DNA of 64,000 nt from Synechococcaceae cyanobacterium (GTDB taxonomy: Bacteria; Cyanobacteriota; Cyanobacteriia; PCC-6307; Cyanobiaceae), in assembly GCA_947378425.1 (NCBI GenBank), contig CANCJV010000011.1:1-64000 (forward strand), given 5' to 3'. Below the pieces are notes generated by a model. The model did not search any database, was not told the DNA's origin, and worked only from the letters and a program-made list of their open reading frames with translations. Within the stretch, counting starts at the first letter, position 1. Each line of letters begins with the position of its first letter. Made by a program: the position numbers and the translations under genes. Of the stretch, positions 1 through 64,000 are shown piece after piece.

Positions 1-2326
1 CCGGCACCCGCTTGCCCAGGCCACTGGCACGGGCCCCCAGCACCCAGGGGCCCTCGCTGGCGGCGAGGATCTCCTCAGCCCCCTCGCCGGCGTCGCCCTC
101 GTCGTCGGCGTGCTCGGAACTGGCGACGCGATCGGCCAGCTCCGCCGGCAACACGTCCATGCTGACCAGCCGGTCCGCTTCGCGCAGGTTCATGGCACGA
201 ACCCCGCGGGCCGTGCGTCCCAGGGGCCGCAACTCTTCATCGCTGAGGCGGAAGTGGATCGTCATGCCCTTGAGCGAGCCGATCAGCACACTGTCGCCGG
301 GCAGGGCGAGCCGTACCCAGCGCAGATCGTCGCCATCTTCCAAGGAGATGGCGATCAGACCGTTGGAGCGGATGTTGCTGAAGGCGGACAGGCGCGTGCG
401 CTTCACATAGCCGCCACTGGTGAGCATCACCAGCTGCACGTCGTCTTCAAAGGCGCTCACCGACAACAGGGAGGTGAGCGCCTCCTCCCTGGGAATCGGC
501 AGCAACTGCACGATCGGCGTGCCCTTGGCGGCGCGGCTGCACATCGGCACCCGATAGGCCGGCAGGGAATAGACCACGCCGCGATCGGAGAAGAGCAGCA
601 GGGCATCGTGATCGTTGCAGCTGATGAACAGCTTCACCGCCTCCTCGCCCTGGCTCTTGGTGCCGGCCTTGCCGCGGGTGCCGCGGCTGGTGGCCTCGAA
701 CTCACTGACCGGCATGCGCTTGAGATAGCCGGTCTCGGTGAGCATCACCACCGAGCGCTCATTGGCGATCAGATCGATGTCCTCAAGGCCCCCTTCAAGG
801 TCGAGGATCTCGGTGCGACGCGGCGAGTCGTAGCGGCTGCGGATCGCCTGCAGCTCCTCGACGATCAGGGCAAACACCCGTTCACGGTGAGCCAGGATGT
901 CTTTGTAGTCGGTGATCTTGGCCAGCAGATCCTCGTGCTCGAGGCGGATCTTGTCGGCCTCCAGGGCCGTGAGCCGCCGCAGCTGCATCTGCAGGATGGC
1001 ATCGGCCTGAAGGTCGCTGAGGCCGAACTGCTCCACCAGCCCCCGCCGGGCCGTGGCCGTATCGGCGGCAGCCCGGATCAGCACAATGATCGCGTCGAGA
1101 TTGTCGAGGGCGATCAGCAGACCCAGCAGGATGTGATCGCGCTCTTCAGCCTTGCGCAGCAGATAGCGGGTGCGGCGCTCGATCGTCTCGACCCGGAAGT
1201 CGAGAAACACCTCCAGCATGCGGCGCAGGGTGAGCACGATCGGCTCACCATTCACCAAGGCCAGCATGTAGGCGCTGAAATTGCTCTGCAGGGGCGTGAG
1301 CTTGAACAGGTTGTTGAGCACCACCTGGGGGTAGGCGTCCCGGCGCAGTTCGATGACGATGCGCATGCCATCGCGATCACTCTCATCGCGGATGTCGGCG
1401 ATGCCATCGAGCTTCTTGTCGTTGACCATGTCGGCGATGCGCTCGATCAGCGCCGCCTTGTTGGTCTGATAGGGGAGTTCGGTGATGATCACCGCATCGC
1501 GATCGGGGCGTCCCTTGGCCTCGACCGTCTCGATGTTGGCGACGCCCCGCATCGTCACCGAGCCGCGGCCGGTGGCATACATCTCGCGGATGCCGCGCCG
1601 ACCGAGGATCTGGCCGCCGGTGGGGAAGTCGGGCCCTGGAATGATCGCGGTCAGCAGCCGATCGTCGAGCTCGGGGTCGGCAATCAGGGCCAGCAGGCCA
1701 TCGATCAGCTCGGTGAGGTTGTGGGGGGGAATGTTGGTGGCCATCCCCACGGCGATGCCGGTGGAGCCGTTGAGCAGCAGCTGCGGAATCCGCGCCGGCA
1801 TCACGGTGGGCTCCTGCTGGGATCCATCGAAGTTGTCGATGAAATCGACCGTTTCGCTCTCGATGTCCTCCAGCAGGCTGTCGGTGGTCAGGGCCTGCAG
1901 GCGCGATTCGGTGTAGCGCATCGCCGCCGGTGGATCGTTGTCGACCGAGCCGAAGTTGCCGTGGCCATCGACCAAGGGCATGCGCATCGAGAAGTCCTGG
2001 GCCATGCGCACCAGGGCGTCGTAGACCGCCGTGTCGCCATGGGGGTGGTACTTACCCAGCACCTCACCGACCACACGGGCGCACTTGCGGTAGGGCCTGT
2101 CGCTGGTGAGGCCCAGTTCGTACATCGCGTAGAGGATGCGCCGATGCACCGGCTTGAGGCCATCGCGGGCATCGGGCAGGGCCCGACCCACGATCACGCT
2201 CATCGCATACTCCAGGTAGGAGCGCGACATCTCGTTACGGAGGTCTGTCTGGATGATCCGTCCGTCGGATTCACCGGGTCCTTTTGGTTCGTCCGAAGAG
2301 CCGGTGGGTCCGGTGGGATCCGCCAT
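1..2326 (-). CDS. gyrA: DNA gyrase subunit A (3' end cut by window edge)
   Basis: GyrA is the breakage-reunion subunit of DNA gyrase, which introduces negative supercoils with GyrB. About 775 codons are visible and the stop lies beyond the left edge. The first residues read [16 protein letters not shown], then the conserved core. The catalytic tyrosine is in AMRYTESRL (about residue 138). The quinolone-determining stretch reads [17 protein letters not shown], so Thr sits where E. coli has Ser83 and Asp is kept at the Asp87 position. The GyrA-box position, near 670-700 of the window, reads RGTRGKAG, a variant of QRRGGKG. The ATG at 2326 was chosen because the next upstream ATG, 4 bases away, is out of frame. 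It is transcribed divergently from the DUF39 gene across about 66 bp. GyrA rather than ParC is the likely call, as cyanobacteria usually have gyrase. Confidence 0.95.
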
Positions 2327-2392
2327 GCATGACCGCCTGAAGCAGGGTGCAGTCTACCGAAGGCCCCTACAACCGGCTCGATCGGCCGCAGG

Positions 2393-3574
2393 ATGGATCC
2401 AATGAGGGGGGATACGGGCGCCTCACTGGCCCCGCGCAGCGAGGCGGAGCTGCGACAGCGGCAGCGGCAGGGCTGCTTGCGGGTGCGGGTCGCCGCCGAT
2501 TTTCAGCAGCTGGTGCGGCAGCAGGGCCTCAGCCAGGCCTATGGGCAGACCGATGTGGTGGTGGCGGCCAACGCCGAGTTCAGCGATCAGGCCAGCCTGC
2601 ATCTCAGCCTGGGCGCCACCGACCCGCCGATCCGGCTGCGGGATCCCCAGCTCGACGGCGTGGCCGGCCTGGCCGGCGGCGCCGGCAGCGATCTGGTGCT
2701 GCCGATCGCCGGGGCTCGCTCCGATGGCCAGCGGCACGGCGGCGCCCAGGTGCTGGCCGCCCTGCTGGCCGGGGAGAGCGTCGAGGTGAGCGCCGTCGGT
2801 GAGGTCACGCCGCTGCAGCCCCGCCGCGAACTCAACACCCGCATCAGCCGGGAGCAGATCGGCATGGGCCGCCTGCTGCTGCACCGGGCCATCGGCGAAA
2901 ACGGCCTGGTGGCGGTGAGCAGCGCCGAAGGCCTGCTCCGCAGCCCCTATGGCCCCCTGCTGGGCCCCTGGGCCAATGCCCTCTACACCTGCGGTGGCGC
3001 CGACAGCATCGGCCTGGTGATGCCAGGCCTGAGCCTGCTGGGGCCCGGTTCGCCGGTGTTGGTGGGCGGGGCCATCGGCTGGGTGGTCGGCAGCGGCAGC
3101 TCCCACCAACCCCAGCCGAGGCGCCTGGCCAGCGGCCATGCCCGCTCCCCGGGAGCTGTGGCGGCGGTGAGCGTGGATCTGCAGGACCTCGACCCCCGCT
3201 GGCTGCGGGCGGCCTACTTCGAGGGCCATGGCAGTGCTCTGCTGGTGGCGATCGCCGCGCCTGTCCCTTTGCTCAACGGCACCATCGCCCGCCAGGCCGC
3301 CGCCAGCGATGAGGAACTGGAGGCCCCGGTGCTCGACATCGCGATCCCCAGGCGGATCAAGCCCAGCTTCGGCGGGGTTCCCTACAGCGCCCTCAAGGCG
3401 GGATCGATCCAGGTGGACGGCCGTCTGATCCCGGCGGCGCCGGCCCACAGCCCGCGGCTGGCGGCGGCGATGGCCGCCGAGCTGGTGGAGCGCCTGATCG
3501 ATGGTCGTTTCCCGCTGCGGCTGCCGCTGCAACCCCTGTCCCAACGGCCCGGCCTGATCTCCCTGGAGGCCTGA
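2393..3574 (+). CDS. DUF39 (COG1900) homocysteine-biosynthesis-type protein
   Basis: The 393-residue product matches the DUF39/COG1900 family from memory. Recognisable parts are the central LYTCGGADSIGLVMPG segment, the glycine-rich GPGSPVLVGGAIGWVVG loop with a following GSGSSHQP, and the C-terminal FGGVPYSALKAGSIQVDG block. In methanogens, DUF39 proteins take part in making homocysteine from aspartate semialdehyde and a sulfur donor. Cyanobacterial members are usually annotated only by that similarity. The ferredoxin-like partner domain of some archaeal versions is not visible here or in the neighbouring genes. An in-frame ATG at 2402 is an alternative start. The gene is divergent from gyrA and followed 70 bp later by a CAAD-domain gene. 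The family call is fairly sure; the enzymatic role in this organism is inference. Confidence 0.75.
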   Translation: MDPMRGDTGASLAPRSEAELRQRQRQGCLRVRVAADFQQLVRQQGLSQAYGQTDVVVAANAEFSDQASLHLSLGATDPPIRLRDPQLDGVAGLAGGAGSDLVLPIAGARSDGQRHGGAQVLAALLAGESVEVSAVGEVTPLQPRRELNTRISREQIGMGRLLLHRAIGENGLVAVSSAEGLLRSPYGPLLGPWANALYTCGGADSIGLVMPGLSLLGPGSPVLVGGAIGWVVGSGSSHQPQPRRLASGHARSPGAVAAVSVDLQDLDPRWLRAAYFEGHGSALLVAIAAPVPLLNGTIARQAAASDEELEAPVLDIAIPRRIKPSFGGVPYSALKAGSIQVDGRLIPAAPAHSPRLAAAMAAELVERLIDGRFPLRLPLQPLSQRPGLISLEA

Positions 3575-3644
3575 AGCGCTGTCGGCGCGGGCGGGACGCT
3601 GCCGGCAAAACGGCCGTAAGCTCCGCCCAGCCCAACCCGTTCCC

Positions 3645-4475
3645 ATGGCCGAGACCCCCCTTTCACCGGATCCCGCCCCCGGCGAGAACGCTGCTGTCGA
3701 CGCCACCGCTGCTGTCGACGTCGCCGCCCGTGGCGATGGTGAAGGGGCTGGCGACAACAGCGAGGGCGAAGCCCCCTGGACTGCCGATGGATCCAGTGCT
3801 GAAGGCTCCTGGCAGCAGGCCCCGGCTGAAGCCACGCCCAGCGCCTCCCTGGACGGTTCTCTGAGCGCTGCCGAGGCCGCGCCCCAGGACATGACAGAGC
3901 CCCTGGACAGCGACGTTCAGCCGCAGGCGGCGCCCGAGGCGAAGGCCCCATGGTCCACGCCAGCGCCGACCCCTCCCTGGGGAACGGCCTCCACCGGAGC
4001 GGCAACGGCGCCAGCCGTCAGCCAGGCCGCAGCCCCCCCCGCCGAATCCCTACCGCCTGTTGAGCCCCAGGTCCCAGTCGAACCCCTGGTCGCCCCCCCC
4101 GGCATCGCCACCACGATCGCGGTGCCGCCCCTGGAGACGGGCGCCGGGATCGCCGGCGAGGGGGGGGAATGGGAGCTGCTGGTGGGCAAACTCAATGCCT
4201 GGTTCAGCTCCGGCGAGCTCAACAGGCAATGGCAGCGGATCCGGGGGCCCCTCAAGGGTGTGGCACTCCTGATCGCTGCGATCCTGGCCCTGCGGCTCTA
4301 CGCCACCGTGGTCGGCAGCATCGATCGCATCCCCGTGGTGTCGGGGCTGCTGGAGCTGACCGGCCTGATCGCCCTGGTGCACTTCGGCCTCACCAGGATG
4401 GTGCGAACCCAGGAGCGCGAGCAGGTGCTGGCCAGCTGGAAACAGCACTGGCAGGCCTTCCTCGGTCAGGACTGA
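3645..4475 (+). CDS. CAAD-domain thylakoid membrane protein
   Basis: The 276-residue protein has a long N-terminal half (about 1-170) rich in Ala, Pro, Glu and Ser with no clear fold. A C-terminal CAAD domain of about 100 residues follows. CAAD (cyanobacterial aminoacyl-tRNA synthetase appended domain) carries two close membrane helices, here around GVALLIAAILALRLYATVVG and VSGLLELTGLIALVHFGL, flanked by amphipathic helices ending in WKQHWQAFLGQD. The family also includes plant CURT1 proteins that bend thylakoid membranes. No synthetase domain is attached, so this is a free-standing CAAD/CURT1-like protein. The long disordered N-terminus is unusual, as stand-alone cyanobacterial versions are often much shorter. 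Its start ATG at 3645 is the only good candidate. Confidence 0.8.
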   Translation: MAETPLSPDPAPGENAAVDATAAVDVAARGDGEGAGDNSEGEAPWTADGSSAEGSWQQAPAEATPSASLDGSLSAAEAAPQDMTEPLDSDVQPQAAPEAKAPWSTPAPTPPWGTASTGAATAPAVSQAAAPPAESLPPVEPQVPVEPLVAPPGIATTIAVPPLETGAGIAGEGGEWELLVGKLNAWFSSGELNRQWQRIRGPLKGVALLIAAILALRLYATVVGSIDRIPVVSGLLELTGLIALVHFGLTRMVRTQEREQVLASWKQHWQAFLGQD

Positions 4476-4489
4476 GGGAAGCGCAGTCC

Positions 4490-4535
4490 AACCGGGCCGC
4501 AGCAGCGCCGCCACCTGCTCTGCTGCGGCCCGGTT
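4490..4535. terminator. 16-bp perfect hairpin between CAAD gene and guaB3
   Basis: Positions 4490-4505 pair perfectly with 4520-4535 around a 14-base loop. The stem is GC-rich (AACCGGGCCGCAGCAG on the left arm). It lies 15 bp after the CAAD gene stop and about 30 bp before the guaB3 start. No clean T-run follows, so it may be an intrinsic terminator of weak type, an mRNA-stabilising 3' hairpin, or a 5'-leader structure for guaB3. Confidence 0.6.
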
Positions 4536-4566
4536 GATAGTTTGGCTCGAGTGCGTCCTGCCTCCG

Positions 4567-5730
4567 GTGAACCTTCAGCTCGGTCGTTCCCGAACCGTCC
4601 GCCGCGCCTACGGCATCGATGAGATTGCCCTGGTCCCCGGCGGTCGCACCGTCGATCCGGCGGTGACGGACAGCAGCTGGACCCTTGCCGGCATCCGCCG
4701 CGAGATTCCGATCATCGCCAGCGCCATGGATGGCGTCGTCGATGTCGACATGTGCGTCGCCCTAGGCAAGCTGGGTGCCCTGGGGGTGCTGAACCTGGAG
4801 GGGGTCCAGTGCCGCTACGACGATCCCAATCCGGTGCTGGACCGGATCGCCGCCGTCGGCAAGGAAGAATTCGTGCCGCTGATGCAGGAGCTCTACAGCC
4901 AGCCGGTGCGCGAAGACCTGATCCGCCAGCGGATTGCCGAGATCAAGCAACAGGGAGGCATCGCCGCCGTCAGTGCCACCCCGGTGGCGGCCCTGCGCTT
5001 CGGCAAGGCGATCGCCGAGGCCGGCGCCGATCTGTTCTTCGTGCAGGCCACCGTGGTCTCCACCGAACACATCGGCCCTGAAGGCCAGGACACCCTCGAT
5101 CTCGAGGTCCTCTGCCGCGAGATGGGGGTGCCGGTCGTGCTCGGCAACTGTGTCACCTACGAGGTGGCCCTGCAGCTGATGCGGGCCGGGGCCGCCGGCG
5201 TGATGGTGGGCATCGGCCCCGGCGCCGCCTGCACCTCCCGCGGCGTGCTCGGCATCGGCATTCCCCAGGCCACGGCCGTGGCCGACTGCGCCGCCGCCCG
5301 CGATGACTACGAGCGCGAGAGCGGCCGCTACGTGCCGATCGTGGCCGACGGCGGCATCGTCACCGGCGGTGACATCTGCAAGTGCCTGGCCTGCGGGGCC
5401 GACGCGGTGATGATCGGCTCACCGATCGCCCGGGCCAGCGAGGCCCCCGGCCGCGGTTTCCACTGGGGCATGGCCACCCCCAGCCCGGTGCTGCCCCGCG
5501 GCACCCGCATCAAGGTGGGCACCACCGGCAGCCTCGAGAAGATCCTGCGCGGGCCCGCCGGCCTCGACGACGGCACCCAGAACCTGCTGGGCTGCATCCG
5601 CACCTCCATGGGCACCCTCGGCGCCCGCACGATCAAGGAGATGCAACAGGTGGAAGTGGTGGTCGCCCCGTCCCTGCTCACCGAGGGCAAGGTGTACCAG
5701 AAAGCCCAGCAACTGGGCATGGGCAAGTAA
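4567..5730 (+). CDS. guaB3: GuaB3-family IMP dehydrogenase
   Basis: The product belongs to the IMP dehydrogenase family, which oxidises IMP to XMP with NAD in guanine nucleotide synthesis. It is 387 residues long and lacks the CBS pair present in canonical IMPDH, as expected for the actinobacterial and cyanobacterial GuaB3 group. The active-site loop reads GIGPGAACTSRG with the catalytic Cys, followed by GIGIPQATAVADC. The phosphate site reads VPIVADGGIVTGGDICK. The chosen start is GTG at 4567, giving VNLQLGRSRTVRRAYG, the usual N-terminus of this family. Upstream in-frame codons fall inside a strong hairpin and look untranslated. The gene is followed by the small RNA yfr1 and then trxA, a conserved cyanobacterial arrangement. 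Confidence 0.9.
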   Translation: MNLQLGRSRTVRRAYGIDEIALVPGGRTVDPAVTDSSWTLAGIRREIPIIASAMDGVVDVDMCVALGKLGALGVLNLEGVQCRYDDPNPVLDRIAAVGKEEFVPLMQELYSQPVREDLIRQRIAEIKQQGGIAAVSATPVAALRFGKAIAEAGADLFFVQATVVSTEHIGPEGQDTLDLEVLCREMGVPVVLGNCVTYEVALQLMRAGAAGVMVGIGPGAACTSRGVLGIGIPQATAVADCAAARDDYERESGRYVPIVADGGIVTGGDICKCLACGADAVMIGSPIARASEAPGRGFHWGMATPSPVLPRGTRIKVGTTGSLEKILRGPAGLDDGTQNLLGCIRTSMGTLGARTIKEMQQVEVVVAPSLLTEGKVYQKAQQLGMGK

Positions 5731-5786
5731 GGAGACCCCACCCGAGTCTCACCTCAGGACGAGACCGCCTCAGGGCGAGATGGAGG

Positions 5787-5792
5787 TAGCCT
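5787..5792 (+). promoter_or_regulatory. Putative -10 box of yfr1
   Basis: The hexamer TAGCCT ends 6 bases before the G at 5799 proposed as the Yfr1 transcript start. No convincing -35 element was picked out. The placement rests only on spacing and similarity to a TANNNT box. Confidence 0.4.
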
Positions 5793-5798
5793 ACAGAT

Positions 5799-5858
5799 GT
5801 GGGGGCTCCGGCTCGCACACTCCTCACACCCCCCGGCCCGGCGCGTCCGGGCTTTTTG
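5799..5858 (+). ncRNA. yfr1: Yfr1 small regulatory RNA
   Basis: Yfr1 is a short trans-acting sRNA found in almost all cyanobacteria, known in picocyanobacteria between guaB and trxA. It has a 5' hairpin, an unpaired CU-rich stretch with the ultraconserved ACUCCUCACAC, and a 3' terminator hairpin. All three parts are visible. A 5' stem can form between GTGGGG (from 5799) and a CTCGCAC stretch ending near 5818, with a bulge. The exact motif ACTCCTCACAC is at 5819-5829. The terminator stem is GCCCGG (5836-5841) with CCGGGC (5847-5852), followed by TTTTT. The inferred length is about 60 nt, in the known range. Its motif base-pairs with translation start regions of outer-membrane porin mRNAs in Prochlorococcus. 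The 5' end is inferred. Confidence 0.88.
5836..5858 (+). terminator. Intrinsic terminator of yfr1
   Basis: A 6-bp perfect GC stem (5836-5841 with 5847-5852) has a 5-base loop and is followed by five T and then GTC. It forms the 3' end of Yfr1 and may also stop guaB3 readthrough before trxA. Confidence 0.85.
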
Positions 5859-5962
5859 TCTTTGCGATCACCTCGCCTTAAGGCCTGCAACACCATTGCC
5901 CCTCCGGTTGGTAGCACCGGAACGGCGTTGCTAGATTCCCCAGACCCGAACCCCACGAAAGG

Positions 5963-6286
5963 ATGTCCAGCGCTGCCGCCGTCTCCGACGCTTCTTTCGA
6001 GCAGGACGTTCTGAAAAGCGAGGTGCCCGTGCTGGTGGACTTCTGGGCCCCCTGGTGCGGCCCCTGCCGCATGGTGGCTCCGATCGTCGACGAGATCGCC
6101 AAGGAGTTCGAGGGCAAGATCAAGGTCTTCAAACTCAACACCGACGAAAACCCCAACGTCGCCAGCCAGTACGGCATCCGCAGCATCCCCACCCTGATGC
6201 TGTTCAAGGGCGGCGAGAAGGTCGACACCGTCGTCGGTGCCGTGCCCAAGACCACCCTCTCCGGCACCATTTCCAAACACCTCTGA
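5963..6286 (+). CDS. trxA: Thioredoxin
   Basis: This 107-residue protein is a typical m-type thioredoxin that reduces target disulfides, with electrons from ferredoxin- or NADPH-thioredoxin reductase. The redox-active site WCGPC is at residues 31-35 and the cis-proline loop reads RSIPT. Length and both motifs fit the essential TrxA of cyanobacteria. It starts at the ATG at 5963, about 105 bp after yfr1. The next gene begins at its stop codon, so the two are probably co-transcribed. Confidence 0.97.
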
Positions 6287-7362
6287 GCCCCGTTCCTCCC
6301 GCCGCCGCCAGCCCCCGCAGCCCCCTCCAGGCCCTGGCCTCCCAGCTGGAAGGCCATCCGCAGCGGCGCTTCATCGAGCATGCCGTCATCTCCCTGCTGG
6401 AGGTGGCGCGCGATGAGAATGAAGCCGATGCCTGGCGATTGGTGAGCGGCTGCCTGGCCGACATCAGTGAGGCCCTGGAGGTGTTCCGGCCGCGTCGGGC
6501 GGCCCGCAAGATCACCGTCTTCGGCTCGGCCCGCACCCAGATCCAGGATCCCTGTTACGTGCTGGCGGAGCAGGTGGCCCGCCTCGCGGTGCAGGCCGGC
6601 TTCGAAGTGATGACCGGCGCCGGTGGTGGCGTGATGGAGGGAGCCAACAGCGGCGCCGGCTGTGACCACAGCATCGGCCTCAATGTCGATCTGCCCTTCG
6701 AGCAGCACGCCAATCGCTTTGTCAGTGCCTGTGAAGGCCGGCTGCTGTTCTTCCGCTACTTCTTCACCCGCAAGCTCTTCTTCCTGCGCGAGAGCGATGC
6801 CCTGCTGGTGATGCCCGGTGGCTTCGGCACCCTCGATGAACTGTTCGAGTGCCTGACCCTGATCCAGACCGGTCGCACCCCACCCATCCCCTTGGTGCTG
6901 CTGGCACCCGCCGGCGACGATTTCTGGTGCCAGTGGAAGCAGAGCATCCACCAGGTGCTGGCCGAACGGCAGCTGATCTCGCCGGAGGACGTCGATCTGA
7001 TCGTCGAGGCCAGCTGCGCCGAGGAAGCGGTGGCCCGCATCAGCCGCTTCTACCGGGTGTTCCACAGTGCCCGCCCCGGCGAAGACCGCACCGAGCTGCT
7101 GCTGAATGCGCCGATCCCGCGGGAGCTGCTGCCCCGGTTGAACCATGACTTCGCCGACATGCTGGCTGAGGGAGCGATCCAGGCCGGTGAAAGCGTCGAC
7201 GACAATGGCCTGATGGTCCCCTGTCTGCGCCTGCGCCTCGACAAGCGACGGGTTGGTCGCCTGTACCAGTTCATCGACCACCTCAACGGCCTGGATCTGC
7301 CCGCCAGCCCCGCCCTCGATCGGCCGGCCGCCCGGGTTCCCCAGGCCTTCGTGCAGCCATGA
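6283..7362 (+). CDS. LOG/TIGR00730-family Rossmann nucleotide-binding protein
   Basis: The product carries the lysine-decarboxylase-like/LOG fold signatures [11 protein letters not shown] and [13 protein letters not shown]. Related enzymes hydrolyse cytokinin riboside monophosphates or other nucleoside monophosphates to the base and ribose-5-phosphate. A helical N-terminal region of about 70 residues and a C-terminal region of about 90 residues flank the core, as in the larger bacterial version of the family. The start is uncertain. The conserved-looking sequence reaches back to the trxA stop, yet no ATG, GTG or TTG occurs in frame before about position 6400. The coordinate given is a CTG whose last bases overlap the trxA TGA. 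The 3' end overlaps hisH by 4 bp (ATGA), suggesting translational coupling. The true substrate is unknown. Confidence 0.8.
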
Positions 7363-7982
7363 GCCGCATCGGTCTGATCGACTACGGCATGGGCAATCTG
7401 CATTCGGTGCAGCGGGCTTTTGAGCGCCTCGAGGCCGAGATCATCCCGATCCACGGCGCCGCCGCCATGGAGGGCTGCGATGCCCTGGTGCTGCCGGGGG
7501 TGGGCTCCTTCGATCCCGCCATGGAGCGGCTGCATCAGGGCCAGCTGGTGGAAGCGATCCGGGCCTCCTGCGCCGCCGGTCGCCCCCTGCTCGGCATCTG
7601 CCTGGGGCTGCAGCTGTTGTTCGAGGGCAGCGATGAGGGCACCAGTCCCGGTCTGGGCCTGCTGGCCGGCCGGGTGAAGGCCCTGCCCAAAGTGCCCCAC
7701 CATCCGATTCCCCACATGGGCTGGGCCCCCCTGCTGCCCGGGGTGGCCAGTCCGCTGCTCGCCGCCGAGGACCACGACGCCTGGGTGTATTTCGTCCATT
7801 CCTACGCCGCCGCCGCCGACAACCCGGACAGCGTCACCGCCTGGGTGGACTGGGCCGGCACGCCGGTGACGGCGGCCATCTGGCAGGACACGATCGCCGC
7901 TTGCCAGTTCCATCCGGAGAAGTCCGGCCCCATCGGCGTGGCGATGTTGCGCCGCTGGCTCGACTGGGTGGCCAGCCGGTGA
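7359..7982 (+). CDS. hisH: Imidazole glycerol phosphate synthase, glutaminase subunit
   Basis: HisH supplies ammonia from glutamine to HisF in the fifth step of histidine synthesis, forming IGP and AICAR. The 207-residue protein is a class I glutamine amidotransferase. The nucleophile is Cys81 in GICLGLQ, the oxyanion strand is GVGSF, and the catalytic pair is His185 and Glu187 in CQFHPEKSG. The ATG overlaps the preceding stop by 4 bp, and its own stop overlaps the rsmD GTG by 4 bp. No other histidine gene is in the window, which is normal for cyanobacteria because their his genes are scattered. Confidence 0.95.
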   Translation: MSRIGLIDYGMGNLHSVQRAFERLEAEIIPIHGAAAMEGCDALVLPGVGSFDPAMERLHQGQLVEAIRASCAAGRPLLGICLGLQLLFEGSDEGTSPGLGLLAGRVKALPKVPHHPIPHMGWAPLLPGVASPLLAAEDHDAWVYFVHSYAAAADNPDSVTAWVDWAGTPVTAAIWQDTIAACQFHPEKSGPIGVAMLRRWLDWVASR

Positions 7983-8668
7983 GCCTGCGACTCAGCGGTG
8001 GACGCCGCCTGCAGAGCCCCCCCGGCGAGCTGGCCAGGCCCACGGCGGCCCGGGTGCGCCAGGCCGTGTTCAATCTGCTGGCGCCGGAGCTGCCGGGTTG
8101 TCGCTGGCTCGACCTCTGCTGCGGCAGCGGCGTGATGGCCTGCGAGGCCCTGCAGCGGGGGGCCCGCCAGGTGGTGGCCGTTGAGCGGGACCGCCGCATC
8201 GCCGCCGTCGCCCGAGCCAATCTGTCGGCGGTGGCCGGCGGCCTGAGGCGCCAGGATCCGCCCCCGTCGATTGAGGTGGTACAGGCTGAGGTGCTGTCCT
8301 GGCTCGCTCGACCCCTCCCCGGCGATGCGGCGTCCAGAGACGGCAGGTTGAAGGGCGATGGGACCAGGGGCCAGGGCGGAGCCAGGCAGGGAGCTCCCGG
8401 AGGCATCACTGGGCCCGGCACTGCCGGGGATACCGCGAAAAATCCGGCCCAGGGCTTCGATCTGATCTACGCCGACCCACCCTGGCCCGCCGACCTGCAC
8501 AGCGCCATCGCCGCGGCCGTGGCCCGGGGCGGCTGGCTCGCCGCCGGCGGCACCTTGGTGTGGGAATGCCCCAGCGATCGGCTGCCCGCCCCTCCAGCCG
8601 GCTGGCGGCTGCGGGACAGCCGCCGCTACGGCGGCAGCACCGTGGTCTTGCTGGAAGCTGATTCCTAG
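7979..8668 (+). CDS. rsmD: 16S rRNA (guanine-N2) methyltransferase RsmD family
   Basis: RsmD methylates G966 of 16S rRNA in the small subunit. The 229-residue product begins SLRLSGGRRLQSPPG and then has the diagnostic RPTAARVRQAVFNLL. The SAM-binding motif is LDLCCGSGVMACEAL, and the catalytic motif is YADPPW in place of the usual DPPY. The GTG at 7979 was chosen because it gives the normal family N-terminus and a 4-bp overlap with hisH. Oddly, about 45 residues rich in Gly, Ala, Arg and Pro (about 8311-8455) sit between the SAM-binding half and the DPPW motif, where other family members have a short loop. The insert keeps the frame, so the enzyme is probably functional. Confidence 0.87.
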   Translation: MSLRLSGGRRLQSPPGELARPTAARVRQAVFNLLAPELPGCRWLDLCCGSGVMACEALQRGARQVVAVERDRRIAAVARANLSAVAGGLRRQDPPPSIEVVQAEVLSWLARPLPGDAASRDGRLKGDGTRGQGGARQGAPGGITGPGTAGDTAKNPAQGFDLIYADPPWPADLHSAIAAAVARGGWLAAGGTLVWECPSDRLPAPPAGWRLRDSRRYGGSTVVLLEADS

Positions 8669-8810
8669 GAGCTCCTGGCTGGAGGCTGATGCCCAGAGCC
8701 AGGAGGCTGGGGCCTACGTGCTGGAAACTGCTGCCCTTTGAACCCGGACAGAACCCAGGCAGTGGCACTGACGTGCAGCGTTCTGGCAGTGGGCGGCTTC
8801 AGGCCGGGAC

Positions 8811-8924
8811 TCAGCCGCCCAGGGCGCTGCCACGGCGGTATTGGTTCCAGGCCGCCACGAACAGGCCCACCAGGGTGACGGGGATCAGACCGAGCACGAT
8901 GCCGCAGAGCAGGGGTTCGATCAT
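8811..8924 (-). CDS. petG: Cytochrome b6f complex subunit V (PetG)
   Basis: PetG is a one-helix subunit needed for assembly and stability of the cytochrome b6f complex in thylakoids. The 37-residue product starts [18 protein letters not shown] and continues through the single membrane helix to [11 protein letters not shown], matching family length and sequence. It lies alone on the minus strand, convergent with rsmD and divergent from cytM. About 80 bp on the cytM side probably hold both promoters. The gene is easy to miss because of its size. Confidence 0.95.
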
Positions 8925-9003
8925 CGGGACTGCCAGGAGCGTGGATTTGGCAGCATTCTTCCATGATGGGAGCCAAGACCGTGACGCTTCGCCACCATCC
9001 GTG

Positions 9004-9435
9004 ATGGCCGGTTCCGCCAACGCCCCGATGCCAACCCCCACAGAGTCCCTCCCCCCACTGGAAGCGGCCGCAGCGCCCCCGACCCTGAGCCGCCTCGTCA
9101 AGGCCCTGATCCTGCTGGCCGCCAGCGCCAGCCTGGTGCTGGCCCTGCTGCTGCTCGGGGCCAGCCGCAGCGATCCGTACACCCAGGCGACGCTCGACCT
9201 GGTGGGGTCGGCGGCCAACGGTGGCCGGCTGTTCCGGCTCAACTGCGCCGGCTGCCATGGGCTGGCGGCCCAGGGGCTGGTGGGGCCCGATCTGCACGGC
9301 GTCAGCCATCGCAAGAACGACCGCCAGCTGATCCAGCAGGTGGTGAGCGGCCGCACGCCGCCCATGCCCCGCTTCCAGCCCGAACCCCAGGCGATGGCCG
9401 ATCTGCTGGCCTTCCTGCACAGTCTTCCCACCTGA
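9004..9435 (+). CDS. cytM: Cytochrome cM
   Basis: CytM is a small membrane-anchored monoheme c-type cytochrome found across cyanobacteria. It has been linked to respiration and to restraining photosynthesis under mixotrophic or dark conditions. The 143-residue product has an uncleaved-looking N-terminal helix ([20 protein letters not shown]). The heme site CAGCH is at residues 81-85, a [11 protein letters not shown] segment follows, and the sixth ligand Met is in TPPMPRF, as in the family. ATG at 9004 was chosen; an in-frame ATG at 9028 is also possible. It is divergent from petG, which is fitting since both act in electron transport. Confidence 0.88.
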
Positions 9436-9460
9436 ACCGACGGCCTTGAGCCGGCCCACC

Positions 9461-10285
9461 ATGAGCAGGGCGCCACTGAACATCCAGCTGGTGCTGGTGG
9501 AGCCCGCCGGCCCCCTCAATGTCGGCAGCGTCGCCCGGCTCTGCGCCAACTTCGGCATCACAGGCCTGCGGCTGGTGGCCCCGCGCTGCGACCCCCTCGG
9601 CGAGGAGGCCCGCCGCATGGCCGTGCACGGCGTGGCCCTGCTGGAGCAGGCGCGCACCTATCCGGACCTGGCGGCGGCCCTGGCTGACTGCAGCCGCGTG
9701 GTGGCCAGCAGCGGCCGCGGCGAAGGGGAACCGCTGGCGCCGAGCCCGCCCGCTGAGGCGCTCCGCTGGCTGCTGGCGCCTGCAGGCGGCGAAGCCACCC
9801 CCCATCCGGCGGCCCTCGTCTTCGGCCGCGAAGACCGGGGCCTGAGCAACGACGAACTGCTGCAGGCCGGCCGCATCCTGCAGATCGCCACCGGCCCCGC
9901 CTATGCCTCCCTGAACCTCTCCCATGCCGTGGCCGTGGTGCTGCACGAGTTGCATGGCCTGACCAGCAACCCTGAGGGCGCCAAACCGCCCGTATCCGTG
10001 ACCCGGCAGCTGGCGGGAACCCCGGCGGCAACAGCGCCACCACAAGACAGCGACGCCGACCCCTGCCCACGGGGCCTGCTGGAGGCGGCCCTGGCCGATG
10101 CGGAGGCCCTGCTGCTGGAGGTGGGCTATCTCTATCCCCACACCGCCCATGCCCGCATGGCGAAGCTGCGCGGGCTGCTGCAGCGGGCCCAGATCCGCCC
10201 CCAGGAGGTGGCCCTGTTGCGCGGCATGGTGTGCCAGTTGCGCTGGGCAAGCCGCCACCCTTGTGCAAGCGGCGAAGACCACTAG
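9461..10285 (+). CDS. SpoU/TrmH-superfamily RNA 2'-O-methyltransferase (TrmJ-like)
   Basis: The product is a SPOUT-class RNA methyltransferase using SAM through a trefoil-knot fold. Family motifs are visible: motif 1 in [15 protein letters not shown], motif 2 in [15 protein letters not shown] and motif 3 in [17 protein letters not shown]. The order and the C-terminal helical extension resemble TrmJ, which 2'-O-methylates position 32 of tRNA, more than RlmB. A loop of about 40 residues rich in Pro and Ala lies between the knot and the extension. ATG at 9461 is preferred over an upstream in-frame TTG at 9446. The gene follows cytM by 25 bp. Target RNA is inferred from family only. Confidence 0.82.
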
Positions 10286-10317
10286 CGTCGGGCATCATTT
10301 TGACCCTGCCCACCCCC

Positions 10318-11376
10318 GTGAGCTCCGGCCGTTCCTCCCGTCCTCGCAACAATCTCTGGGCTCAGCCCCTGCTGCTGTTGCTGCGCCTTGTCGTGATGGG
10401 GGTGGGCCTGGGGGTGATCATCGGCACGGGACTCAAGACCATGGCGCCACGGCTGGCCCAGGGATCGGTGGGGGTTCCCAAGGTGGATCCCTCGCCCCGG
10501 GTGGCGCCCAGCGGCGGCCTCTCTTCGGGCCGCTTTGAAACGAGACGGGAGCTCAGCTCCCTCAGCCAGACCTGGAAGTCCCTGGCGGCGGCCCAGAAGG
10601 GGCTGACGGCGAGTGGGTTCCTGCTGGTGCTCGATGACGGCCGCTATGCCCAGCTCCAGCCCGACATCCCCCTGCCCGCCGCCAGCTCGATCAAATCGCC
10701 GATCCTGCTGGCTGCCCTGGAGAACTTCGACAGCGGCAAGCTGCGCTGGAACGAACCCCTGACCCTGACCAAGGAGGTGATGGGGGGCGGGGCCGGCTGG
10801 ATGGGGGCCAAGCCCGCGGGCAGCAAGTTCCCCTTCTTCGAGGCCGCCACCGAGATGATCCGGGTGAGCGACAACACCGCCACCAATCTTCTGATCAAGC
10901 GCCTGGGAGGTAAAACAGCGCTCAATTCCCGCTTCCTGAGCCTGGGGTTGACCTCGACGGTGGTGAACAACTGGCTGCCCGATCTCGATGGCACCAACAC
11001 CACCAGCTCCCGCGACCTGGCCCGGACCATCGCCCTGGTGGACACCGGCCAGAAGCTGAGTCCCAGGGCCCGTGATCTGTACCGCGAGATCCTCTCCCAC
11101 TCGCACACCAACACCCTGATCCCCCTGGGGCTGCTGCTGGGTCTGGGCAAGGATGCCGCCGACCCCGACAGCGAACTGCAGCCCTTCGGCGTAACGGTTT
11201 ACAACAAAACCGGCGACATCGGCATCGCCTACGCCGACGCCGCCCTGATCGAGCTGCCCAACGGCCAGCGGGCCGTGGCCGCCTTCATGGTCAAGGGGCC
11301 CTTCAACGATCCCCGCTCCGCCGAGCTGATCCGCGCCATGGCGGGCTCGGTGGCCAAGGCCCTGGTGGATCGCTGA
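10318..11376 (+). CDS. Class A beta-lactamase-fold serine hydrolase
   Basis: The 352-residue protein has an N-terminal membrane anchor or signal helix (about residues 16-38) and a penicilloyl-serine-transferase domain. The nucleophile tetrad reads SSIK (about residues 123-126), the second motif VSDN and the third NKTG, all in class A order and spacing. The omega-loop segment reads NWLPDLDGTN. There a Leu occupies the place of Glu166, the general base that deacylates beta-lactamases, so true beta-lactamase activity is doubtful. A peptidoglycan-related or other hydrolase is more likely. The GTG at 10318 was chosen; a TTG at 10300 is an alternative. Its stop overlaps the next gene's ATG (TGATGA), so the two are probably translated together. 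Confidence 0.8.
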   Translation: MSSGRSSRPRNNLWAQPLLLLLRLVVMGVGLGVIIGTGLKTMAPRLAQGSVGVPKVDPSPRVAPSGGLSSGRFETRRELSSLSQTWKSLAAAQKGLTASGFLLVLDDGRYAQLQPDIPLPAASSIKSPILLAALENFDSGKLRWNEPLTLTKEVMGGGAGWMGAKPAGSKFPFFEAATEMIRVSDNTATNLLIKRLGGKTALNSRFLSLGLTSTVVNNWLPDLDGTNTTSSRDLARTIALVDTGQKLSPRARDLYREILSHSHTNTLIPLGLLLGLGKDAADPDSELQPFGVTVYNKTGDIGIAYADAALIELPNGQRAVAAFMVKGPFNDPRSAELIRAMAGSVAKALVDR

Positions 11377-12884
11377 TGAAACCCCTCCAGCCCCTGCTGC
11401 TGCTGATCCTGGTGGCGGCCTGCACCACGCTGCCCTCATCGGCCCAGGCCCAGGACCCGCAGCCGACTCCGGTCCTCAGCCCAGCGCCCCCGGACGGCAC
11501 CCTCCCAGCGGCCAGGCCCCAGCCCCCCCAGACCGTGCTGCGCCGCCAGAGCGTGGTCCCCCTGCCCGGCGGCCTCGACCGGGTGCCGATGGTCAACGAC
11601 AACAACCCCGAGCTGATCGTCCGTCCCGGCATCCTGTTCTCGGGCTTCGACCCGAGCCGCGGCTGGAACGGCACGCCCCTGCCCCAGGCCTCCGCCCATC
11701 TCAACAGCCCCCTGAACGGCCCGTTCGAGCTGTTCAGCCACCACGTCTACGCCGGCAAGCCCGAGAGCCTCGATTCCACCCTCTGGCTGGCGGTGGTGGC
11801 CGCCCCCCGCGGCGATCGACCCGTGCGGCTGCGCCTGCGGGCCGGCTCCACGGCCCTGTCCCAGTCGGTGGACGGCAAGGAGCCGGCGGCCCCGTTCCTG
11901 CCCCTGCCGACGCTGCTCAGCCAGGGCGCCACGCCGATCTGGTCCGGCCCCGGCAGCCGGGTGGCCACCGAACTGCTGCGGCGCGAACGCAGCCCCCAGC
12001 TCCCCCAGGAATGGCTCCTGCCCCCGGGGCAGCTCAGCACCCTGCTGGTGCTGCCGATCCCGGTGCGGGGCCTCGATCCCCTGCTCAACGGCCGCAATCT
12101 GCAGCTGCGGCTCGACAGTGACGCACCGCTGGACCTGGCCACCCTGGCCGCCTTCGGCGCCAACGAGCAACCGCCGGCCGCGGCGGTCTGGGCGCAGCTG
12201 CTGCAGGGCGAGCTCAGCCCGAAGGAGCATGCCCCAAGCCCCAAGGGCAGCCCTGGGCCGATGATCTATTCACGGGTCAGCGGCGTCGAGCAGGGCAGCG
12301 CCTGGCGGGGGCGCCTCAGCGACCCGGGCCAGAGCAGCCTGGCGATGAGCCGGGCGCCGATCTCCTGGCCGATCGCCTCGCTGGAACGGGGCACGTTCGG
12401 CACCGGCCAGGTGCAGGCGCCCCCCCTGAGCGCCTCCTACCCCGGCACCGCCTGGGCGGCCCACGGCAGCTACGGCGTCGAATACGACCTGGCCCTGCCC
12501 CTGCGCAACGACACCGGTGCCCCGCTGAGCCTGCAGTTGGCCCTGGAATCGCCGCTCAAGAGCGACCAGGCCCTGGGGGGCCTGCGCTTCAACGCCGTGC
12601 CGGGCAAGGCGGTGCTGTTCCGCGGCACGGTGGAAGTGAGCGGCCTCGATGGCAGCGATGGCAAAGCCGTGGGGCGCCAGGGTTTCCACCTGGTGCTGCG
12701 GGCCGGCCAGATGGGCCCGGCCCTGGGCACGGTCACCCTGGCGCCGGGCCAGAAACGGCAGCTGCAGGTGCGCCTGATCTATCCGGCCGATGCCACCCCG
12801 CCCCAGGTGCTATCGCTGCTGCCGATCGCCCCCGCCCCGGAGCCTGTGAAACAATCCCCATCCACGCCGTCCACCGCCCCGTGA
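11376..12884 (+). CDS. DUF3370 secreted protein
   Basis: The 502-residue protein has a signal peptide ([16 protein letters not shown], with a cysteine at 16 followed by [10 protein letters not shown], which could be a lipoprotein or ordinary Sec site). A Pro-rich linker follows, then a beta-rich domain. The blocks [20 protein letters not shown] and [18 protein letters not shown] are typical of DUF3370, a family found almost only in cyanobacteria and without a known function. It starts on the stop codon of the beta-lactamase-fold gene and ends with a 4-bp GTGA overlap onto chlI, so it sits in a tight transcription unit. A periplasmic or envelope location is inferred from the signal. Confidence 0.8.
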
Positions 12885-13969
12885 GTCCGTCGAGAAAGCG
12901 CCGGGTCTTCCCCTTCACCGCCATCGTCGGCCAGGAGGAGATGAAGCTGGCCCTGCTGCTCAATGTGATCGATCCGCGCATCGGCGGCGTGATGATCATG
13001 GGCGACCGGGGCACCGGCAAGAGCACCACGATCCGGGCCCTGGCCGATCTGCTGCCCGAGATCGACGTGGTGGCGGGCGATCCGTACAACAGCTCGCCGG
13101 AGGATCCCGACCTGCAGAGCAGCGAGGTGCGCGAGCGGGCCGATCGGGGCGAAACCCTGCCCGTCGAGGCACGCCAGGTGCCGATGGTGGACCTGCCCCT
13201 CGGCGCCACCGAAGACCGCCTCTGCGGCACCATCGACATCGAGAAGGCCCTCAGCGAGGGGGTGCGGGCGTTTGAGCCCGGCCTGCTGGCCAAGGCCAAC
13301 CGGGGCCTGCTGTACGTCGATGAGGTGAACCTGCTCGACGATCACCTCGTCGATGTGCTGCTCGATTCGGCCGCGTCCGGCTGGAACACGGTGGAGCGCG
13401 AGGGCATCTCGGTGCGCCACCCGGCCCGCTTCGTGCTGATCGGCTCCGGCAACCCGGAAGAGGGCGAACTGCGGCCCCAGCTGCTCGATCGCTTCGGCAT
13501 GAGCGTCGAGGTGCGCACCGTGCGCGATCCGGAGCTGCGGGTGCAGGTGGTGGATCAGCGCACCGCCTTCGACGACGATCCCGAGGGCTTCAACAGCGCC
13601 GTCTCCGCCACCCAGGAGGCCCTGCAGGCGCGGGTGGTGGCAGCCCAGAAACGCCTGAGCCAGGTGCAGATCGACGCCGATCTGCGCGTGCGCATCTCGG
13701 CGGTCTGTGGCGACCTGGATGTCGATGGCCTGCGCGGCGACATCGTCACCAATCGGGCGGCCCGGGCCCTGGCGGCGTTTGAGAACCGCACCGAAGTCAC
13801 CGATGACGACGTGGCCCGGGTGGTTGCCTGCTGCCTGCGCCACCGCCTGCGCAAGGATCCCCTCGAAACGATCGATTCCGGCGATCGGGTGGTGAAAACC
13901 TTCTGCAAGGTGTTCGAGCGGGCCCTGCCCACCGATCGCCGCGAGTTCGAGCTGGCGCTGGCGAGCTGA
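12881..13969 (+). CDS. chlI: Magnesium chelatase ATPase subunit I
   Basis: ChlI is the AAA+ motor subunit that, with ChlD and ChlH, inserts Mg into protoporphyrin IX, the first step committed to chlorophyll. The 362-residue product begins with [18 protein letters not shown]. The Walker A motif GDRGTGKST is at residues 41-49 and the Walker B region is [20 protein letters not shown]. The arginine and sensor stretches ([20 protein letters not shown]) follow. Length and motifs match cyanobacterial ChlI throughout. GTG start at 12881 overlaps the DUF3370 stop by 4 bp. It is the last gene of the run; a short hairpin lies 45 bp downstream. Confidence 0.97.
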
Positions 13970-14013
13970 AGCAAGGGGCAGCACCCCACAACGGCAGCAA
14001 GCCTGGGCTGTAC

Positions 14014-14030
14014 CGGGCAGTTGCTGCCCG
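14014..14030. terminator. Small hairpin after chlI
   Basis: CGGGCAG (14014-14020) pairs with CTGCCCG (14024-14030) around a TTG loop. There is no T-run, so it is at best a weak terminator or a 3'-end stabiliser for the chlI message. Confidence 0.4.
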
Positions 14031-14128
14031 ACAAACCTGCCTGCATCCCTCGGCCAGGGCCCAAGAGTCAGCTGCCGCTGCAACAAAGACGGGCGTCCAG
14101 CAGCGGCCTGGGTCCGCCCCATAGGCTG

Positions 14129-14884
14129 GTGCAAACTGCCCCTGCCCCCCAAGGCTGCTTGGCCCGCTTCAACCCCCAGGACGCCGGGTTCAGCGCCCGC
14201 AGTGAAGCGGTGAATGCCCATCTGCGCCAGTGGACCCTGGTGGGAGCGTCGGGCTCCTGGCTGGAGGCGCACCTGATGACCCGCGCCGCCCTGGCCTCCG
14301 GGGAACAACGCATGGTCGGCAGCTGCGTCACCCCGGCGGAGGTGCTTGATCTGATCGGCAGCCACGCCGAGCGCTGCCTGCTGATGCTGGTGGATTCGAT
14401 CGCCGCCGACCATGGCGAAGCCCTGGTGGCCCAGCTGCGCCAATTGCCCCAGCCACCGGTGATCGTGCTGCTGGTGGAGCGCAAGACGTGGTTGCGGGCC
14501 AATGCCTACCCGATCGATCGGGTCGAGGTGGTGCTGCACACCCACAGCTTCGGCAGCGGCGCCCTGATCAACGGATTGGCCGCGGTGGGCCGGGGACACC
14601 GCTACGTGGATCCAGCCTTGCTGGGTGTCCTCTCGCACCACAACCGGGACAGACAGCCGCAGCTGACACCACGGGAACAGGAAACCCTGCAGGAACTGGC
14701 CCACGGATTGAGCAACCGCCAGATCGCCGAGCGGCTCGGCATCGCCGAGAGCACGGCGCGGGAGTACACCCGCTCCTTGCTGCAGAAGTTCGGCTGTCGC
14801 AACCGCACCATGGTGGTGCGTACGGCGCTGGAGCTGGAGCTACTGCTGCCAAGCGCCGACGGGATGAATAGTGCCAGGGGCTGA
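14129..14884 (+). CDS. LuxR-type helix-turn-helix transcriptional regulator
   Basis: The C-terminal 65 residues are a clear GerE/LuxR DNA-binding domain: LTPREQETLQELAHGLSNRQ, then IAERLGIAESTAREYTRSLL and a final helix. The N-terminal 170 residues form a receiver-like region around WTLVGASGSWLEAHLMTRAA, ERCLLMLVDSIAADHGEAL and PPVIVLLVERKTW. This looks like a divergent response-regulator receiver domain; the canonical phospho-acceptor Asp could not be assigned with certainty. GTG at 14129 (VQTAPAPQG) was chosen because the only longer option is a TTG at 14021 in the loop of a hairpin. No histidine kinase is nearby. Similar orphan regulators occur in other Synechococcus, but its targets are unknown. 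Confidence 0.75.
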   Translation: MQTAPAPQGCLARFNPQDAGFSARSEAVNAHLRQWTLVGASGSWLEAHLMTRAALASGEQRMVGSCVTPAEVLDLIGSHAERCLLMLVDSIAADHGEALVAQLRQLPQPPVIVLLVERKTWLRANAYPIDRVEVVLHTHSFGSGALINGLAAVGRGHRYVDPALLGVLSHHNRDRQPQLTPREQETLQELAHGLSNRQIAERLGIAESTAREYTRSLLQKFGCRNRTMVVRTALELELLLPSADGMNSARG

Positions 14885-15160
14885 CGTTCAAACCGCTCGG
14901 CGCCGTTGGCAGGGGCGTTCGGCGGATTCCGGCGCCCTTGCTTTGATCGAGGCCCTTGCCCATCCGTAACCACACCCTGGGTGACAGGCCGGAATTGCAG
15001 AACTAGCGCGTGATGTTCCCCGCAGGACTATATGGGCAGTGCATGCGGATCTCGGCGGCTTTTTCTCTGCCGAGGCCCTACCCAGCATTAGCCCACGCCC
15101 GCCGGAATTCCCTCCACAAATGAAGCGCGACTGAATAACGTTACCAGGCAAATCAAGTCG

Positions 15161-16067
15161 GCTGTACATAGCGATCAATGGAATTTTGCGGTGTTTCAGG
15201 CGGAGCCGGATCTGATCCGCCTGCTGCTTCCCCATGGCGCCGGCTCGGCAGAGACCAGCCAGGCCGACCAGCGGCAGCAGCACCGCTTCGTCGCCGAGGA
15301 GGTCAAATCCGTTCGCCACCAGCTCGATGGCGTTCTCTGACCCAGGGACGACGAGCGGGGCAGCCCCGAACGGCCGGTGGTGATCCTGGAGGTGCAGATG
15401 CACCCGGATCGGGGCTTTCAACGGCGCCTGGGTGCCGAAAGCTTCCGCTTCCTTCAGCAGCATCCCCGGGTGCAGCATCTGCAGGTGGTGCTGCTGGTGC
15501 CCCACCGGCGGTTGAAACTCGGCGACGACCAACCCGAGCTGCTCAAACGCTTTCTCCTCCAGGATGTGATCTGGGTGGATCTGGCTGAGCTCAGTCAGGT
15601 TGAAGAACCCGATCTGCGGCTTGCCCTGCTCACCCTTCCCGTTCGCCCCGAAGCCGCTCTGGTGCCCTGCTGCCGCAGGATCCTGGCGCTGCGACCGGAG
15701 TTGCTGGAGTTGATTCTGCCTAGGCTGGGCGAACGATTCGCTGGGCTCACGAACGAGGAGATCATGGCCACCATCGGTATTTCCCGAGACAGCTGGCGCC
15801 ATACCCGTGCCTTCCAGGAGATCCTCGAGGAAGGCCTGCAGACAGGACTCCAGACTGGGCGCCAGGAAGGGCGTGGGGAGGGCTCCTGCGGGAAGCCACC
15901 AGCCTCTGCCTGCGCCTGCTTCACCATCCCTGGGTCCCCCCGATCCGGTCACCACGGCCCGCATCGAGCCACTGGCGCTGGAGCAGCTGGAGGATCTGAG
16001 CCTCAGTCTGCTGGATTTCAGCGCGGCGGCCGACCTGCAGCACTGGCTGGAGCGGCAGCAAGCCTGA
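15161..16067 (+). pseudogene. Decayed DUF2887/Rpn-family nuclease-like gene
   Basis: Conceptual translation gives a recognisable DUF2887-type protein (PD-(D/E)XK-like, related to recombination-promoting Rpn and ISxxx-associated proteins) broken in several places. The first part reads QWNFAVFQAEPDLIRLLL and FVAEEVKSVRHQLDGVL, then an in-frame TGA at 15338-15340. The same frame continues as PRDDERGSPERPVVILEVQM through the core ending in the Gly/Gln repeat EGLQTGLQTGRQEGRGEG. After about 15880 the reading moves frame (LLREATSLCLRLLHHPW), and moves again to finish as LEQLEDLSLSLLDFSAAADL up to 16067. No ATG is found at the natural start, where the frame reads VHSDQW. One nonsense codon, a lost start and two shifts mark it as non-functional. 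Confidence 0.8.
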
Positions 16068-16386
16068 CCCGATCTGGGCCGCGGAACCCACCGCGCCAGT
16101 CCTCAGCAACGGGCTGCGCCGATCGCTCCCGGGCCGGCAGAAAAGCCCAAGGGGTGCACCCGATTGGAAGGGCAACTCGACAGGGCTCATGCCAGTAGCC
16201 CCCGGCGTCCAACAGGCCCCAGGAGTTTGCTAAAACCCTGCCCTGAACAAGATGGAGCGCTGCTCTGCGGGGCGGCAACCGTTGATTGCCAGCGGCGCTC
16301 TCCATCGCGGACGAAACGCGGGTTCGCTCTTTTGAAGGGATTGTTCTGCAAACTCCTACCTTCCCCAGCGCGCCTGGATCACGCTG
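16068..16386. other. 319-bp gap before TVP38 gene
   Basis: No gene is supported here. The first 150 bp show nothing distinctive. The rest holds a 137-bp inverted-repeat element (16221-16357) ending 29 bp before the next start codon. Confidence 0.7.
16221..16357. repeat. 137-bp nested inverted-repeat element (MITE or structured RNA candidate)
   Basis: The ends are perfect 10-bp inverted repeats, AGGAGTTTGC at 16221-16230 and GCAAACTCCT at 16348-16357. Inside, GAACAA (16245-16250) faces TTGTTC (16341-16346). GATGGAGCGC (16251-16260) can pair with 16295-16306 with a 2-base bulge, and GGCAA (16274-16278) with TTGCC (16286-16290). It has no coding capacity. No target-site duplication is visible. 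It could be a miniature inverted-repeat transposable element or, given the nesting and its place just before a start codon, a 5'-leader RNA structure. Confidence 0.55.
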
Positions 16387-16950
16387 ATGCCCCTGCTGAT
16401 CCCACCGCCGCTCTTTGCCCTGCTGCTGGCGGGCGCCGTCGGATTGGGGCTGCCGGGGGGCGTGTTGGTGGTCAGCGCCGGGGTGCTCTATGGCGGCGGC
16501 ACCGGCCTGGCGGTGGTGCTGGCGGGGGAGGCCGCCGGCCTGGTGTTGAACTGGTGGCTCTGCCGGGGGCTGCTGCGGCCCCGGATCAGCCGTTGGCTGG
16601 AGCGTCAGCGGCGCGGCCGGCGCCTTAGACGGCTGCTGCAGACCCCGGCGAGCCTGCGCCTGATGCTGTTGCTGCGGCTGGCCCTGATTCCGATGAATCT
16701 GGTCAATGCGAGCTGTGCCCTGTCGCCGACACCGGGCCGCACCTACGCCCTGGCCTGCCTGGTGCTGATCCCGCGCTTTGCCGTGCTGGTGCTGGCCGGA
16801 GCGGTGGGGGCGGAGGCCAGCCGCGGATCGCTCAGCCCCCTGGCCATCGCCAGCCGCGTCGTCGCCCTGGCCGCCACGGCCGCCGTGCTGCTGATCATCG
16901 GGCGGCGCCTGGGGCGGAGCCTGCGGCTGGCGGAACCGGCTGAGAGCTGA
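16387..16950 (+). CDS. TVP38/TMEM64 (VTT-domain) membrane protein
   Basis: The 187-residue, strongly hydrophobic protein has about five membrane segments. The layout is that of the VTT/SNARE-associated family: an N-terminal pair ending in GVLVVSAGVLYGGGTGLAVV, a cytoplasmic Arg-rich stretch (QRRGRRLRRLLQ), then LRLMLLLRLALIPMNLVNAS with the conserved R-x-x-x-x-P-x-N segment. The usual F-G-x-x-x-G entry motif is only partly kept. Family members (DedA, YdjX/Z, TVP38) are implicated in lipid scrambling or membrane homeostasis. ATG at 16387 is preferred. The inverted-repeat element ends 29 bp upstream and may affect its expression. Confidence 0.72.
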   Translation: MPLLIPPPLFALLLAGAVGLGLPGGVLVVSAGVLYGGGTGLAVVLAGEAAGLVLNWWLCRGLLRPRISRWLERQRRGRRLRRLLQTPASLRLMLLLRLALIPMNLVNASCALSPTPGRTYALACLVLIPRFAVLVLAGAVGAEASRGSLSPLAIASRVVALAATAAVLLIIGRRLGRSLRLAEPAES

Positions 16951-16974
16951 AAGCAAAGGACGGCAACCAGGCGC

Positions 16975-17025
16975 TGGCTCGGCAGCCGTCCCCTGACTTG
17001 GCAGCCGTCCATGGCTGCCGAGCCA
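16975..17025. repeat. 13-bp inverted repeat with internal direct repeat
   Basis: TGGCTCGGCAGCC (16975-16987) is the exact reverse complement of 17013-17025. An 11-bp unit GGCAGCCGTCC occurs at 16981-16991 and again at 17000-17010 in the loop. It begins 25 bp after the TVP38 gene stop. It could act as a transcription-end hairpin or be a repeat relic. Confidence 0.7.
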
Positions 17026-17282
17026 GACCAAGGACAGCGATGCCGGATTCGCGGGGCGAGTGGCCGGCGGCGGCAACCAGCTGCAACCAGTGGCACCACC
17101 ATCCGGGCTGCCATCAACCAGGCTGCCACCAGCTGATCACGACGCCGCAGCGCGCTGCCTACGGCCAGAACGCCCCAGCTCCAGGACTCAGGCCGGGACC
17201 CGTCCTGAGATGCCCATCCATAGATGCCCATCCATCCCCGCGGCAAGAACAGCCGAAAAGCCTGCGCCACGCAGGCTCTGCT

Positions 17283-17315
17283 GGCACACCCTCCATTTAG
17301 AGGGTGGCGGTGCCG
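17283..17315. repeat. Hairpin upstream of the giant gene
   Basis: ACCCTC (17288-17293) pairs with GAGGGT (17300-17305) around a CATTTA loop. The flanking GGCAC and GTGCC can extend the stem with unpaired bases. No T-run follows. It lies about 130 bp before the first start codon and its role is unknown. Confidence 0.45.
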
Positions 17316-17447
17316 CTAGAAAAGCCATAAGAATGACTGAAAAGCATCAGAAGAGCAGCGAAACAGCTAGATCACCCGGCCCCGGGGGGCGGGTGGATGA
17401 GCCAGCCGCTTGCGCCGATCTGAGCTTCGCGCCGCCACCTCTCTTCC

Positions 17448-17840
17448 ATGGCCACCACCAGCAGCATTCAGGTCGTCAACGACGCCAACGGCACCGCCTA
17501 CGGCTTTCTGGCCAACGATGGCCAGCTGCTGCAGTGCCGCTGGGACAGCCAGGCGGAGCGCTGGGTGGACACCACGCCGGTACCGGGCGCGGTCGGCGGC
17601 AATGCCGTGCAGGCCACCTACCTCGACAACCTCTGGGCCAACGAAGCGGGCGGCTCGAATGCCCAGGGCCAGAGCTGGGATCCGGGCATCGTGCTGCTCT
17701 ACCGCAAGGGCCAGGACAGCCAGGCCGAGATCTACGCGGTGTTCGGCCGCTGGGATGACAACGGCGACCTGCAGTTCAGTCAGGAGGTGCAGCTCACCGA
17801 TGACACGCTGAACGACAGGGAGTTCAGCCTGGTGGCGGGC
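17448..17840 (+). CDS. N-terminal segment of the giant surface protein, separated by a +1 frameshift
   Basis: From the ATG at 17448 about 130 codons read as a coherent protein start (MATTSSIQVVNDANGTAYGF, then LLYRKGQDSQAEIYAVFGRW and DDTLNDREFSLVA). The coding frame then moves by one base. The shift maps to GGG at 17837-17839. Removing one G gives LVAADANGQFTLVSQK, joining smoothly to the long frame. Downstream in this frame the sequence is a Pro/Gly/Gln-rich shadow up to a stop at 18447-18449. Either the genome has a real frameshift in a short G-run, or one G is a sequencing or assembly error. The segment is listed apart because it is out of frame with the main body. Confidence 0.7.
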
Positions 17841-17865
17841 GGACGCCAACGGCCAGTTCACGCTG

Positions 17866-20800
17866 GTGAGCCAGAAACAGCAGCAGGTCCAGAACCTCTC
17901 AGCCAACCAGAATGCCCTCCAGAGCGGCAGCCTCAGCCCGGAGCAGGCGGCCCAGCAGGCGATCAGCGGCCTGGTGCGGCCCGACAGCGATCTGTACACC
18001 ACCAGCTTTCAGATCCTGAACCCGGGTTCCGGCCTGGCGCCGGTGCTGCAGGGGAATCCCGTCAAGGCGAGCGCCACCAGCAGCCCCACCTGGACCAGCA
18101 TCGCCACCCTGGAGAGCAGCAGCCAACCGGCAGCGCCAGCCCCTGCCCTGCCGGACGGCTCCTCAGGTGGCAGCAGTGGCTTGTCCCGCGCCTCCCTGAT
18201 CGCCCCGGCAGCCATGGCCGCGGGGGTCTCCGCCGCCGCCATGGCCGCCAGCCAACCCCCAGGCCTGGGTGCCTCCACCCCCACGGGCGGCGCCTGGGAA
18301 GTGGGAAGGAAGAAAAATCCCAGTTCCGTGCAGGTGGGCTACCTGGCGGAAGTGACGCGCTGGGGTGTGGCGATTCCCTGGGGAGTGGCCAGCAACTTCG
18401 AGAATCCAGGCACGTCACTGGACAAGGTCTACAAAGCCCTGTTCATTGAACGCTGGGGAGGACAATCCCGGCTCGTCTTTAGCCTGAGCGGCTTTTTCGG
18501 CTTCACCAACCAAGCTGGAGTGCTGGCATTCAGAAGCCAGGCAGAACCGACCATTGGCTTGCTGATAGGCGGCCAGGAGAAGAAAAAAGATGCCTCAGTA
18601 TCGAGATACCTCAGAGGCCTCAAAGATTTCAATGCAATCACAAATGATGCAGTTGGATTCAAGGTCGTCAACAGAAAATTCTTCAGAATAGCGCTATCCG
18701 GCTCGACAGGTAGCACAACGTATTACGACCGAACCGCAGCTCACAATCCAACCTTTCTTCAGGCAAGGGAAGCCCTGTCAGCCAACGCCGGCTTCGTGAG
18801 CAAAAACACCTGGGCCAATATCTCCGCCGAGGGAATTCCCTCTGTCACATCCTTTGACTTCAGCGCCAGTGACGACTTTGGTTATCAGTGGCTCCAATCA
18901 ATGGGCAACGGCAAAACTCCCCTGCCCACATCAATCACGAAGGGCACAACCGGGAAAGTCGTCGGCGGCATAGGCGATGCAGAAAGCTTCCTTGAATTTG
19001 TAGCCGGACTTGGGGTCGTCATCTCCAAAGCAAAGGGGGCAAGAGATGGCGGAACGCTGATCGCCAGCGAAAAATACGAGGACTCAAAATTCTTCAAGAT
19101 TAAAAATTTCGCTAACGCCATTCTTGGCCTCAGCACTGCCCTGATCGACCCCATCTACCTTTCACTAAACAGCAGTGAATACCAGGCAAATCCAGAACTT
19201 TACTACAAACGGAGCAGCGGCTTTTTTGACACTTTTAAGCTGACACTGGAAGGCAGGTACATGGCTGCCTTCGGCCTTGAAGGCACAGCGCTGAATGAGT
19301 CAAAGAGCGTGCTGGTCGATGCCGGCAACACCACCACCTCCGATACATTCCTGGCCGAGCTCGCTGTTGGTGTCTTTGGTGCCTGGCAACCGGTTCTGTC
19401 CATCGACAACACCTACCCCGCACCGAAGCCCGCATCAACCAGCAGCAGCAATGTTGTCAACGCTCAAGCTCAAGTCCCAGCCCTAGCCCCAGCCACTGGC
19501 GGCGGCAGCATCGTCTATGCACCCAGCCAGGGCAGCTACCTCTACTGGGCACCCCCCACCGGCGACCACCTGCTCACCGGCCAGAACACCCAGACCCTAA
19601 GGCTGCAGAAGCTCTTCGCCACCAGTGCCAACTTGATGCAGACCAATGCCACCCTCCAGCAGGGCAATGGTGGCACTGGTTTAAACAATGGCACCTACAC
19701 CAATGTTCGCCTGCTCGGCGTCACCCCCGGCGGTGAGGAAGACCTCGCTGAGGCCACGATCGTGGTGTCCGGGGGCAAGATCACCAGCCTGGTCATCACC
19801 CGGGCCGGCATCTATGGGTATCTGCCCGAATACGCCAACAGCAGCAGCACGGTGGTGGTGGTGCCGGATCTGGTCAGCGTCAACGCCAGCACCGGCACAG
19901 CCATCGTCAACAACGGCGCCATCGCCAAGGGACAGGCCACCCCTCCCACAGTCATTCTCAGCTCCGCCGACAGCAGCATCTGGAGCAGCCAGGCCGCCGC
20001 CGTGATTCAGAGCGTGGATGTGGCCGATGGCGGCAGCGGCTACCAGCCCTTTGATGCTGTCAGCCAGCAGCCCAAAACACTACCGCAGGACAACCACAGC
20101 CCCTACACCTACACAGCGGTGGGCTACACCGTCTACCAGGGCAATACACCCGTGCCCGGACTGGTGCCAGGCAGTGCAGCAACGGCCACGGTCACCATCA
20201 TCGATGGCGCCATTGTCAAGGTGAGCCTGGATCAACCCTTCTATTGCACCCCGCCCGCCAATGGCAGCCCCAGCTACAGCCTGGCGCTCGATCTGCCAGC
20301 AGGGGTGACGCCAAGCCAGGCCGCTGTGCTGACGCTGACACCGACGACACTGGTGTACAACAACTTCATTGATGAGCACAGTTTCTTCACGGAGCGCTCC
20401 GTGCCTGGGGCGATTGCGGCGCCGAGCACCAGCGGCGTTTACATCGCCGATGGCAATACCAATCAGGCGCCTTTGTTCGCATCTCAAAAAGCCAATCCCA
20501 TTGCCAGCCGCGTGGTCTTCGTGGATGGGGAAAGTAATAACACCAATAATCTCAATACGTATTACCTCAATGGCATTCAGTGGAATTCAAGCTCCAGCAC
20601 CTGGCAGGCCGGTGTCAATCGCACGGTGGATCCGAGCCCCTCACTGTCCTGGAAAGCAGAAGAACAACAGTTTTCTTTAGCGCGCCTTCCGGTTGCCACC
20701 AAACTGCCGGCAGATAGCAGTTTCGGCAACATCGAGGGCGGCGATCTTGTCGCCTGGGTGGAGGTGATCGCTCGACCGGTGCCCAACAGCGGTAGCAGCG

Positions 20801-23800
20801 GCGCCGAGGACTACCAGAACTTCTACAACAACTACTTCAACAATCAGCAGATCGCCTTCTCGATCCACACCACCGCCGGCTGGCAGACCAATCCCTTCAA
20901 CTACATCGCTGCCGACAACGCCATCATCGACGACCTGGACATCGCCCTGGTGCCCGGCAGCACAGCCGAGGCCCCGCTGCAGGTGCTGCTCACCTGGAGT
21001 GAGACCTCGATCGCGGCTGTCAAAGGCCTGGCTCCCCTCTCTGAAACTCCGCAGAGCGGCAAGGCCCCCACGGTGATCAAAGCGGCCCTGTTTGATCCCA
21101 CCAGCCAGAGCTTCCAGACACCCCAGACGATCACCTGGGCCTCCCCCGATGCCGTGGGTATCGGTGTCGAGGATCTCAGCATCAGCACCATGGCGATCGC
21201 CCAGCCGGACGGCAGCCTCAGCCAGCAGCCGGCGATCTTCTGGAGCCAGAACGTGGCCGTGCCCTATGCGCAGGCCGTGCTCACCTCCGACCCCTACGTC
21301 TATCTGCAGATGAGCCAGGGGCAGGCGGGCGTTGGCAACGACAACATCGGCAGCCTCGGCGACTCGCCGGCGGCGGTCACCAGCGCCTCGAGCACCGGCC
21401 TCGATTTCAACGTCGCCGGTGCCCTGGGAGTCAACAGCGATGCCGCCATCGAGAACATCAACGGCACGGGCGTGCTCAGCACCGGTGTCGGCAGCCTCAA
21501 CACCTTCGTGCCGGCGCCGGCCCAGCCCTCCAGCACCACCCCCGGCAGCGGGGTGGTGCGCAGCCCTTACACGATCGAGTTCTGGGCCCGCGTTCCGCAA
21601 ACCGGCAATGCCAACGGGGCCGGCCTGTTTGCCCTCGGCCAACCCTCGATCACCACCGGCCAGCTGCCCACGGGCTGGCTGCTGAGCTCCGAATTCCTCG
21701 TCGATCAGATCAGCTACCAGGACGCCCTCGGCAGGGGCCTGACCGACAGCAGCAGCATCCCTCCGGGCACCGACCTCAATACGGCGTATGCCTACGCCTG
21801 GGCCGTGGTGGCCAATGGCACCAACACCACCGCCATAGGCGGCAACGGTGGCAGTGGTGGCAGTGGTCTCTACAGCAACGCCCTGCAGATCACCAACCTT
21901 CAGGCCGGCACCGCGGTGGCCGGGGTGAACGACTTCCTGGCCAGCTACGGACTAGCCGCCAACGCCTTGATCGGCACGACCGGCACTGCCGCTGGTGTGA
22001 TTGCCGAGGTGCCCGTCACCAGCCTGCAATTCACCACAGCCCTGCTGGATGGTGCACCCAATTCAAGCCTCGACACGATTGCGGTCAGCAGCGATCAGGC
22101 GCTGATGAATGGCGGCCTGGTCACCACCGCCAGCAGCGACTGGGCCAACAACAGCAACCTGCAGACCCTGTTCCAGAACCTCTGGAACTACCAGCAGAAA
22201 GCAGGCAAGTCCAAGGTCAACTTCGGCCTCAATCCCAGCAGCTCGGCGGCCAGCGGCAGCATCCCGCCGCAGTATGCGCAGGAAAACTATGGCGGCCTCG
22301 CCCTCGACTTTGCCCTGACCCATTCAACGGCCGTGTCGGTGAATAGCCAGGGACAGGTGGTCTTTGATGTCGGCACCCAGACCTCGCTGCTGAGCAGCAG
22401 TGACGGGGTGACACCGCTGAGTATCAACGACGATGCCTGGCATTACATCGTCGCCACCTACCTGCCGGACATTGAGACCCAGGTCATCAATCAGCAGGCC
22501 GTGGATGTACCGCTCACCACAGGCCGCGCCAGCCTCTACATCGACAACCAGCTGGTGGGCCAGACGGCCCTCAGCGATGTGTTCAGCCCGGCAACGGAAG
22601 CCCAGGATGCCCTGCTGATCTATCTCAACAATGGCGGCGCCATCGACGAACTGGCGCTCTACCAACAATCGCTTTCCGGTCTCGATCTCCCCACACCCTC
22701 CAATCCCAGCGGCGCCTGGCCAGTGATGACGGGCTCCGATGCCGCTGGCCTGCTCGCCAGCCTGGGGGTGAACGTCGGCGGGCTGTCGGCGGCACCTGGG
22801 GTGGAGACCGGTGCGGTCAACCTGCACTGGAAGGCCCGCTCCGTCGATCCGAATGGGGCCGAAAAGGCCACCTTCTACACCAACTACGACGAGTCATCCA
22901 GCAGCTGGACCAAGGCCGAGCTACTCAATCCCATCCCTGCACCGGTGGCCACCCAGCCCAGCGGCAGCCGCAGCACCTCGCTGCAGGACACCGATCTGTT
23001 GCAGATCAATCCCAGCGATTGGAGCAAAGCCGGCTTCAACCCCGCCAAGCAGCAATTGCAATCGGTGACCGTGAACCTGCTGAACAGCAGCGATCCCAGC
23101 ACCATCATCAGCACCTACAACCTCGATCCCAGCCAGGTGCTGATCGGCGAGCAAACCCTGCTCAGTCGCCAGCCCCGGGCCACCAGCAGCGATCTTCAGT
23201 ACACCTTCCTCAACAACAGCCCAGCGGTGGGACTGTTGGTGCCGATGAGCAAGCTCGGCAGCCAAGCAGCGCTCTACAGCTACGAGCTCAACTTCTTCAA
23301 TCCCGCCACCAACGGCAGCAGCACCTTCTCCTCGGCCCAGCTCAATACCGGCGGCCTCAATGCCATGGTGCCGGTCACGGGCCCCAGGATCAGTGCCAAT
23401 CCCAATCCCCGCAGCCTCACCAGCAATCCGCTCTACCCCGAGCAGATCGTCAGCGCCGACATTCTCGAAGCGGCTCCTTACCAGCTGCAGTACATCGACA
23501 GCGGCGAAGTGATCCGCTCCCAGCAGAACCCCGCCAACACCAGCAAGGGCTTCGGACTCTCCCAGGTGGCGGGGCGCTACACCTCCACCATCACCGGCTA
23601 TGCAGGAACCGCCGCCGGCTGGTTGGCCATCTCCCAGCCGTTCACGCCCTCAGCCGACAGCAACCCTGCCGGTCGGGTGTGGGTTCAATTCACGGGCCTT
23701 TATCCCGAGAACCCCAGCAGCGGCAATCCACCCGTCGGCCTCAGTCCAAGCACCTGGCTCAATGCCCTGGCACGCAGCAACTTCAATGCCGATGCGCCCA

Positions 23801-26800
23801 ACCTGCCGCTGCTGCAGGATGCCAAGTCGCCGAGCAGCAGCGGCGGCCTGCTGATTGAGGCCGATCCCACCGAGGGCTGGGGTGGCAATCTAGGCCGCGT
23901 CATGCTGGTGGCCGACCTGGATGGTGATGGCTGCGATGAATTAGTTCTCTCAGCTCCAGACACCAACAGTGGCGGCAGCGTCTACATCATCTCCGGCAGC
24001 TGGATTCAAGCCAACCTCAACAGCAATCCTGAGAGCCTCGATCTCAACAATCCCGACGCTCTCGGTGTGGGCATTGTCACCGTATTGACGCCGCAACTGG
24101 CAGGAGCCGACCCCGCGGGCAGAGATTCCGGCAATGCCCAGTTCGGATCGGCCCTCGCCTTTGACGGCACCGCGCTCTACATCGGCGCCCCCACCTATCG
24201 CTCCGAGGTGGTGAGTGACGATGCCACATCCGCCGTTCCCGTCGGCGCCGTCTATCGCTACGCCCCCACCGCCGCCGGCGGATCAGCGGTCCTGAGCCTG
24301 GAGCAGACAGGCATCGGCGGCACTCTGGTGAGCCTCGGTGCCGCCGGCGAGGAGATCATCAGCTACTGGGGTGAGCGGCTGGGCAGTTCCCTGGCCGCCA
24401 GCTCCACCCCCGGCAGCAACGGCGATGCCGCCACGGTGGAACTGGCGATCGGCGCGCCGGGCCTGGTAGCGGGCCTGCAATACAGCGGCAACAAGGAGCT
24501 GCAGAACGAGCAGGAACAAACCACCAATCTCACCACCAAGACCAACAGCAATCCCTATGGCGATGGCGCCCTGCTCAAGGTGAAACTGCCAGCAGCCACA
24601 GCCAACAGCATCAATCTTCCCGCCGGCAGCAGCAGCTATACCGCCATCGCCAATTCGGCCGAGGGCAATGCCAACGAAGCCTCCGCCACCATGCAGCGCC
24701 TCAAGGCGCTGATGACCAATCCGATCGCGCAGGCCACCACCTTTTACGATCAGAGCCTCACCGCCAATGAAATTGGGGCTGTTTATTATACCAAGTTCAG
24801 CCGCGGCTCCAGCAGTGCCGAGCAGACATCAGTGTTCTATGGCGCCTCCCCCTGGAACACCGGCTCCAGCGGCTTTGGCAGCAGTGTTGCCTTGGCCGAT
24901 CTCAACAACACCAACGCCAACACGCTGGTCATCGGTGCTGATACCAGCGGTGGATCCGGGGCCGCCTACTTCATCAATCCCAGCACATTGCCAGCAACAG
25001 TGCTGGGCCAGACCAGTTCCGGGGCCAACCAATATCTCGCCCACCTGTCCGCCGGCCTCACCCTGTATGGCCAGAACGCCAACGACCACTTCGGCAATGG
25101 CCTGGCCAGCACCGGTGATGTCAATGCCGATCCCGGCAATCCCTCCTACAGCGGCTACAACGACCTGCTGATCAATGCCTATAACGCCCAATCAGGCATG
25201 GGGATCGGCTATCTGGTCTTCGGGGGCGATAGCATCCTCGGCGATCCCACCGATTCAGCCAATGGCCCCTACACCGGCACCGTTTCGGCCGGTGGCATCG
25301 GCACGATCTCCAACAACAACGGCAGCATCAACCTCAACATTCTCAGCGAATCCGGCAGCGCCAGCCAGGAGAACGTGGGCTTGGGCAGCTTCAATGCCCA
25401 TGATGTCAACGGCGATGGCATCAACGACATCCTGCTCGGCGGCCGCGGGGCCGGCAATGGCTATCTCACCTGGGGCAAGACTTACCTGCAGGACATCAGC
25501 AACTTCCAGCTCAACAAACTGGCCAGCAATCAGGGCTTCCTGCTGGAGGGCCTGGCCACCACCACCCAAGCATCCCTGTGCTCGATCAGCGACTTCAACG
25601 GCGATGGCTATGGCGACTTTTATTCCGTCACCCCAGGCGACTATCTCACGGCGGTGCGGGTGGAGCTGGGGGGCTCCAGCGAGGCGATCCTGGCTGATTA
25701 CCTCTACAACGATTTCAGCTTCTACGTCGACAACGGCACCCAGATTCTTGCGGCAGGCGATCTCAACGCCGATGGCTTTGATGATCTAGCGTTGTTCCTG
25801 AGCCAGAACCTCAGCAGCAGCTCCCAGGGTGCCGGCAGCACCACCGGCATTCTCTACGGCCGTCCCAGCGAAACCCTGCCTCTGGCTTCCGGTTTCGGTC
25901 TACTGGCACCGGCGGGTCTGACGCCCCCAAGCCAGGACGTGGAGTACGGCCTCAGTGACGTCGCCCCCTGCTTCCTGGCCGTGGGCGACATCATTTATTC
26001 GGTGGTCAAATCCTGGGACGACAACACCCTCTGGTTCAGCCGCAGCGCCGACTCCGGCAACACCTGGGATACCTGGGTTGACATCAGCGCCAGCCAGCCC
26101 GACATCAGCTCGTCGCTGCCTGTCTCGCTCGCCTATTACCAGAACAAGCTCTATCTCGCCTTCAGCAACAGCGCCCAGGGCATCAGCCTGGCGTCATGGG
26201 ATCCCAGCACCAGCACCACCTTGGACCAGTGGTCGGGATCAACGCCAATCCAGCTCGCCACAGCCAGCTCCGCCACCACCACGACCACCCCGGCAACCAA
26301 TCTGGCGCCGCTGCTGCTCAATCAGGGCGATGCGCTATCGCTCTACTGGGTCGACCAAACCAGCCAGGCGATCACATCAGCCACCTCCACCACACCAGCA
26401 GCGGCCACGAGCTGGTCGCCGGCATCAACCCTCAGCAGTGATGCCGCCGGCACGCCGATCCTCAGTGCCACGGCCCTGGCGGGCACCCTGCTCAACGGCG
26501 TTCCGGTTCTGGCCTACGGCCAGGCCAATGGAGGCAGTGGCACCGGGCTGGACGCCATCGCCCTGCTCAGCCCCGACGCCGGCGGTGTGCTCTGGCAACA
26601 GGAAGATTCGATCCCCCTGGCTGACTCGATTCCGCTCAACTCCCTGGGCCTGACCAGCACCGGCACCGGCCTGGCACTCACCTACACCAATGCCGACCAG
26701 CAGATCGTGGTCAATCAGCTGCGGCTGCTGGAGGCCGCCGGCGACTCGCCCACCTGGCTGATCAACGACAATCCGCAATGGGAAACCAGCATCCTGGCAG

Positions 26801-29800
26801 GAGTCAGCTCCAACCTCGGCAGTGCACCCGTGGTGGTCAACAATCTGCTGCTGGTGGGCAGCGTCAGCGAGGACTTGGCGGTGGGACTGCAGGCCGTCTC
26901 CAGCAGTGATGCGGTGCCCTGGCTCACCTGGATGGACAGCACAGTTCAGCTCCCTGATGGCAACGGTGGCTCGATCCTCACTCAGCGGGCTGGTGCTGAT
27001 TACAGCCTTGGCGGCCTGGCTGCCGGCACCTGGCAGGACGTCGGCGGCGGCGCCGCCCTGTCGCCAGCCGCCCTGACCCGCAACGGCAACACCGTGTACA
27101 TGGCCGTGCGGGGAACGACAAATAACCTCTACTGGAACAGCAGCACCGACAACGGCAAGACCTGGAACAGCAGCTGGCAGGGACTGCCCAGCAGCATGGG
27201 TACTTATACAGCTCCTTCGATTGCCTATTTCAACAACACGCTTTATCTCTGTTACGTCGCCGCTGGCAGCAACGATCTTAACATCACCTACCTGGAAAGT
27301 GGCAACAACTGGGTAACCCAATATCAGATTCCCGGCCAAACAGCCACCGCCGCCTCAATGATCGCCGAGGGCGACAATCTTGCCGTTTACTTCATCGCCA
27401 ACGACTCGTCTGATCGCATTCTCAAGAGTTACAGCAGCCAACCGAGTGGCACCTCCTGGACCAACACCTCGGTGCTCTACGGCGGTGGCTCCATTCAGAC
27501 CGCCAGCAGCAATCTGGCGCTCACCCGCTACAACGATCAGACCTACATCGGCTATCAGGGCGGTACCTACGGCAATCCCAGCAGCACGATCTATCTCACC
27601 ACAGCCAGCGATACCGTCGCCAATGGTGGCTCGCCGATCTGGAGCCTGCTCGACACCCCTGCTGGCACCAACTCCGTACTGCAACGAGGGGTGGGCCTGA
27701 CCAGTGGCAGCCAGGGTCTGGTGCTCACCTACACCGACACGAATCAACCGAATCAGGTGGCTGTCCAGCTCAGCAATGCCGACGTCAGCGACTGGCTCGC
27801 GCTGAACGATGGCCAAGCTCTCTCCTCCAACATCGGCTACACCCCCCTGATCACAGCCAATGCCCAGAATCCGCTGCTGATTGCCGGCATGGGCCCCAAT
27901 CCCAGCAATCCGTCCTATCCGCCGACCAACGTGCAGTTGAATGGGCTCAACGCCCAGGTGTTGAACAGCAGCCAGACGGGCTCAATCCTCAGTGCCGTCG
28001 GTGATCTCAACGGCGATGGTTACGACGACCTGGCGATCAGCGCCAACAATGTGGCCTATGCGGCCTCGGGTGATTTCAGCGCCAGCGATGCGGAACTGGC
28101 CACGGGTGTGCGCTTCCTGCTGGGGGCTGATACTCCGGCCGCCGTCCAGAACAGGAATCTCTCGACAGCCACAGAGCAAAGCGTCCAGATCGCCGCTCTG
28201 TACCCACAACAAACCTTGCCCAGCTTCACCCCCTTCGCAGCGCTCGCTGGCGACAACAGCCTCCGCCTCAATGGTGTCGAGGCTGGTTCCACTTATCAGA
28301 TCAGCAGCACCGCTGGCAGCGCCTCCGGCACGTCCCTGAACATCGCCGATCTCACCGCCACGGCCAGCAGCCCCGGCAGCCTGCAACAGCTGTTTGCCGG
28401 CGCCAGCACCAGCATCAAGCCAATCGCCAACCCGCTCACAGCTGGCTATGCCGGCACACCCTCCCTGCAGACGCTGGCGGGCTTCGGCGATCTCAATGGC
28501 GATGGCTACACCGACTATCTGGCAGCCGATGGCCTATCCAGTCTCTATCTGAGCGACGGCAACCTGGCCTACTCCGTCTGGAGCATCCGGGCCGCCGGCG
28601 ATGTCAATGGCAACGGCTTTGACGACGTGATCCTGGCACTCACGCCACCGGAGAGCGCCAATCAGGACATCCAGACCGTGCTGCTGGATGGCTCGCTGTT
28701 CAAGGTGAAAGACAATCAGTTCAGTCTGGCCCAGGCGGAGGGGAGCTACGAGACAGGCTGGACATCGGCAGGGCTCAAGGCACCCCTGAACCAGTATCCC
28801 TATCCCGGCAGCATCAACCAGGTCCCCTCATTGCAAGTCTGGTTTGAACCGATCCAGACCTACAACGGCTACAGCCAGGCCACGGCCCTGAACAGCGCCA
28901 GCAGCGACAAGCAGACCATCGAGCTGTCCTCAGCCACCACGAGTGTCGGCGCCACCGCCGCCACCGTTGATGGGTCCGGCACTGCGTACGTGGCGGTGTC
29001 GAACAACGCACCAAATGCCAAAGGGCTGAATTATATTTTGCTCTCCTATGGCAAACCCGACTCCTCCAGCTGGACATCTGTGACCGTGCAGGGTGTGCCA
29101 ACCAACACCAGAAGTGCGCCTGTCGTCACCAGCACGGCGATCTATCAGAATTACATCTACATCGCCTACACCTGTGGCAACAAGCAGCTCTGGATCGCCA
29201 GCGCCAATCTCTCCAGTGATCTCACCCAGGCGGCCAGCTGGGCAAATGTCAATATCAACAGCATCCAGGGCTCCGGCGAATTGGTCAATGAGGGCAACAG
29301 GCTGGCTCTCTATTACACCGCTTACAACTCCAACTACAACCGCCAGGCCAGCAACACCAACCTCTACTCGCTCTACTCCACCGGATTCACCAGCAACACG
29401 GGGGTCAGCTGGGCCAGCAGTGGCACGGCCCTCACGGACACCTCTGGTGCGAACCTTTCCGCCTCCAACCTGGCAGCCACACGCCTGCAGGGCAAGACCG
29501 TTCTGGCCTTCTATTCGGGCAGTTATAGCAACTCCAACACAACCCTCACCTTCGCCCAGCCTGTCTCAGGCGAGCCGGGCGCGGCATGCGACACCTACCA
29601 AAGCGCACTCGGCTTCGCAACCAGCGGAGTGCCGCCGGTGCTCGGACTGACTGCCAATGCCAGCCAGCTGTATCTGAGCAACTCCTTCTTGTACGCCGGC
29701 AATTGCTACATCGCCACGGGCGCAGCATACAATTCCTGGTCAAATCAACTGAACAATATCAACAATATTCCGGGTGACAACAACAACACAAGCACAGTGT

Positions 29801-32322
29801 TCGTCAGCGGCGGTCAGCTCTATTCGGCTTACTCACAGCAAACCAGCGGGAATCAGGTTCTCAATGTCACACCCACGGACATCCCCCCCACCACAGCGAA
29901 CCAGGCGTCCCTGGCTGGTTATTCGATCGATGGCAACCTCGACATCAATGCCGATGGCTACAAAGACATTCTGATCAGCGATCCCAGCAATCCAGCCGCA
30001 GGCCTGGCCAATCAGTACGCCCTGTTCGGTGGCGACTTCCTCGACATCGCCAATCAGATCGGCACCCCCAGCGATGACACCCTGCTGGGTACACCCCTGG
30101 TCGACATCATGGCCGCGATCGATGGCTCGGACCGCATCGAGGGGCGCGGCGGCAAGGATGTGATCCTCGCCGGCAACGGTGACGACCAGATCTGTCTGAT
30201 CGACAACGACTTCCTGCGCATCGATGCTGGGGCCGGCATCGACACCCTGTTGCTGCAGGGTCCAGCCAACCAGAACTGGAGCTTTACTGAGGAAACACAA
30301 AGCAGTGCAGACCCCTCAGGCGCCGATCCAAGCACCTATTACATCCGGCCCGGCAACCGACTGAAATCAGTGGAGTTGATCAGCAGTGTGGATTATGGCG
30401 CCAACACCCTAAGCTTCGATGCCTTCGCCGTTGAAAATCTCAACGAAGATCAGCTGCTGTTCCTGGTGACGGATGCCCAGGACTTGATTCAACTGAGTTC
30501 TGACTTCAGCCGCAATACCAAAGCTGATCTCGTCTATGGTGGTGCCCGCTGGAATGGTTTCACCGCCAGCGACAGTGCGGCAGTGGTGTTCGTCCTGGTA
30601 CCCAGTTCCCAGACGGCCGTGAACACTGACGGCGAAAACAGCTGGCTGGCCAGCCACGTCAGCACAACTGCCGCTGCGCCAGCAGCCCTGGCGCCGCAGC
30701 CCCTGGCCGCCAGTGCGCCTGGCGACAGCGTTGATCCTGCGGATGGTTATCTCGCCTGGCTTCAGCAGCAAGCCGGCTCCCAGTCGATCCAGACCGACGA
30801 CTACACCGTCGCGGCCATGGCCGCGACGGAAGGGAACAGCCTTCGCTACACAATCAGACGCAAAGGCTCGATCAACACACCCCTCGCCATTCAGTACAGC
30901 TCCAGCTCCGAGAACGGCACCACCAGCCTGGGCGTTGACTGCCCAGCCGTCGCCGGCATCCTGTGGCTCAAGCCCGGAGAGATCAGCAGAACGATCACCG
31001 TCCCCAGCTTCAGTGATGCCATCGCCGAGGGCCGGGCAGAACGGGCGAGCTTGCGCTTCAAGACCGTGGATGCCCTGCAATATCCCAAGGAGGTGAACCT
31101 GATGATCAGGCCCACCAAAGCAGCGGTGTTGAGTGGCTTCCGCTTCAATAGCGGCGAACTCCAGTTCCGCGCTGATGCGTCCGGCGGCGATGACAGCACT
31201 CTCAGCTTGATGATCAGCGAACGCGTCAGTGCCGATGCCAGCACGTTCTCAGCCACCAGAGAGGTGACACTCGCCGACTTCCAACGAAACGGCAACTTCA
31301 CCATGCCGGTCAATAATTTTGATCCCCTACCCCTGGATCAAGATGGCCTCTCCAATCAGCAGGTCACAGTCCGTCTGCAGCTGAACACCGCTGCCGGCTC
31401 CCCTCGATCCCAGGTCTCCCTCGTCGGTCCAAATCTGATCTGGCAAACCTCCGTCCAGCTGGTGACTGCCAACACGGTGCACTTCAGCCAGAACGCTCCT
31501 CTCACCAGCTGGCGCGCCGACAGCGGCTCGGGCCTGGTCACCTTCGGGCTCCAGTCGGATATCGGCAACCTCACCCTGATCAGCGGCGCCAGCGGCGGCG
31601 TCAGCGGCAGCCTCAACCCCAGCAACGCCAACGACGACAACCCCGCTGGCGGCTGGCAATCCACCGAATACAAGGCCATCGGCAGCCGCTCAATCACCGC
31701 GGGGCAGAACCTCAGCGGCCGCGAATGGACCCCCACCGCCAGCCGCGACGGCGTCTCCCTGGAACTGCTCAACCTGGCGGTCGATGGCAACCAGGTCACC
31801 GCGTCCTTTGCCGGTGGTGTCACCGGCGTCTTCTGGCAGGCCAGTGGCAACGCCCCCACCGTCCTGCCGGCCCCGGCCGCCGTCGAGGTGCAGCGCCTGG
31901 GCGGCGATGCCAACAGCCTCGGCTTCTACACGGTGGATTCGATCACCGGCAGCGTCGGCGACTTCAATCCCGGCGACAGCGGTTATCTGCAAGCGGCCCT
32001 GGCCCGCTCCAAAGATGAAGGCCTGCTGCTCGATGCCGCCTCCTTACCCGACTTCGGGGCATCCGCCACCTTCAACGCCCTGCCGCTTGACACCCGCGAG
32101 CGCTACGGCCTGTTGCTGCTGCAGAAGGGCGATTCCGCCGTCATCTTCTCCTCCTTCGCCGCCGCCAACCAAGGCGGTGCCACCCAGATGGTCAGCCTCA
32201 GCAACACTGCCAACAACCTGGTGCTCGGCATTGAAGACCAATCGGTGGCGAGCGGCAACAGCGACAGCGACTTCAACGATCTGATCGTCCGCATCCAGAA
32301 TGTCGCTGTGCAGGTGTTCTGA
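17866..32322 (+). CDS. Giant multidomain surface or secreted protein (4,818+ residues)
   Basis: A single frame of 4,818 codons; with the upstream segment the protein would have about 4,950 residues. The listed start is a GTG and may not be used. Approximate order of parts: an unrecognised region whose nucleotides at 18460-19330 are AT-richer; a LamG-like region (about 1230-1620; SPYTIEFWARV, DDAWHYIVATYL); FG-GAP/VCBS calcium-binding repeats (about 2010-2670 and 3375-3600; VADLDGDGCDELVLSAP, GDLNGDGYDDLAISA); sialidase Asp-box propeller modules (SADSGNTWDTW near 2722, STDNGKTWNSSW near 3090); an RTX-like calcium block (about 4070-4132; SDDTLLG, GRGGKDVILAGNGDD); a Calx-beta-like stretch (about 4312-4415); and a DUF4114-like tail with SDSDFNDLIVRI. 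No signal peptide is seen. RTX repeats suggest type I secretion. Such proteins are usually adhesins or cell-surface proteins; the function here is not known. Confidence 0.8.
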   Translation: MSQKQQQVQNLSANQNALQSGSLSPEQAAQQAISGLVRPDSDLYTTSFQILNPGSGLAPVLQGNPVKASATSSPTWTSIATLESSSQPAAPAPALPDGSSGGSSGLSRASLIAPAAMAAGVSAAAMAASQPPGLGASTPTGGAWEVGRKKNPSSVQVGYLAEVTRWGVAIPWGVASNFENPGTSLDKVYKALFIERWGGQSRLVFSLSGFFGFTNQAGVLAFRSQAEPTIGLLIGGQEKKKDASVSRYLRGLKDFNAITNDAVGFKVVNRKFFRIALSGSTGSTTYYDRTAAHNPTFLQAREALSANAGFVSKNTWANISAEGIPSVTSFDFSASDDFGYQWLQSMGNGKTPLPTSITKGTTGKVVGGIGDAESFLEFVAGLGVVISKAKGARDGGTLIASEKYEDSKFFKIKNFANAILGLSTALIDPIYLSLNSSEYQANPELYYKRSSGFFDTFKLTLEGRYMAAFGLEGTALNESKSVLVDAGNTTTSDTFLAELAVGVFGAWQPVLSIDNTYPAPKPASTSSSNVVNAQAQVPALAPATGGGSIVYAPSQGSYLYWAPPTGDHLLTGQNTQTLRLQKLFATSANLMQTNATLQQGNGGTGLNNGTYTNVRLLGVTPGGEEDLAEATIVVSGGKITSLVITRAGIYGYLPEYANSSSTVVVVPDLVSVNASTGTAIVNNGAIAKGQATPPTVILSSADSSIWSSQAAAVIQSVDVADGGSGYQPFDAVSQQPKTLPQDNHSPYTYTAVGYTVYQGNTPVPGLVPGSAATATVTIIDGAIVKVSLDQPFYCTPPANGSPSYSLALDLPAGVTPSQAAVLTLTPTTLVYNNFIDEHSFFTERSVPGAIAAPSTSGVYIADGNTNQAPLFASQKANPIASRVVFVDGESNNTNNLNTYYLNGIQWNSSSSTWQAGVNRTVDPSPSLSWKAEEQQFSLARLPVATKLPADSSFGNIEGGDLVAWVEVIARPVPNSGSSGAEDYQNFYNNYFNNQQIAFSIHTTAGWQTNPFNYIAADNAIIDDLDIALVPGSTAEAPLQVLLTWSETSIAAVKGLAPLSETPQSGKAPTVIKAALFDPTSQSFQTPQTITWASPDAVGIGVEDLSISTMAIAQPDGSLSQQPAIFWSQNVAVPYAQAVLTSDPYVYLQMSQGQAGVGNDNIGSLGDSPAAVTSASSTGLDFNVAGALGVNSDAAIENINGTGVLSTGVGSLNTFVPAPAQPSSTTPGSGVVRSPYTIEFWARVPQTGNANGAGLFALGQPSITTGQLPTGWLLSSEFLVDQISYQDALGRGLTDSSSIPPGTDLNTAYAYAWAVVANGTNTTAIGGNGGSGGSGLYSNALQITNLQAGTAVAGVNDFLASYGLAANALIGTTGTAAGVIAEVPVTSLQFTTALLDGAPNSSLDTIAVSSDQALMNGGLVTTASSDWANNSNLQTLFQNLWNYQQKAGKSKVNFGLNPSSSAASGSIPPQYAQENYGGLALDFALTHSTAVSVNSQGQVVFDVGTQTSLLSSSDGVTPLSINDDAWHYIVATYLPDIETQVINQQAVDVPLTTGRASLYIDNQLVGQTALSDVFSPATEAQDALLIYLNNGGAIDELALYQQSLSGLDLPTPSNPSGAWPVMTGSDAAGLLASLGVNVGGLSAAPGVETGAVNLHWKARSVDPNGAEKATFYTNYDESSSSWTKAELLNPIPAPVATQPSGSRSTSLQDTDLLQINPSDWSKAGFNPAKQQLQSVTVNLLNSSDPSTIISTYNLDPSQVLIGEQTLLSRQPRATSSDLQYTFLNNSPAVGLLVPMSKLGSQAALYSYELNFFNPATNGSSTFSSAQLNTGGLNAMVPVTGPRISANPNPRSLTSNPLYPEQIVSADILEAAPYQLQYIDSGEVIRSQQNPANTSKGFGLSQVAGRYTSTITGYAGTAAGWLAISQPFTPSADSNPAGRVWVQFTGLYPENPSSGNPPVGLSPSTWLNALARSNFNADAPNLPLLQDAKSPSSSGGLLIEADPTEGWGGNLGRVMLVADLDGDGCDELVLSAPDTNSGGSVYIISGSWIQANLNSNPESLDLNNPDALGVGIVTVLTPQLAGADPAGRDSGNAQFGSALAFDGTALYIGAPTYRSEVVSDDATSAVPVGAVYRYAPTAAGGSAVLSLEQTGIGGTLVSLGAAGEEIISYWGERLGSSLAASSTPGSNGDAATVELAIGAPGLVAGLQYSGNKELQNEQEQTTNLTTKTNSNPYGDGALLKVKLPAATANSINLPAGSSSYTAIANSAEGNANEASATMQRLKALMTNPIAQATTFYDQSLTANEIGAVYYTKFSRGSSSAEQTSVFYGASPWNTGSSGFGSSVALADLNNTNANTLVIGADTSGGSGAAYFINPSTLPATVLGQTSSGANQYLAHLSAGLTLYGQNANDHFGNGLASTGDVNADPGNPSYSGYNDLLINAYNAQSGMGIGYLVFGGDSILGDPTDSANGPYTGTVSAGGIGTISNNNGSINLNILSESGSASQENVGLGSFNAHDVNGDGINDILLGGRGAGNGYLTWGKTYLQDISNFQLNKLASNQGFLLEGLATTTQASLCSISDFNGDGYGDFYSVTPGDYLTAVRVELGGSSEAILADYLYNDFSFYVDNGTQILAAGDLNADGFDDLALFLSQNLSSSSQGAGSTTGILYGRPSETLPLASGFGLLAPAGLTPPSQDVEYGLSDVAPCFLAVGDIIYSVVKSWDDNTLWFSRSADSGNTWDTWVDISASQPDISSSLPVSLAYYQNKLYLAFSNSAQGISLASWDPSTSTTLDQWSGSTPIQLATASSATTTTTPATNLAPLLLNQGDALSLYWVDQTSQAITSATSTTPAAATSWSPASTLSSDAAGTPILSATALAGTLLNGVPVLAYGQANGGSGTGLDAIALLSPDAGGVLWQQEDSIPLADSIPLNSLGLTSTGTGLALTYTNADQQIVVNQLRLLEAAGDSPTWLINDNPQWETSILAGVSSNLGSAPVVVNNLLLVGSVSEDLAVGLQAVSSSDAVPWLTWMDSTVQLPDGNGGSILTQRAGADYSLGGLAAGTWQDVGGGAALSPAALTRNGNTVYMAVRGTTNNLYWNSSTDNGKTWNSSWQGLPSSMGTYTAPSIAYFNNTLYLCYVAAGSNDLNITYLESGNNWVTQYQIPGQTATAASMIAEGDNLAVYFIANDSSDRILKSYSSQPSGTSWTNTSVLYGGGSIQTASSNLALTRYNDQTYIGYQGGTYGNPSSTIYLTTASDTVANGGSPIWSLLDTPAGTNSVLQRGVGLTSGSQGLVLTYTDTNQPNQVAVQLSNADVSDWLALNDGQALSSNIGYTPLITANAQNPLLIAGMGPNPSNPSYPPTNVQLNGLNAQVLNSSQTGSILSAVGDLNGDGYDDLAISANNVAYAASGDFSASDAELATGVRFLLGADTPAAVQNRNLSTATEQSVQIAALYPQQTLPSFTPFAALAGDNSLRLNGVEAGSTYQISSTAGSASGTSLNIADLTATASSPGSLQQLFAGASTSIKPIANPLTAGYAGTPSLQTLAGFGDLNGDGYTDYLAADGLSSLYLSDGNLAYSVWSIRAAGDVNGNGFDDVILALTPPESANQDIQTVLLDGSLFKVKDNQFSLAQAEGSYETGWTSAGLKAPLNQYPYPGSINQVPSLQVWFEPIQTYNGYSQATALNSASSDKQTIELSSATTSVGATAATVDGSGTAYVAVSNNAPNAKGLNYILLSYGKPDSSSWTSVTVQGVPTNTRSAPVVTSTAIYQNYIYIAYTCGNKQLWIASANLSSDLTQAASWANVNINSIQGSGELVNEGNRLALYYTAYNSNYNRQASNTNLYSLYSTGFTSNTGVSWASSGTALTDTSGANLSASNLAATRLQGKTVLAFYSGSYSNSNTTLTFAQPVSGEPGAACDTYQSALGFATSGVPPVLGLTANASQLYLSNSFLYAGNCYIATGAAYNSWSNQLNNINNIPGDNNNTSTVFVSGGQLYSAYSQQTSGNQVLNVTPTDIPPTTANQASLAGYSIDGNLDINADGYKDILISDPSNPAAGLANQYALFGGDFLDIANQIGTPSDDTLLGTPLVDIMAAIDGSDRIEGRGGKDVILAGNGDDQICLIDNDFLRIDAGAGIDTLLLQGPANQNWSFTEETQSSADPSGADPSTYYIRPGNRLKSVELISSVDYGANTLSFDAFAVENLNEDQLLFLVTDAQDLIQLSSDFSRNTKADLVYGGARWNGFTASDSAAVVFVLVPSSQTAVNTDGENSWLASHVSTTAAAPAALAPQPLAASAPGDSVDPADGYLAWLQQQAGSQSIQTDDYTVAAMAATEGNSLRYTIRRKGSINTPLAIQYSSSSENGTTSLGVDCPAVAGILWLKPGEISRTITVPSFSDAIAEGRAERASLRFKTVDALQYPKEVNLMIRPTKAAVLSGFRFNSGELQFRADASGGDDSTLSLMISERVSADASTFSATREVTLADFQRNGNFTMPVNNFDPLPLDQDGLSNQQVTVRLQLNTAAGSPRSQVSLVGPNLIWQTSVQLVTANTVHFSQNAPLTSWRADSGSGLVTFGLQSDIGNLTLISGASGGVSGSLNPSNANDDNPAGGWQSTEYKAIGSRSITAGQNLSGREWTPTASRDGVSLELLNLAVDGNQVTASFAGGVTGVFWQASGNAPTVLPAPAAVEVQRLGGDANSLGFYTVDSITGSVGDFNPGDSGYLQAALARSKDEGLLLDAASLPDFGASATFNALPLDTRERYGLLLLQKGDSAVIFSSFAAANQGGATQMVSLSNTANNLVLGIEDQSVASGNSDSDFNDLIVRIQNVAVQVF

Positions 32323-32481
32323 GGCGACGTACTTCCACTGGTGGCTGACAACGGACCTCAGCGGCCTGAGCTGACTGAGCCGCTGGCCCCGGCCAGACTG
32401 GCCCCGCACAACAGCCGGCCCAAAGCCCTGGTCCGGCCCACCTGCCCGCCCGGAGCTCCCCTGCCGACGGACAATGCCCCC

Positions 32482-32967
32482 ATGATCATCCTCGGCATTG
32501 ACCCCGGCCTGGCCCGGGTGGGCTACGGCGTGATCGAGGTGGAAGAGCGAAGCGCGACTGGCGGTGCGGGCAGCCAGCGAATGCTGGATTGCGGCATGAT
32601 CCGCACCGAGGCCGGCCGCAGCGAAGGTGATCGCATGGTGGAGATCGCCTCGGATCTGCGCTCCTTGATTCGCCGCTGGCGACCCGATCTGGCCTCGGTG
32701 GAAAAGTTCTTCTTCTATCGCTCCAGCAACACGATCGCTGTGGTCCAGGCCCGCGGCGTGCTGATCATGACCCTGGCCCGCTTCCGGATCCCGGTGGTCG
32801 AATACCCGCCGATGCAGATCAAGCTCGCCGTCGCCGGCCACGGCCATGCCGACAAGGAGGCGGTGCTCGAAGCGGTGATGCGCGAACTCGCTCTCGACCA
32901 GCCCCCCCGCCCCGATGACGCCGCCGATGCCCTGGCCGTGGCGCTCACCGGCTGGTTCCAGCGATGA
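32482..32967 (+). CDS. ruvC: Crossover junction endodeoxyribonuclease RuvC
   Basis: RuvC resolves Holliday junctions made by RuvAB branch migration. The 161-residue product is a normal-sized RNase-H-fold nuclease. Acidic catalytic residues are in the first strand ([14 protein letters not shown]), in [13 protein letters not shown], and in the C-terminal [13 protein letters not shown]. The [20 protein letters not shown] region is also conserved. ATG at 32482 starts directly at the first strand; a longer in-frame extension back to 32341 reads as Pro-rich filler and was rejected. It ends with a 4-bp ATGA overlap onto the next gene. Confidence 0.95.
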
Positions 32968-33947
32968 CGCTGCCGATGACCAAAGCCGCCGGCGAAGCGG
33001 GGGGGGCCCCGGGCGTGCCTGGGGAGACCCGTGCCGAACGGTCAGCGGCCAGGACCGCCAAAAAGGCCCGGCTGCGGCGGCAATTCCGGGCCGTGCGGCT
33101 GGCCGCGCTGGCCGACAGCCAGGCGCTGATCCTGGCGGCGGCGCGGCGGGAGCTGCCGGCCCTGTTACCGGCAGGCCTGCGGCTGGGGATCTACTGGCCC
33201 CTGAGCGGGGAGGTGGATCTGCGCCCCCTGGCGGCACTGGATCTGCCTCTGGCCCTGCCGGCGGTCTGGGCCGAACCGCCGCCAGGGCCTTGCGGCGCGG
33301 CCCGCAGCGCTGGTGCCTCAGCCTCCCTCCAGGACACGGCCGGGCCATCACCAGAGCCCGGGCCCACCCGTTCCGGGGCAACCTGGTCTGGAGTAGCCGA
33401 TCTGGGGTCAGTCCTTCGGGGTCCAACCCCCAGTGGCCGGGATGGTTCTGCCGCCACCAACCCAGGAATGACGCCCGCGCCGCAGCTGCTCTATCGCCCC
33501 TGGCACCCAGGCGATGCCCTGGCACCTGACCATTGCGGCATCCCGGCGCCGCTGGCCAGCGGCCGGTCTGGGGCGCCCCAGCCCACCTCAGGTTCGCGAC
33601 CGGCAGCGACGTTGACCCAGGCGCTGCCGCCTGCTGACAAGCCCCCTTCAACAGACCTGCCTGGAAGCGATCGGCAGGCAACAGGCCTGTCCCCAACCGC
33701 TCTGGGCCTGCTGCTGGTGCCGGCCCTGGCGATCGATCGGCAGGGGATCCGCCTGGGCTACGGCGGCGGCTGGTATGACCGGCTGCGGGCTGATCCGGCC
33801 TGGCGGGCCGTGCCGGCCCTGGCGGTGCTGCCCGCCGCCTGCGTGGTCGAAACCCTGCCCCGGGATGGCTGGGATGTGCCCTTCGCTGGCTGGCTGGATG
33901 AGAGCGGCCTGCACTGGATCAACGGGGGCAACATTGCAAGCTTGTAA
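32964..33947 (+). CDS. 5-formyltetrahydrofolate cyclo-ligase with long insertions
   Basis: The enzyme (5-FCL/MTHFS) converts 5-formyl-THF to 5,10-methenyl-THF with ATP, returning the folate to one-carbon metabolism. N-terminal [17 protein letters not shown] and [16 protein letters not shown] match the family. The C-terminal block [24 protein letters not shown], with its ATP-site glycine stretch, is diagnostic. At 327 residues it is far longer than the usual 180-200. The excess is about 70 residues of Ser/Gly/Pro-rich sequence at about 33280-33480 and a second insert of about 45 near 33560-33690, on either side of [20 protein letters not shown]. Both keep the frame. The start overlaps ruvC by 4 bp. 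The insertions do not touch the conserved motifs. Confidence 0.85.
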
Positions 33948-34016
33948 CGGTGCCGCCTTGGGCTCTCCATCGCGGCGTCGATTTGCCAGGATCCCTGCAG
34001 CAACGACCTCGCACCT

Positions 34017-34253
34017 TTGGACCTGAACGCGCTGCAGAACCAGGCCCTGAGGAGTGTCGAAACAGCCCCCGCCAGCCTGGAGCGCCGCCATCTCGAGAGC
34101 GGCAGCCGGCCCCGCACCGCCTCCGAGCGGATCCTGGCGGCCGAGCTGCAGGTGCGCGGCGAAGCCCCCGATGCGCTGTCGATGATGGTCAGCTCGATCG
34201 CCAGGATGGTGCAGGCGGGCAAAAGCAGCGATAGTCGCTGGAAAGCCTCCTGA
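34017..34253 (+). CDS. Small hypothetical protein
   Basis: A possible 78-residue protein beginning at a TTG (DLNALQNQALRSVETAPASL) with a helical, charged C-terminus (SMMVSSIARMVQAGKSSDSR). It has no membrane segment or known motif, and I do not recognise a family. It fits neatly between the cyclo-ligase and the next secreted-protein gene, and codon use looks like that of neighbouring genes. The lack of an ATG/GTG start lowers confidence. Confidence 0.45.
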   Translation: MDLNALQNQALRSVETAPASLERRHLESGSRPRTASERILAAELQVRGEAPDALSMMVSSIARMVQAGKSSDSRWKAS

Positions 34254-34264
34254 ACACCCGGCCC

Positions 34265-34726
34265 ATGACCCGTCTGCTGCTGCTGCCCTTGGTGCTGGGG
34301 TCCGCCGGCCTGTTGCTGCTGCCGGTCAGCGCCAGCGCCCACGGCCTCGAATCCAGCCTGCAACGCCTCGGCAACCTCTCCGCCGGCCTGGAAACCCGCT
34401 ACTCCAACGGCCTGCCCGCAGGCGACGCCAACGTGCGCCTGCTGGTGCCTGGTGGCGAAGCGATCCAACTGGGACACACCGATGCAGCGGGCAAGCTGAG
34501 CTTCCGGCTGCCAGCCCAGGCCCATGCCGACTGGGAGATTCAGATCGATGCGGGTCCGGGGCACAAGGACTACCTGGAACTTCCCCCTGGGCAACTCCAG
34601 CCGGCCGCCGCCATCAGCCATAGCGAAACCGGGCCGTTGCTGGCCCTGCGCCATCTGGGCAGCGTGGGCCTGCTGGGCCTGCTCGGGGCCGCCGGCGGCC
34701 TGCTGCTGCGCCGCCAGCGGCCCTGA
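34265..34726 (+). CDS. Secreted beta-sandwich protein with C-terminal anchor
   Basis: The 153-residue protein has a signal peptide (TRLLLLPLVLGSAGLLLLPV then SASA), and the mature part would begin at or near HGLESSLQ. A transthyretin/carboxypeptidase-regulatory-like beta domain follows (GLPAGDANVRLLVPGGEAIQ, LGHTDAAGKLSFRLP). A C-terminal helix (LGSVGLLGLLGAAGGLLL) with a final RRQRP could anchor it in the membrane. A histidine at the mature N-terminus with this layout recalls accessory proteins of nickel/cobalt ECF importers (NikL-type) and other metal-binding periplasmic proteins. No transporter gene is adjacent, so this is only a suggestion. Confidence 0.65.
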   Translation: MTRLLLLPLVLGSAGLLLLPVSASAHGLESSLQRLGNLSAGLETRYSNGLPAGDANVRLLVPGGEAIQLGHTDAAGKLSFRLPAQAHADWEIQIDAGPGHKDYLELPPGQLQPAAAISHSETGPLLALRHLGSVGLLGLLGAAGGLLLRRQRP

Positions 34727-34836
34727 ACGGCTCAGTCCTGACGTCATCATGTTCGACGTAGGCGGTCCTGAGGTCTCTGCCCAGCCAATGCCTGCGTTCC
34801 CCAGGAACGTCCCTGCCCCCTAGAGCCCCCCTTACT

Positions 34837-35316
34837 GTGACCACCGGCAGCGCCGCCCTCGATCGGATCGTCGAGCGCCTGGGCAGCACCAGCGATCCCA
34901 AACGCCGCTACGAGTACGTGCTCTGGCTGGCGAAAAAACTCGCCCCCCTGCCCGAGGCGTTTCAACAGGACGTCTACAAGGTTCGGGGCTGCGTCTCCCA
35001 GGTGTATGTGGTGGGCCAGCTGGCCGATGGCCACCTGCACTGGCAGGGGGATTCCGACGCGGCGATCACCAAGGGGTTGCTGGCGCTGCTGATCGAAGGG
35101 CTAGAGGGCCTGAGCCCCACCGAGGTGGTGGCGATCGATCCGGCCTTCATCGCCGAGACGGGCCTGCAGGGCAGCCTGACACCGTCGCGGGCCAATGGCT
35201 TCCTCAACATCTTCCGGATGATGCAGGCCCAGGCCCGCAGCCTGCTGGACGAACCTGCCGTCCCGGCATCGGCAGGGACGCCCGACACAGGAACGCCCGA
35301 AGCCGCGGCTGACTGA
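34837..35316 (+). CDS. sufE: SufE-family sulfur acceptor protein
   Basis: SufE takes persulfide sulfur from the cysteine desulfurase SufS and hands it to the SufBCD scaffold for Fe-S cluster assembly. The 159-residue product has the family core WLAKKLAPLPEAFQQD, the acceptor Cys52 in KVRGCVSQVYVV, and the LLALLIEGLEGLSPTEV helix region. The GTG at 34837 starts directly before the conserved part. The last 25 residues are a low-complexity tail (PASAGTPDTGTPEAAAD). It lies outside any suf cluster, which is common for cyanobacterial sufE. Confidence 0.9.
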   Translation: MTTGSAALDRIVERLGSTSDPKRRYEYVLWLAKKLAPLPEAFQQDVYKVRGCVSQVYVVGQLADGHLHWQGDSDAAITKGLLALLIEGLEGLSPTEVVAIDPAFIAETGLQGSLTPSRANGFLNIFRMMQAQARSLLDEPAVPASAGTPDTGTPEAAAD

Positions 35317-35848
35317 GCTCCACCCCGCTGTTGTCGCCTGAAACATCCCCAGAACCGGCGGACCACCCGACACCGGCGCCAGGTCCAGCCGCCTGAATCC
35401 ATGGTCGGGGCAGCGAGCCAGGTCGCCGTGGCTGCTGACGCGGATCATTGCAGCTGGGGCAGTAGAAACCATCGCGGCTCTCACCCCTCAGGCGACGGGA
35501 CAGCTGATGCCCCAGAAGCGCCGTCCTGGCTCCTCGATCCGACGTCCACCCGGACGGCGCCGGCTGATCGGGCAGGGCGCAGGCCTGCGCTGCTGAGCTT
35601 TCCGGCTCATCAAGCCGGGAGAAGCGCCGCATCACGTGGCTGGCCACTGACGCTCAGCGGCAGGTTGGTCGATGGTTTGAGGTGGCCTGGGAGGCGATGG
35701 CTGGTGGCCACTTGCTGATGGCTACGTCCTGGCGACCGAGTGACGCTGGGCGATGGAGCGAGAGGCCTGGCCGAAAAACCCTGCGCCGCCCTCCCTGCTG
35801 CTGCGCCCGGTTGATTTCTAGGATGCCTGGTTTGCAGGGTTGCGGCGC
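35317..35848. other. 532-bp gap before hom
   Basis: No gene is supported on either strand. A minus-strand open stretch contains an isolated GFYCPSCN, but the rest is Pro/Arg/Gly filler typical of shadow frames. The promoter of hom is expected near the right end. Confidence 0.6.
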
Positions 35849-37213
35849 ATGACCATCGGCATCGGCTTGTTGGGGCTGGGCACGGTGGGAGCCGGCGTGG
35901 CGGCAATCTTGGCCAGCCCCGAAGGGCGCCATCCGCTGGTGGCGGAACTGGAGCTCAAACGGGTCGCCGTGCGCGATCTGAACCGCCCGAGGCCACTGCA
36001 GCTGGCCGCTGAACTGCTGAGCACCAGTGCCGAGGCGGTGATCGACGATCCCGCCGTGGAGATCGTCGTCGAGGTGATGGGCGGTCTGGAGCCGGCCCGC
36101 AGCCTGATCCTGCGCGCCATCGCCGCCGGCAAGCCGGTGGTGACGGCCAACAAGGCGGTGATCGCCCGCTACGGCGAGGAGATCGCCGCCGCTGCCGCCG
36201 CCCGGGGCGTCTATGTGCTGATCGAAGCCGCCGTCGGTGGAGGCATCCCGATCATCGAGCCGCTGAAGCAATCCCTGGGTGGCAATCGCATCCAGCGGGT
36301 CAGCGGCATCATCAACGGCACCACCAACTACATCCTCAGCCGCATGGCCGATGAGGGGGCGGCCTACGCCGAGGTGCTGGCCGATGCCCAGCGACTGGGC
36401 TACGCCGAGGCCGATCCGGCCGCCGATGTGCAGGGGGGAGATGCCGCCGACAAGATCGCGATCCTGGCGGGGCTGGCCTACGGCGGGCCGGTGCCCAGGG
36501 CCGGCATCGCCACCGAAGGCATCGACCGCCTCGATGCCCGCGATGTGGCCTACGCGGCCCAGCTGGGCTTCGTGGTCAAGCTGGTGGCCACGGCCGAGCG
36601 ACTGGGCGCAGGAGCCGAAGCCCCTGGCGAACCGATCTCCCTGGATGTGCGCGTCCACCCGACACTGCTGCCGAAGCAGCACCCTCTGGCGGGGGTGCAT
36701 GGGGTGAACAACGCGATCCTGGTGGAGGGCGATCCGGTCGGTCAGGTGATGTTCTACGGCCCGGGCGCCGGTGCCGGTCCCACGGCCTCGGCGGTGGTGG
36801 CCGACATCCTCAACATCGCCGGCATCCGCCAGGTGGGAGGAGCCGAAGCCGGCCTCGATCCGCTGCTGGCCGCGAGCAGCTGGCGCCGCTGTGAGCTGGT
36901 GGATGGTTCCAGCGCACGCCATCGCAACTATGTGCGCCTCCATACCCGCGATGAAGCGGGAGTGATCGGCCGCATCGGCACCTGCTTCGGCGAGGCGGGG
37001 GTGTCGATTCAATCGATCGTGCAATTCGAAGCCAGGCCCGACGAGACCGGCAAAGGCGATGACGAGACCGGCGCCGATTTCAGCGCGGAACCCAGTGCTG
37101 AAATCGTGGTGATCACCCATGAGGTGCAGGAATCCCACTTCCGCCAGGCCCTGGCGGCGATCGAAAACCTCAGAGAAGTCACAACCGTGGCAGCCTGCTT
37201 ACGCACGCTTTAA
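35849..37213 (+). CDS. hom: Homoserine dehydrogenase
   Basis: The enzyme reduces aspartate semialdehyde to homoserine with NAD(P)H, leading to threonine and methionine. The 454-residue product begins with the Rossmann motif GIGLLGLGTVGAGVAAIL. It has the substrate-binding block AAVGGGIPIIEPL and SGIINGTTNYILSRM, then HPLAGVHGVNNAILVEG. A C-terminal ACT domain of about 85 residues (VRLHTRDEAGVIGRIGTCF) would allow threonine feedback. ATG at 35849 was chosen over an in-frame TTG at 35840. An acidic stretch interrupts the ACT domain around DETGKGDDETGADFS. The gene is convergent with the PEP-CTERM-like gene. Confidence 0.95.
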   Translation: MTIGIGLLGLGTVGAGVAAILASPEGRHPLVAELELKRVAVRDLNRPRPLQLAAELLSTSAEAVIDDPAVEIVVEVMGGLEPARSLILRAIAAGKPVVTANKAVIARYGEEIAAAAAARGVYVLIEAAVGGGIPIIEPLKQSLGGNRIQRVSGIINGTTNYILSRMADEGAAYAEVLADAQRLGYAEADPAADVQGGDAADKIAILAGLAYGGPVPRAGIATEGIDRLDARDVAYAAQLGFVVKLVATAERLGAGAEAPGEPISLDVRVHPTLLPKQHPLAGVHGVNNAILVEGDPVGQVMFYGPGAGAGPTASAVVADILNIAGIRQVGGAEAGLDPLLAASSWRRCELVDGSSARHRNYVRLHTRDEAGVIGRIGTCFGEAGVSIQSIVQFEARPDETGKGDDETGADFSAEPSAEIVVITHEVQESHFRQALAAIENLREVTTVAACLRTL

Positions 37214-37254
37214 AGCGGCACAGCTCAGGCCGGCAACGTCACCCCAGACACCAC

Positions 37255-37282
37255 AAAAAAAAGCCCCATCGTTGCGTGGGGC
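37255..37282 (-). terminator. Intrinsic terminator for the minus-strand secreted-protein gene
   Basis: Read on the minus strand, GCCCCA (37282-37277) pairs with TGGGGC (37268-37263) around an 8-base loop and is followed by eight T. The T-run exists only on the minus strand, so it serves the gene ending at 37391. The same hairpin may block readthrough from hom. Confidence 0.8.
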
Positions 37283-37390
37283 CTTCTCAGAACGGCAAGC
37301 AAGTCCTACGGCTTTCCGCCGCCGACCGGGGTAAGCCGTTTCACTTCTGCCATGCAAAACCTCCGCTGAACGAACAACGGCAGACCGAGA

Positions 37391-38164
37391 TCAGGCCTTT
37401 TTGCTGGCCTTGATGCGGTTCCTCAGCCTGCGACTGAAGCCGAAGGCCATGCCGGCACCCATGACGGGCAGGGGGCCGGGAACGATCTGCTGCTGATAGG
37501 TATCTTTGACAGCTGTCAGCGTATCAAATTGAGCCACCGTCCATTTGTTTGAAACTGAAATTGGGGACTGGATCAAGAGCGGCACTGGACCCACCTGTGC
37601 ACCATTGATAGAAGTCAGGATAGGTATGCCATTGATATCCTTGGTTACCACAGTATTGCCAGGGGACAATGGATCGGTACTTATGGCGACGGCGCTGTCC
37701 AGCTGAACATTCTTGAAATCATAGCTAGGATCGGTTATCGCCAGAGTATAATCAAAGAATCCACTAATGGTTGCCGTGTTAGATGTCAAGGAAGGAGCAA
37801 ATAGGAGATTAAGGCTAAATTTGTCCCCTAAATATCCAGCCGGGGGATTCACCTCAAACCACTCGAAGACTGCTGACCCGAGGTTGGGCCCGACGTCGAA
37901 AGCGCCGACAGTAAATAATTTGTCACCACAGGCGACCGTATCGTTGGTTTGAATAACAGTAAAAGGTATGACTTTGATACCCCCCGGTCCTCCAGTAATC
38001 AGCGGCTCGCATTGGTATGAAGTTGCCTGAGCCGAACCAGCAGACAGTAACGAGCCTGCCCCTCCAAGCATGGCGGCAGCCATCAACATCTTGGAAATTG
38101 TCGAATGAAGTGCAAGGCCAGGGCTGAGGCCAGTCTTTTGCAGCAGCGAAGAGAACATGGCCAA
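37391..38164 (-). CDS. PEP-CTERM-like exported protein
   Basis: The 257-residue protein has a long signal region (about residues 22-48, MLMAAAMLGGAGSLLSAGSA then QAT). A beta-rich body follows, with two cysteines (YQCEPL and VACGDKL). The C-terminus reads VPGPLPVMGAGMAFGFSRRL and then RNRIKASKKA. That end matches the cyanobacterial PEP-CTERM-like sorting tail: a short motif, one hydrophobic helix and a basic end, normally cut by an exosortase. No exosortase is nearby. The body does not match a family I know. Its DNA is clearly less GC-rich than its neighbours, which suggests acquisition or relaxed codon selection. It ends before a good terminator. Confidence 0.75.
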   Translation of the reverse strand: MAMFSSLLQKTGLSPGLALHSTISKMLMAAAMLGGAGSLLSAGSAQATSYQCEPLITGGPGGIKVIPFTVIQTNDTVACGDKLFTVGAFDVGPNLGSAVFEWFEVNPPAGYLGDKFSLNLLFAPSLTSNTATISGFFDYTLAITDPSYDFKNVQLDSAVAISTDPLSPGNTVVTKDINGIPILTSINGAQVGPVPLLIQSPISVSNKWTVAQFDTLTAVKDTYQQQIVPGPLPVMGAGMAFGFSRRLRNRIKASKKA

Positions 38165-38835
38165 CAGAAATCAATACAACAAAGATTAAGCTCCCAGAAT
38201 ACGAGCAACACGCTGCAATTCATAGCGCTTCCGCCTATCTGGCGCGGTTGATCTGCATCACAGTTCTTGAATCTGTCGCCATGGCTTCACGTCTCACCAC
38301 CCCACCCCTCGGCCCAGTGCTCCGGCGGCCGCCACAACCCCTCTCGGGATCACCATCCCAGCCTGATCCATCCGATCGCAGCCGACCACGCTGCTAGGCG
38401 GCAGCTCGCTGATGCTCTGCAGCCGATGCCAAGACCCCCCGCGCCCCCCCCTGTGATCACGCCAATCAGCAGCACTGATCGCACCCGACTGGCACCGCGG
38501 CGCTCCCCTGGGGCAAAGTGGAAGAAATAGTGAACATCCCATCCCCCTTCACCGGCCGCCGCCCCATTCCCCGGACTCCGGCGATCCCGTGGACTCAAAC
38601 CATGTCGCGATCCGCTCACCGACCTCAACTTTTGTATCGAGACAAACCTTCCGTCCCGGCACAAGTCGGGAGCGTGGATCCAGCTCCAGCGACCCCGAGC
38701 CGACCCCGGATCTCAGTCTTGATCCTGAGCTGCCGCCAAGATCCAGCCCCCCCTCTCTCCTCCGCCACCTCGCTCCTGTCTCGATCCCTCCTTCCCCCTG
38801 TCCCTTTCCCGGTTCAGATCCCTCCAGCACCACCC
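38165..38835. other. 671-bp gap upstream of two divergent genes
   Basis: No supported gene on either strand. The left 60-100 bp are AT-rich, with a TAATCT-like box on the minus strand, and probably hold the promoter of the PEP-CTERM-like gene. The right part (38700-38830) is a C/T-rich stretch on the plus strand before the small gene at 38836. Confidence 0.55.
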
Positions 38836-39063
38836 ATGACACGCTCCACCCCCAATCTTCATCAGGGCGACTGCATCCAGCTGCCGGATGGCGGCGAACA
38901 TGGGCAGATGTATCAGGTCATCGGCGTTGATGATCGCGGCGATCGCTGCTGGCTGCGGGCCTGGCCCCTGGCCCGCCACGGCTCCCCCGTCTTCGAGGTC
39001 TCCCTGCGCCACGTTCAGACGACCGCCCACCGTCGTCGCCCGGGCGTCACCCGCCGGTCTTGA
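38836..39063 (+). CDS. Small conserved cyanobacterial protein
   Basis: A 75-residue soluble protein, MTRSTPNLHQGDCIQLPDGG at the start, then QMYQVIGVDDRGDRCWLRAW and GSPVFEVSLRHVQ. The pattern looks like a small SH3-like beta barrel. Similar short proteins occur in picocyanobacterial genomes as far as I recall, with no assigned function. ATG at 38836 follows a pyrimidine-rich leader. It lies just before the ABC binding protein gene, but a link is not evident. Confidence 0.65.
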   Translation: MTRSTPNLHQGDCIQLPDGGEHGQMYQVIGVDDRGDRCWLRAWPLARHGSPVFEVSLRHVQTTAHRRRPGVTRRS

Positions 39064-39088
39064 ATGGGAGGGCCCTGAGCCTCTGGGA

Positions 39089-40789
39089 TTGCCTCCAATC
39101 GCAGGCCTGACTGACTTTCCAGGGCGCCTGCGCCTGCTCTGCGGCCGTTGGGGCCGTCACCCAGGTCTGGAGAGGTCGAAGCGTCCATGTCCAGTCCTGC
39201 CGAGGTGCACCCCGGTGCTGGCCGCGCTGCTGCTGGTGTTGCCCGCCCTCAGCGCCTGCCAGCCTCGCCGGCCTGAAGGCATCCTGATCGTCGCCACCAA
39301 GAGCCGCATCGACTCCGTCGATCCCGCCGCCGCTTCGCGGGTGGGGATCATGCAGGTGCTCAGTGCCCTCGGTGATCCGCTCTACGCCATCGCCCCGGAC
39401 GGCCGACTCGAACCCCGCCTGGCCACGGCCCTGCCCCGCCTCAGCGCCGATGGGCTTCACGCCCGCATCCCCCTGCGCCAGCAGGTGCTGTTCCACGACG
39501 GCACCCCGTTCGACGCCGAGGCCATGGTGTTCTCGCTGAAGCGCTTCATGGCGATCGGCACCCTCGGCTTCCAGCTCAGCGACCGGGTGCGCACCGTGCG
39601 GGCCACAGGCCCCCACGAGATCGAGCTGGAGCTCAAGCAGCCCTTCAGCCCCCTGCCCCGGCTGCTGAGCGCGATCTTCCTCACCCCCATCTCCCCCACG
39701 GCTTACCGCAGCCACAAGGGCTCCTTTCTGGCGGATCGCTTCGTCGGCACCGGCCCCTACCGGCTCAGCTTCTTCAGCCCCCAGCAGCAGCGCCTCAGCC
39801 CCTGGCAGCGCTACTGGGGATCGCGGCCCCGCAACGGCGGCCTCTCCCTGGTGACCCTGAGCAACTCCACCGCCCTGTTCGGTGCCCTGCGCAGCGGCGA
39901 AGTGGACCTGCTGCTCTCCAGTGGCCTCGACATCGACCATCAGCGAGCCCTGCATCGCGAGGCCCAGGCCGGTCGTCTGCACGAAGCGATCGGCCCGGCC
40001 CTGGAGATCGGCTTCCTGTCGCTACTCAGCGACCAGCCACCACTGAATTCCCTGATCCTGCGCCAGGCGATCGCCCACAGCCTCGATCGCCGCACCCTCA
40101 GCAACCGGGCCAGCCTCGGCATCAAGCCCCCCCTGCGTCAGCTGGTGCCGCCGAGCCTGCCCGGCTCCGATGCCGATGCCTGGCCCGCCTACGACCCGGC
40201 CCGCGCCCGCCAGCTGTTCCGTCAGGCGGGCTACTGCAGCGGCAAGCGCTTCAGCCTGCCCCTCACCTTCCGCTCCGACATCCCCACTGATCGCCTGTTC
40301 GCCCTCACCTGGCAGGCCCAGCTGCAGCGCGATCTGAGGGACTGCATCAGCCTGGAGCCGACCGGGATGGAATCCACCACCGCCTATGACCAGCTCGGCA
40401 AGGGCGCCCTGGTGATGTTCTTCTACGACTGGAGCGCCGACTATCCCGACGCCGAAAACTTCCTGGTGCCCCTTCTGGGCTGCGAGCAGCCCCGCGGCAA
40501 CCATTGCCTCAAGGGCAACAGCGCCCTGAGCGGCAGCTTCTGGAGCGCCCCCGGCCTCGATCAACAGTTGCAGCAGAGCAGCCAGCTGGCCGGCGCGCCG
40601 CGCCTGGCCCTGCTGCACGCCATCCAGCAGCGCGCCGCCGCCGCCGGCCCCTATCTGCCGGTGTGGCTCACCGCCCCGGTGGCCTGGGCCCGTCCCCAGC
40701 TCAGTACGCCCCGCTTCGATGGCTCCGGCCGGGTGCTGCTGGGCGAGTTGCAGCGGCGCGAAACCCCATCGGGGAGGACCCAGCCATGA
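39089..40789 (+). CDS. ABC transporter substrate-binding lipoprotein, family 5 (peptide/nickel type)
   Basis: The product is a periplasmic solute-binding protein of the DppA/OppA/NikA type. Its lipoprotein signal reads PVLAALLLVLPALSAC, with the lipid-carrying cysteine following. The mature part has the family opening ATKSRIDSVDPAAASRVG, then DGRLEPRLATALP and the signature VLFHDGTPFDAEAMVFSLKR. The start is uncertain: TTG at 39089 (listed) gives a long leader, GTG at 39215 a very short one, and a CTG near 39163 would give the most natural signal. The permease gene overlaps the stop by 4 bp, confirming an operon. Substrate (peptides, nickel or other) cannot be read from the sequence. Confidence 0.85.
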   Translation: MPPIAGLTDFPGRLRLLCGRWGRHPGLERSKRPCPVLPRCTPVLAALLLVLPALSACQPRRPEGILIVATKSRIDSVDPAAASRVGIMQVLSALGDPLYAIAPDGRLEPRLATALPRLSADGLHARIPLRQQVLFHDGTPFDAEAMVFSLKRFMAIGTLGFQLSDRVRTVRATGPHEIELELKQPFSPLPRLLSAIFLTPISPTAYRSHKGSFLADRFVGTGPYRLSFFSPQQQRLSPWQRYWGSRPRNGGLSLVTLSNSTALFGALRSGEVDLLLSSGLDIDHQRALHREAQAGRLHEAIGPALEIGFLSLLSDQPPLNSLILRQAIAHSLDRRTLSNRASLGIKPPLRQLVPPSLPGSDADAWPAYDPARARQLFRQAGYCSGKRFSLPLTFRSDIPTDRLFALTWQAQLQRDLRDCISLEPTGMESTTAYDQLGKGALVMFFYDWSADYPDAENFLVPLLGCEQPRGNHCLKGNSALSGSFWSAPGLDQQLQQSSQLAGAPRLALLHAIQQRAAAAGPYLPVWLTAPVAWARPQLSTPRFDGSGRVLLGELQRRETPSGRTQP

Positions 40790-41805
40790 GCCGCCGCTCG
40801 GAGCTGCTGCGCTACCTCGGCGCCCGCCTGGCCCTGGCGCCGCTGATGCTCTGGCTGATCGCCAGCCTGGTGTTCCTGCTGCTGCGGGTGGCACCGGGAG
40901 ATCCCATCGATGCCCTGCTCGGCCCCAAGGCCCCAGCCGCCGCCCGGGCCGCCCTGCGCCACCAGCTCGGTCTCGATCAGCCCCTGTTCAGCCAGTACGG
41001 CCACTTCCTGGGCCAGCTGCTGCACGGCGATCTGGGCCTGTCCCAGAACAGCCAGGAGCCGGTGCTCGGCATCATCCGCGCCAGCCTGCCCGCCAGCCTG
41101 GAGCTGGGGGTCGTCGCCCTGGTGCTGGCGGCGGTGATCGGGCTGGCCGTGGGCTTCAGCGGCATCGCCCGGCCCGAGGGCAAGGTCGATCTGGCCGGGC
41201 GCCTGTTCGGCATCGGCACCTATGCCCTGCCACCGTTCTGGGCCGCCATGGTGGTGCAGCTGGTGTTCGCGGTCTGGCTGGGCTGGCTACCGGTGGGGGG
41301 CCGCTTTCCGCCCACGCTGCTGCCGCCTGAGGGCAGCGGCTTCTACCTGTTCGACAGCCTGCGCGCCGGCAATGGCCAGCAGTTCTGGGGGGCGTTGCGC
41401 CATCTGGTGCTGCCGGCGGCCACGCTCGGGGTGCTGCTGAGCGGCATTTTCACCAATGCCCTGCGCCTCAACCTGCGCCGCGCCCTGGGCTCGGACTATG
41501 TGGAAGCGGCCCGCAGCCGCGGCCTCAGCGAGCGACGGGTGGTGCTGCGCCATGCCCTGCCCAACGCCCTGCTGCCGGTGTTGACGATCACCGGCATCAC
41601 CGTCGCCTCCCTGATCGGCGGCGCCCTGCTGATCGAGGTCACCTACTCCTGGCCCGGCATCGCCTACCGGCTGCAGGAGGCCATCGCCCAGCGCGACTAC
41701 CCGCTGGTGCAGGGGATCGTCGTGGTGGTGGCGGCCCTGGTCGTGATGATCACGGTGGCGGTGGACCTGCTGGTGGCCCTGCTGGATCCGCGCATCCGCT
41801 TCTAG
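40786..41805 (+). CDS. ABC transporter permease, DppB/OppB type
   Basis: The 339-residue product is the B-type inner-membrane permease of a family 5 importer. It opens with RYLGARLALAPLMLWLIASL and FLLLRVAPGDPIDALLG. It has the assembly motif HLGQLLHGDLGLS-like segment (here FLGQLLHGDLGLSQ) and the EAA loop YVEAARSRGLSERRVVLRHA with its conserved Gly. About six membrane helices are present. It overlaps the binding-protein stop by 4 bp (ATGA). No second permease or ATPase gene follows; the next gene is convergent after 23 bp. The missing partners must be elsewhere, as in other picocyanobacteria. Confidence 0.92.
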   Translation: MSRRSELLRYLGARLALAPLMLWLIASLVFLLLRVAPGDPIDALLGPKAPAAARAALRHQLGLDQPLFSQYGHFLGQLLHGDLGLSQNSQEPVLGIIRASLPASLELGVVALVLAAVIGLAVGFSGIARPEGKVDLAGRLFGIGTYALPPFWAAMVVQLVFAVWLGWLPVGGRFPPTLLPPEGSGFYLFDSLRAGNGQQFWGALRHLVLPAATLGVLLSGIFTNALRLNLRRALGSDYVEAARSRGLSERRVVLRHALPNALLPVLTITGITVASLIGGALLIEVTYSWPGIAYRLQEAIAQRDYPLVQGIVVVVAALVVMITVAVDLLVALLDPRIRF

Positions 41806-41828
41806 GCGCGGGCTCGGGAGGTTCAGCT

Positions 41829-43511
41829 CTAGGGCTGCAGTCCATCGCGCCAGTGATGGGCGGCCTCCTGATCCAGCACGTAGGCGGTCACCCCCTGCTG
41901 ATGGCGCACCTGGGAGGGCAGGACCTGGGGCTGCTGCAGGCTCTGGAGAAAATCGCTGCAGAGGCCCAGCAACAGGCCCTGCACCATCACCGGATCCGCC
42001 CCCACCAGCTCACTGCCGAGCCGGAAGACCACCTCCTCCCGCTCGGTCATCCGCACCGGCGAGAAATGGCTGCCACCATCGACCAGCACCAGCCGGCTGC
42101 CGGTCTGTGCGGAGGGCAGGAACAGGTTGAGCTGCTCCTCCAGGGGCGGGGTGACCAGATCGAGGCTGCCTCCCACCATCAACGTCGGCACGGGTAAGGC
42201 CCCCAGCGCACCTCTGGGCCAGAGCAGGCTGCCGAAGCTGTTGAACACCATCACCCCGCGCAGATCAGCCGGCCTGGCCAGGGCTGGGGGCAAGCCGCCC
42301 GTGCTGGCCAGCTGGCATTGCAACAGGCGGGAGGGATTGCTGATCGGCAGGCGGTCGATCGCCCGGCGGCAACGGGCCTCCAGCCCGGGCTCAGGCGCCA
42401 CCCCAGCCGCCAGCATGGCCGTCAAGCCACCCAGGGAATGGCCCACCAGCACCACCCCCTGACCCTGGATCGGCAGCCGCCCCTGGCGTTGGGCGGCGAG
42501 CACCGCCGCCACATCCCGCAGCCGGCTCGCCACGGTTTCAGCCCCCGGTGGTGGCCTCTGGCCATCGAGAGCCGCCTTGAGCGCGGGGCCATCACTGCCG
42601 GGATGCTGCAGCACCACCACCGACCAGCCCCGCCGCGCCAGGGCGCTCGCCAACCAGGCGAACTGATCGGCATTGCTGCCGAGCCCGGGCAACACCAACA
42701 GCCAGGGCTGGCGGCCCGCCTCAAGACCCGGCTGGCTGCCAGCGGGCCACAGCTCCAGAGGCAGGGGCTCCTGGCGATGGTCCACTGCCAGGTCCAGGTG
42801 CAACGGTGCCGACGAGGATCGGCCGCTGAAGGCCAGGGGCCGGCTCTGCCGCTGCGGCAACGCCAACTCCGCGAGCTGCTGCAGGGCCTGGTGCTGGCGA
42901 TCAATCTGCTGGCGCCACTGCTGGGCCAGGGTCAACAGGCCATCGAGCTGCAGGCTGAGACTCGGCAGCGGCAGCGCCTGCAGCAGGCTCAGGGCCGTCA
43001 CCTCACGATGCTGGCGCAGCAGCTCCTGAAGGGTCTTCTGCAGCAGGGCCGTGGTGGACTTTCCATCCGGGGTGGTGAGCAGATCCCCCACTTCCGCCAA
43101 CATCTGCCCCCCGGCCCAGCTGTCCAGCAGCTGGCGGCCGAAGCTTCGATCCCGCAGCAGGGGAGCCCGCAGCAGGCGCAGCAGATCGGCGCGGCTGTCG
43201 GGTTCCAGCAGCTCCAGCCAGACCGCCACATCGGCACCGGCGGAGCCGAAGCCCCGGGATGCCAGGAACTGGGAGCCGCGGGGATCGTGACTCCAGATCT
43301 CCAGTTGATCCAGGCGAATCGGAATCTCAAGGCCGTCCAGTCGCAACTGCAACAGCTCCGCCGCCACCACTGGACGCTCCAGCCCAGGCCAGGGGGCCGT
43401 GATCAGCAGACTGACCAGCAAGGCCCCAATCCGTCGGAGGCCCCTGGGAGAGCGCGGTGACCGCTGGCGACAGTTCAGAAGGTGACGGTTCAGGTGGCGA
43501 GGCAATGGCAC
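41829..43511 (-). CDS. Secreted alpha/beta hydrolase, DUF1400 type
   Basis: The 560-residue protein has an N-terminal signal region (RRIGALLVSLLITAPWPGLE). An N-terminal domain follows (LRLDGLEIPIRLDQLEIWSH, then LLRDRSFGRQLLDSWAG) of the DUF1400 kind found in cyanobacterial hydrolases. The C-terminal alpha/beta hydrolase carries LLVLPGLGSNADQFAWLASAL, the nucleophile elbow GHSLGG, and a late HF in DGGSHFSPV that supplies the catalytic His. Related proteins resemble dienelactone or platelet-activating-factor hydrolases. The GTG at 43511 was chosen to limit overlap with the divergent transporter; an ATG at 43559 would overlap it by 55 bp. Substrate unknown. Confidence 0.75.
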   Translation of the reverse strand: MPLPRHLNRHLLNCRQRSPRSPRGLRRIGALLVSLLITAPWPGLERPVVAAELLQLRLDGLEIPIRLDQLEIWSHDPRGSQFLASRGFGSAGADVAVWLELLEPDSRADLLRLLRAPLLRDRSFGRQLLDSWAGGQMLAEVGDLLTTPDGKSTTALLQKTLQELLRQHREVTALSLLQALPLPSLSLQLDGLLTLAQQWRQQIDRQHQALQQLAELALPQRQSRPLAFSGRSSSAPLHLDLAVDHRQEPLPLELWPAGSQPGLEAGRQPWLLVLPGLGSNADQFAWLASALARRGWSVVVLQHPGSDGPALKAALDGQRPPPGAETVASRLRDVAAVLAAQRQGRLPIQGQGVVLVGHSLGGLTAMLAAGVAPEPGLEARCRRAIDRLPISNPSRLLQCQLASTGGLPPALARPADLRGVMVFNSFGSLLWPRGALGALPVPTLMVGGSLDLVTPPLEEQLNLFLPSAQTGSRLVLVDGGSHFSPVRMTEREEVVFRLGSELVGADPVMVQGLLLGLCSDFLQSLQQPQVLPSQVRHQQGVTAYVLDQEAAHHWRDGLQP

Positions 43512-44932
43512 GGCTGGCAGCCAGGGCTCGGACCTGGTGGCTTCAGTTTCCCGTGCCATTGCGCGATCTGGCGAGAATTCGGCTGATCGCGATGACCGGA
43601 GCCGGTGGGGTGCTCTATCTGACACCGCTGGTGTTCCACCACGAAGCCTTCAGTGCCAGCAGTGTGACCGAGGGATTGGCCCTGGCCGCCCTGGCCGGTA
43701 CGGGGGGACGCCTGCTCAGCGGTGTGCTGCTGGATCGGGGCCTGAGCTGCTCCTGGCCAGTGCTGCTGGCTTGCCTCACGGCCCTGTTGGGGGACACGGT
43801 GCTGTTCGGTGCCAGCGGCTTCGGCGGCTATGTCGGCGGCCAGCTGCTGCTGGGCATCTCCATGGGGCTCTACTGGCCGGCGATCGAGCTGGCGGTGCCC
43901 CTGGGCTGTGCGCCGGTTCCTTCGGCCCGGGGCTTTGCGCTGGTGCGCAGTGCCGATGCTGCCGGCATCGTCAGCGGCGCCCTGATCGGCGCCCTGCTGG
44001 CCGCCCTGGGCCGCCTGCGCGGCATCTACCTCCTGGATATCACCTGTCTGCTCACCGTGATCGTCCTGCTGTGGCGCCGGCCCCTGCCCCAGACCCAGCG
44101 CAAACGCCAGCGGGAAGGCCCCAGCACCCTGGGCTCCTGGCTGCCACCGCTGCTGCCGATCCTGGCCGTCACCGTGCTGGCCACCGCACTGCCGGCCTTG
44201 ATGCAGAGCGCCCTGCCCCTGGATCTGGTGCGGGGCGGCCTGCAGCGCAGCCCCCTGCCGGAAAGCCTCGGGGCCCTGACCATCGGGCTGCAGCTGGGTG
44301 TGCTGATGCTGATTCAGTGGCCGGTGGGGCAGGCCCTGGCGCGGCGGCCGGTGGGGGCGGGACTCAGCCTCAGCCTGGGCAGCTTTGCCGTCGGCTGCAG
44401 TCTGCTGGCCGCCTCGGCCTTCAGTTCCCGCGGCATGGTGCTGATGCTGCTGGCCCAGTTGCCCCTGGCCCTGGGCGAAGCCGCCTTTCTGCCCACCGCC
44501 ACCGAGGCGGTGGTGGAGCTCAGTCCCCGCCGCCATCAGGGACTGGCCATGGCCCTGTTCTCCCAGTGCTTCGCCGTCAGCGCCTTCGCAGCTCCGCTGC
44601 TGGCGGGCCAGCTGCTCGATCTGCAGCGCCACGGCGTCGGGCTCTGGCTTGGCATGGCCGCCCTGTGTGTGGCCGGCCTGCCACTGGTGGGCCGGGTGGA
44701 GCGCTTTCAGCGCCGCAACCTGCTGCAGGTGCTCAGCAGCGGCAGCGATCTGGAAGGGGAGGGCGGCCGCCAGATCCTTTATCGCTTCGACAGCAAGCCG
44801 AGAGCCAGCGGCGACAGGGCCACCGGCGATGGAGCCACTGACGACAATCCGCCCAGCAACCCTGAGGGCACCGAGAGCCAGGGCGGAGACAGCGAGGGCG
44901 GCGAGCACAATCGGGCTGCCCGCTGGCCCTGA
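43505..44932 (+). CDS. Major facilitator superfamily transporter
   Basis: The 475-residue protein has about 12 membrane helices in two groups of six, separated by a basic cytoplasmic loop (RRPLPQTQRKRQREGP). An MFS-like loop between helices 2 and 3 reads GTGGRLLSGVLLDRGLS. It most resembles drug/proton antiporter-type members, but no substrate motif is recognisable. The C-terminal 60 residues are a hydrophilic tail rich in Ser, Gly, Asp and Glu. ATG at 43505 was chosen; a GTG at 43457 would extend it by 16 residues. Its 5' end overlaps the divergent hydrolase start by a few bases, so each promoter must lie inside the other gene. Confidence 0.83.
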   Translation: MARLAARARTWWLQFPVPLRDLARIRLIAMTGAGGVLYLTPLVFHHEAFSASSVTEGLALAALAGTGGRLLSGVLLDRGLSCSWPVLLACLTALLGDTVLFGASGFGGYVGGQLLLGISMGLYWPAIELAVPLGCAPVPSARGFALVRSADAAGIVSGALIGALLAALGRLRGIYLLDITCLLTVIVLLWRRPLPQTQRKRQREGPSTLGSWLPPLLPILAVTVLATALPALMQSALPLDLVRGGLQRSPLPESLGALTIGLQLGVLMLIQWPVGQALARRPVGAGLSLSLGSFAVGCSLLAASAFSSRGMVLMLLAQLPLALGEAAFLPTATEAVVELSPRRHQGLAMALFSQCFAVSAFAAPLLAGQLLDLQRHGVGLWLGMAALCVAGLPLVGRVERFQRRNLLQVLSSGSDLEGEGGRQILYRFDSKPRASGDRATGDGATDDNPPSNPEGTESQGGDSEGGEHNRAARWP

Positions 44933-45413
44933 ACCGGGCGGTGGCCGAACCCGCTCGGATCGGCCGCAGCCGGCAGCGCCGCCACCACGCCGACAGAGCG
45001 CGACAACATCAGACCGTTCGCTTCTGGATCGCAACGAGCCGGCGCCTGGCTCCAGCCCATGGCTGAGCCCAGTCTCTGAACAATCGGCATCGGCCCGTGT
45101 CCTGGCTCGCGATGCATCCGGACCTCAAGGATCCTGCTGACTCCTCCAGCCTGACTTCACGCATCACGCCGTTTCACCTCCAATCGCCTGGTTGAACCCC
45201 AAGGCTGAATCCCTGTCCTCCGGCAATCGGCAGGTGTCCTGGCTGCCGACGATCCCAGGACTGACAGAACGTCCAGGGACTTGCGGACCAGCTTGGCGCC
45301 AAGCGCGCGAGGTGCCCGCCGGCCAACCTCAGGATTGAGCCCAAGGCGGGGCCCAGCATCCAGCCATCAACCAGCCCTTCAGCCCGGCTCAGAGTCAGAG
45401 GTCGGCCTGGCTT
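44933..45413. other. 481-bp intergenic region
   Basis: No gene is supported. It holds a 14-bp perfect palindrome GCTTGGCGCCAAGC at 45289-45302 and, at its right end, the first copy of a 24-bp repeat (45400-45423). Confidence 0.55.
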
Positions 45414-45458
45414 TCAGCCAGGCTCTGAATCCTTGGTCGGCCTGGCTTTCAGCCAGGC
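45400..45458. repeat. 24-bp tandem direct repeat, each copy a hairpin
   Basis: The 24-bp unit beginning GGTCGGCCTGGC occurs at 45400-45423 and again at 45435-45458, with a period of 35 bp. Each copy contains the palindrome GCCTGGC-TTTCA-GCCAGGC. The first copy supplies the TGA stop (complement of 45414-45416) of the minus-strand gene, and the second encodes its residues around AWLKARP. Confidence 0.8.
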
Positions 45459-45644
45459 CTCGTGGGGCAAGGGTTCGGTGCCGTACTCCCAGTCGTCGTA
45501 GTCGGGGTCGTTGCGGATCTTCTGGTGCTCCTCTTTCTGCACGTCGAAGTTGTGGGGGTGGGCAGCGCCGGTGTCGGGCTCCACCAGCGCCTGCCCCTCC
45601 ACCGGGGCGGCGTCGGACGGGGGAAGGGTGTCAGCGGGGTCCAT
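45414..45644 (-). CDS. Small acidic conserved protein
   Basis: A 76-residue soluble, acidic protein. The first 27 residues are variable (MDPADTLPPSDAAPVEGQAL). A well-formed core follows: HPHNFDVQKEEHQKIRNDPD then YDDWEYGTEPLPHEAWLKAR. I recall similar short proteins in marine and freshwater Synechococcus, without a known role. The last ten residues (PTKDSEPG) and the stop come from a 35-bp tandem duplication read in a different phase, so the natural C-terminus was probably altered. There is no membrane segment. Confidence 0.7.
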   Translation of the reverse strand: MDPADTLPPSDAAPVEGQALVEPDTGAAHPHNFDVQKEEHQKIRNDPDYDDWEYGTEPLPHEAWLKARPTKDSEPG

Positions 45645-45799
45645 GGGCGCAGGCGATCAGATCCCCATTCTCCCTGGGCGAGGAACGCCATCGGGTGGCT
45701 CAGGCCCCGTACACCATGAGCCGACGAAACCACAACGGCTGGCGGCGCTGCGCTGAGGCAGGCTGAACCAGCCCAATCCCTATCTGTTGATCGGCTGCC

Positions 45800-46111
45800 A
45801 TGGCCCACGCAGCACGCGCCGGACTGCTCACCTGGCTGATCGCCATGGCGGGTTCCGCCATGGCCATGACGCCCCTGACGACCCTGCAGCAGGCAGCAAG
45901 CCAGTGCTTCGCGAACCCCAGCGCGGCCCGTTGCGACGGGGTCTGGGACCTGTCGGCCCAGCTGAAGCAACAGGCGGAGAAGAACGAGCAGCTTGGCTGC
46001 TACTCGTCCCTGCTGGCCCTGGAGTCGATGGTGTCCATGGCGAAGCTGGGGTCCCAGGATCACGCGCAGCAGACCAAGGCCTTGCAGACAACGTCACGGG
46101 AATGCCCCTGA
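45800..46111 (+). CDS. Small secreted cysteine-containing protein
   Basis: The 103-residue product has a Sec signal peptide (ARAGLLTWLIAMAGSAMA, cut before MTPL or nearby). The small mature domain has four cysteines: ASQCFAN, AARCDGVWD, LGCYSSL and the terminal ECP. Two disulfides in a helical periplasmic protein are plausible. The DLSAQLKQQAEKNEQLGCYS segment looks helical. I do not recognise a family. ATG at 45800 is clear. It stands alone, and 313 bp without a gene follow. Confidence 0.62.
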   Translation: MAHAARAGLLTWLIAMAGSAMAMTPLTTLQQAASQCFANPSAARCDGVWDLSAQLKQQAEKNEQLGCYSSLLALESMVSMAKLGSQDHAQQTKALQTTSRECP

Positions 46112-46424
46112 ACAAGCCGTCACCCCATTCGGGATCGAAGCCCGCGAGGGCTGAACGGTCCACAGTGTCGAAGCCGCTGGCGCTGGCGTTGATGACGTTG
46201 ACCGGCCTCTCTCCCCGGCAGGAGCTGATGGCGGAGACGGAAAGCAGACCCGGAGCCTGCAAGTTCCGATCGGCCGGTCCTGCGAAGTCAGTCTCTGGCC
46301 AGGCCCCGGTCAACGGGCTGAGCGATCCGATGGCCAAACAGGGCCTGAGCCTGGGACGGGCGCATCGGCCGGGTGACGACCGCCTGAACCAACGGGCTCA
46401 ATCCGGGCCCCAGTGCGGCTTTCT
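46112..46424. other. 313-bp gap between convergent genes
   Basis: Nothing supported: no gene, no clear terminator hairpin and no repeat were found between the secreted-protein gene and the 3' end of ychF. Confidence 0.5.
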
Positions 46425-47516
46425 TCAGACGTTGAACAGGAACTCCATCACGTCCCCTTCCTGCACCACGTACTCCTTGCCTTCGGAGCGCAGCCAGCCC
46501 CGGTTGCGCGCTTCCGCCAGGGAGCCAGCCTCCAGCAGCTGTAAGTAGCTGACGGTCTGGGCGCGGATGAAACCGCGTTCGAAATCGGTGTGGATCACGC
46601 CGGCGGCCTGGGGGGCGGTCATGCCGGCCTCGATGGTCCAGGCCCGCGTCTCCTTCTCACCGGTCGTGAAGTACGTGCGCAGCCCCAGGAGGGAGTAGGT
46701 GGCGCGAATCAGGCTCTGCAGCCCGCCCTCACTCACGCCCAGACCAGCCAGAAACTCGGCCCGCTCCTCCTCCGGAAGTTCAACCAGCTCGGCCTCCACC
46801 TGGGCGGAGATCCGCACCGTCTCGGCGCCCTCCTGGGCCGCCAGCTGCCTCACCGCCTCCACATGGGCGTTGCCGCCAGCGAGGTCATCCTCACTGACAT
46901 TGGTGGCGTAGATGATCGGCTTGGCCGTGAGCAGCCACAGCAGACGCACCATGGCGGCCTCCTCGGGCCCCAGCTCGACGTTGCGGGCCGCGCCTCCCTG
47001 CTCCAGTTCGGCCTGGATGCGCGCCAGGGCGGCATCTTCCACCTGAGCCTCCTTGCTGGTGCGCGCCTGCTTCTTGAGGCGCTCGCGCCGCTTCTCCACC
47101 TGGGCCAGATCCGACAGGCCCAGCTCCAGATTGATGATCTCGGCGTCGCGGACCGGATCCACCGAACCGGAGACATGAATCACATCGTCGTTCTCGAAAC
47201 AGCGCACGACATGGACGATGGCGTCCACTTCGCGGATGTTGGCCAGGAACTTGTTGCCGAGCCCCTCCCCCTGGCTGGCTCCCTTGACCAGCCCGGCGAT
47301 ATCGACGAACTCCACCCGGGTGGGAATCAGTTCCTTCGAACCGGAGATGGCGGAGAGCCTGGCCAGCCGCTCATCGGGCACGGACACGATGCCCGAGTTG
47401 GGCTCGATCGTGCAGAAGGGATAGTTGGCGGCTTCGGCCTGGGCATTGGCCACCAGGGCATTGAACAAGGTCGACTTACCGACGTTGGGCAGTCCGACGA
47501 TTCCGGCTTTAAGCAT
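46425..47516 (-). CDS. ychF: Redox-regulated ATPase YchF (OLA1 family)
   Basis: YchF is an Obg-related P-loop ATPase that binds ribosomes and takes part in stress and translation control. The 363-residue product has G1 GLPNVGKST near the N-terminus and the G3-region [19 protein letters not shown]. In the G4 region the usual NKxD is replaced ([12 protein letters not shown]), which explains ATP over GTP preference. The coiled-coil [20 protein letters not shown] follows. A C-terminal TGS domain ends in [13 protein letters not shown]. Length and all blocks match the family. It is divergent from the membrane-fusion gene at 47680. Confidence 0.96.
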
Positions 47517-47679
47517 GGCCGGAATCTACGGGGAACCGGACCCCCCATCGCCACGCTGGGCCGCGTCAGCGGCGAGACTTGGCGGCAGCGATGTCAGGCC
47601 GATTCCCGCTCCGCCCCCTCTCCCTCCCGTGGTCTCCACCCCCGCAGCGGCCCCGCCAGCCCCGCCCCAGAGCCCGGCG

Positions 47680-48810
47680 ATGCCGACCGCTGGCCTGCGG
47701 CGCCGACCTTTGCTGCGCCAGCGGCGCCTGTGGATCGCCGTCGCGGTGGCCGCCGCCTTGCTGAGCGGCCTGGTCCTCTGGCAGCAACAGCGCAGCCGCT
47801 CCGCCCGCAATGTCATTCCCTTCACCGTGGTCGCCCACTCGGGGGTGCTGCCGGGGGTGGTCTCCGCCAGTGGCGAACTCGATGCGGTGGTGCGGGTGAA
47901 TGTCAGTCCCAAGCGCCAGGGGGTGCTGGAAACCCTCGTGGTGGATGAGGGCGACCGGGTGCAGGCAGGCCAGGCCCTGGGCCGCATGGACAGCGGCGAC
48001 CTGCGCGATCGGCTCCAGGAACTCCAGGCCAACCTGCGCTCAGCCGCGGCCGAACTGGCTCGCAGTCAGAGCGAGCTGCAGCGCAACGAACCGCTGTTCA
48101 GGCAGGGAGCCATCAGCTTCAACGATCTGAACCGCTTCCGCGCCGATTACCAGATCAAGCGCATGGCCTACCTGGCCGCCCGGGAGCGGCTGTCCCAGCG
48201 GCAGGTGGAGCAGGAGGAGCTGATCGTGCGCGCCCCCTTCGGCGGCGTCATCAGCCAGCGCTATGCCGATCCCGGCGCCTTCGTCACTCCCACCACCACC
48301 GCGTCCAGCAGCCTGGGGGCCACCAGTTCCTCGATCGTGGAGGTGGCCAAGGGTCTGGAGGTGATCGCCAAGGTGCCGGAGAGCGACATCGGACGCCTGA
48401 AGCTGGGCATGCGGGCCAGCGTGCGGGTGGATGCCTTCCCCGATCGCCGCTTTGCAGCCGTGGTGCGGCAGATCGCGCCGAGGGCGGTGAAGACCAACAA
48501 CGTCACCTCCTTTGAGGTGAAGCTGAGCCTGCTGGATCCAGCCCCGGAGCTGCGCATCGGCATGACCGCCGACATCGATTTCCAGACCGGCCAGCTGCAG
48601 GCCCGCACCCTGGTGCCGACCGTGGCCATCGTCACCGAAACCGGCCGCCCCGGCGTGCTGCGGGTCGGCAAGGATCAACAGCCCACGTTCGAGCCCGTGG
48701 AACTGGGGGCCAGCAGCGGCAAGGACACCCAGATTCTCAGCGGTCTGGAGCCCAACACCCGCGTCTTCATCGACTTACCCCCCTGGGCGAAGAAACGCAA
48801 AGCGGATTGA
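47680..48810 (+). CDS. HlyD-type periplasmic adaptor (membrane fusion protein)
   Basis: The 376-residue product is an efflux adaptor that links an inner-membrane pump to an outer-membrane channel. It has a basic N-terminus with one anchor helix (RLWIAVAVAAALLSGLVLWQ). The lipoyl half-motifs are VNVSPKRQGVLETLVVDEGD and VRAPFGGVISQRYADPGAFV, flanking an alpha hairpin (LQELQANLRSAAAELARSQS). A beta-barrel region with VPESDIGRLKLGMRASVRVD follows. ATG at 47680 was chosen; in-frame GTG at 47629 and ATG at 47515 lead through Pro-rich sequence. No pump gene follows; wecB is convergent. It may work with a pump encoded elsewhere, and a link with export of the giant protein is unproven. Confidence 0.85.
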   Translation: MPTAGLRRRPLLRQRRLWIAVAVAAALLSGLVLWQQQRSRSARNVIPFTVVAHSGVLPGVVSASGELDAVVRVNVSPKRQGVLETLVVDEGDRVQAGQALGRMDSGDLRDRLQELQANLRSAAAELARSQSELQRNEPLFRQGAISFNDLNRFRADYQIKRMAYLAARERLSQRQVEQEELIVRAPFGGVISQRYADPGAFVTPTTTASSSLGATSSSIVEVAKGLEVIAKVPESDIGRLKLGMRASVRVDAFPDRRFAAVVRQIAPRAVKTNNVTSFEVKLSLLDPAPELRIGMTADIDFQTGQLQARTLVPTVAIVTETGRPGVLRVGKDQQPTFEPVELGASSGKDTQILSGLEPNTRVFIDLPPWAKKRKAD

Positions 48811-48855
48811 ACCTCCTGTTGAGGCCGACAGGCTGAAAGCGACGGGTTGAAGCCG

Positions 48856-48883
48856 GCCCGCTGAAACCACGACTTCAGCGGGC
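48856..48883. terminator. Shared hairpin between convergent genes
   Basis: GCCCGCTGAA (48856-48865) pairs perfectly with TTCAGCGGGC (48874-48883) around an 8-base loop. It lies between the adaptor gene stop (48810) and the wecB stop (48907). No T-run follows on either strand, but the position suits a bidirectional transcription end. Confidence 0.6.
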
Positions 48884-48906
48884 AGCCCCGGAACCTGGCC
48901 TGAACT

Positions 48907-50115
48907 TCAGCCGGCGGCGGTCGTGGAGCGAGCCGCCAGAAAGCGGCGTGCGGCGACCACGATCCTGCCGCTGGCCAGGCCATCGCCAAAGGGGTTGTGG
49001 GCCCTGGCCATCGCCCCATAGGCGTCTTCGTTCTCCAGCAGCAGGCTGGTTTCCCTCAGGATCGCCGCGGCCTCGGTGCCGATCAGTTTGGCGGTGCCGG
49101 CAGCGACCGCCTCGGGCCGCTCGGTGGTGCGCCGCAGCACCAGCACCGGTTTGCCCAGGGCCGGGGCCTCCTCCTGCAGGCCGCCGGAATCGGTCAGCAG
49201 CAGGGTGCACCCCCGCATCGCCGCCACCAGCCGGTCGTAGTCGAGCGGCTCGGTGAGAAAGGCGCGGGGATGGCTGCCGAGCAGGGCCTGCAACGGTTCG
49301 CGCACGGTGGGATTGCGATGCAGCGGCAGCAGCAGGGCGGTGTCGGGGAAGCGATCCAGCACCGCCAGAAAGCCGCGGCCGATCTGCTCGAGCCGTTCAC
49401 CCCAGTTTTCGCGCCGATGCACCGTGGCCAGCAACACCCGCTGCTGCTGCCAGTCGAGGCCGGGAACATCGAGCTCCGGCGCCGACTCCGCCATCAACAG
49501 CAGGGCATCGATCACCGTGTTGCCGGTGATGATCGTCTCGCCGACGACACCGGAGGCCTGCAGGTTGGCGGCCGACTGGTCGGTGGGAGCGAAATTGAGC
49601 TGGGCCAGCTGGGAGATCAGGCGGCGATTGGCCTCCTCCGGGAAGGGATCGAACAGGTTGTCGGTGCGCAGGCCCGCCTCAACGTGGCCCACGGGGATCT
49701 GTTCATAAAAGGCGGCCAGGGCACTGGCAAAGGCGGTGGTGGTGTCCCCCTGCACCAGCACCAGATCAGGGCGATGGCTGGCGAACTCCTGCTTCAGCCC
49801 CTGCAGGGCTCCACAGGTGACGTGGGTGAGGGTCTGGTTGGGGGCCATCAGGGCCAGATCGTGATCGGCCTGCAGAGCGAACAGCTCCATCACCTGACTC
49901 ACCATCTCGCGATGCTGGCCCGTGAGCACAACCCGGGTGCGGAAATCCTCCGCCGCCAGGAAGGCGCGGATCACCGGGGCCAACTTGATCGCTTCCGGCC
50001 GGGTGCCCAGCACAATGGTGACCAGTGGGTGCGCCGGCATCGAGGCGAACGGCTGGGCCGCGGACGGCGACGCACCAGGAGAAGCGGTGGGAACGGCGCC
50101 GGTGGGAGCTTGCAA
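48907..50115 (-). CDS. wecB: UDP-N-acetylglucosamine 2-epimerase (non-hydrolysing)
   Basis: The enzyme interconverts UDP-GlcNAc and UDP-ManNAc, a precursor for surface polysaccharides. The 402-residue product has VTIVLGTRPEAIKLAPVIRA and the conserved VLTGQHREMV. PVGHVEAGLRTDNLFDPFPE with its catalytic residues is present, as are LATVHRRENWGERL and LLTDSGGLQEEAPALGKPVL. An in-frame ATG at 50040 (MPAHPLVTIVLGTRPEAI) is an equally good start, because the first 25 residues are Pro/Ala-rich. The gene is divergent from pilT across about 115 bp. No other polysaccharide genes are adjacent. Confidence 0.93.
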   Translation of the reverse strand: MQAPTGAVPTASPGASPSAAQPFASMPAHPLVTIVLGTRPEAIKLAPVIRAFLAAEDFRTRVVLTGQHREMVSQVMELFALQADHDLALMAPNQTLTHVTCGALQGLKQEFASHRPDLVLVQGDTTTAFASALAAFYEQIPVGHVEAGLRTDNLFDPFPEEANRRLISQLAQLNFAPTDQSAANLQASGVVGETIITGNTVIDALLLMAESAPELDVPGLDWQQQRVLLATVHRRENWGERLEQIGRGFLAVLDRFPDTALLLPLHRNPTVREPLQALLGSHPRAFLTEPLDYDRLVAAMRGCTLLLTDSGGLQEEAPALGKPVLVLRRTTERPEAVAAGTAKLIGTEAAAILRETSLLLENEDAYGAMARAHNPFGDGLASGRIVVAARRFLAARSTTAAG

Positions 50116-50230
50116 AACCTGGGGGCGGCTGTGCCGATCCTAGAAAGGTGGATTGCCGCTCCCAATCCAAGGCGAACCAGGCCGTGGCTGAAGGTGCCAG
50201 CATGGACCAGATCGGGATTCTGTGGGCGCC

Positions 50231-51406
50231 ATGGCCGAGTTACCGTTCGGGCTCACCGGGGCCACCACCATGGCGCCGCCCCCCGTCGCGGATGGGGCAG
50301 CCCGGGAAGCACCCATCCCTGCCCAGGCCTCGGCCGACAACGGCGGACCGGAGACCCTCGAATCGATCGTGCGGGTCGCCCACCAGAAGAACTACTCCGA
50401 CGTCCACATCGGTGTCGGCGAGCAGCCTCGCTTCCGCGATCGGGGCGACATGATGCGCACCGAATGGCCCGTCACCGACAAGGTCAGGTTCCGGGACTGG
50501 ATGCGCGAGATGCTGAGTCCCGCCGAGATCGACACATTTTTGCGCGAAAAGGAATACGACGGTTCCTTTGATTTCGGCTATGTGCGCGTGCGTATCAACC
50601 TGCTGGACACCCTGCGCGGTCCGGCGATGGTGCTGCGCCTGATTCCCCAGAAGATCGCTTCGGTTGAGGATCTGGCGCTGCCGAAGGTGCTGAGTGAGCT
50701 GGCCCAGCGTCCCAAGGGCATGCTGCTGGTGACGGGCCCGACGGGTTCAGGCAAGAGCACCACCCTGGCAGCCCTGATCGACTTCATCAATCGCACGATG
50801 AAGCGCCACATTCTGACGATCGAGGATCCGATCGAATTTGTGCATGAGAGCCAGCAGTCCCTGATCCGCCAGCGGGAGGTGAACCATCACACCAAGCTGT
50901 TCGGCAATGCCCTGCGGGCCGCCCTGCGCGAAGACCCGGACGTGATCCTGATCGGCGAAATCCGCGACCAGGAGACCCTGACAACAGCGATTGAAGCCTC
51001 CCAGACCGGCCACCTGGTGTTCGGCACGCTCCACACCAATTCCGCCGTGCGCACCGTGGAGCGGGTGCTGGGCATGTACAAACCCGAAGAACAGGAACAG
51101 ATCCGCAGGGCCGTCTCGGAGTCCCTGCTGGCGGTGGTCTCCCAGGGGCTGATTCGCACCACCGATGGCAAGCGCTGCGGTTATCACGACCTGTTCATCA
51201 ACACAGACGCCTGCCGCGACTACATCCTGCATGCGCAGCTCGATGAGATCGAGCAGATCATGGAACGCAGCAGTTTTGATGGCATGCAAACCAGCAATCA
51301 GGCGCTCGCCAATCTGGTCGAAGCCGGACGCGTGACGGTGGAAGACGCCATGGCGCTGAGCCTGAGACCCACGGAACTGGCCCAGAGGCTGCGCGGCAGA
51401 ATCTGA
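50231..51406 (+). CDS. pilT: PilT-type pilus retraction ATPase
   Basis: PilT is a hexameric ATPase that powers type IV pilus retraction, needed for twitching motility and DNA uptake. The 391-residue product has an N-terminal PAS-like part (YSDVHIGVGEQPRFRDRGDM). Walker A is LLVTGPTGSGKSTTLAAL. The Asp box is ILTIEDPIEFVHESQ, Walker B is LREDPDVILIGEIRDQETL, and the His box is GHLVFGTLHTNSAVRTVERV. The PilT-typical C-terminal AIRNLI motif is not obvious, so a PilT-like paralogue or an adapted retraction motor is possible. A Pro/Ala-rich 25-residue stretch precedes the conserved part. ATG at 50231 is preferred over an in-frame GTG at 50222. No other pilus genes are in the window. Confidence 0.88.
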   Translation: MAELPFGLTGATTMAPPPVADGAAREAPIPAQASADNGGPETLESIVRVAHQKNYSDVHIGVGEQPRFRDRGDMMRTEWPVTDKVRFRDWMREMLSPAEIDTFLREKEYDGSFDFGYVRVRINLLDTLRGPAMVLRLIPQKIASVEDLALPKVLSELAQRPKGMLLVTGPTGSGKSTTLAALIDFINRTMKRHILTIEDPIEFVHESQQSLIRQREVNHHTKLFGNALRAALREDPDVILIGEIRDQETLTTAIEASQTGHLVFGTLHTNSAVRTVERVLGMYKPEEQEQIRRAVSESLLAVVSQGLIRTTDGKRCGYHDLFINTDACRDYILHAQLDEIEQIMERSSFDGMQTSNQALANLVEAGRVTVEDAMALSLRPTELAQRLRGRI

Positions 51407-51499
51407 GGCCGGACAGGTGGCGGTGGCAATCAGCCGCTGCAGCCCCATCAGCCATGGCGATGGTCGTCAGCCTTGGCCATCAAGCCCTGATGCTGGTGA

Positions 51500-51670
51500 T
51501 CAGCCGTGAGGGCTGGCCACGACCCTGGCCAGAACGAGCACGCCGATACCGACTGAAAGTCCCAACATGGCCAGGCGGCCGTTCCAGATCTCGGCCTGGG
51601 GCGTGAAGCCGCGTCGCCAGGCGTTGAGCTCTTCCTGAGAGACAGGTTCGGGGCTGTTCACCGGGGCCAT
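51500..51670 (-). CDS. hli: High-light-inducible protein (Hli/Scp)
   Basis: Hli proteins are one-helix relatives of plant LHC proteins that bind chlorophyll and carotenoid. They protect photosystems during light stress and chlorophyll-protein assembly. The 56-residue product has a soluble N-terminus (SQEELNAWRRGFTPQAE) and the LHC motif EIWNGRLAMLGLSVGIGVLV. That motif carries the Glu and Asn-Gly-Arg ligands in one membrane helix. The ATG at 51670 gives the usual length; longer minus-strand extensions reach into the tsaD end and are not family-like. It sits just downstream of tsaD on the same strand, a placement I recall from other Synechococcus. Confidence 0.92.
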   Translation of the reverse strand: MAPVNSPEPVSQEELNAWRRGFTPQAEIWNGRLAMLGLSVGIGVLVLARVVASPHG

Positions 51671-51824
51671 GGGAGGACAGGCTTGGAGGGCACAGGCAGG
51701 GATCGCCGGACGTTGGGGGCCGGTCTTTTGGCAGCGGGCTTTCGGGAGCCAGGTGAAGGTCGTCGAGACCATGGGGTGGAACCCTGTCTTGACGTCCTGA
51801 TGGAACAGATCCACCCTAACGGCT

Positions 51825-52883
51825 TTAAAAGCACGGCTGGGTTTCGTAAAGCCGATCCGCCTGATCGAGCGGCAAGCGAGCCCCCACCCCCAGGGTCGTC
51901 GCACTTCGGCAACCGGCCTGAAACCGCTGCTCGGCCGCCAGGGCAATCATGGCGGCGTTATCGGTGCAATACGCCAGGGGCGCCACCCGCCAGGCCAGGT
52001 TCTGAATGGCGGCCTGCTGCTCCAGCCGATCGCGCAGGCGCTGATTGGCCGCCACCCCACCCACCAGCACCAGGGTGCGGAGATCCTCGTCGGCGGCGCA
52101 GCGGCAACTGCGCTCCACCAGCACCTCGGCCACCACCCGCTCGAAGCTGGCGGCCAGATCCGCCAGGGGCAGGGGCTCGCCGCTGGCCTGCAGGGCCTGC
52201 ACCTGGCGCAACATGGCGGTCTTGAGGCCGCTGAAGCTGAAGTCATAGGGATGGAAGCCTCCCTCAGGCAGGGACACCCGCCCCTTGGGCAGCCGGAAAC
52301 GTTGCGGATCCCCCGTCAGCGCCGCCGCCTGAATCGCCGGTCCACCGGGGTAACCCAGGCCCAGCAACCGGGCCACCTTGTCGAAACACTCGCCGGCGGC
52401 GTCGTCACGGCTGCGGCCCAGACGCCGGTAGCAACCGGGACCATCCACCCGCACCAGCTCCGTGTGGCCACCGCTGACCAGCAGCACCAGACAGGGCCCC
52501 GGCGGCAAGGGCTCCGGCCCCAGCTGGGCCGAACAGAGATGGCCTTCCAGGTGATGCACGCCGATGAAGGGCTTGCCATGCAGCCGGGCCAGGGTCCGGC
52601 CGGTCAGCGACCCCACCAGCAGGGCCCCCACCAGCCCGGGCGCCACCGTGGCGGCCACCGCATCGAGGGAGGCCAGGCCGATGCCGGCCTCCGCCAGCAC
52701 CTGCTCGATCAGGGACGGCAGGGCCTCCAGATGGCGGCGGGAGGCGATTTCGGGCACCACCCCGCCCCAGCGGGCGTGCTCCTCCACCTGGGAGGCGATG
52801 GCGCTGGCGAGCACCCGTTGATCGCGCACGATCGCCGCCGCTGACTCGTCACAACTTGTTTCGAGCGCCAGAACGGTGGCCAT
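51825..52883 (-). CDS. tsaD: tRNA N6-adenosine threonylcarbamoyltransferase
   Basis: TsaD transfers the threonylcarbamoyl group to A37 of tRNAs that read ANN codons, in a complex with TsaB and TsaE. The 352-residue product begins [20 protein letters not shown]. It has the metal-binding histidines in [15 protein letters not shown] and the ASKH-fold phosphate loops [11 protein letters not shown] and [17 protein letters not shown]. Length and motifs are normal. It is divergent from psaF across 75 bp, the known picocyanobacterial arrangement. Confidence 0.96.
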
Positions 52884-52958
52884 GGCTCAGGATCGCCTCT
52901 CTTACTGTCCGCTGGTGACATCCTGCCCCCACGGCAGCCTCTAACCGGCCCCCTCTCC

Positions 52959-53438
52959 ATGCGCCGTCTTTTCGCCGTTCTTCTCTCCGTCTTCCTGCTG
53001 TTCGGCTTCGCCCCTGTGGCCAACGCCGAAATCGGCGGCCTGACCCCGTGTGCCGAAAGCCCCCGTTTCCAGCAGCGGGCTGCCGGGGCCACCACCGCCC
53101 AGGCCAAGGCCCGTTTCTCCATGTACAGCCAGGCCCTCTGCGGCACCGATGGCCTTCCCCACCTGATCGTGGATGGCCGCTGGAGCCACGCCGGTGACTT
53201 CATCATCCCGGGCATCGCCTTCCTCTACATCGCCGGTTGCATCGGCTGGGCCGGCCGGGGCTATCTCCAGGCCGTGGCCGGTCGCAAGGACGCCACGATG
53301 CACGAGATCCAGATCGATCTGCCCGTGGCGCTGAAGGCCACCATTGCCTCGGCCACCTGGCCCCTGGCCGCCTTCAAGGAGTTCGGCACCGGCAAGCTCA
53401 CCGAAGCCGACAGCAAGATCACTGTTTCGCCTCGCTGA
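52959..53438 (+). CDS. psaF: Photosystem I subunit III (PsaF)
   Basis: PsaF is a thylakoid PSI subunit with a lumenal N-terminal domain and one or two helices. It helps dock plastocyanin or cytochrome c6 in some lineages. The 159-residue product has a signal peptide (RRLFAVLLSVFLLFGFAPVA, then NAE). The mature start is EIGGLTPCAESPRFQQRA, the lumenal segment ends in GLPHLIVDGRWSHAGDF, and the helix is IPGIAFLYIAGCIGWAGRGY. All match cyanobacterial PsaF. psaJ follows after about 130 bp, before a strong terminator, so the two form an operon. Confidence 0.98.
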   Translation: MRRLFAVLLSVFLLFGFAPVANAEIGGLTPCAESPRFQQRAAGATTAQAKARFSMYSQALCGTDGLPHLIVDGRWSHAGDFIIPGIAFLYIAGCIGWAGRGYLQAVAGRKDATMHEIQIDLPVALKATIASATWPLAAFKEFGTGKLTEADSKITVSPR

Positions 53439-53567
53439 AGCGATAGCCCCGGATCCGATCGGCCACGCTGGTCAGCTGTTTTCCCCTGGGATGATTCGCT
53501 GCCTCGACCCTCCGCTGGACCAGGGACATCGCTCCAGACTTCTCCTTAACGACCCAACTCCGTAGCC

Positions 53568-53684
53568 ATGAAGAAGTTCCTCACCACCGCGCCGGTCTTC
53601 GCCGCCATCTGGTTCACGCTCACCGCCGGGATCATGATCGAGTTCAACCGTTTCTTCCCTGATCTCCTTTTCCACCCGCTCTGA
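53568..53684 (+). CDS. psaJ: Photosystem I subunit IX (PsaJ)
   Basis: PsaJ is a one-helix PSI subunit beside PsaF that helps organise it and binds chlorophyll. The 38-residue product starts [20 protein letters not shown] and ends [15 protein letters not shown], typical in length and sequence. The gene is too short for usual gene finders, so it is easily missed. It is the last gene of the psaF-psaJ operon; a terminator lies 28 bp further on. Confidence 0.97.
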
Positions 53685-53711
53685 GCCCGGCTCAGTCATC
53701 GTGTTCAACAG

Positions 53712-53740
53712 AGCGGCCCCCTGCGGGGGCCGCTTTTTTG
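53712..53740 (+). terminator. Intrinsic terminator of psaFJ
   Basis: AGCGGCCCCC (53712-53721) pairs with GGGGGCCGCT (53725-53734) around a TGC loop, and the stem runs directly into six T. This is the strongest terminator in the window. Confidence 0.95.
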
Positions 53741-54033
53741 TTGCACTCCATCGACAAGACCTGGCCCGTCGATGACCAGGTCATGGCGATAGCTGAGGGC
53801 CCATCAAGGTCATGCTTACCGGCACAGAGCGCCAGGGCGCGATCGGATCCGGGACCGTGTCATGAAGGGAACGTCCTTGCCCCCTACGCCCGCGGTTCAT
53901 CGGCGCGCCATCGATCCAGTGCGTTCGCAGGGATCCAGAACGGGATGGAGACGCGATCAGCCTGAGACCACACCTGAACCTCCGGCTGAAACAGCCGTTG
54001 TCTCTGCCATGGGGGTGGGTGATGACAGCCCGC
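53741..54033. other. 293-bp gap between psaFJ terminator and gmk
   Basis: A plus-strand frame of 75 codons (53738-53965) is open but has no family features. I see no supported gene, RNA or repeat here. Confidence 0.5.
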
Positions 54034-54624
54034 TCACGACGGACGATGCACCACAGGCCCTTGGGCGCCGAGCCCCATCAGGTGCTCCAGCTGGGCCAGG
54101 GCCTCCTGCAGATCGCCGTTCACCAGGCGGGCATCGAATTCGCCGGCCGCCGCCAGTTCGACCCGGGCCCGCTCCAGCCTGCGGGCAATCGCCTCCTCAC
54201 TGTCGGTGCCGCGGCCGCGGATGCGTCGCTCCAGCTCCTCGAAGCTGGGGGGTTCGAGAAACACCTGAAACCCGGCCGGAAAGCTCTGCCGCACCTGGCG
54301 AGCCCCCTCCAGTTCGATCTCCAGCAGCACCGGCCGGCCCACAGCCAGCTGCCGTTCCACCGGCTGGCGTGGCGTGCCGTAGAGATTGCCGGCGAACTCG
54401 GCCCATTCCAGGAATCCACCATCCGCCACCTGGCGCTCAAAGCTGGGGCGATCGAGGAAGAAATAGCTGCTGCCCTCCACTTCACCGCTGCGGGGCACCC
54501 GGGTGGTGGCCGACACCGACAGCCAGATCAGGGGATGGCGCTGCAGCAGCCGCGCCACGAGGGTGCCCTTGCCGACCCCGCTGGGGCCGGTGATCACGGT
54601 GAGTCGACCGGCACTCTCGGTCAC
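54034..54624 (-). CDS. gmk: Guanylate kinase
   Basis: Guanylate kinase converts GMP to GDP with ATP. The 196-residue product has the P-loop [11 protein letters not shown] near the N-terminus. The GMP-binding segment is [20 protein letters not shown] with [15 protein letters not shown], and the lid region is [16 protein letters not shown]. The C-terminal helix ends at [10 protein letters not shown], of usual length. It is divergent from the RqcH-homologue gene across about 45 bp, an order I recall from related Synechococcus. Confidence 0.96.
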
Positions 54625-54668
54625 GGTCCTCAGGGCGGGGTGTCTGGGCAGCAGAGTAGGGGCGGCCG

Positions 54669-56468
54669 GTGGCAGAAGCGGTGATGGTTCCCCAGCCCGC
54701 CATCCAGGCGATGGATCTGACGACCCTGAAGGCGGTGGTCGCCGAGCTGCAGGCCGTCCTGCTGCCGAGCCGCTTTGAAAAGGCCCAGCAGGGGGAGTCC
54801 CACGGCCTGCAGATTGCCCTGCGCAGCCTGGACGGCAGCCACTGGCTGGATCTGAGCTGGCTGGCGGAGGCGCCGCGGCTGCTGGCGATCCCGGCCCCGG
54901 CGCGTCAGGGGGAGGGCAGCACCCTGGCCCAGCAGCTGCAACACGGGCTGCGAGGCCTCGCCCTGGTGAGCCTGGAGCAGCTGGGCTGGGAGCGGGTGGT
55001 GGAACTCGGCTTCGCCCTGCGGCCAGGCGAAACGATCCTGCGCAGCCTGGTGCTGGAACTGATGGGACGCCACAGCAACCTGTTCCTGCTGGACGAGCAG
55101 CGGCGGATCATCGCCCTGGGTCGCCAGGTGCGCTCTGAACAATCACGGCTGCGGCCGATCGGTACCGGCGACACCTACCGCCCGCCCCCGTCGATGGCGG
55201 GCGAGCCCCCCCGACGGCTGGAGAGCGAGCAGAGCTGGCGGCGGCGCCTGAGCCTCGTCCCCGTGAGCCTGAAACAGGCGCTGCTCCAGGCTTATCAGGG
55301 GACCAGCCCGGCCCTGATTCGCCAGCTGGTACCCCCTGACTGGGCCGATCGGCCGGTCCAGGAGCTGGAGGAGCCGCAATGGCGGAGCCTTTGGGAGAAC
55401 TGGCAGGCATGGCTGGAGGCGCTCGAGCAGGGCCGCTTTGCGCTGCAGCTGGGGCCCGCCGGCGACTACCGCTGCTGGAGCCCCCCCGGGGCCAGCGAGC
55501 CGGGCAACGCAGCGCCAGCAGCCACGAGCACCGCTGGGCTTCCCCCCCTGGTCATCAACCGCGACCTGGCCCTGTATTACGGCCAGCGGCTCCATCAGCG
55601 GCTCTGGGAGCAGCGCCGCCAGAGCCTGGCCCAGCGATTGCGCCAGGCGATCGAACGGGAACGGCGCCAGGCCGAGCAGCAGCAGGCCCTGGCCGATGCG
55701 GTCCCTGGCGGCGAGGGCCTGCAGCAGCGGGCCGATGCGCTGCTCTGCCTGGCCAACCCCGACCGCAGCCAGATTGACGAAGCCCAGGCCCTCTATCGCA
55801 AGGCCCGCAAACTGCGGCGCTCCCTGGCGGCGATCCTGCCGCGGCTGGAGCAGCATCAACAGCGGCTGCAGGGCCTGGAGACCAGCCTCACCTTTGTGGA
55901 GCAGCTGGAGGATGGCGCCCAGCTGGAGGCCCTGGCCGAGGAGCTGGAGCTGCAGCTCGCCAGCCTGCGCCCCGGTCGCGGCGGAGCCCCCACCCCTTCG
56001 CGCAGCAGGCGCAACCGCTCGGGCTCCGCTGGCAAGCCGGCACCGCCGGCCGAACCCAGCCCCCTGGAGCTGCACAGCGCCGGCGGCCTGCGGCTGCAGG
56101 TCGGCCGCAACCACCGGCAGAACGAATGGATCTCGCTGCGCCATGCCCGCCGTGGCGATCTCTGGTTCCACGCCCAGGAACTGCCCGGCAGCCACGTGGT
56201 GCTCAAGGGATCGGAGGGAACGGCCGGGGAGGCCGATATCGCCGCTGCCGCCGATCTGGCGGCCCACTTCAGCCGCGGCCGCGGCAACACCCGCGTGCCG
56301 GTGGTGATGGTGGCGGCCGAAACCCTGCAGCGCATTGCCGGAGCCGAACCGGGCACGGTGCGCCATCGCGGCGGTGAAATCCTCTGGGGCGAACCGGCGC
56401 GCGCCCAGGCTCTTCTGCGCAGCCAACCAGGGGGCCTGCCCAGTCCGGAGCCAGTGACGACGAGCTAG
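54669..56468 (+). CDS. NFACT-family ribosome quality control protein (RqcH homologue)
   Basis: RqcH/NEMF proteins bind stalled 50S-peptidyl-tRNA complexes and add C-terminal alanine tails. The 599-residue product has NFACT-N ([20 protein letters not shown] and [19 protein letters not shown]). Helix-hairpin-helix-like and coiled-coil parts follow ([20 protein letters not shown]). NFACT-R, the former DUF814, is at the C-terminus ([38 protein letters not shown]). This is the family formerly annotated as fibronectin-binding. GTG at 54669 is listed; ATG at 54684 is close and also possible. A basic Ser/Arg linker precedes NFACT-R. Confidence 0.88.
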
Positions 56469-56656
56469 CCGGCCACCGAGCTTCAGACGCGAGCCCCCGA
56501 ACCGGGGACACCCTTGCAACCCCTGAGCTGCGGCGACCGCCAGGGCCTGCCCTGCCCAGGGCAAGGCTCACATCCGGAATGCTGGGGAGCAAACCCAGCC
56601 GTGGCGCCTGAGCTGTGGTGGCCAAGGGCCCCTAACCTCAAGCGGACAGAGAGGCC

Positions 56657-57532
56657 ATGAGCGAGCACGACCCCATTGCCGAACCCGCCGGGGAGCCAGG
56701 CCAGGCCCTGACGCTGCAATCCCCGGGCGAGTCGGCCGGTGAGCCTGAGCGGACGGCGGAAGCTGGCGGCTCCACCACGCCCGTCTCGCAGCAGCACGAG
56801 TTCCCCGGCGAAGTCGAGATGAGCCTGGTGGATCACCTCGAAGAGCTGCGGCGGCGGGTGCTGCGCAGCCTGCTGGCGGTGGTGATCGCGGCGGCGGCCT
56901 GCCTGGCCTTCGTGCGGCCGCTGGTGAAGCTGCTGGAGCTGCCCGCCACGGGCGTCCGCTTCCTGCAGCTGGCCCCCGGCGAGTTTCTGTTCGTCTCCTT
57001 CAAGGTGGCGGGCTACGCCGGCCTCACCCTGGCCCTTCCCTGGGTGCTGTTTGAAGGCCTGGCCTTCGTGCTGCCAGGTCTGAGCCGCCGGGAACGGCGC
57101 CTGGTGGCCCCGGCGGTGGCCGGCTCCACCGTGCTGTTCGCGGCCGGCCTGGCCTTTGCCTGGTGGGCCCTTGTGCCGGCGGCCCTGAGCTTCCTGGTCA
57201 GCTACGGCGCCGATGTGGTCGAACCGATCTGGTCGATCGAGCGCTACCTCGATTTCGTGCTGCTGCTGATGGTGGCCACCGCCCTCACCTTCCAGTTGCC
57301 GGTGTTGCAGCTGCTGCTTGGAGCCCTGGGCCTGATCGACGCCCGCACCATGCTGGGGGCCTGGCGCTGGGTGATCCTGATCAGCGCCCTGGCCGGCGCG
57401 GTGCTGACCCCCTCCACCGATCCGGTGACGATGCTGCTGCTCGGCAGCGCCATCACGGCCCTGTATCTGATCGGCGTGGGCCTGGTGGCCCTCAGCCAGG
57501 GGCTGCGGCCGGCACGGGTGGGCAACGCCTGA
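56657..57532 (+). CDS. tatC: Sec-independent protein translocase TatC
   Basis: TatC is the six-helix core that recognises twin-arginine signals for folded-protein export into the periplasm or thylakoid lumen. The 291-residue product has a hydrophilic 55-residue N-terminal extension, longer than usual. It is followed by the family signature MSLVDHLEELRRRVLRSLLA. The helices include FVSFKVAGYAGLTLALPWVL, VLPGLSRRERRLVAPAV is the cytoplasmic loop, and the last helices end in the VGLVALSQGL stretch. The Rieske protein PetC, encoded 0.9 kb downstream, is a classic Tat substrate. Confidence 0.96.
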   Translation: MSEHDPIAEPAGEPGQALTLQSPGESAGEPERTAEAGGSTTPVSQQHEFPGEVEMSLVDHLEELRRRVLRSLLAVVIAAAACLAFVRPLVKLLELPATGVRFLQLAPGEFLFVSFKVAGYAGLTLALPWVLFEGLAFVLPGLSRRERRLVAPAVAGSTVLFAAGLAFAWWALVPAALSFLVSYGADVVEPIWSIERYLDFVLLLMVATALTFQLPVLQLLLGALGLIDARTMLGAWRWVILISALAGAVLTPSTDPVTMLLLGSAITALYLIGVGLVALSQGLRPARVGNA

Positions 57533-57986
57533 CTGGAACGGGCACAGGGCTCCACCTCGGCAGAGGCCGCCAGCCAGAAGCTGGATGAACGCCACGACAG
57601 CAGGATTCGACATGGCCCATCACCCCGGCATCGGCATCAGCAGAGCGCCTGGAACACCGCGGCTGCACCCCGCCCGCTGGCATCTTCTGCGCTGGCCTGG
57701 GGCCGGCCGGGCAGCCCCAGGCCAGCGCCCCCAGGAGCGGGTTGTGCGCCGAGCTCGTTCTGAGCAAAAACCACCAACTCGGCCGATGCCAGAGACCGAG
57801 GTGATCGCCTGCACGTCGGCTGGGCATGCGCACCTGGCGCTCAGGATCAATTGCAAGACCTGCAACGCTGGCGGTAGTAGACGCTGAAAGCGCCATTCAC
57901 TGTTCTCTCGGCCTGATGCCGCTCTGAATGCCTGTGGCAGCGGCAAAGCCGGTGATTCCTGTCCGACGACCGGTGTGCGACAGCGC
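57533..57986. other. 454-bp gap between convergent tatC and DUF3067 gene
   Basis: No supported gene. Open frames here are Pro/Arg-rich shadows. No hairpin followed by a T-run was found. Confidence 0.5.
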
Positions 57987-58334
57987 CTAAAGCAGAAACT
58001 CACTGGCCCGCCCCGGCGGCAGCTCCAGGGGCAGGGAGAGGGCCTTGCCCAGCCTGGGCTTGTCCCGGGTGGTCTGCAGCCACTGGCGCACCTGATCGGC
58101 GACCCCCAGCCCATTGAGCGTGCCCACCAGCTCCTCCAAGGCGGCGACGTAGGCCTCAGGACTGAGCGGGAACGACTGCTGCTCGAGATAGGCCCACATC
58201 ACCTGCAGGTAGAGGCGGCCGCGGCGCTGCACCAGTTGCAGGTCGTAGGAGGCCTGCCAGCGACGGCGCAACAGGGCCAGCACCTCCTCGCCGCCGAGGG
58301 GCTGATCGGCATTGGAGGGTTCGCTGGCGGACAC
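57987..58334 (-). CDS. DUF3067 protein
   Basis: The 115-residue product matches DUF3067, a small family of cyanobacteria and plastids with no known function. The core reads [20 protein letters not shown], then [20 protein letters not shown] and [20 protein letters not shown], ending in GRASEFLL. It is predicted soluble. The GTG at 58334 ([10 protein letters not shown]) gives the family length; the longer frame upstream runs into the divergent petC leader. Neighbourhood beside petC-petA is shared with other picocyanobacteria. Confidence 0.82.
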
Positions 58335-58461
58335 GGAAAGGCGATGGGCTGCGCAACAGCATGTTGCAGCCGGACGAGGGCGGGCGTGGTGGCCGCACGG
58401 GCCGGGAACCACAAGGTTCATAATGGGCGCCACGTTGGACCGGCTCCCCGGAACGTTGCCC

Positions 58462-59010
58462 ATGACCCAGATCCCTGCGGCCTCTTCGAGCGGTGATGTG
58501 CCCAGCATGGGTCGTCGGCAGTTCATGAATCTGCTCACCTTCGGCTCTGTCACTGGCGTGGCGCTCGGGGTGCTCTACCCCGTGGCCAACTACTTCATCC
58601 CTCCCAGGGCCGCCGGATCCGGTGGCGGCAGCGTCGCCAAGGACGAACTGGGCAACAACGTCACCGCCAGCGGCTGGCTTGCCAGCCACAAGGAGGGCGA
58701 TCGCAGCCTGGTGCAGGGCCTCAAGGGTGATCCCACCTACCTGATCGTTGAGGGCCCTGAGGCCATCGGCAACTACGGCATCAACGCCATCTGCACCCAC
58801 CTGGGCTGCGTGGTGCCCTGGAACAGTGGCGCCAACAAGTTCATGTGCCCCTGCCACGGCAGCCAGTACGACCCCACCGGGAAGGTGGTGCGCGGTCCGG
58901 CGCCCCTGCCCCTGGCCCTGGCCCACGTCAACGTCGAAAGCGACAACGTCTTCCTCAGCCAGTGGAGCGAAACCGACTTCCGGACTGGCGAGAAGCCCTG
59001 GTGGTCCTGA
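58462..59010 (+). CDS. petC: Cytochrome b6f Rieske iron-sulfur protein
   Basis: PetC passes electrons from plastoquinol to cytochrome f through a 2Fe-2S cluster. The 182-residue product begins [20 protein letters not shown], with the twin-arginine pair before the anchor helix [21 protein letters not shown] Gly-rich hinge (GSGGGS) follows. Cluster ligands are in CTHLGC and CPCHGS, and the C-terminal domain ends [13 protein letters not shown] at 58462 was chosen because longer starts add unrelated sequence. It forms a unit with petA, 73 bp downstream. Confidence 0.97.
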
Positions 59011-59083
59011 CCTTCGCGTCCTGAGCGCCAGCCGCCCCAGACCCTTCGCCCCATCCCAGCTTCCGCCGCCCGCCCCCTAACCC

Positions 59084-60013
59084 ATGCGTCGTTCCCTCTC
59101 CCTTCTGTTCGGCAGCCTGCTTGCCTTCACGGTGCTGCTGGGCGGCGCCAACCCCAGCTGGGCCTATCCCTTCTGGGCGCAGCAGAACTACGCCAGCCCC
59201 CGGGAGGCCACCGGCAAGCTCGTCTGCGCCAACTGTCACCTGGCCAAGAAGATCACCCGGGCTGAAGTGCCCCAGGCCGTCTTCCCCGACACAGTGTTCA
59301 AGGCCGAGGTGGAAGTCCCCTATGACACGTCGATCCAGCAGGTTTCCGGCGATGGCAGCCCCACCGGCCTGAACGTGGGCGCCGTGGTGATGCTGCCCGA
59401 AGGCTTCAAGCTGGCGCCTCCCGAGCGGCTCACCGATGAACTCAAGGAGGAAACCGCTGGCATCTACTACACCCAGTACAGCGACGAGCTGCCCAACATC
59501 ATTCTCGTGGGCCCCATCCCTGGGGATCAGCACCAGAAGATCGTCTTCCCGGTGCTCGCCCCGGATCCCGCCAGCGACAGCTCGGTTCACTTCGGTAAGT
59601 ACCAGCTTCACGTCGGGGCCAACCGCGGTCGCGGCCAGGTGACCCCCGCCGGCGAGAAGACCAACAACGGCGTCTTCAACGCCTCCGCCAGCGGCACGGT
59701 CAGTGCCCTCACCCCTGGAGACAACGGCACCACGGTCGTCGAGATCAGCAGTGCCGCCGGCAGCGTCAGCGAAACGATTCCCGCAGGCCCCACCGTGCAG
59801 GTGGCCGTCGGTGATCAGGTGGAAGCCGGCTCACCGCTCACCAATGATCCCAACGTCGGTGGCTTCGGCCAGCTCGATGTGGAGGTGGTGCTGCAGAACC
59901 CGGTTCGCATCTACGGCATGCTCGCCTTCTTCGCCATCGTTGCCCTGGCCCAGATCATGCTGGTGCTCAAGAAGCGCCAGGTGGAGAAAGTGCAGGCCGC
60001 GGAGGGCTTCTGA
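59084..60013 (+). CDS. petA: Cytochrome f
   Basis: Cytochrome f is the c-type heme subunit of the b6f complex that reduces plastocyanin or cytochrome c6. The 309-residue precursor has a signal peptide ending in PSWA. The mature start [18 protein letters not shown] has Tyr1, whose amino group is the sixth heme ligand. The heme site CANCH follows soon after. The lumenal body ends in [20 protein letters not shown], the C-terminal anchor helix, and then [15 protein letters not shown]. It is typical in all respects. Confidence 0.98.
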
Positions 60014-60036
60014 TCCCTTCAGGTGTCGCCGAGCCG

Positions 60037-60894
60037 ATGGCTCTTCTCTCCACCCTGAGCTCCCCGGGGCCCCTGGTTTTCCAGCTGGGCCCCTTGAGTT
60101 TGCGCTGGTATGGCCTGCTGATCGCCACCGCCGTGCTGCTGGGCCTGCTGCTGGCCATGTCCCTGGGCCGGCGCCGCGGCATCGATCCTGCCCTGATCGC
60201 CGATCTTCTGCCCGTTCTGGTGCTGGGGGCCGTGATCGGCGCCCGCACCTACTACGTGGCACTGGAATGGCGCCAGTACCAGGCCCACTGGCCCGATGTG
60301 TTCGCCATCTGGCGCGGCGGCATCGCCATCCATGGCGCCCTGCTGGGCGGCAGTCTGGTGACGATCCTGTTCTGCCGCTGGCGCCGCCAGGCCTTCTGGG
60401 CCCTGCTCGATGTGCTCGTGCCGGCGGTGGCCCTCGGTCAGGCGATCGGCCGCTGGGGAAACTTTTTCAACTCCGAAGCCTTCGGCAGCCCCACCTCCCT
60501 GCCCTGGGCCGTGATCATCCCGCTGGACAACCGGCCGGCGGCCTTTCTCGATCAGGCCAGCTTCCATCCCACCTTTCTCTATGAATCGATCTGGGATCTG
60601 GGGGTCTGTGCCCTGCTGCTGATTCTGTTCCGCCTGGCCAGCCGCGGCCGCATCAACCTGCCGGCTGGCGCCATGAGCTGCGTCTATCTGATGGCCTACA
60701 GCACGGGCCGGGTCTGGATCGAGGCCCTGCGGCTCGATCCCCTCTGCCTGTTCAGCGAACCGCCCTTCTGCCAGGGAGGCCTGCGCATGGCCCAGCTGAT
60801 GAGCCTGGTGCTGATCGCCGCCGGAGGCCTGGGCCTGTGGTGGTTGCTGGGCCGCCATCGCCCCCTGCCCGATCCCAGTGGAGTCAACTCCTGA
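60037..60894 (+). CDS. lgt: Prolipoprotein diacylglyceryl transferase
   Basis: Lgt adds the diacylglyceryl group to the lipobox cysteine, the first step of lipoprotein maturation. The 285-residue product has several membrane helices ([20 protein letters not shown] at the start). Its signature is the H-GGI segment [14 protein letters not shown] with the [15 protein letters not shown] block, followed by [17 protein letters not shown] at 60037 lies 24 bp after petA. Its stop overlaps the cobM ATG by one base (TGATG), so the two are probably translated together. Lipoproteins in this window, such as those at 39 and 61.8 kb, would be substrates. Confidence 0.96.
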
Positions 60895-61736
60895 TGCCTG
60901 CTTCGTCCACGTCCCCTGCCCCGATGGATCCAACCGCGGAGGTCGGAGCTGCCGATCCAGCCCCTGAAGCGGGCTTGAGCAGCGTGATGATCGTCGGCGC
61001 CGGACCCGGAGCCCCCGACCTGATGACCCTGCGAGCCGCCCGGGCCGTCGAGCAGGCCGAGGTGCTGGTCTGGACCGACTCCCTGGTCAGTCCCCAGATC
61101 GCCGCCCTGGCACCAGCGAGCTGTGAACGGATCCGCACCAGCAGCCTCACCCTCGAAGAAGTGATCGCCGTGGTGGTGGACCGCGCCAGGGCCGGCAAAC
61201 GCGTTGTGCGCCTGCACGATGGCGATCCCTGCCTCTATGGCGCGATTCAGGAACAGATCGGCCGGCTGGCCGATGCCGGCATCGGCGTCGAGGTGGTGCC
61301 TGGCATCAGTGCCTACCAGGCCACAGCCTCCGCCCTGGGCCGGGAGCTGACGATCCCCGGGCTGGTGCAAACGATCGTGCTCAGCCGCACCGGCGGCCGC
61401 ACCGGAGTTCCCGAACGGGAATCCCTCAGCCAGCTGGCGGCCCTGAGGGCCTCCCTGTGTCTCTATCTCAGTGCCAGACACGTGGAAGAGGTCGAGGCCG
61501 AGCTGCTGCTGCACTATCCCGCCGACACCCCCGTGGCGATCGGCTATCGGGTCAGCTGGCCCGACCAGTGGCTCACGGTGGTGCCGCTGCAGGAGATGGC
61601 CGCCACCAGCCGGCAACGGCAACTGATCCGCACCACTCTGTACGTGATCAGCCCGGCCCTGGCTCCCCCCGGAGAGGCCCGCTCCAAGCTGTATTCGGCC
61701 AGCCACCAGCACCTGTTCCGCGGCGGCGCCCTCTGA
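60894..61736 (+). CDS. cobM: Precorrin-4 C11-methyltransferase
   Basis: CobM methylates C-11 of precorrin-4 with SAM in the cobalamin pathway. The 280-residue product is a tetrapyrrole methylase. The N-terminal loop is VMIVGAGPGAPDLMTLRAAR. The other blocks are VVRLHDGDPCLYGAIQEQIG, VEVVPGISAYQATASALGRE and TIVLSRTGGRTGVPERESLS, the last being typical of CobM/CbiF. The first 30 residues are Pro/Ala-rich filler. The ATG overlaps the lgt stop by one base. Picocyanobacteria make pseudocobalamin, so the product probably serves that pathway. Confidence 0.92.
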   Translation: MPASSTSPAPMDPTAEVGAADPAPEAGLSSVMIVGAGPGAPDLMTLRAARAVEQAEVLVWTDSLVSPQIAALAPASCERIRTSSLTLEEVIAVVVDRARAGKRVVRLHDGDPCLYGAIQEQIGRLADAGIGVEVVPGISAYQATASALGRELTIPGLVQTIVLSRTGGRTGVPERESLSQLAALRASLCLYLSARHVEEVEAELLLHYPADTPVAIGYRVSWPDQWLTVVPLQEMAATSRQRQLIRTTLYVISPALAPPGEARSKLYSASHQHLFRGGAL

Positions 61737-61848
61737 AGGAGCCGGCCCGCCGGGACCAAGCCGCTGCAGCTTCCGAAAACTTGCCGCCGCCATGAACCCC
61801 AGAGCGCGAGAATGGAGGCCTCCTCCGGCGACCGGTTCGGAACCACCC

Positions 61849-62385
61849 ATGCGCCGATACCTCGGCCTGCCCATCCTGCTCCTGGCGATCGGCCTGAGTG
61901 CTTGCCAGGGCCCCGGGCCAGCGGACAAGCCCACCGCCGTCACGCCTGCCCCCCAGCTTGAGGCAGCCCAGCGGCAGGCCCAGGCCCAGCTCTGTCGCCA
62001 GACCAACCGCACCGTCAGCGCTGAACTGGCGGCCCTGCGCCAGGCGGAACTCCGCCTGAGCCGCCTCAGGCAGCAGGGTGAACCCGTGGCCAGCGATCGG
62101 CCCGTCTGGGATGAGGCCCTGGAGCAGCGTTACAGCGAGCAGGACCGGGAGCTGGATCGCCAGCGCTACGAGCGCCAGCTGGCCCTCTGGCAACAGCAGC
62201 AGACGGAGGGGCAACGGGCCTGGGAGCCTCGGCACCGCCAGGAGCTGGCCGAAGCCCAGAACCAGCTCAATGCCAAGGTCAGCAGCCTGCGCCGCCGGCG
62301 CCATGACCTGTTCACCGGTCCCACCAGCATTGAGGTGAACCCCGTGGTGCTGGCCCAGATCCAGCACTGCCCTGAACCTGGCTGA
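61849..62385 (+). CDS. Hypothetical lipoprotein with coiled coil
   Basis: The 178-residue protein has a lipoprotein signal (RRYLGLPILLLAIGLSAC, with the lipid-carrying Cys after LSA). A short Pro-rich linker follows, then a long Arg/Gln/Glu/Leu-rich helical region (RLSRLRQQGEPVASDRPVWD, then QLALWQQQQTEGQRAWEPRH) that probably forms a coiled coil. A C-terminal tail ends in IQHCPEPG. No family is recognised. ATG at 61849 starts directly before the signal peptide; an ATG at 61792 adds 19 unrelated residues. The last codons lie in the hairpin shared with coaBC. Confidence 0.7.
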   Translation: MRRYLGLPILLLAIGLSACQGPGPADKPTAVTPAPQLEAAQRQAQAQLCRQTNRTVSAELAALRQAELRLSRLRQQGEPVASDRPVWDEALEQRYSEQDRELDRQRYERQLALWQQQQTEGQRAWEPRHRQELAEAQNQLNAKVSSLRRRRHDLFTGPTSIEVNPVVLAQIQHCPEPG

Positions 62386-62401
62386 CCGTCAGGTTCAGGG
62401 C
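62369..62401. terminator. 12-bp hairpin overlapping the ends of two convergent genes
   Basis: GCCCTGAACCTG (62369-62380) pairs perfectly with CAGGTTCAGGGC (62390-62401) around a 9-base loop. The stem includes the last codons of the lipoprotein gene (stop at 62385 in the loop) and of coaBC (stop complement at 62395-62397). No T-run follows, yet the location between convergent genes fits a bidirectional terminator. Confidence 0.7.
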
Positions 62402-63597
62402 GATCCCACCGCCGGGACCGCCAGCTCCTGCTCCAGCCAGTCGGCGATCGCCGTGGCGATGGCGGGCTTGCCGAGGTGGCGGCTTTCCCCACGGGCACTC
62501 ACCAGCCAGGCGCTCTGGGCTTCGCCTTGCACCTCCTCGGCCCGGTTCGCCACCACCAGCTCGAAGCGATCGAGCCTGGAGCGGGCCACGGCCAGCAGCT
62601 CCGCCTCACTCACTCCTTCGAGCACCTTGAAGGTCACCATCGGCAGCCGTGGGGCGGCCGCTCGCACCAGATCAATCACCTTCTCCGTCGGCTCCAGCTC
62701 CAGGCTCAGGCTGCTCTGACCGCTGGCCAGCTTGCCCGGCTGAACCTGCCGGGGCCTGTAATCGGCCACCGCCGCCGAGAAGATGCCCGCCGCCAGCTCC
62801 CCCTTCAGCGCCGCCAGCACCTGGCTGCGGTAGTCATCGAAGCTGCAGGCCAGGCGATGGGGAATCCAGGCAGGGGGTGGCGCCGAGCCCTGACCCAGCA
62901 GCAACCGGGGATCGGCACCCCGCAGCAGCAGCTCCTCGCTGATTACCGTCGCCAGCCGGCCGCTGAAGCGGTTGACGATGCGGCGCACGCCATCGATCGG
63001 CACCGGCGTGGGGCCGCCGGTGACCAAGATGGGCCGGCCCTGCAGGGGACTGGTGCTGAGGGCCCGGCAGACGGCCGCCACCAGCACCTCCAGCTCCGGC
63101 AGGTTGTGCTTGCCGTAGGCATCGCGGGGCGCCACAACCGTCACCCCCAGCTGCGCCAGCGAGCGGGCCTGGCGCTCCAGGATCGACGTGTGCAGCGAGC
63201 CGTGCATCGTCGGCGCGATCAACAGCCGGGTGCGGCCCTGCTCCAGGCGTCCCAGGGCCGAAGCCAAGGCCGCCGTCACCGGCGTGTCGGCAATGCCGCT
63301 GGCCATTTTGGCGATCGTGTTGGCCGTCGCCGGGGCCACCAGCCAGGCATCGAAGGGGTCAGTGTCGCTGAGATGTTCGGCCCGCCAGCTCAGCCGGGTG
63401 ATCAGGGGCCTGCAGGTGGCCCACTCCAGAGCCTGCCGCCCGACGTAATGCAACGCCTCGGCACTGCAGATCGCCGTGACCTCGGCGCCGCGGCGGCGCA
63501 GGGCGCGGGCCAGATCAGGCGTGCGCAGGGCTGCGATGCCGCCGGTGACGACCAGAGCGATGCGGCGGCCCTGGAGATGGCTGGAGATCAGCGGCAC
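62395..63597 (-). CDS. coaBC: CoaBC: phosphopantothenoylcysteine decarboxylase/synthetase
   Basis: The fused enzyme makes phosphopantothenoylcysteine (CoaB) and decarboxylates it (CoaC, flavin-dependent) in coenzyme A synthesis. The 400-residue product has the flavodoxin-like CoaC half: ALVVTGGIAALRTPDLARAL, then WLVAPATANTIAKMASGIAD. The CoaB half has ILVTGGPTPVPIDGVRRIVN and FSGRLATVISEELLLRGAD, VADYRPRQVQPGKL, and FKVLEGVSEAEL with VANRAEEV. The substrate-binding PxMNxxMW motif of CoaC reads PTMHGSLH, so the key Asn is His. GTG at 63597 gives the natural start; a GTG at 63663 would extend it. Its downstream end lies in a hairpin. Confidence 0.88.
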   Translation of the reverse strand: MPLISSHLQGRRIALVVTGGIAALRTPDLARALRRRGAEVTAICSAEALHYVGRQALEWATCRPLITRLSWRAEHLSDTDPFDAWLVAPATANTIAKMASGIADTPVTAALASALGRLEQGRTRLLIAPTMHGSLHTSILERQARSLAQLGVTVVAPRDAYGKHNLPELEVLVAAVCRALSTSPLQGRPILVTGGPTPVPIDGVRRIVNRFSGRLATVISEELLLRGADPRLLLGQGSAPPPAWIPHRLACSFDDYRSQVLAALKGELAAGIFSAAVADYRPRQVQPGKLASGQSSLSLELEPTEKVIDLVRAAAPRLPMVTFKVLEGVSEAELLAVARSRLDRFELVVANRAEEVQGEAQSAWLVSARGESRHLGKPAIATAIADWLEQELAVPAVGSP

Positions 63598-63709
63598 GTC
63601 ATGGTCGCCGATCGCAGCGGACTGGGGCGGGTGAAAATCCCAGTCGTGGAAGCCGGTGGTCACGGGAAGGGGCCGGCGTGGGGTGGGAACAGCGTCCCCA
63701 TCCTGACCC

Positions 63710-64000
63710 TTAGGTGAGCCGCTCGAGCCGGGCCAGATTCTCCAGGTCGAAACGCAGCCGGGTGCGGCGTTCGCCTTCGATGCTGCAGGCATCGAGGGGC
63801 TGGCCGCCGATGTGCCGGTAGGCGGGCAGAAGTCGATCAGTGCAGGTGGCATCGGCGGTTCTGAGGCCCAGCTCCAGGGCCTGCTGCGCCGCCGTGCGCA
63901 TGAAGTTGCGCAAGCCCGACAGATCGGCATCCCGCCGCGAGAACATCGCCAGGATCTCGCAATGGCCCTGCAGGGGTGGGGGCGGCGCAAAGCCAAGCAC
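63710..64000 (-). CDS. Unrecognised protein, C-terminal part (5' end probably beyond the window)
   Basis: About 96 codons are visible up to a TAA at 63710-63712. The sequence looks coding: LQGHCEILAMFSRRDADLSG, LRNFMRTAAQQALELGLRTA, then CTDRLLPAYRHIGGQPLDAC and RTRLRFDLENLARLERLT. A GTG falls exactly on base 64000 but may be internal. No family is recognised. It lies upstream of coaBC on the same strand, with about 110 bp between, so it may be in the same unit. Confidence 0.55.
   Translation of the reverse strand: MLGFAPPPPLQGHCEILAMFSRRDADLSGLRNFMRTAAQQALELGLRTADATCTDRLLPAYRHIGGQPLDACSIEGERRTRLRFDLENLARLERLT

Follow-up and report, generated by a model that had tools for sequence, protein, structure and literature searches.

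We found that a nested inverted-repeat structure upstream of a gene encoding a TVP38/VTT-domain membrane protein is, with high confidence, a decayed miniature transposable element (MITE) with IS5-type ends, drawn from a dispersed family. The element has relatives scattered through its own and related genomes, its ends resemble those of IS5-family insertion sequences (ISs), a degenerate YTAR target signature flanks the copies of the family, and the element is missing from the orthologous site in the five closest relatives. These observations bear out one of the two readings offered by the original prediction, that of a miniature transposable element. We infer that an IS5-type transposase was the mover, and that the element was gained at the TVP38 site rather than lost in all five relatives.

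The palindromic element and its surroundings

The features discussed below lie in the window, by which we mean the whole 64,000-nucleotide stretch of DNA that was analyzed. All are on the + strand.

16223..16355, +, MITE proper, more likely than the wider 16221..16357; 133 bp, with boundaries taken from the empty-site and family flank comparisons; ends GAGTTTGCTAAAA... on the left and ...TTCTGCAAACTC on the right, oriented as in the family alignment
16221..16230, +, left arm of a perfect 10-bp inverted repeat, AGGAGTTTGC; its first 2 bases are part of the flanking 4-mer
16348..16357, +, right arm of the same repeat, GCAAACTCCT; its last 2 bases likewise fall within the flanking 4-mer
16219..16222, +, presumed left copy of a 4-bp target duplication, CCAG, degenerate (CTAG or TTAG in relatives)
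16356..16359, +, presumed right copy of the duplication, CTAC, degenerate
16251..16306, +, inner imperfect hairpin of the family core, with arms 16251–16267 and 16290–16306
16387..16950, +, TVP38/VTT-domain membrane protein gene (Pfam PF09335, E = 6e-14), outside the element
15377..16198, +, frame with DUF2887 profile positions 60–197 (Pfam PF11103, E = 8.9e-11), outside the element

The layout agrees with what had been described at the outset. The arms are complementary at 10 of 10 positions, the inner pair of arms nested within the 137 bp is 76% complementary, and 29 bases separate the end of the right arm from the TVP38 ATG at 16387. The 133–137 bp leave no room for a transposase gene. At a GC content of 0.577, the element is poorer in GC than the window (0.67) and its two flanks (0.69 and 0.75); 6.7% of sequence windows go as low.

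Folded as RNA, the element has a minimum free energy of −57.7 kcal/mol (z = −3.1; such a low value came up in 1 of 200 shuffles), and its reverse strand folds as well (z = −3.2). The original prediction had called the arrangement unlikely by chance, a judgement that holds only in part: perfect 10-bp inverted pairs are common in this DNA, with 62 distinct pairs at spacings of 20–250 bp against 34 ± 7 in 20 dinucleotide shuffles. After GC correction, a fold as good or better occurred in 45 of 6387 windows (step 10) on the + strand, the element included, and in 399 of 6387 on the − strand. We therefore hold the element to be real because of its relatives, described below, and not because of its fold. 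The nested fold itself arises from inverted ends surrounding an imperfectly palindromic core; the inner hairpin belongs to the core of the MITE family and is not a conserved RNA fold.

The DUF2887 frame lacks the start of the domain. Its decayed state had been read as a hint of a mobile element; that hint carries little weight, as what looks by eye like similar DUF2887 sequence stands upstream of TVP38 in three relatives that lack the element (L034–L036). Counting paralogues, 38 of 42 genomes in the genus have TVP38 matches, and 12 matches beyond the window's own reach E = 4.5e-40 or lower. Scanning 15900–17450 gave no promoters or terminators, and the 64-kb window contains no tRNA or tmRNA. 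Elsewhere in the window, the Yfr1 small RNA, a sign of a cyanobacterial genome, lies at 5799–5855 on the + strand (Rfam RF01116, 64.8 bits), and 17866–32322 (+) is one open frame with a GTG start that encodes a giant protein of 4818 amino acids.

A dispersed family of divergent copies

Direct similarity searches did not reveal the family. BLAST with the element DNA against the source genome returned only the element itself, and with the element plus its surroundings, against the source genome and 59 others, only the element and pieces of TVP38 coding starts stood out; BLAST is blind to the relatives because the family is too divergent. A pattern of the exact ends likewise matched only the window element in the source genome and nothing in the viral contigs. 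Among the genome contigs it matched eight stretches, none of which gave a significant match to the family profile (best E = 0.58). Three of these eight AGGAGTTTGC...GCAAACTCCT pairs fall in one Spirochaetaceae metagenome-assembled genome, JAIRMP (L067 2503–2627, L068 2177–2301 and L069 96–231), and carry further internal copies of AGGAGTTTGC or GCAAACTCCT. The JAIRMP repeats form a palindromic family that has identical 10-bp ends but is unrelated.

A covariance model built from the window sequence alone and its predicted fold, minus its 2-pair helix, was run on the 42 genomes, with E values calculated per genome. It matched two loci end to end, G028:C13:3460–3591 (39.2 bits, E = 3.4e-6) and G020:C59:42713–42847 (24.6 bits, E = 0.032), and two further loci partially, in G013 and G019. 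BLASTN with the G028 copy across six genomes yielded more copies in G020, G028 and G021, and so reached other copies independently of the window element. A second model (R2) was made from 11 sequences, including the window element (alignment A4); three of the 14 first sequences (L087, L093 and L099) were excluded, as their right halves do not align. Among the matches listed at E up to 0.1, R2 hit 11 of the 42 genomes and none of the other 31, with at least 44 matches in G020, 33 in G016, 31 in G028, 10 in G007 and 8 in the source genome, and 1 to 3 in each of six more; a few of these matches are a single place read on both strands.

From these searches 80 stretches were taken, and the 78 copies with E up to 1e-5 were aligned. 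Their lengths are nearly constant, at 127–140 bp in 74 of the 78, the others including one each of 116, 171 and 178 bp. The terminal repeats are imperfect in most other copies (68.7% of cells paired in helix 1).

A sequence-only model (R3) built from the 78 copies, window element included, was then applied to 13 chosen genomes at E ≤ 0.01. It returned 9 matches in the source genome, 49 in G020, 39 in G016, 37 in G028, 13 in G007, 5 in G014, 4 in G021, 3 each in G032 and G062, 2 in G025 and 1 in G024, counts in which some matches are two pieces of one copy; G060 and G027 had none at this threshold. The nine matches in the source genome occupy nine places, the window element among them, and the weakest score 20–29 bits. 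The window copy is itself divergent, at 43.6 bits compared with 95 for the best copy of that genome. The proposed search for copies sharing the exact ends found those ends once in the source genome; R3 gave nine matches there and others in relatives. The element is not a single unconserved copy, and related IS ends are present in the same genome. In 145 genomes of the class searched at E = 0.001, the matches listed comprised the source genome and two weak partial ones, in G009 within the genus and in G091 outside it.

As a check, a profile was built from 73 copies, all from genomes other than the source. With this profile, 16221–16357 matched over its full length (E = 5.6e-10), the second-best place in the window had E = 0.048, and the reversed window gave nothing below 1.2. 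The element scored 32.8 bits, and the best of its 1000 shuffles 4.3. This check is not wholly independent, because the copies were collected with R2, of which the window element was one of 11 sequences.

These matches bear directly on the idea that the structure is a chance palindrome without relatives. Inverted pairs of such size are common in the window and direct BLAST gave no second copy, as that idea would have it, but the single-element model and the 73-copy profile reveal relatives, and the idea that shared composition produced these matches finds no support in the 1000 shuffles. We regard a chance palindrome as refuted by the profile matches, with a probability close to nil.

At one place, copies appear to be shared by three species (L148 in one, L185/L164 in the others; G021, G020 and G028). 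The G021 copy there is only about 0.6 identical to those of G020 and G028, and judging from this divergence, the copies at that site may possibly be independent insertions.

IS5-type ends, target signature and empty site

The consensus ends of the MITE family are about GAGACTGCTGAAAAACC and GGTTTTTCAGCAGTCTC. With one mismatch allowed, the left-end pattern was found in 17 of the 42 genomes, and YTAR stood just outside such ends at all eight sites inspected. IS5-subgroup elements take YTAR as their target. G060 holds a complete IS of 1362 bp that has ends of this kind and CTAG on both sides; its transposase is assigned to the IS5 family by NF033581 (243.6 bits; cut-off 140) and carries the Pfam domains DUF772 and DDE_Tnp_1. 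Identical YTAR 4-mers flank the best-scoring ends at 6 of 12 transposase loci (G060, G013, G031, one in G029, G009 and G022), and two more loci (the second in G029, and G061) have identical YTAR with tied or lower-ranked end candidates; of the remainder, the flanks differ in G019, a single end is seen in G028 and in G021, and G007 has no clear pair. IS5-family ISs of the genus end in GAGTTCGCTGAAAAAC...TCTGCAAACTC or GAGGCTGCTGAAAAACC...TTTCAGCAGCCTC with YTAR outside, and the window element has ends of this kind; unlike them, it lacks a transposase, and the likeness seen is in the ends. The element ends in G029 and G031 (GAGTTCGCTGAAAAAC, and TCTGCAAACTC or CCGCAAACTC) nearly equal those of the window element; at the right end (16339–16355), 15 of 17 bases equal the right end of the G029 IS5-type element. 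IS ends GAGGCTGCTGAAAAACC and GAGACTGATGAAAAACC also recur near contig edges, with 10 hits in G027 (L212, L227 and L236) and 8 in G025 (L214, L228 and L237), which suggests insertion sequences present in several copies, at which these assemblies break.

Transposase relatives are present in 29 of the 42 genomes. Six matches occur in the source genome, all of them fragments; those on C59 lie within a remnant ending in GGTTTTTCTGCAAACTA, and near the C67 fragment there is a GAGTTCGCTCAAAAAAC end preceded by TTAG. The search gave no intact partner transposase for that genome, and because the relatives found there are fragments, the element is probably immobile now. A 131-bp element in G062 (L253 2241–2371; G062:C4) has similar ends and TTAG on both sides around a largely different core, which matches the family weakly (19.3 bits, E = 8.7e-4); it is perhaps a younger, sister miniature element.

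We examined target duplications in 75 copies, three of the 78 having been dropped for a length outside 126–141 or short flanks; this test followed a wide scan over duplication lengths and offsets. The 4-mer outside GAG...CTC was YTAR on the left in 17 of the 75 and on the right in 11, compared with 0–1 and 0 at eight other offsets, a count that the consensus itself explains in part because two of the four letters sit inside the modelled ends. The signature falls at the offset predicted from the IS. Left and right flanks agreed at 1.89 of 4 positions, compared with 1.53 after shuffling (a value reached in 0 of 2000 shuffles for the observed agreement), and 20 pairs agreed at three or more letters where 11.8 were expected, among copies that are not independent because many insertions are shared between species. 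Exact 4-bp duplications were seen in 3 of 75 copies (1.6 expected). The flanks of the window element, CCAG and CTAC, are unequal. Judged from the empty-site comparison below and from the family flanks, the element proper is more likely 16223–16355 than 16221–16357, the outer AG and CT being the likely remains of a degenerate target duplication.

To study the empty site, we aligned with MAFFT the five closest TVP38 orthologues among the 12 close matches. The element is absent from all five, and YTAG stands at each junction, as CTAG in G028, G020 and G021 and as TTAG in G007 and G014. Joining the window's flanks gives GGCCCTACCTTCC, to be compared with GTCCCTAGCCTTCC in G028; in the alignment, an offset of one column separates YTAG from CTAC/CCAG of the window, and only about 10 bp of the left flank are aligned. 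The absence from five relatives is clear, and the apparent junction position fits well without being proven. In the same five relatives (L033–L037), a block GKCCYTAGCYTKYCGGC upstream of TVP38 is held in common, and the element splits it in the window (16200–16400).

The proposed course of events is that a transposase acting in trans would have inserted the MITE at a YTAG between the DUF2887 and TVP38 genes, that the insertion would have duplicated the 4-bp target, and that the MITE ends and both target copies would have mutated afterwards. A different kind of mobile or palindromic repeat, one that owes its movement to something other than an IS5-type transposase, is highly unlikely. Speaking for such a repeat are the few intact duplications (3 of 75), the MITE-rich G016, in which no transposase matched at E ≤ 1e-10 (the genome is 64% complete), and G060 and G027, which have the IS ends yet no family match; it is opposed by the match of both ends to IS5-type ends and by YTAR at the IS-predicted offset.

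Regulatory RNA, host function and known elements

The second reading in the original prediction was a cis-regulatory RNA, that is, a riboswitch-like TVP38 leader whose nested hairpins in the mRNA control the gene. The strong predicted fold and the place 29 bp before the ATG would suit it. Moreover, the fold projected onto the 78 copies pairs 59.8% of cells, compared with 32.5–46.6% for versions slid by 1–3 columns, with a covariation score of 0.123 compared with 0.052–0.100; the fold beats its slid versions by construction, because it was drawn from one member of the family and the terminal repeats are complementary anyway. Against shuffles the advantage vanishes, as pairing was 59.8% compared with 59.2% (56 of 500 as high) and covariation 0.123 compared with 0.121 (168 of 500 as high). 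RNAalifold gave eight pairs without two-sided change from 11 copies and no pairs from the 78. Upstream of TVP38, where covarying changes were to be sought, the five closest orthologues lack the element, and copies occur at many other places. No Rfam family matched the element at the gathering score, in agreement with the view that it fits no known riboswitch class; in the whole window only Yfr1 did so, and the two matches to the element at E up to 10 were far below gathering. We consider a TVP38 leader RNA exceedingly improbable.

A MITE family retained for a host role that it has acquired, for instance in ending transcripts or processing mRNA, is very unlikely. The narrow length range of the 78 copies is in keeping with such a role, as are the 23 pairs of copies that two species carry at a shared place. 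Within those pairs, on the other hand, mean identity was 0.82 in the element and 0.80 in the adjacent 100 bp (higher in the element in 14 of 23), and about equal divergence gives no sign of selection for function; a conserved fold is absent as well.

ERIC elements are about 127 bp long. The decayed MITE and its relatives, compared by description, resemble them as imperfect palindromes of near-constant length that are dispersed at uneven copy number, and differ in their hosts and in the related IS ends and target signature found for the present family. A review of such elements notes that ERIC copy numbers in enterobacteria vary widely between relatives (PMC10969869). It describes prokaryotic MITEs as shorter than 500 bp and typically AT-rich, with short terminal inverted repeats and no transposase gene, mobilised in trans, and with direct repeats retained only in younger copies (PMC10969869). 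The window element fits this description in its length, terminal repeats and lack of a transposase gene and, on the present reading, would also do so in its mobilisation in trans and its lost direct repeats; it differs in base composition, being poorer in GC (0.577) than the window (0.67) but not said to be AT-rich. Nezha and ISSoc2-derived MITEs are named there as known in cyanobacteria (PMC10969869) and, as far as that description goes, are likewise non-autonomous miniature elements.

The family is real and ordinary in kind, and it appears to be unnamed; no titles or abstracts describing it were found in a search that covered few subscription papers. We rate as doubtful the wider proposal taken as a whole, in which an apparently undescribed IS5-type MITE family, limited to part of one picocyanobacterial genus and expanded in a few species, landed here in the GKCCYTAGCYTKYCGGC block and may have altered TVP38 control. 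A riboswitch candidate is removed, and in its place stands a mobile-element family defined by its ends, length, target signature, likely partner and host range, which can be masked in later scans. Its uneven copy numbers (49, 39 and 37, compared with 0 to 13 in ten other genomes) could be used to probe why MITEs expand in some picocyanobacteria.
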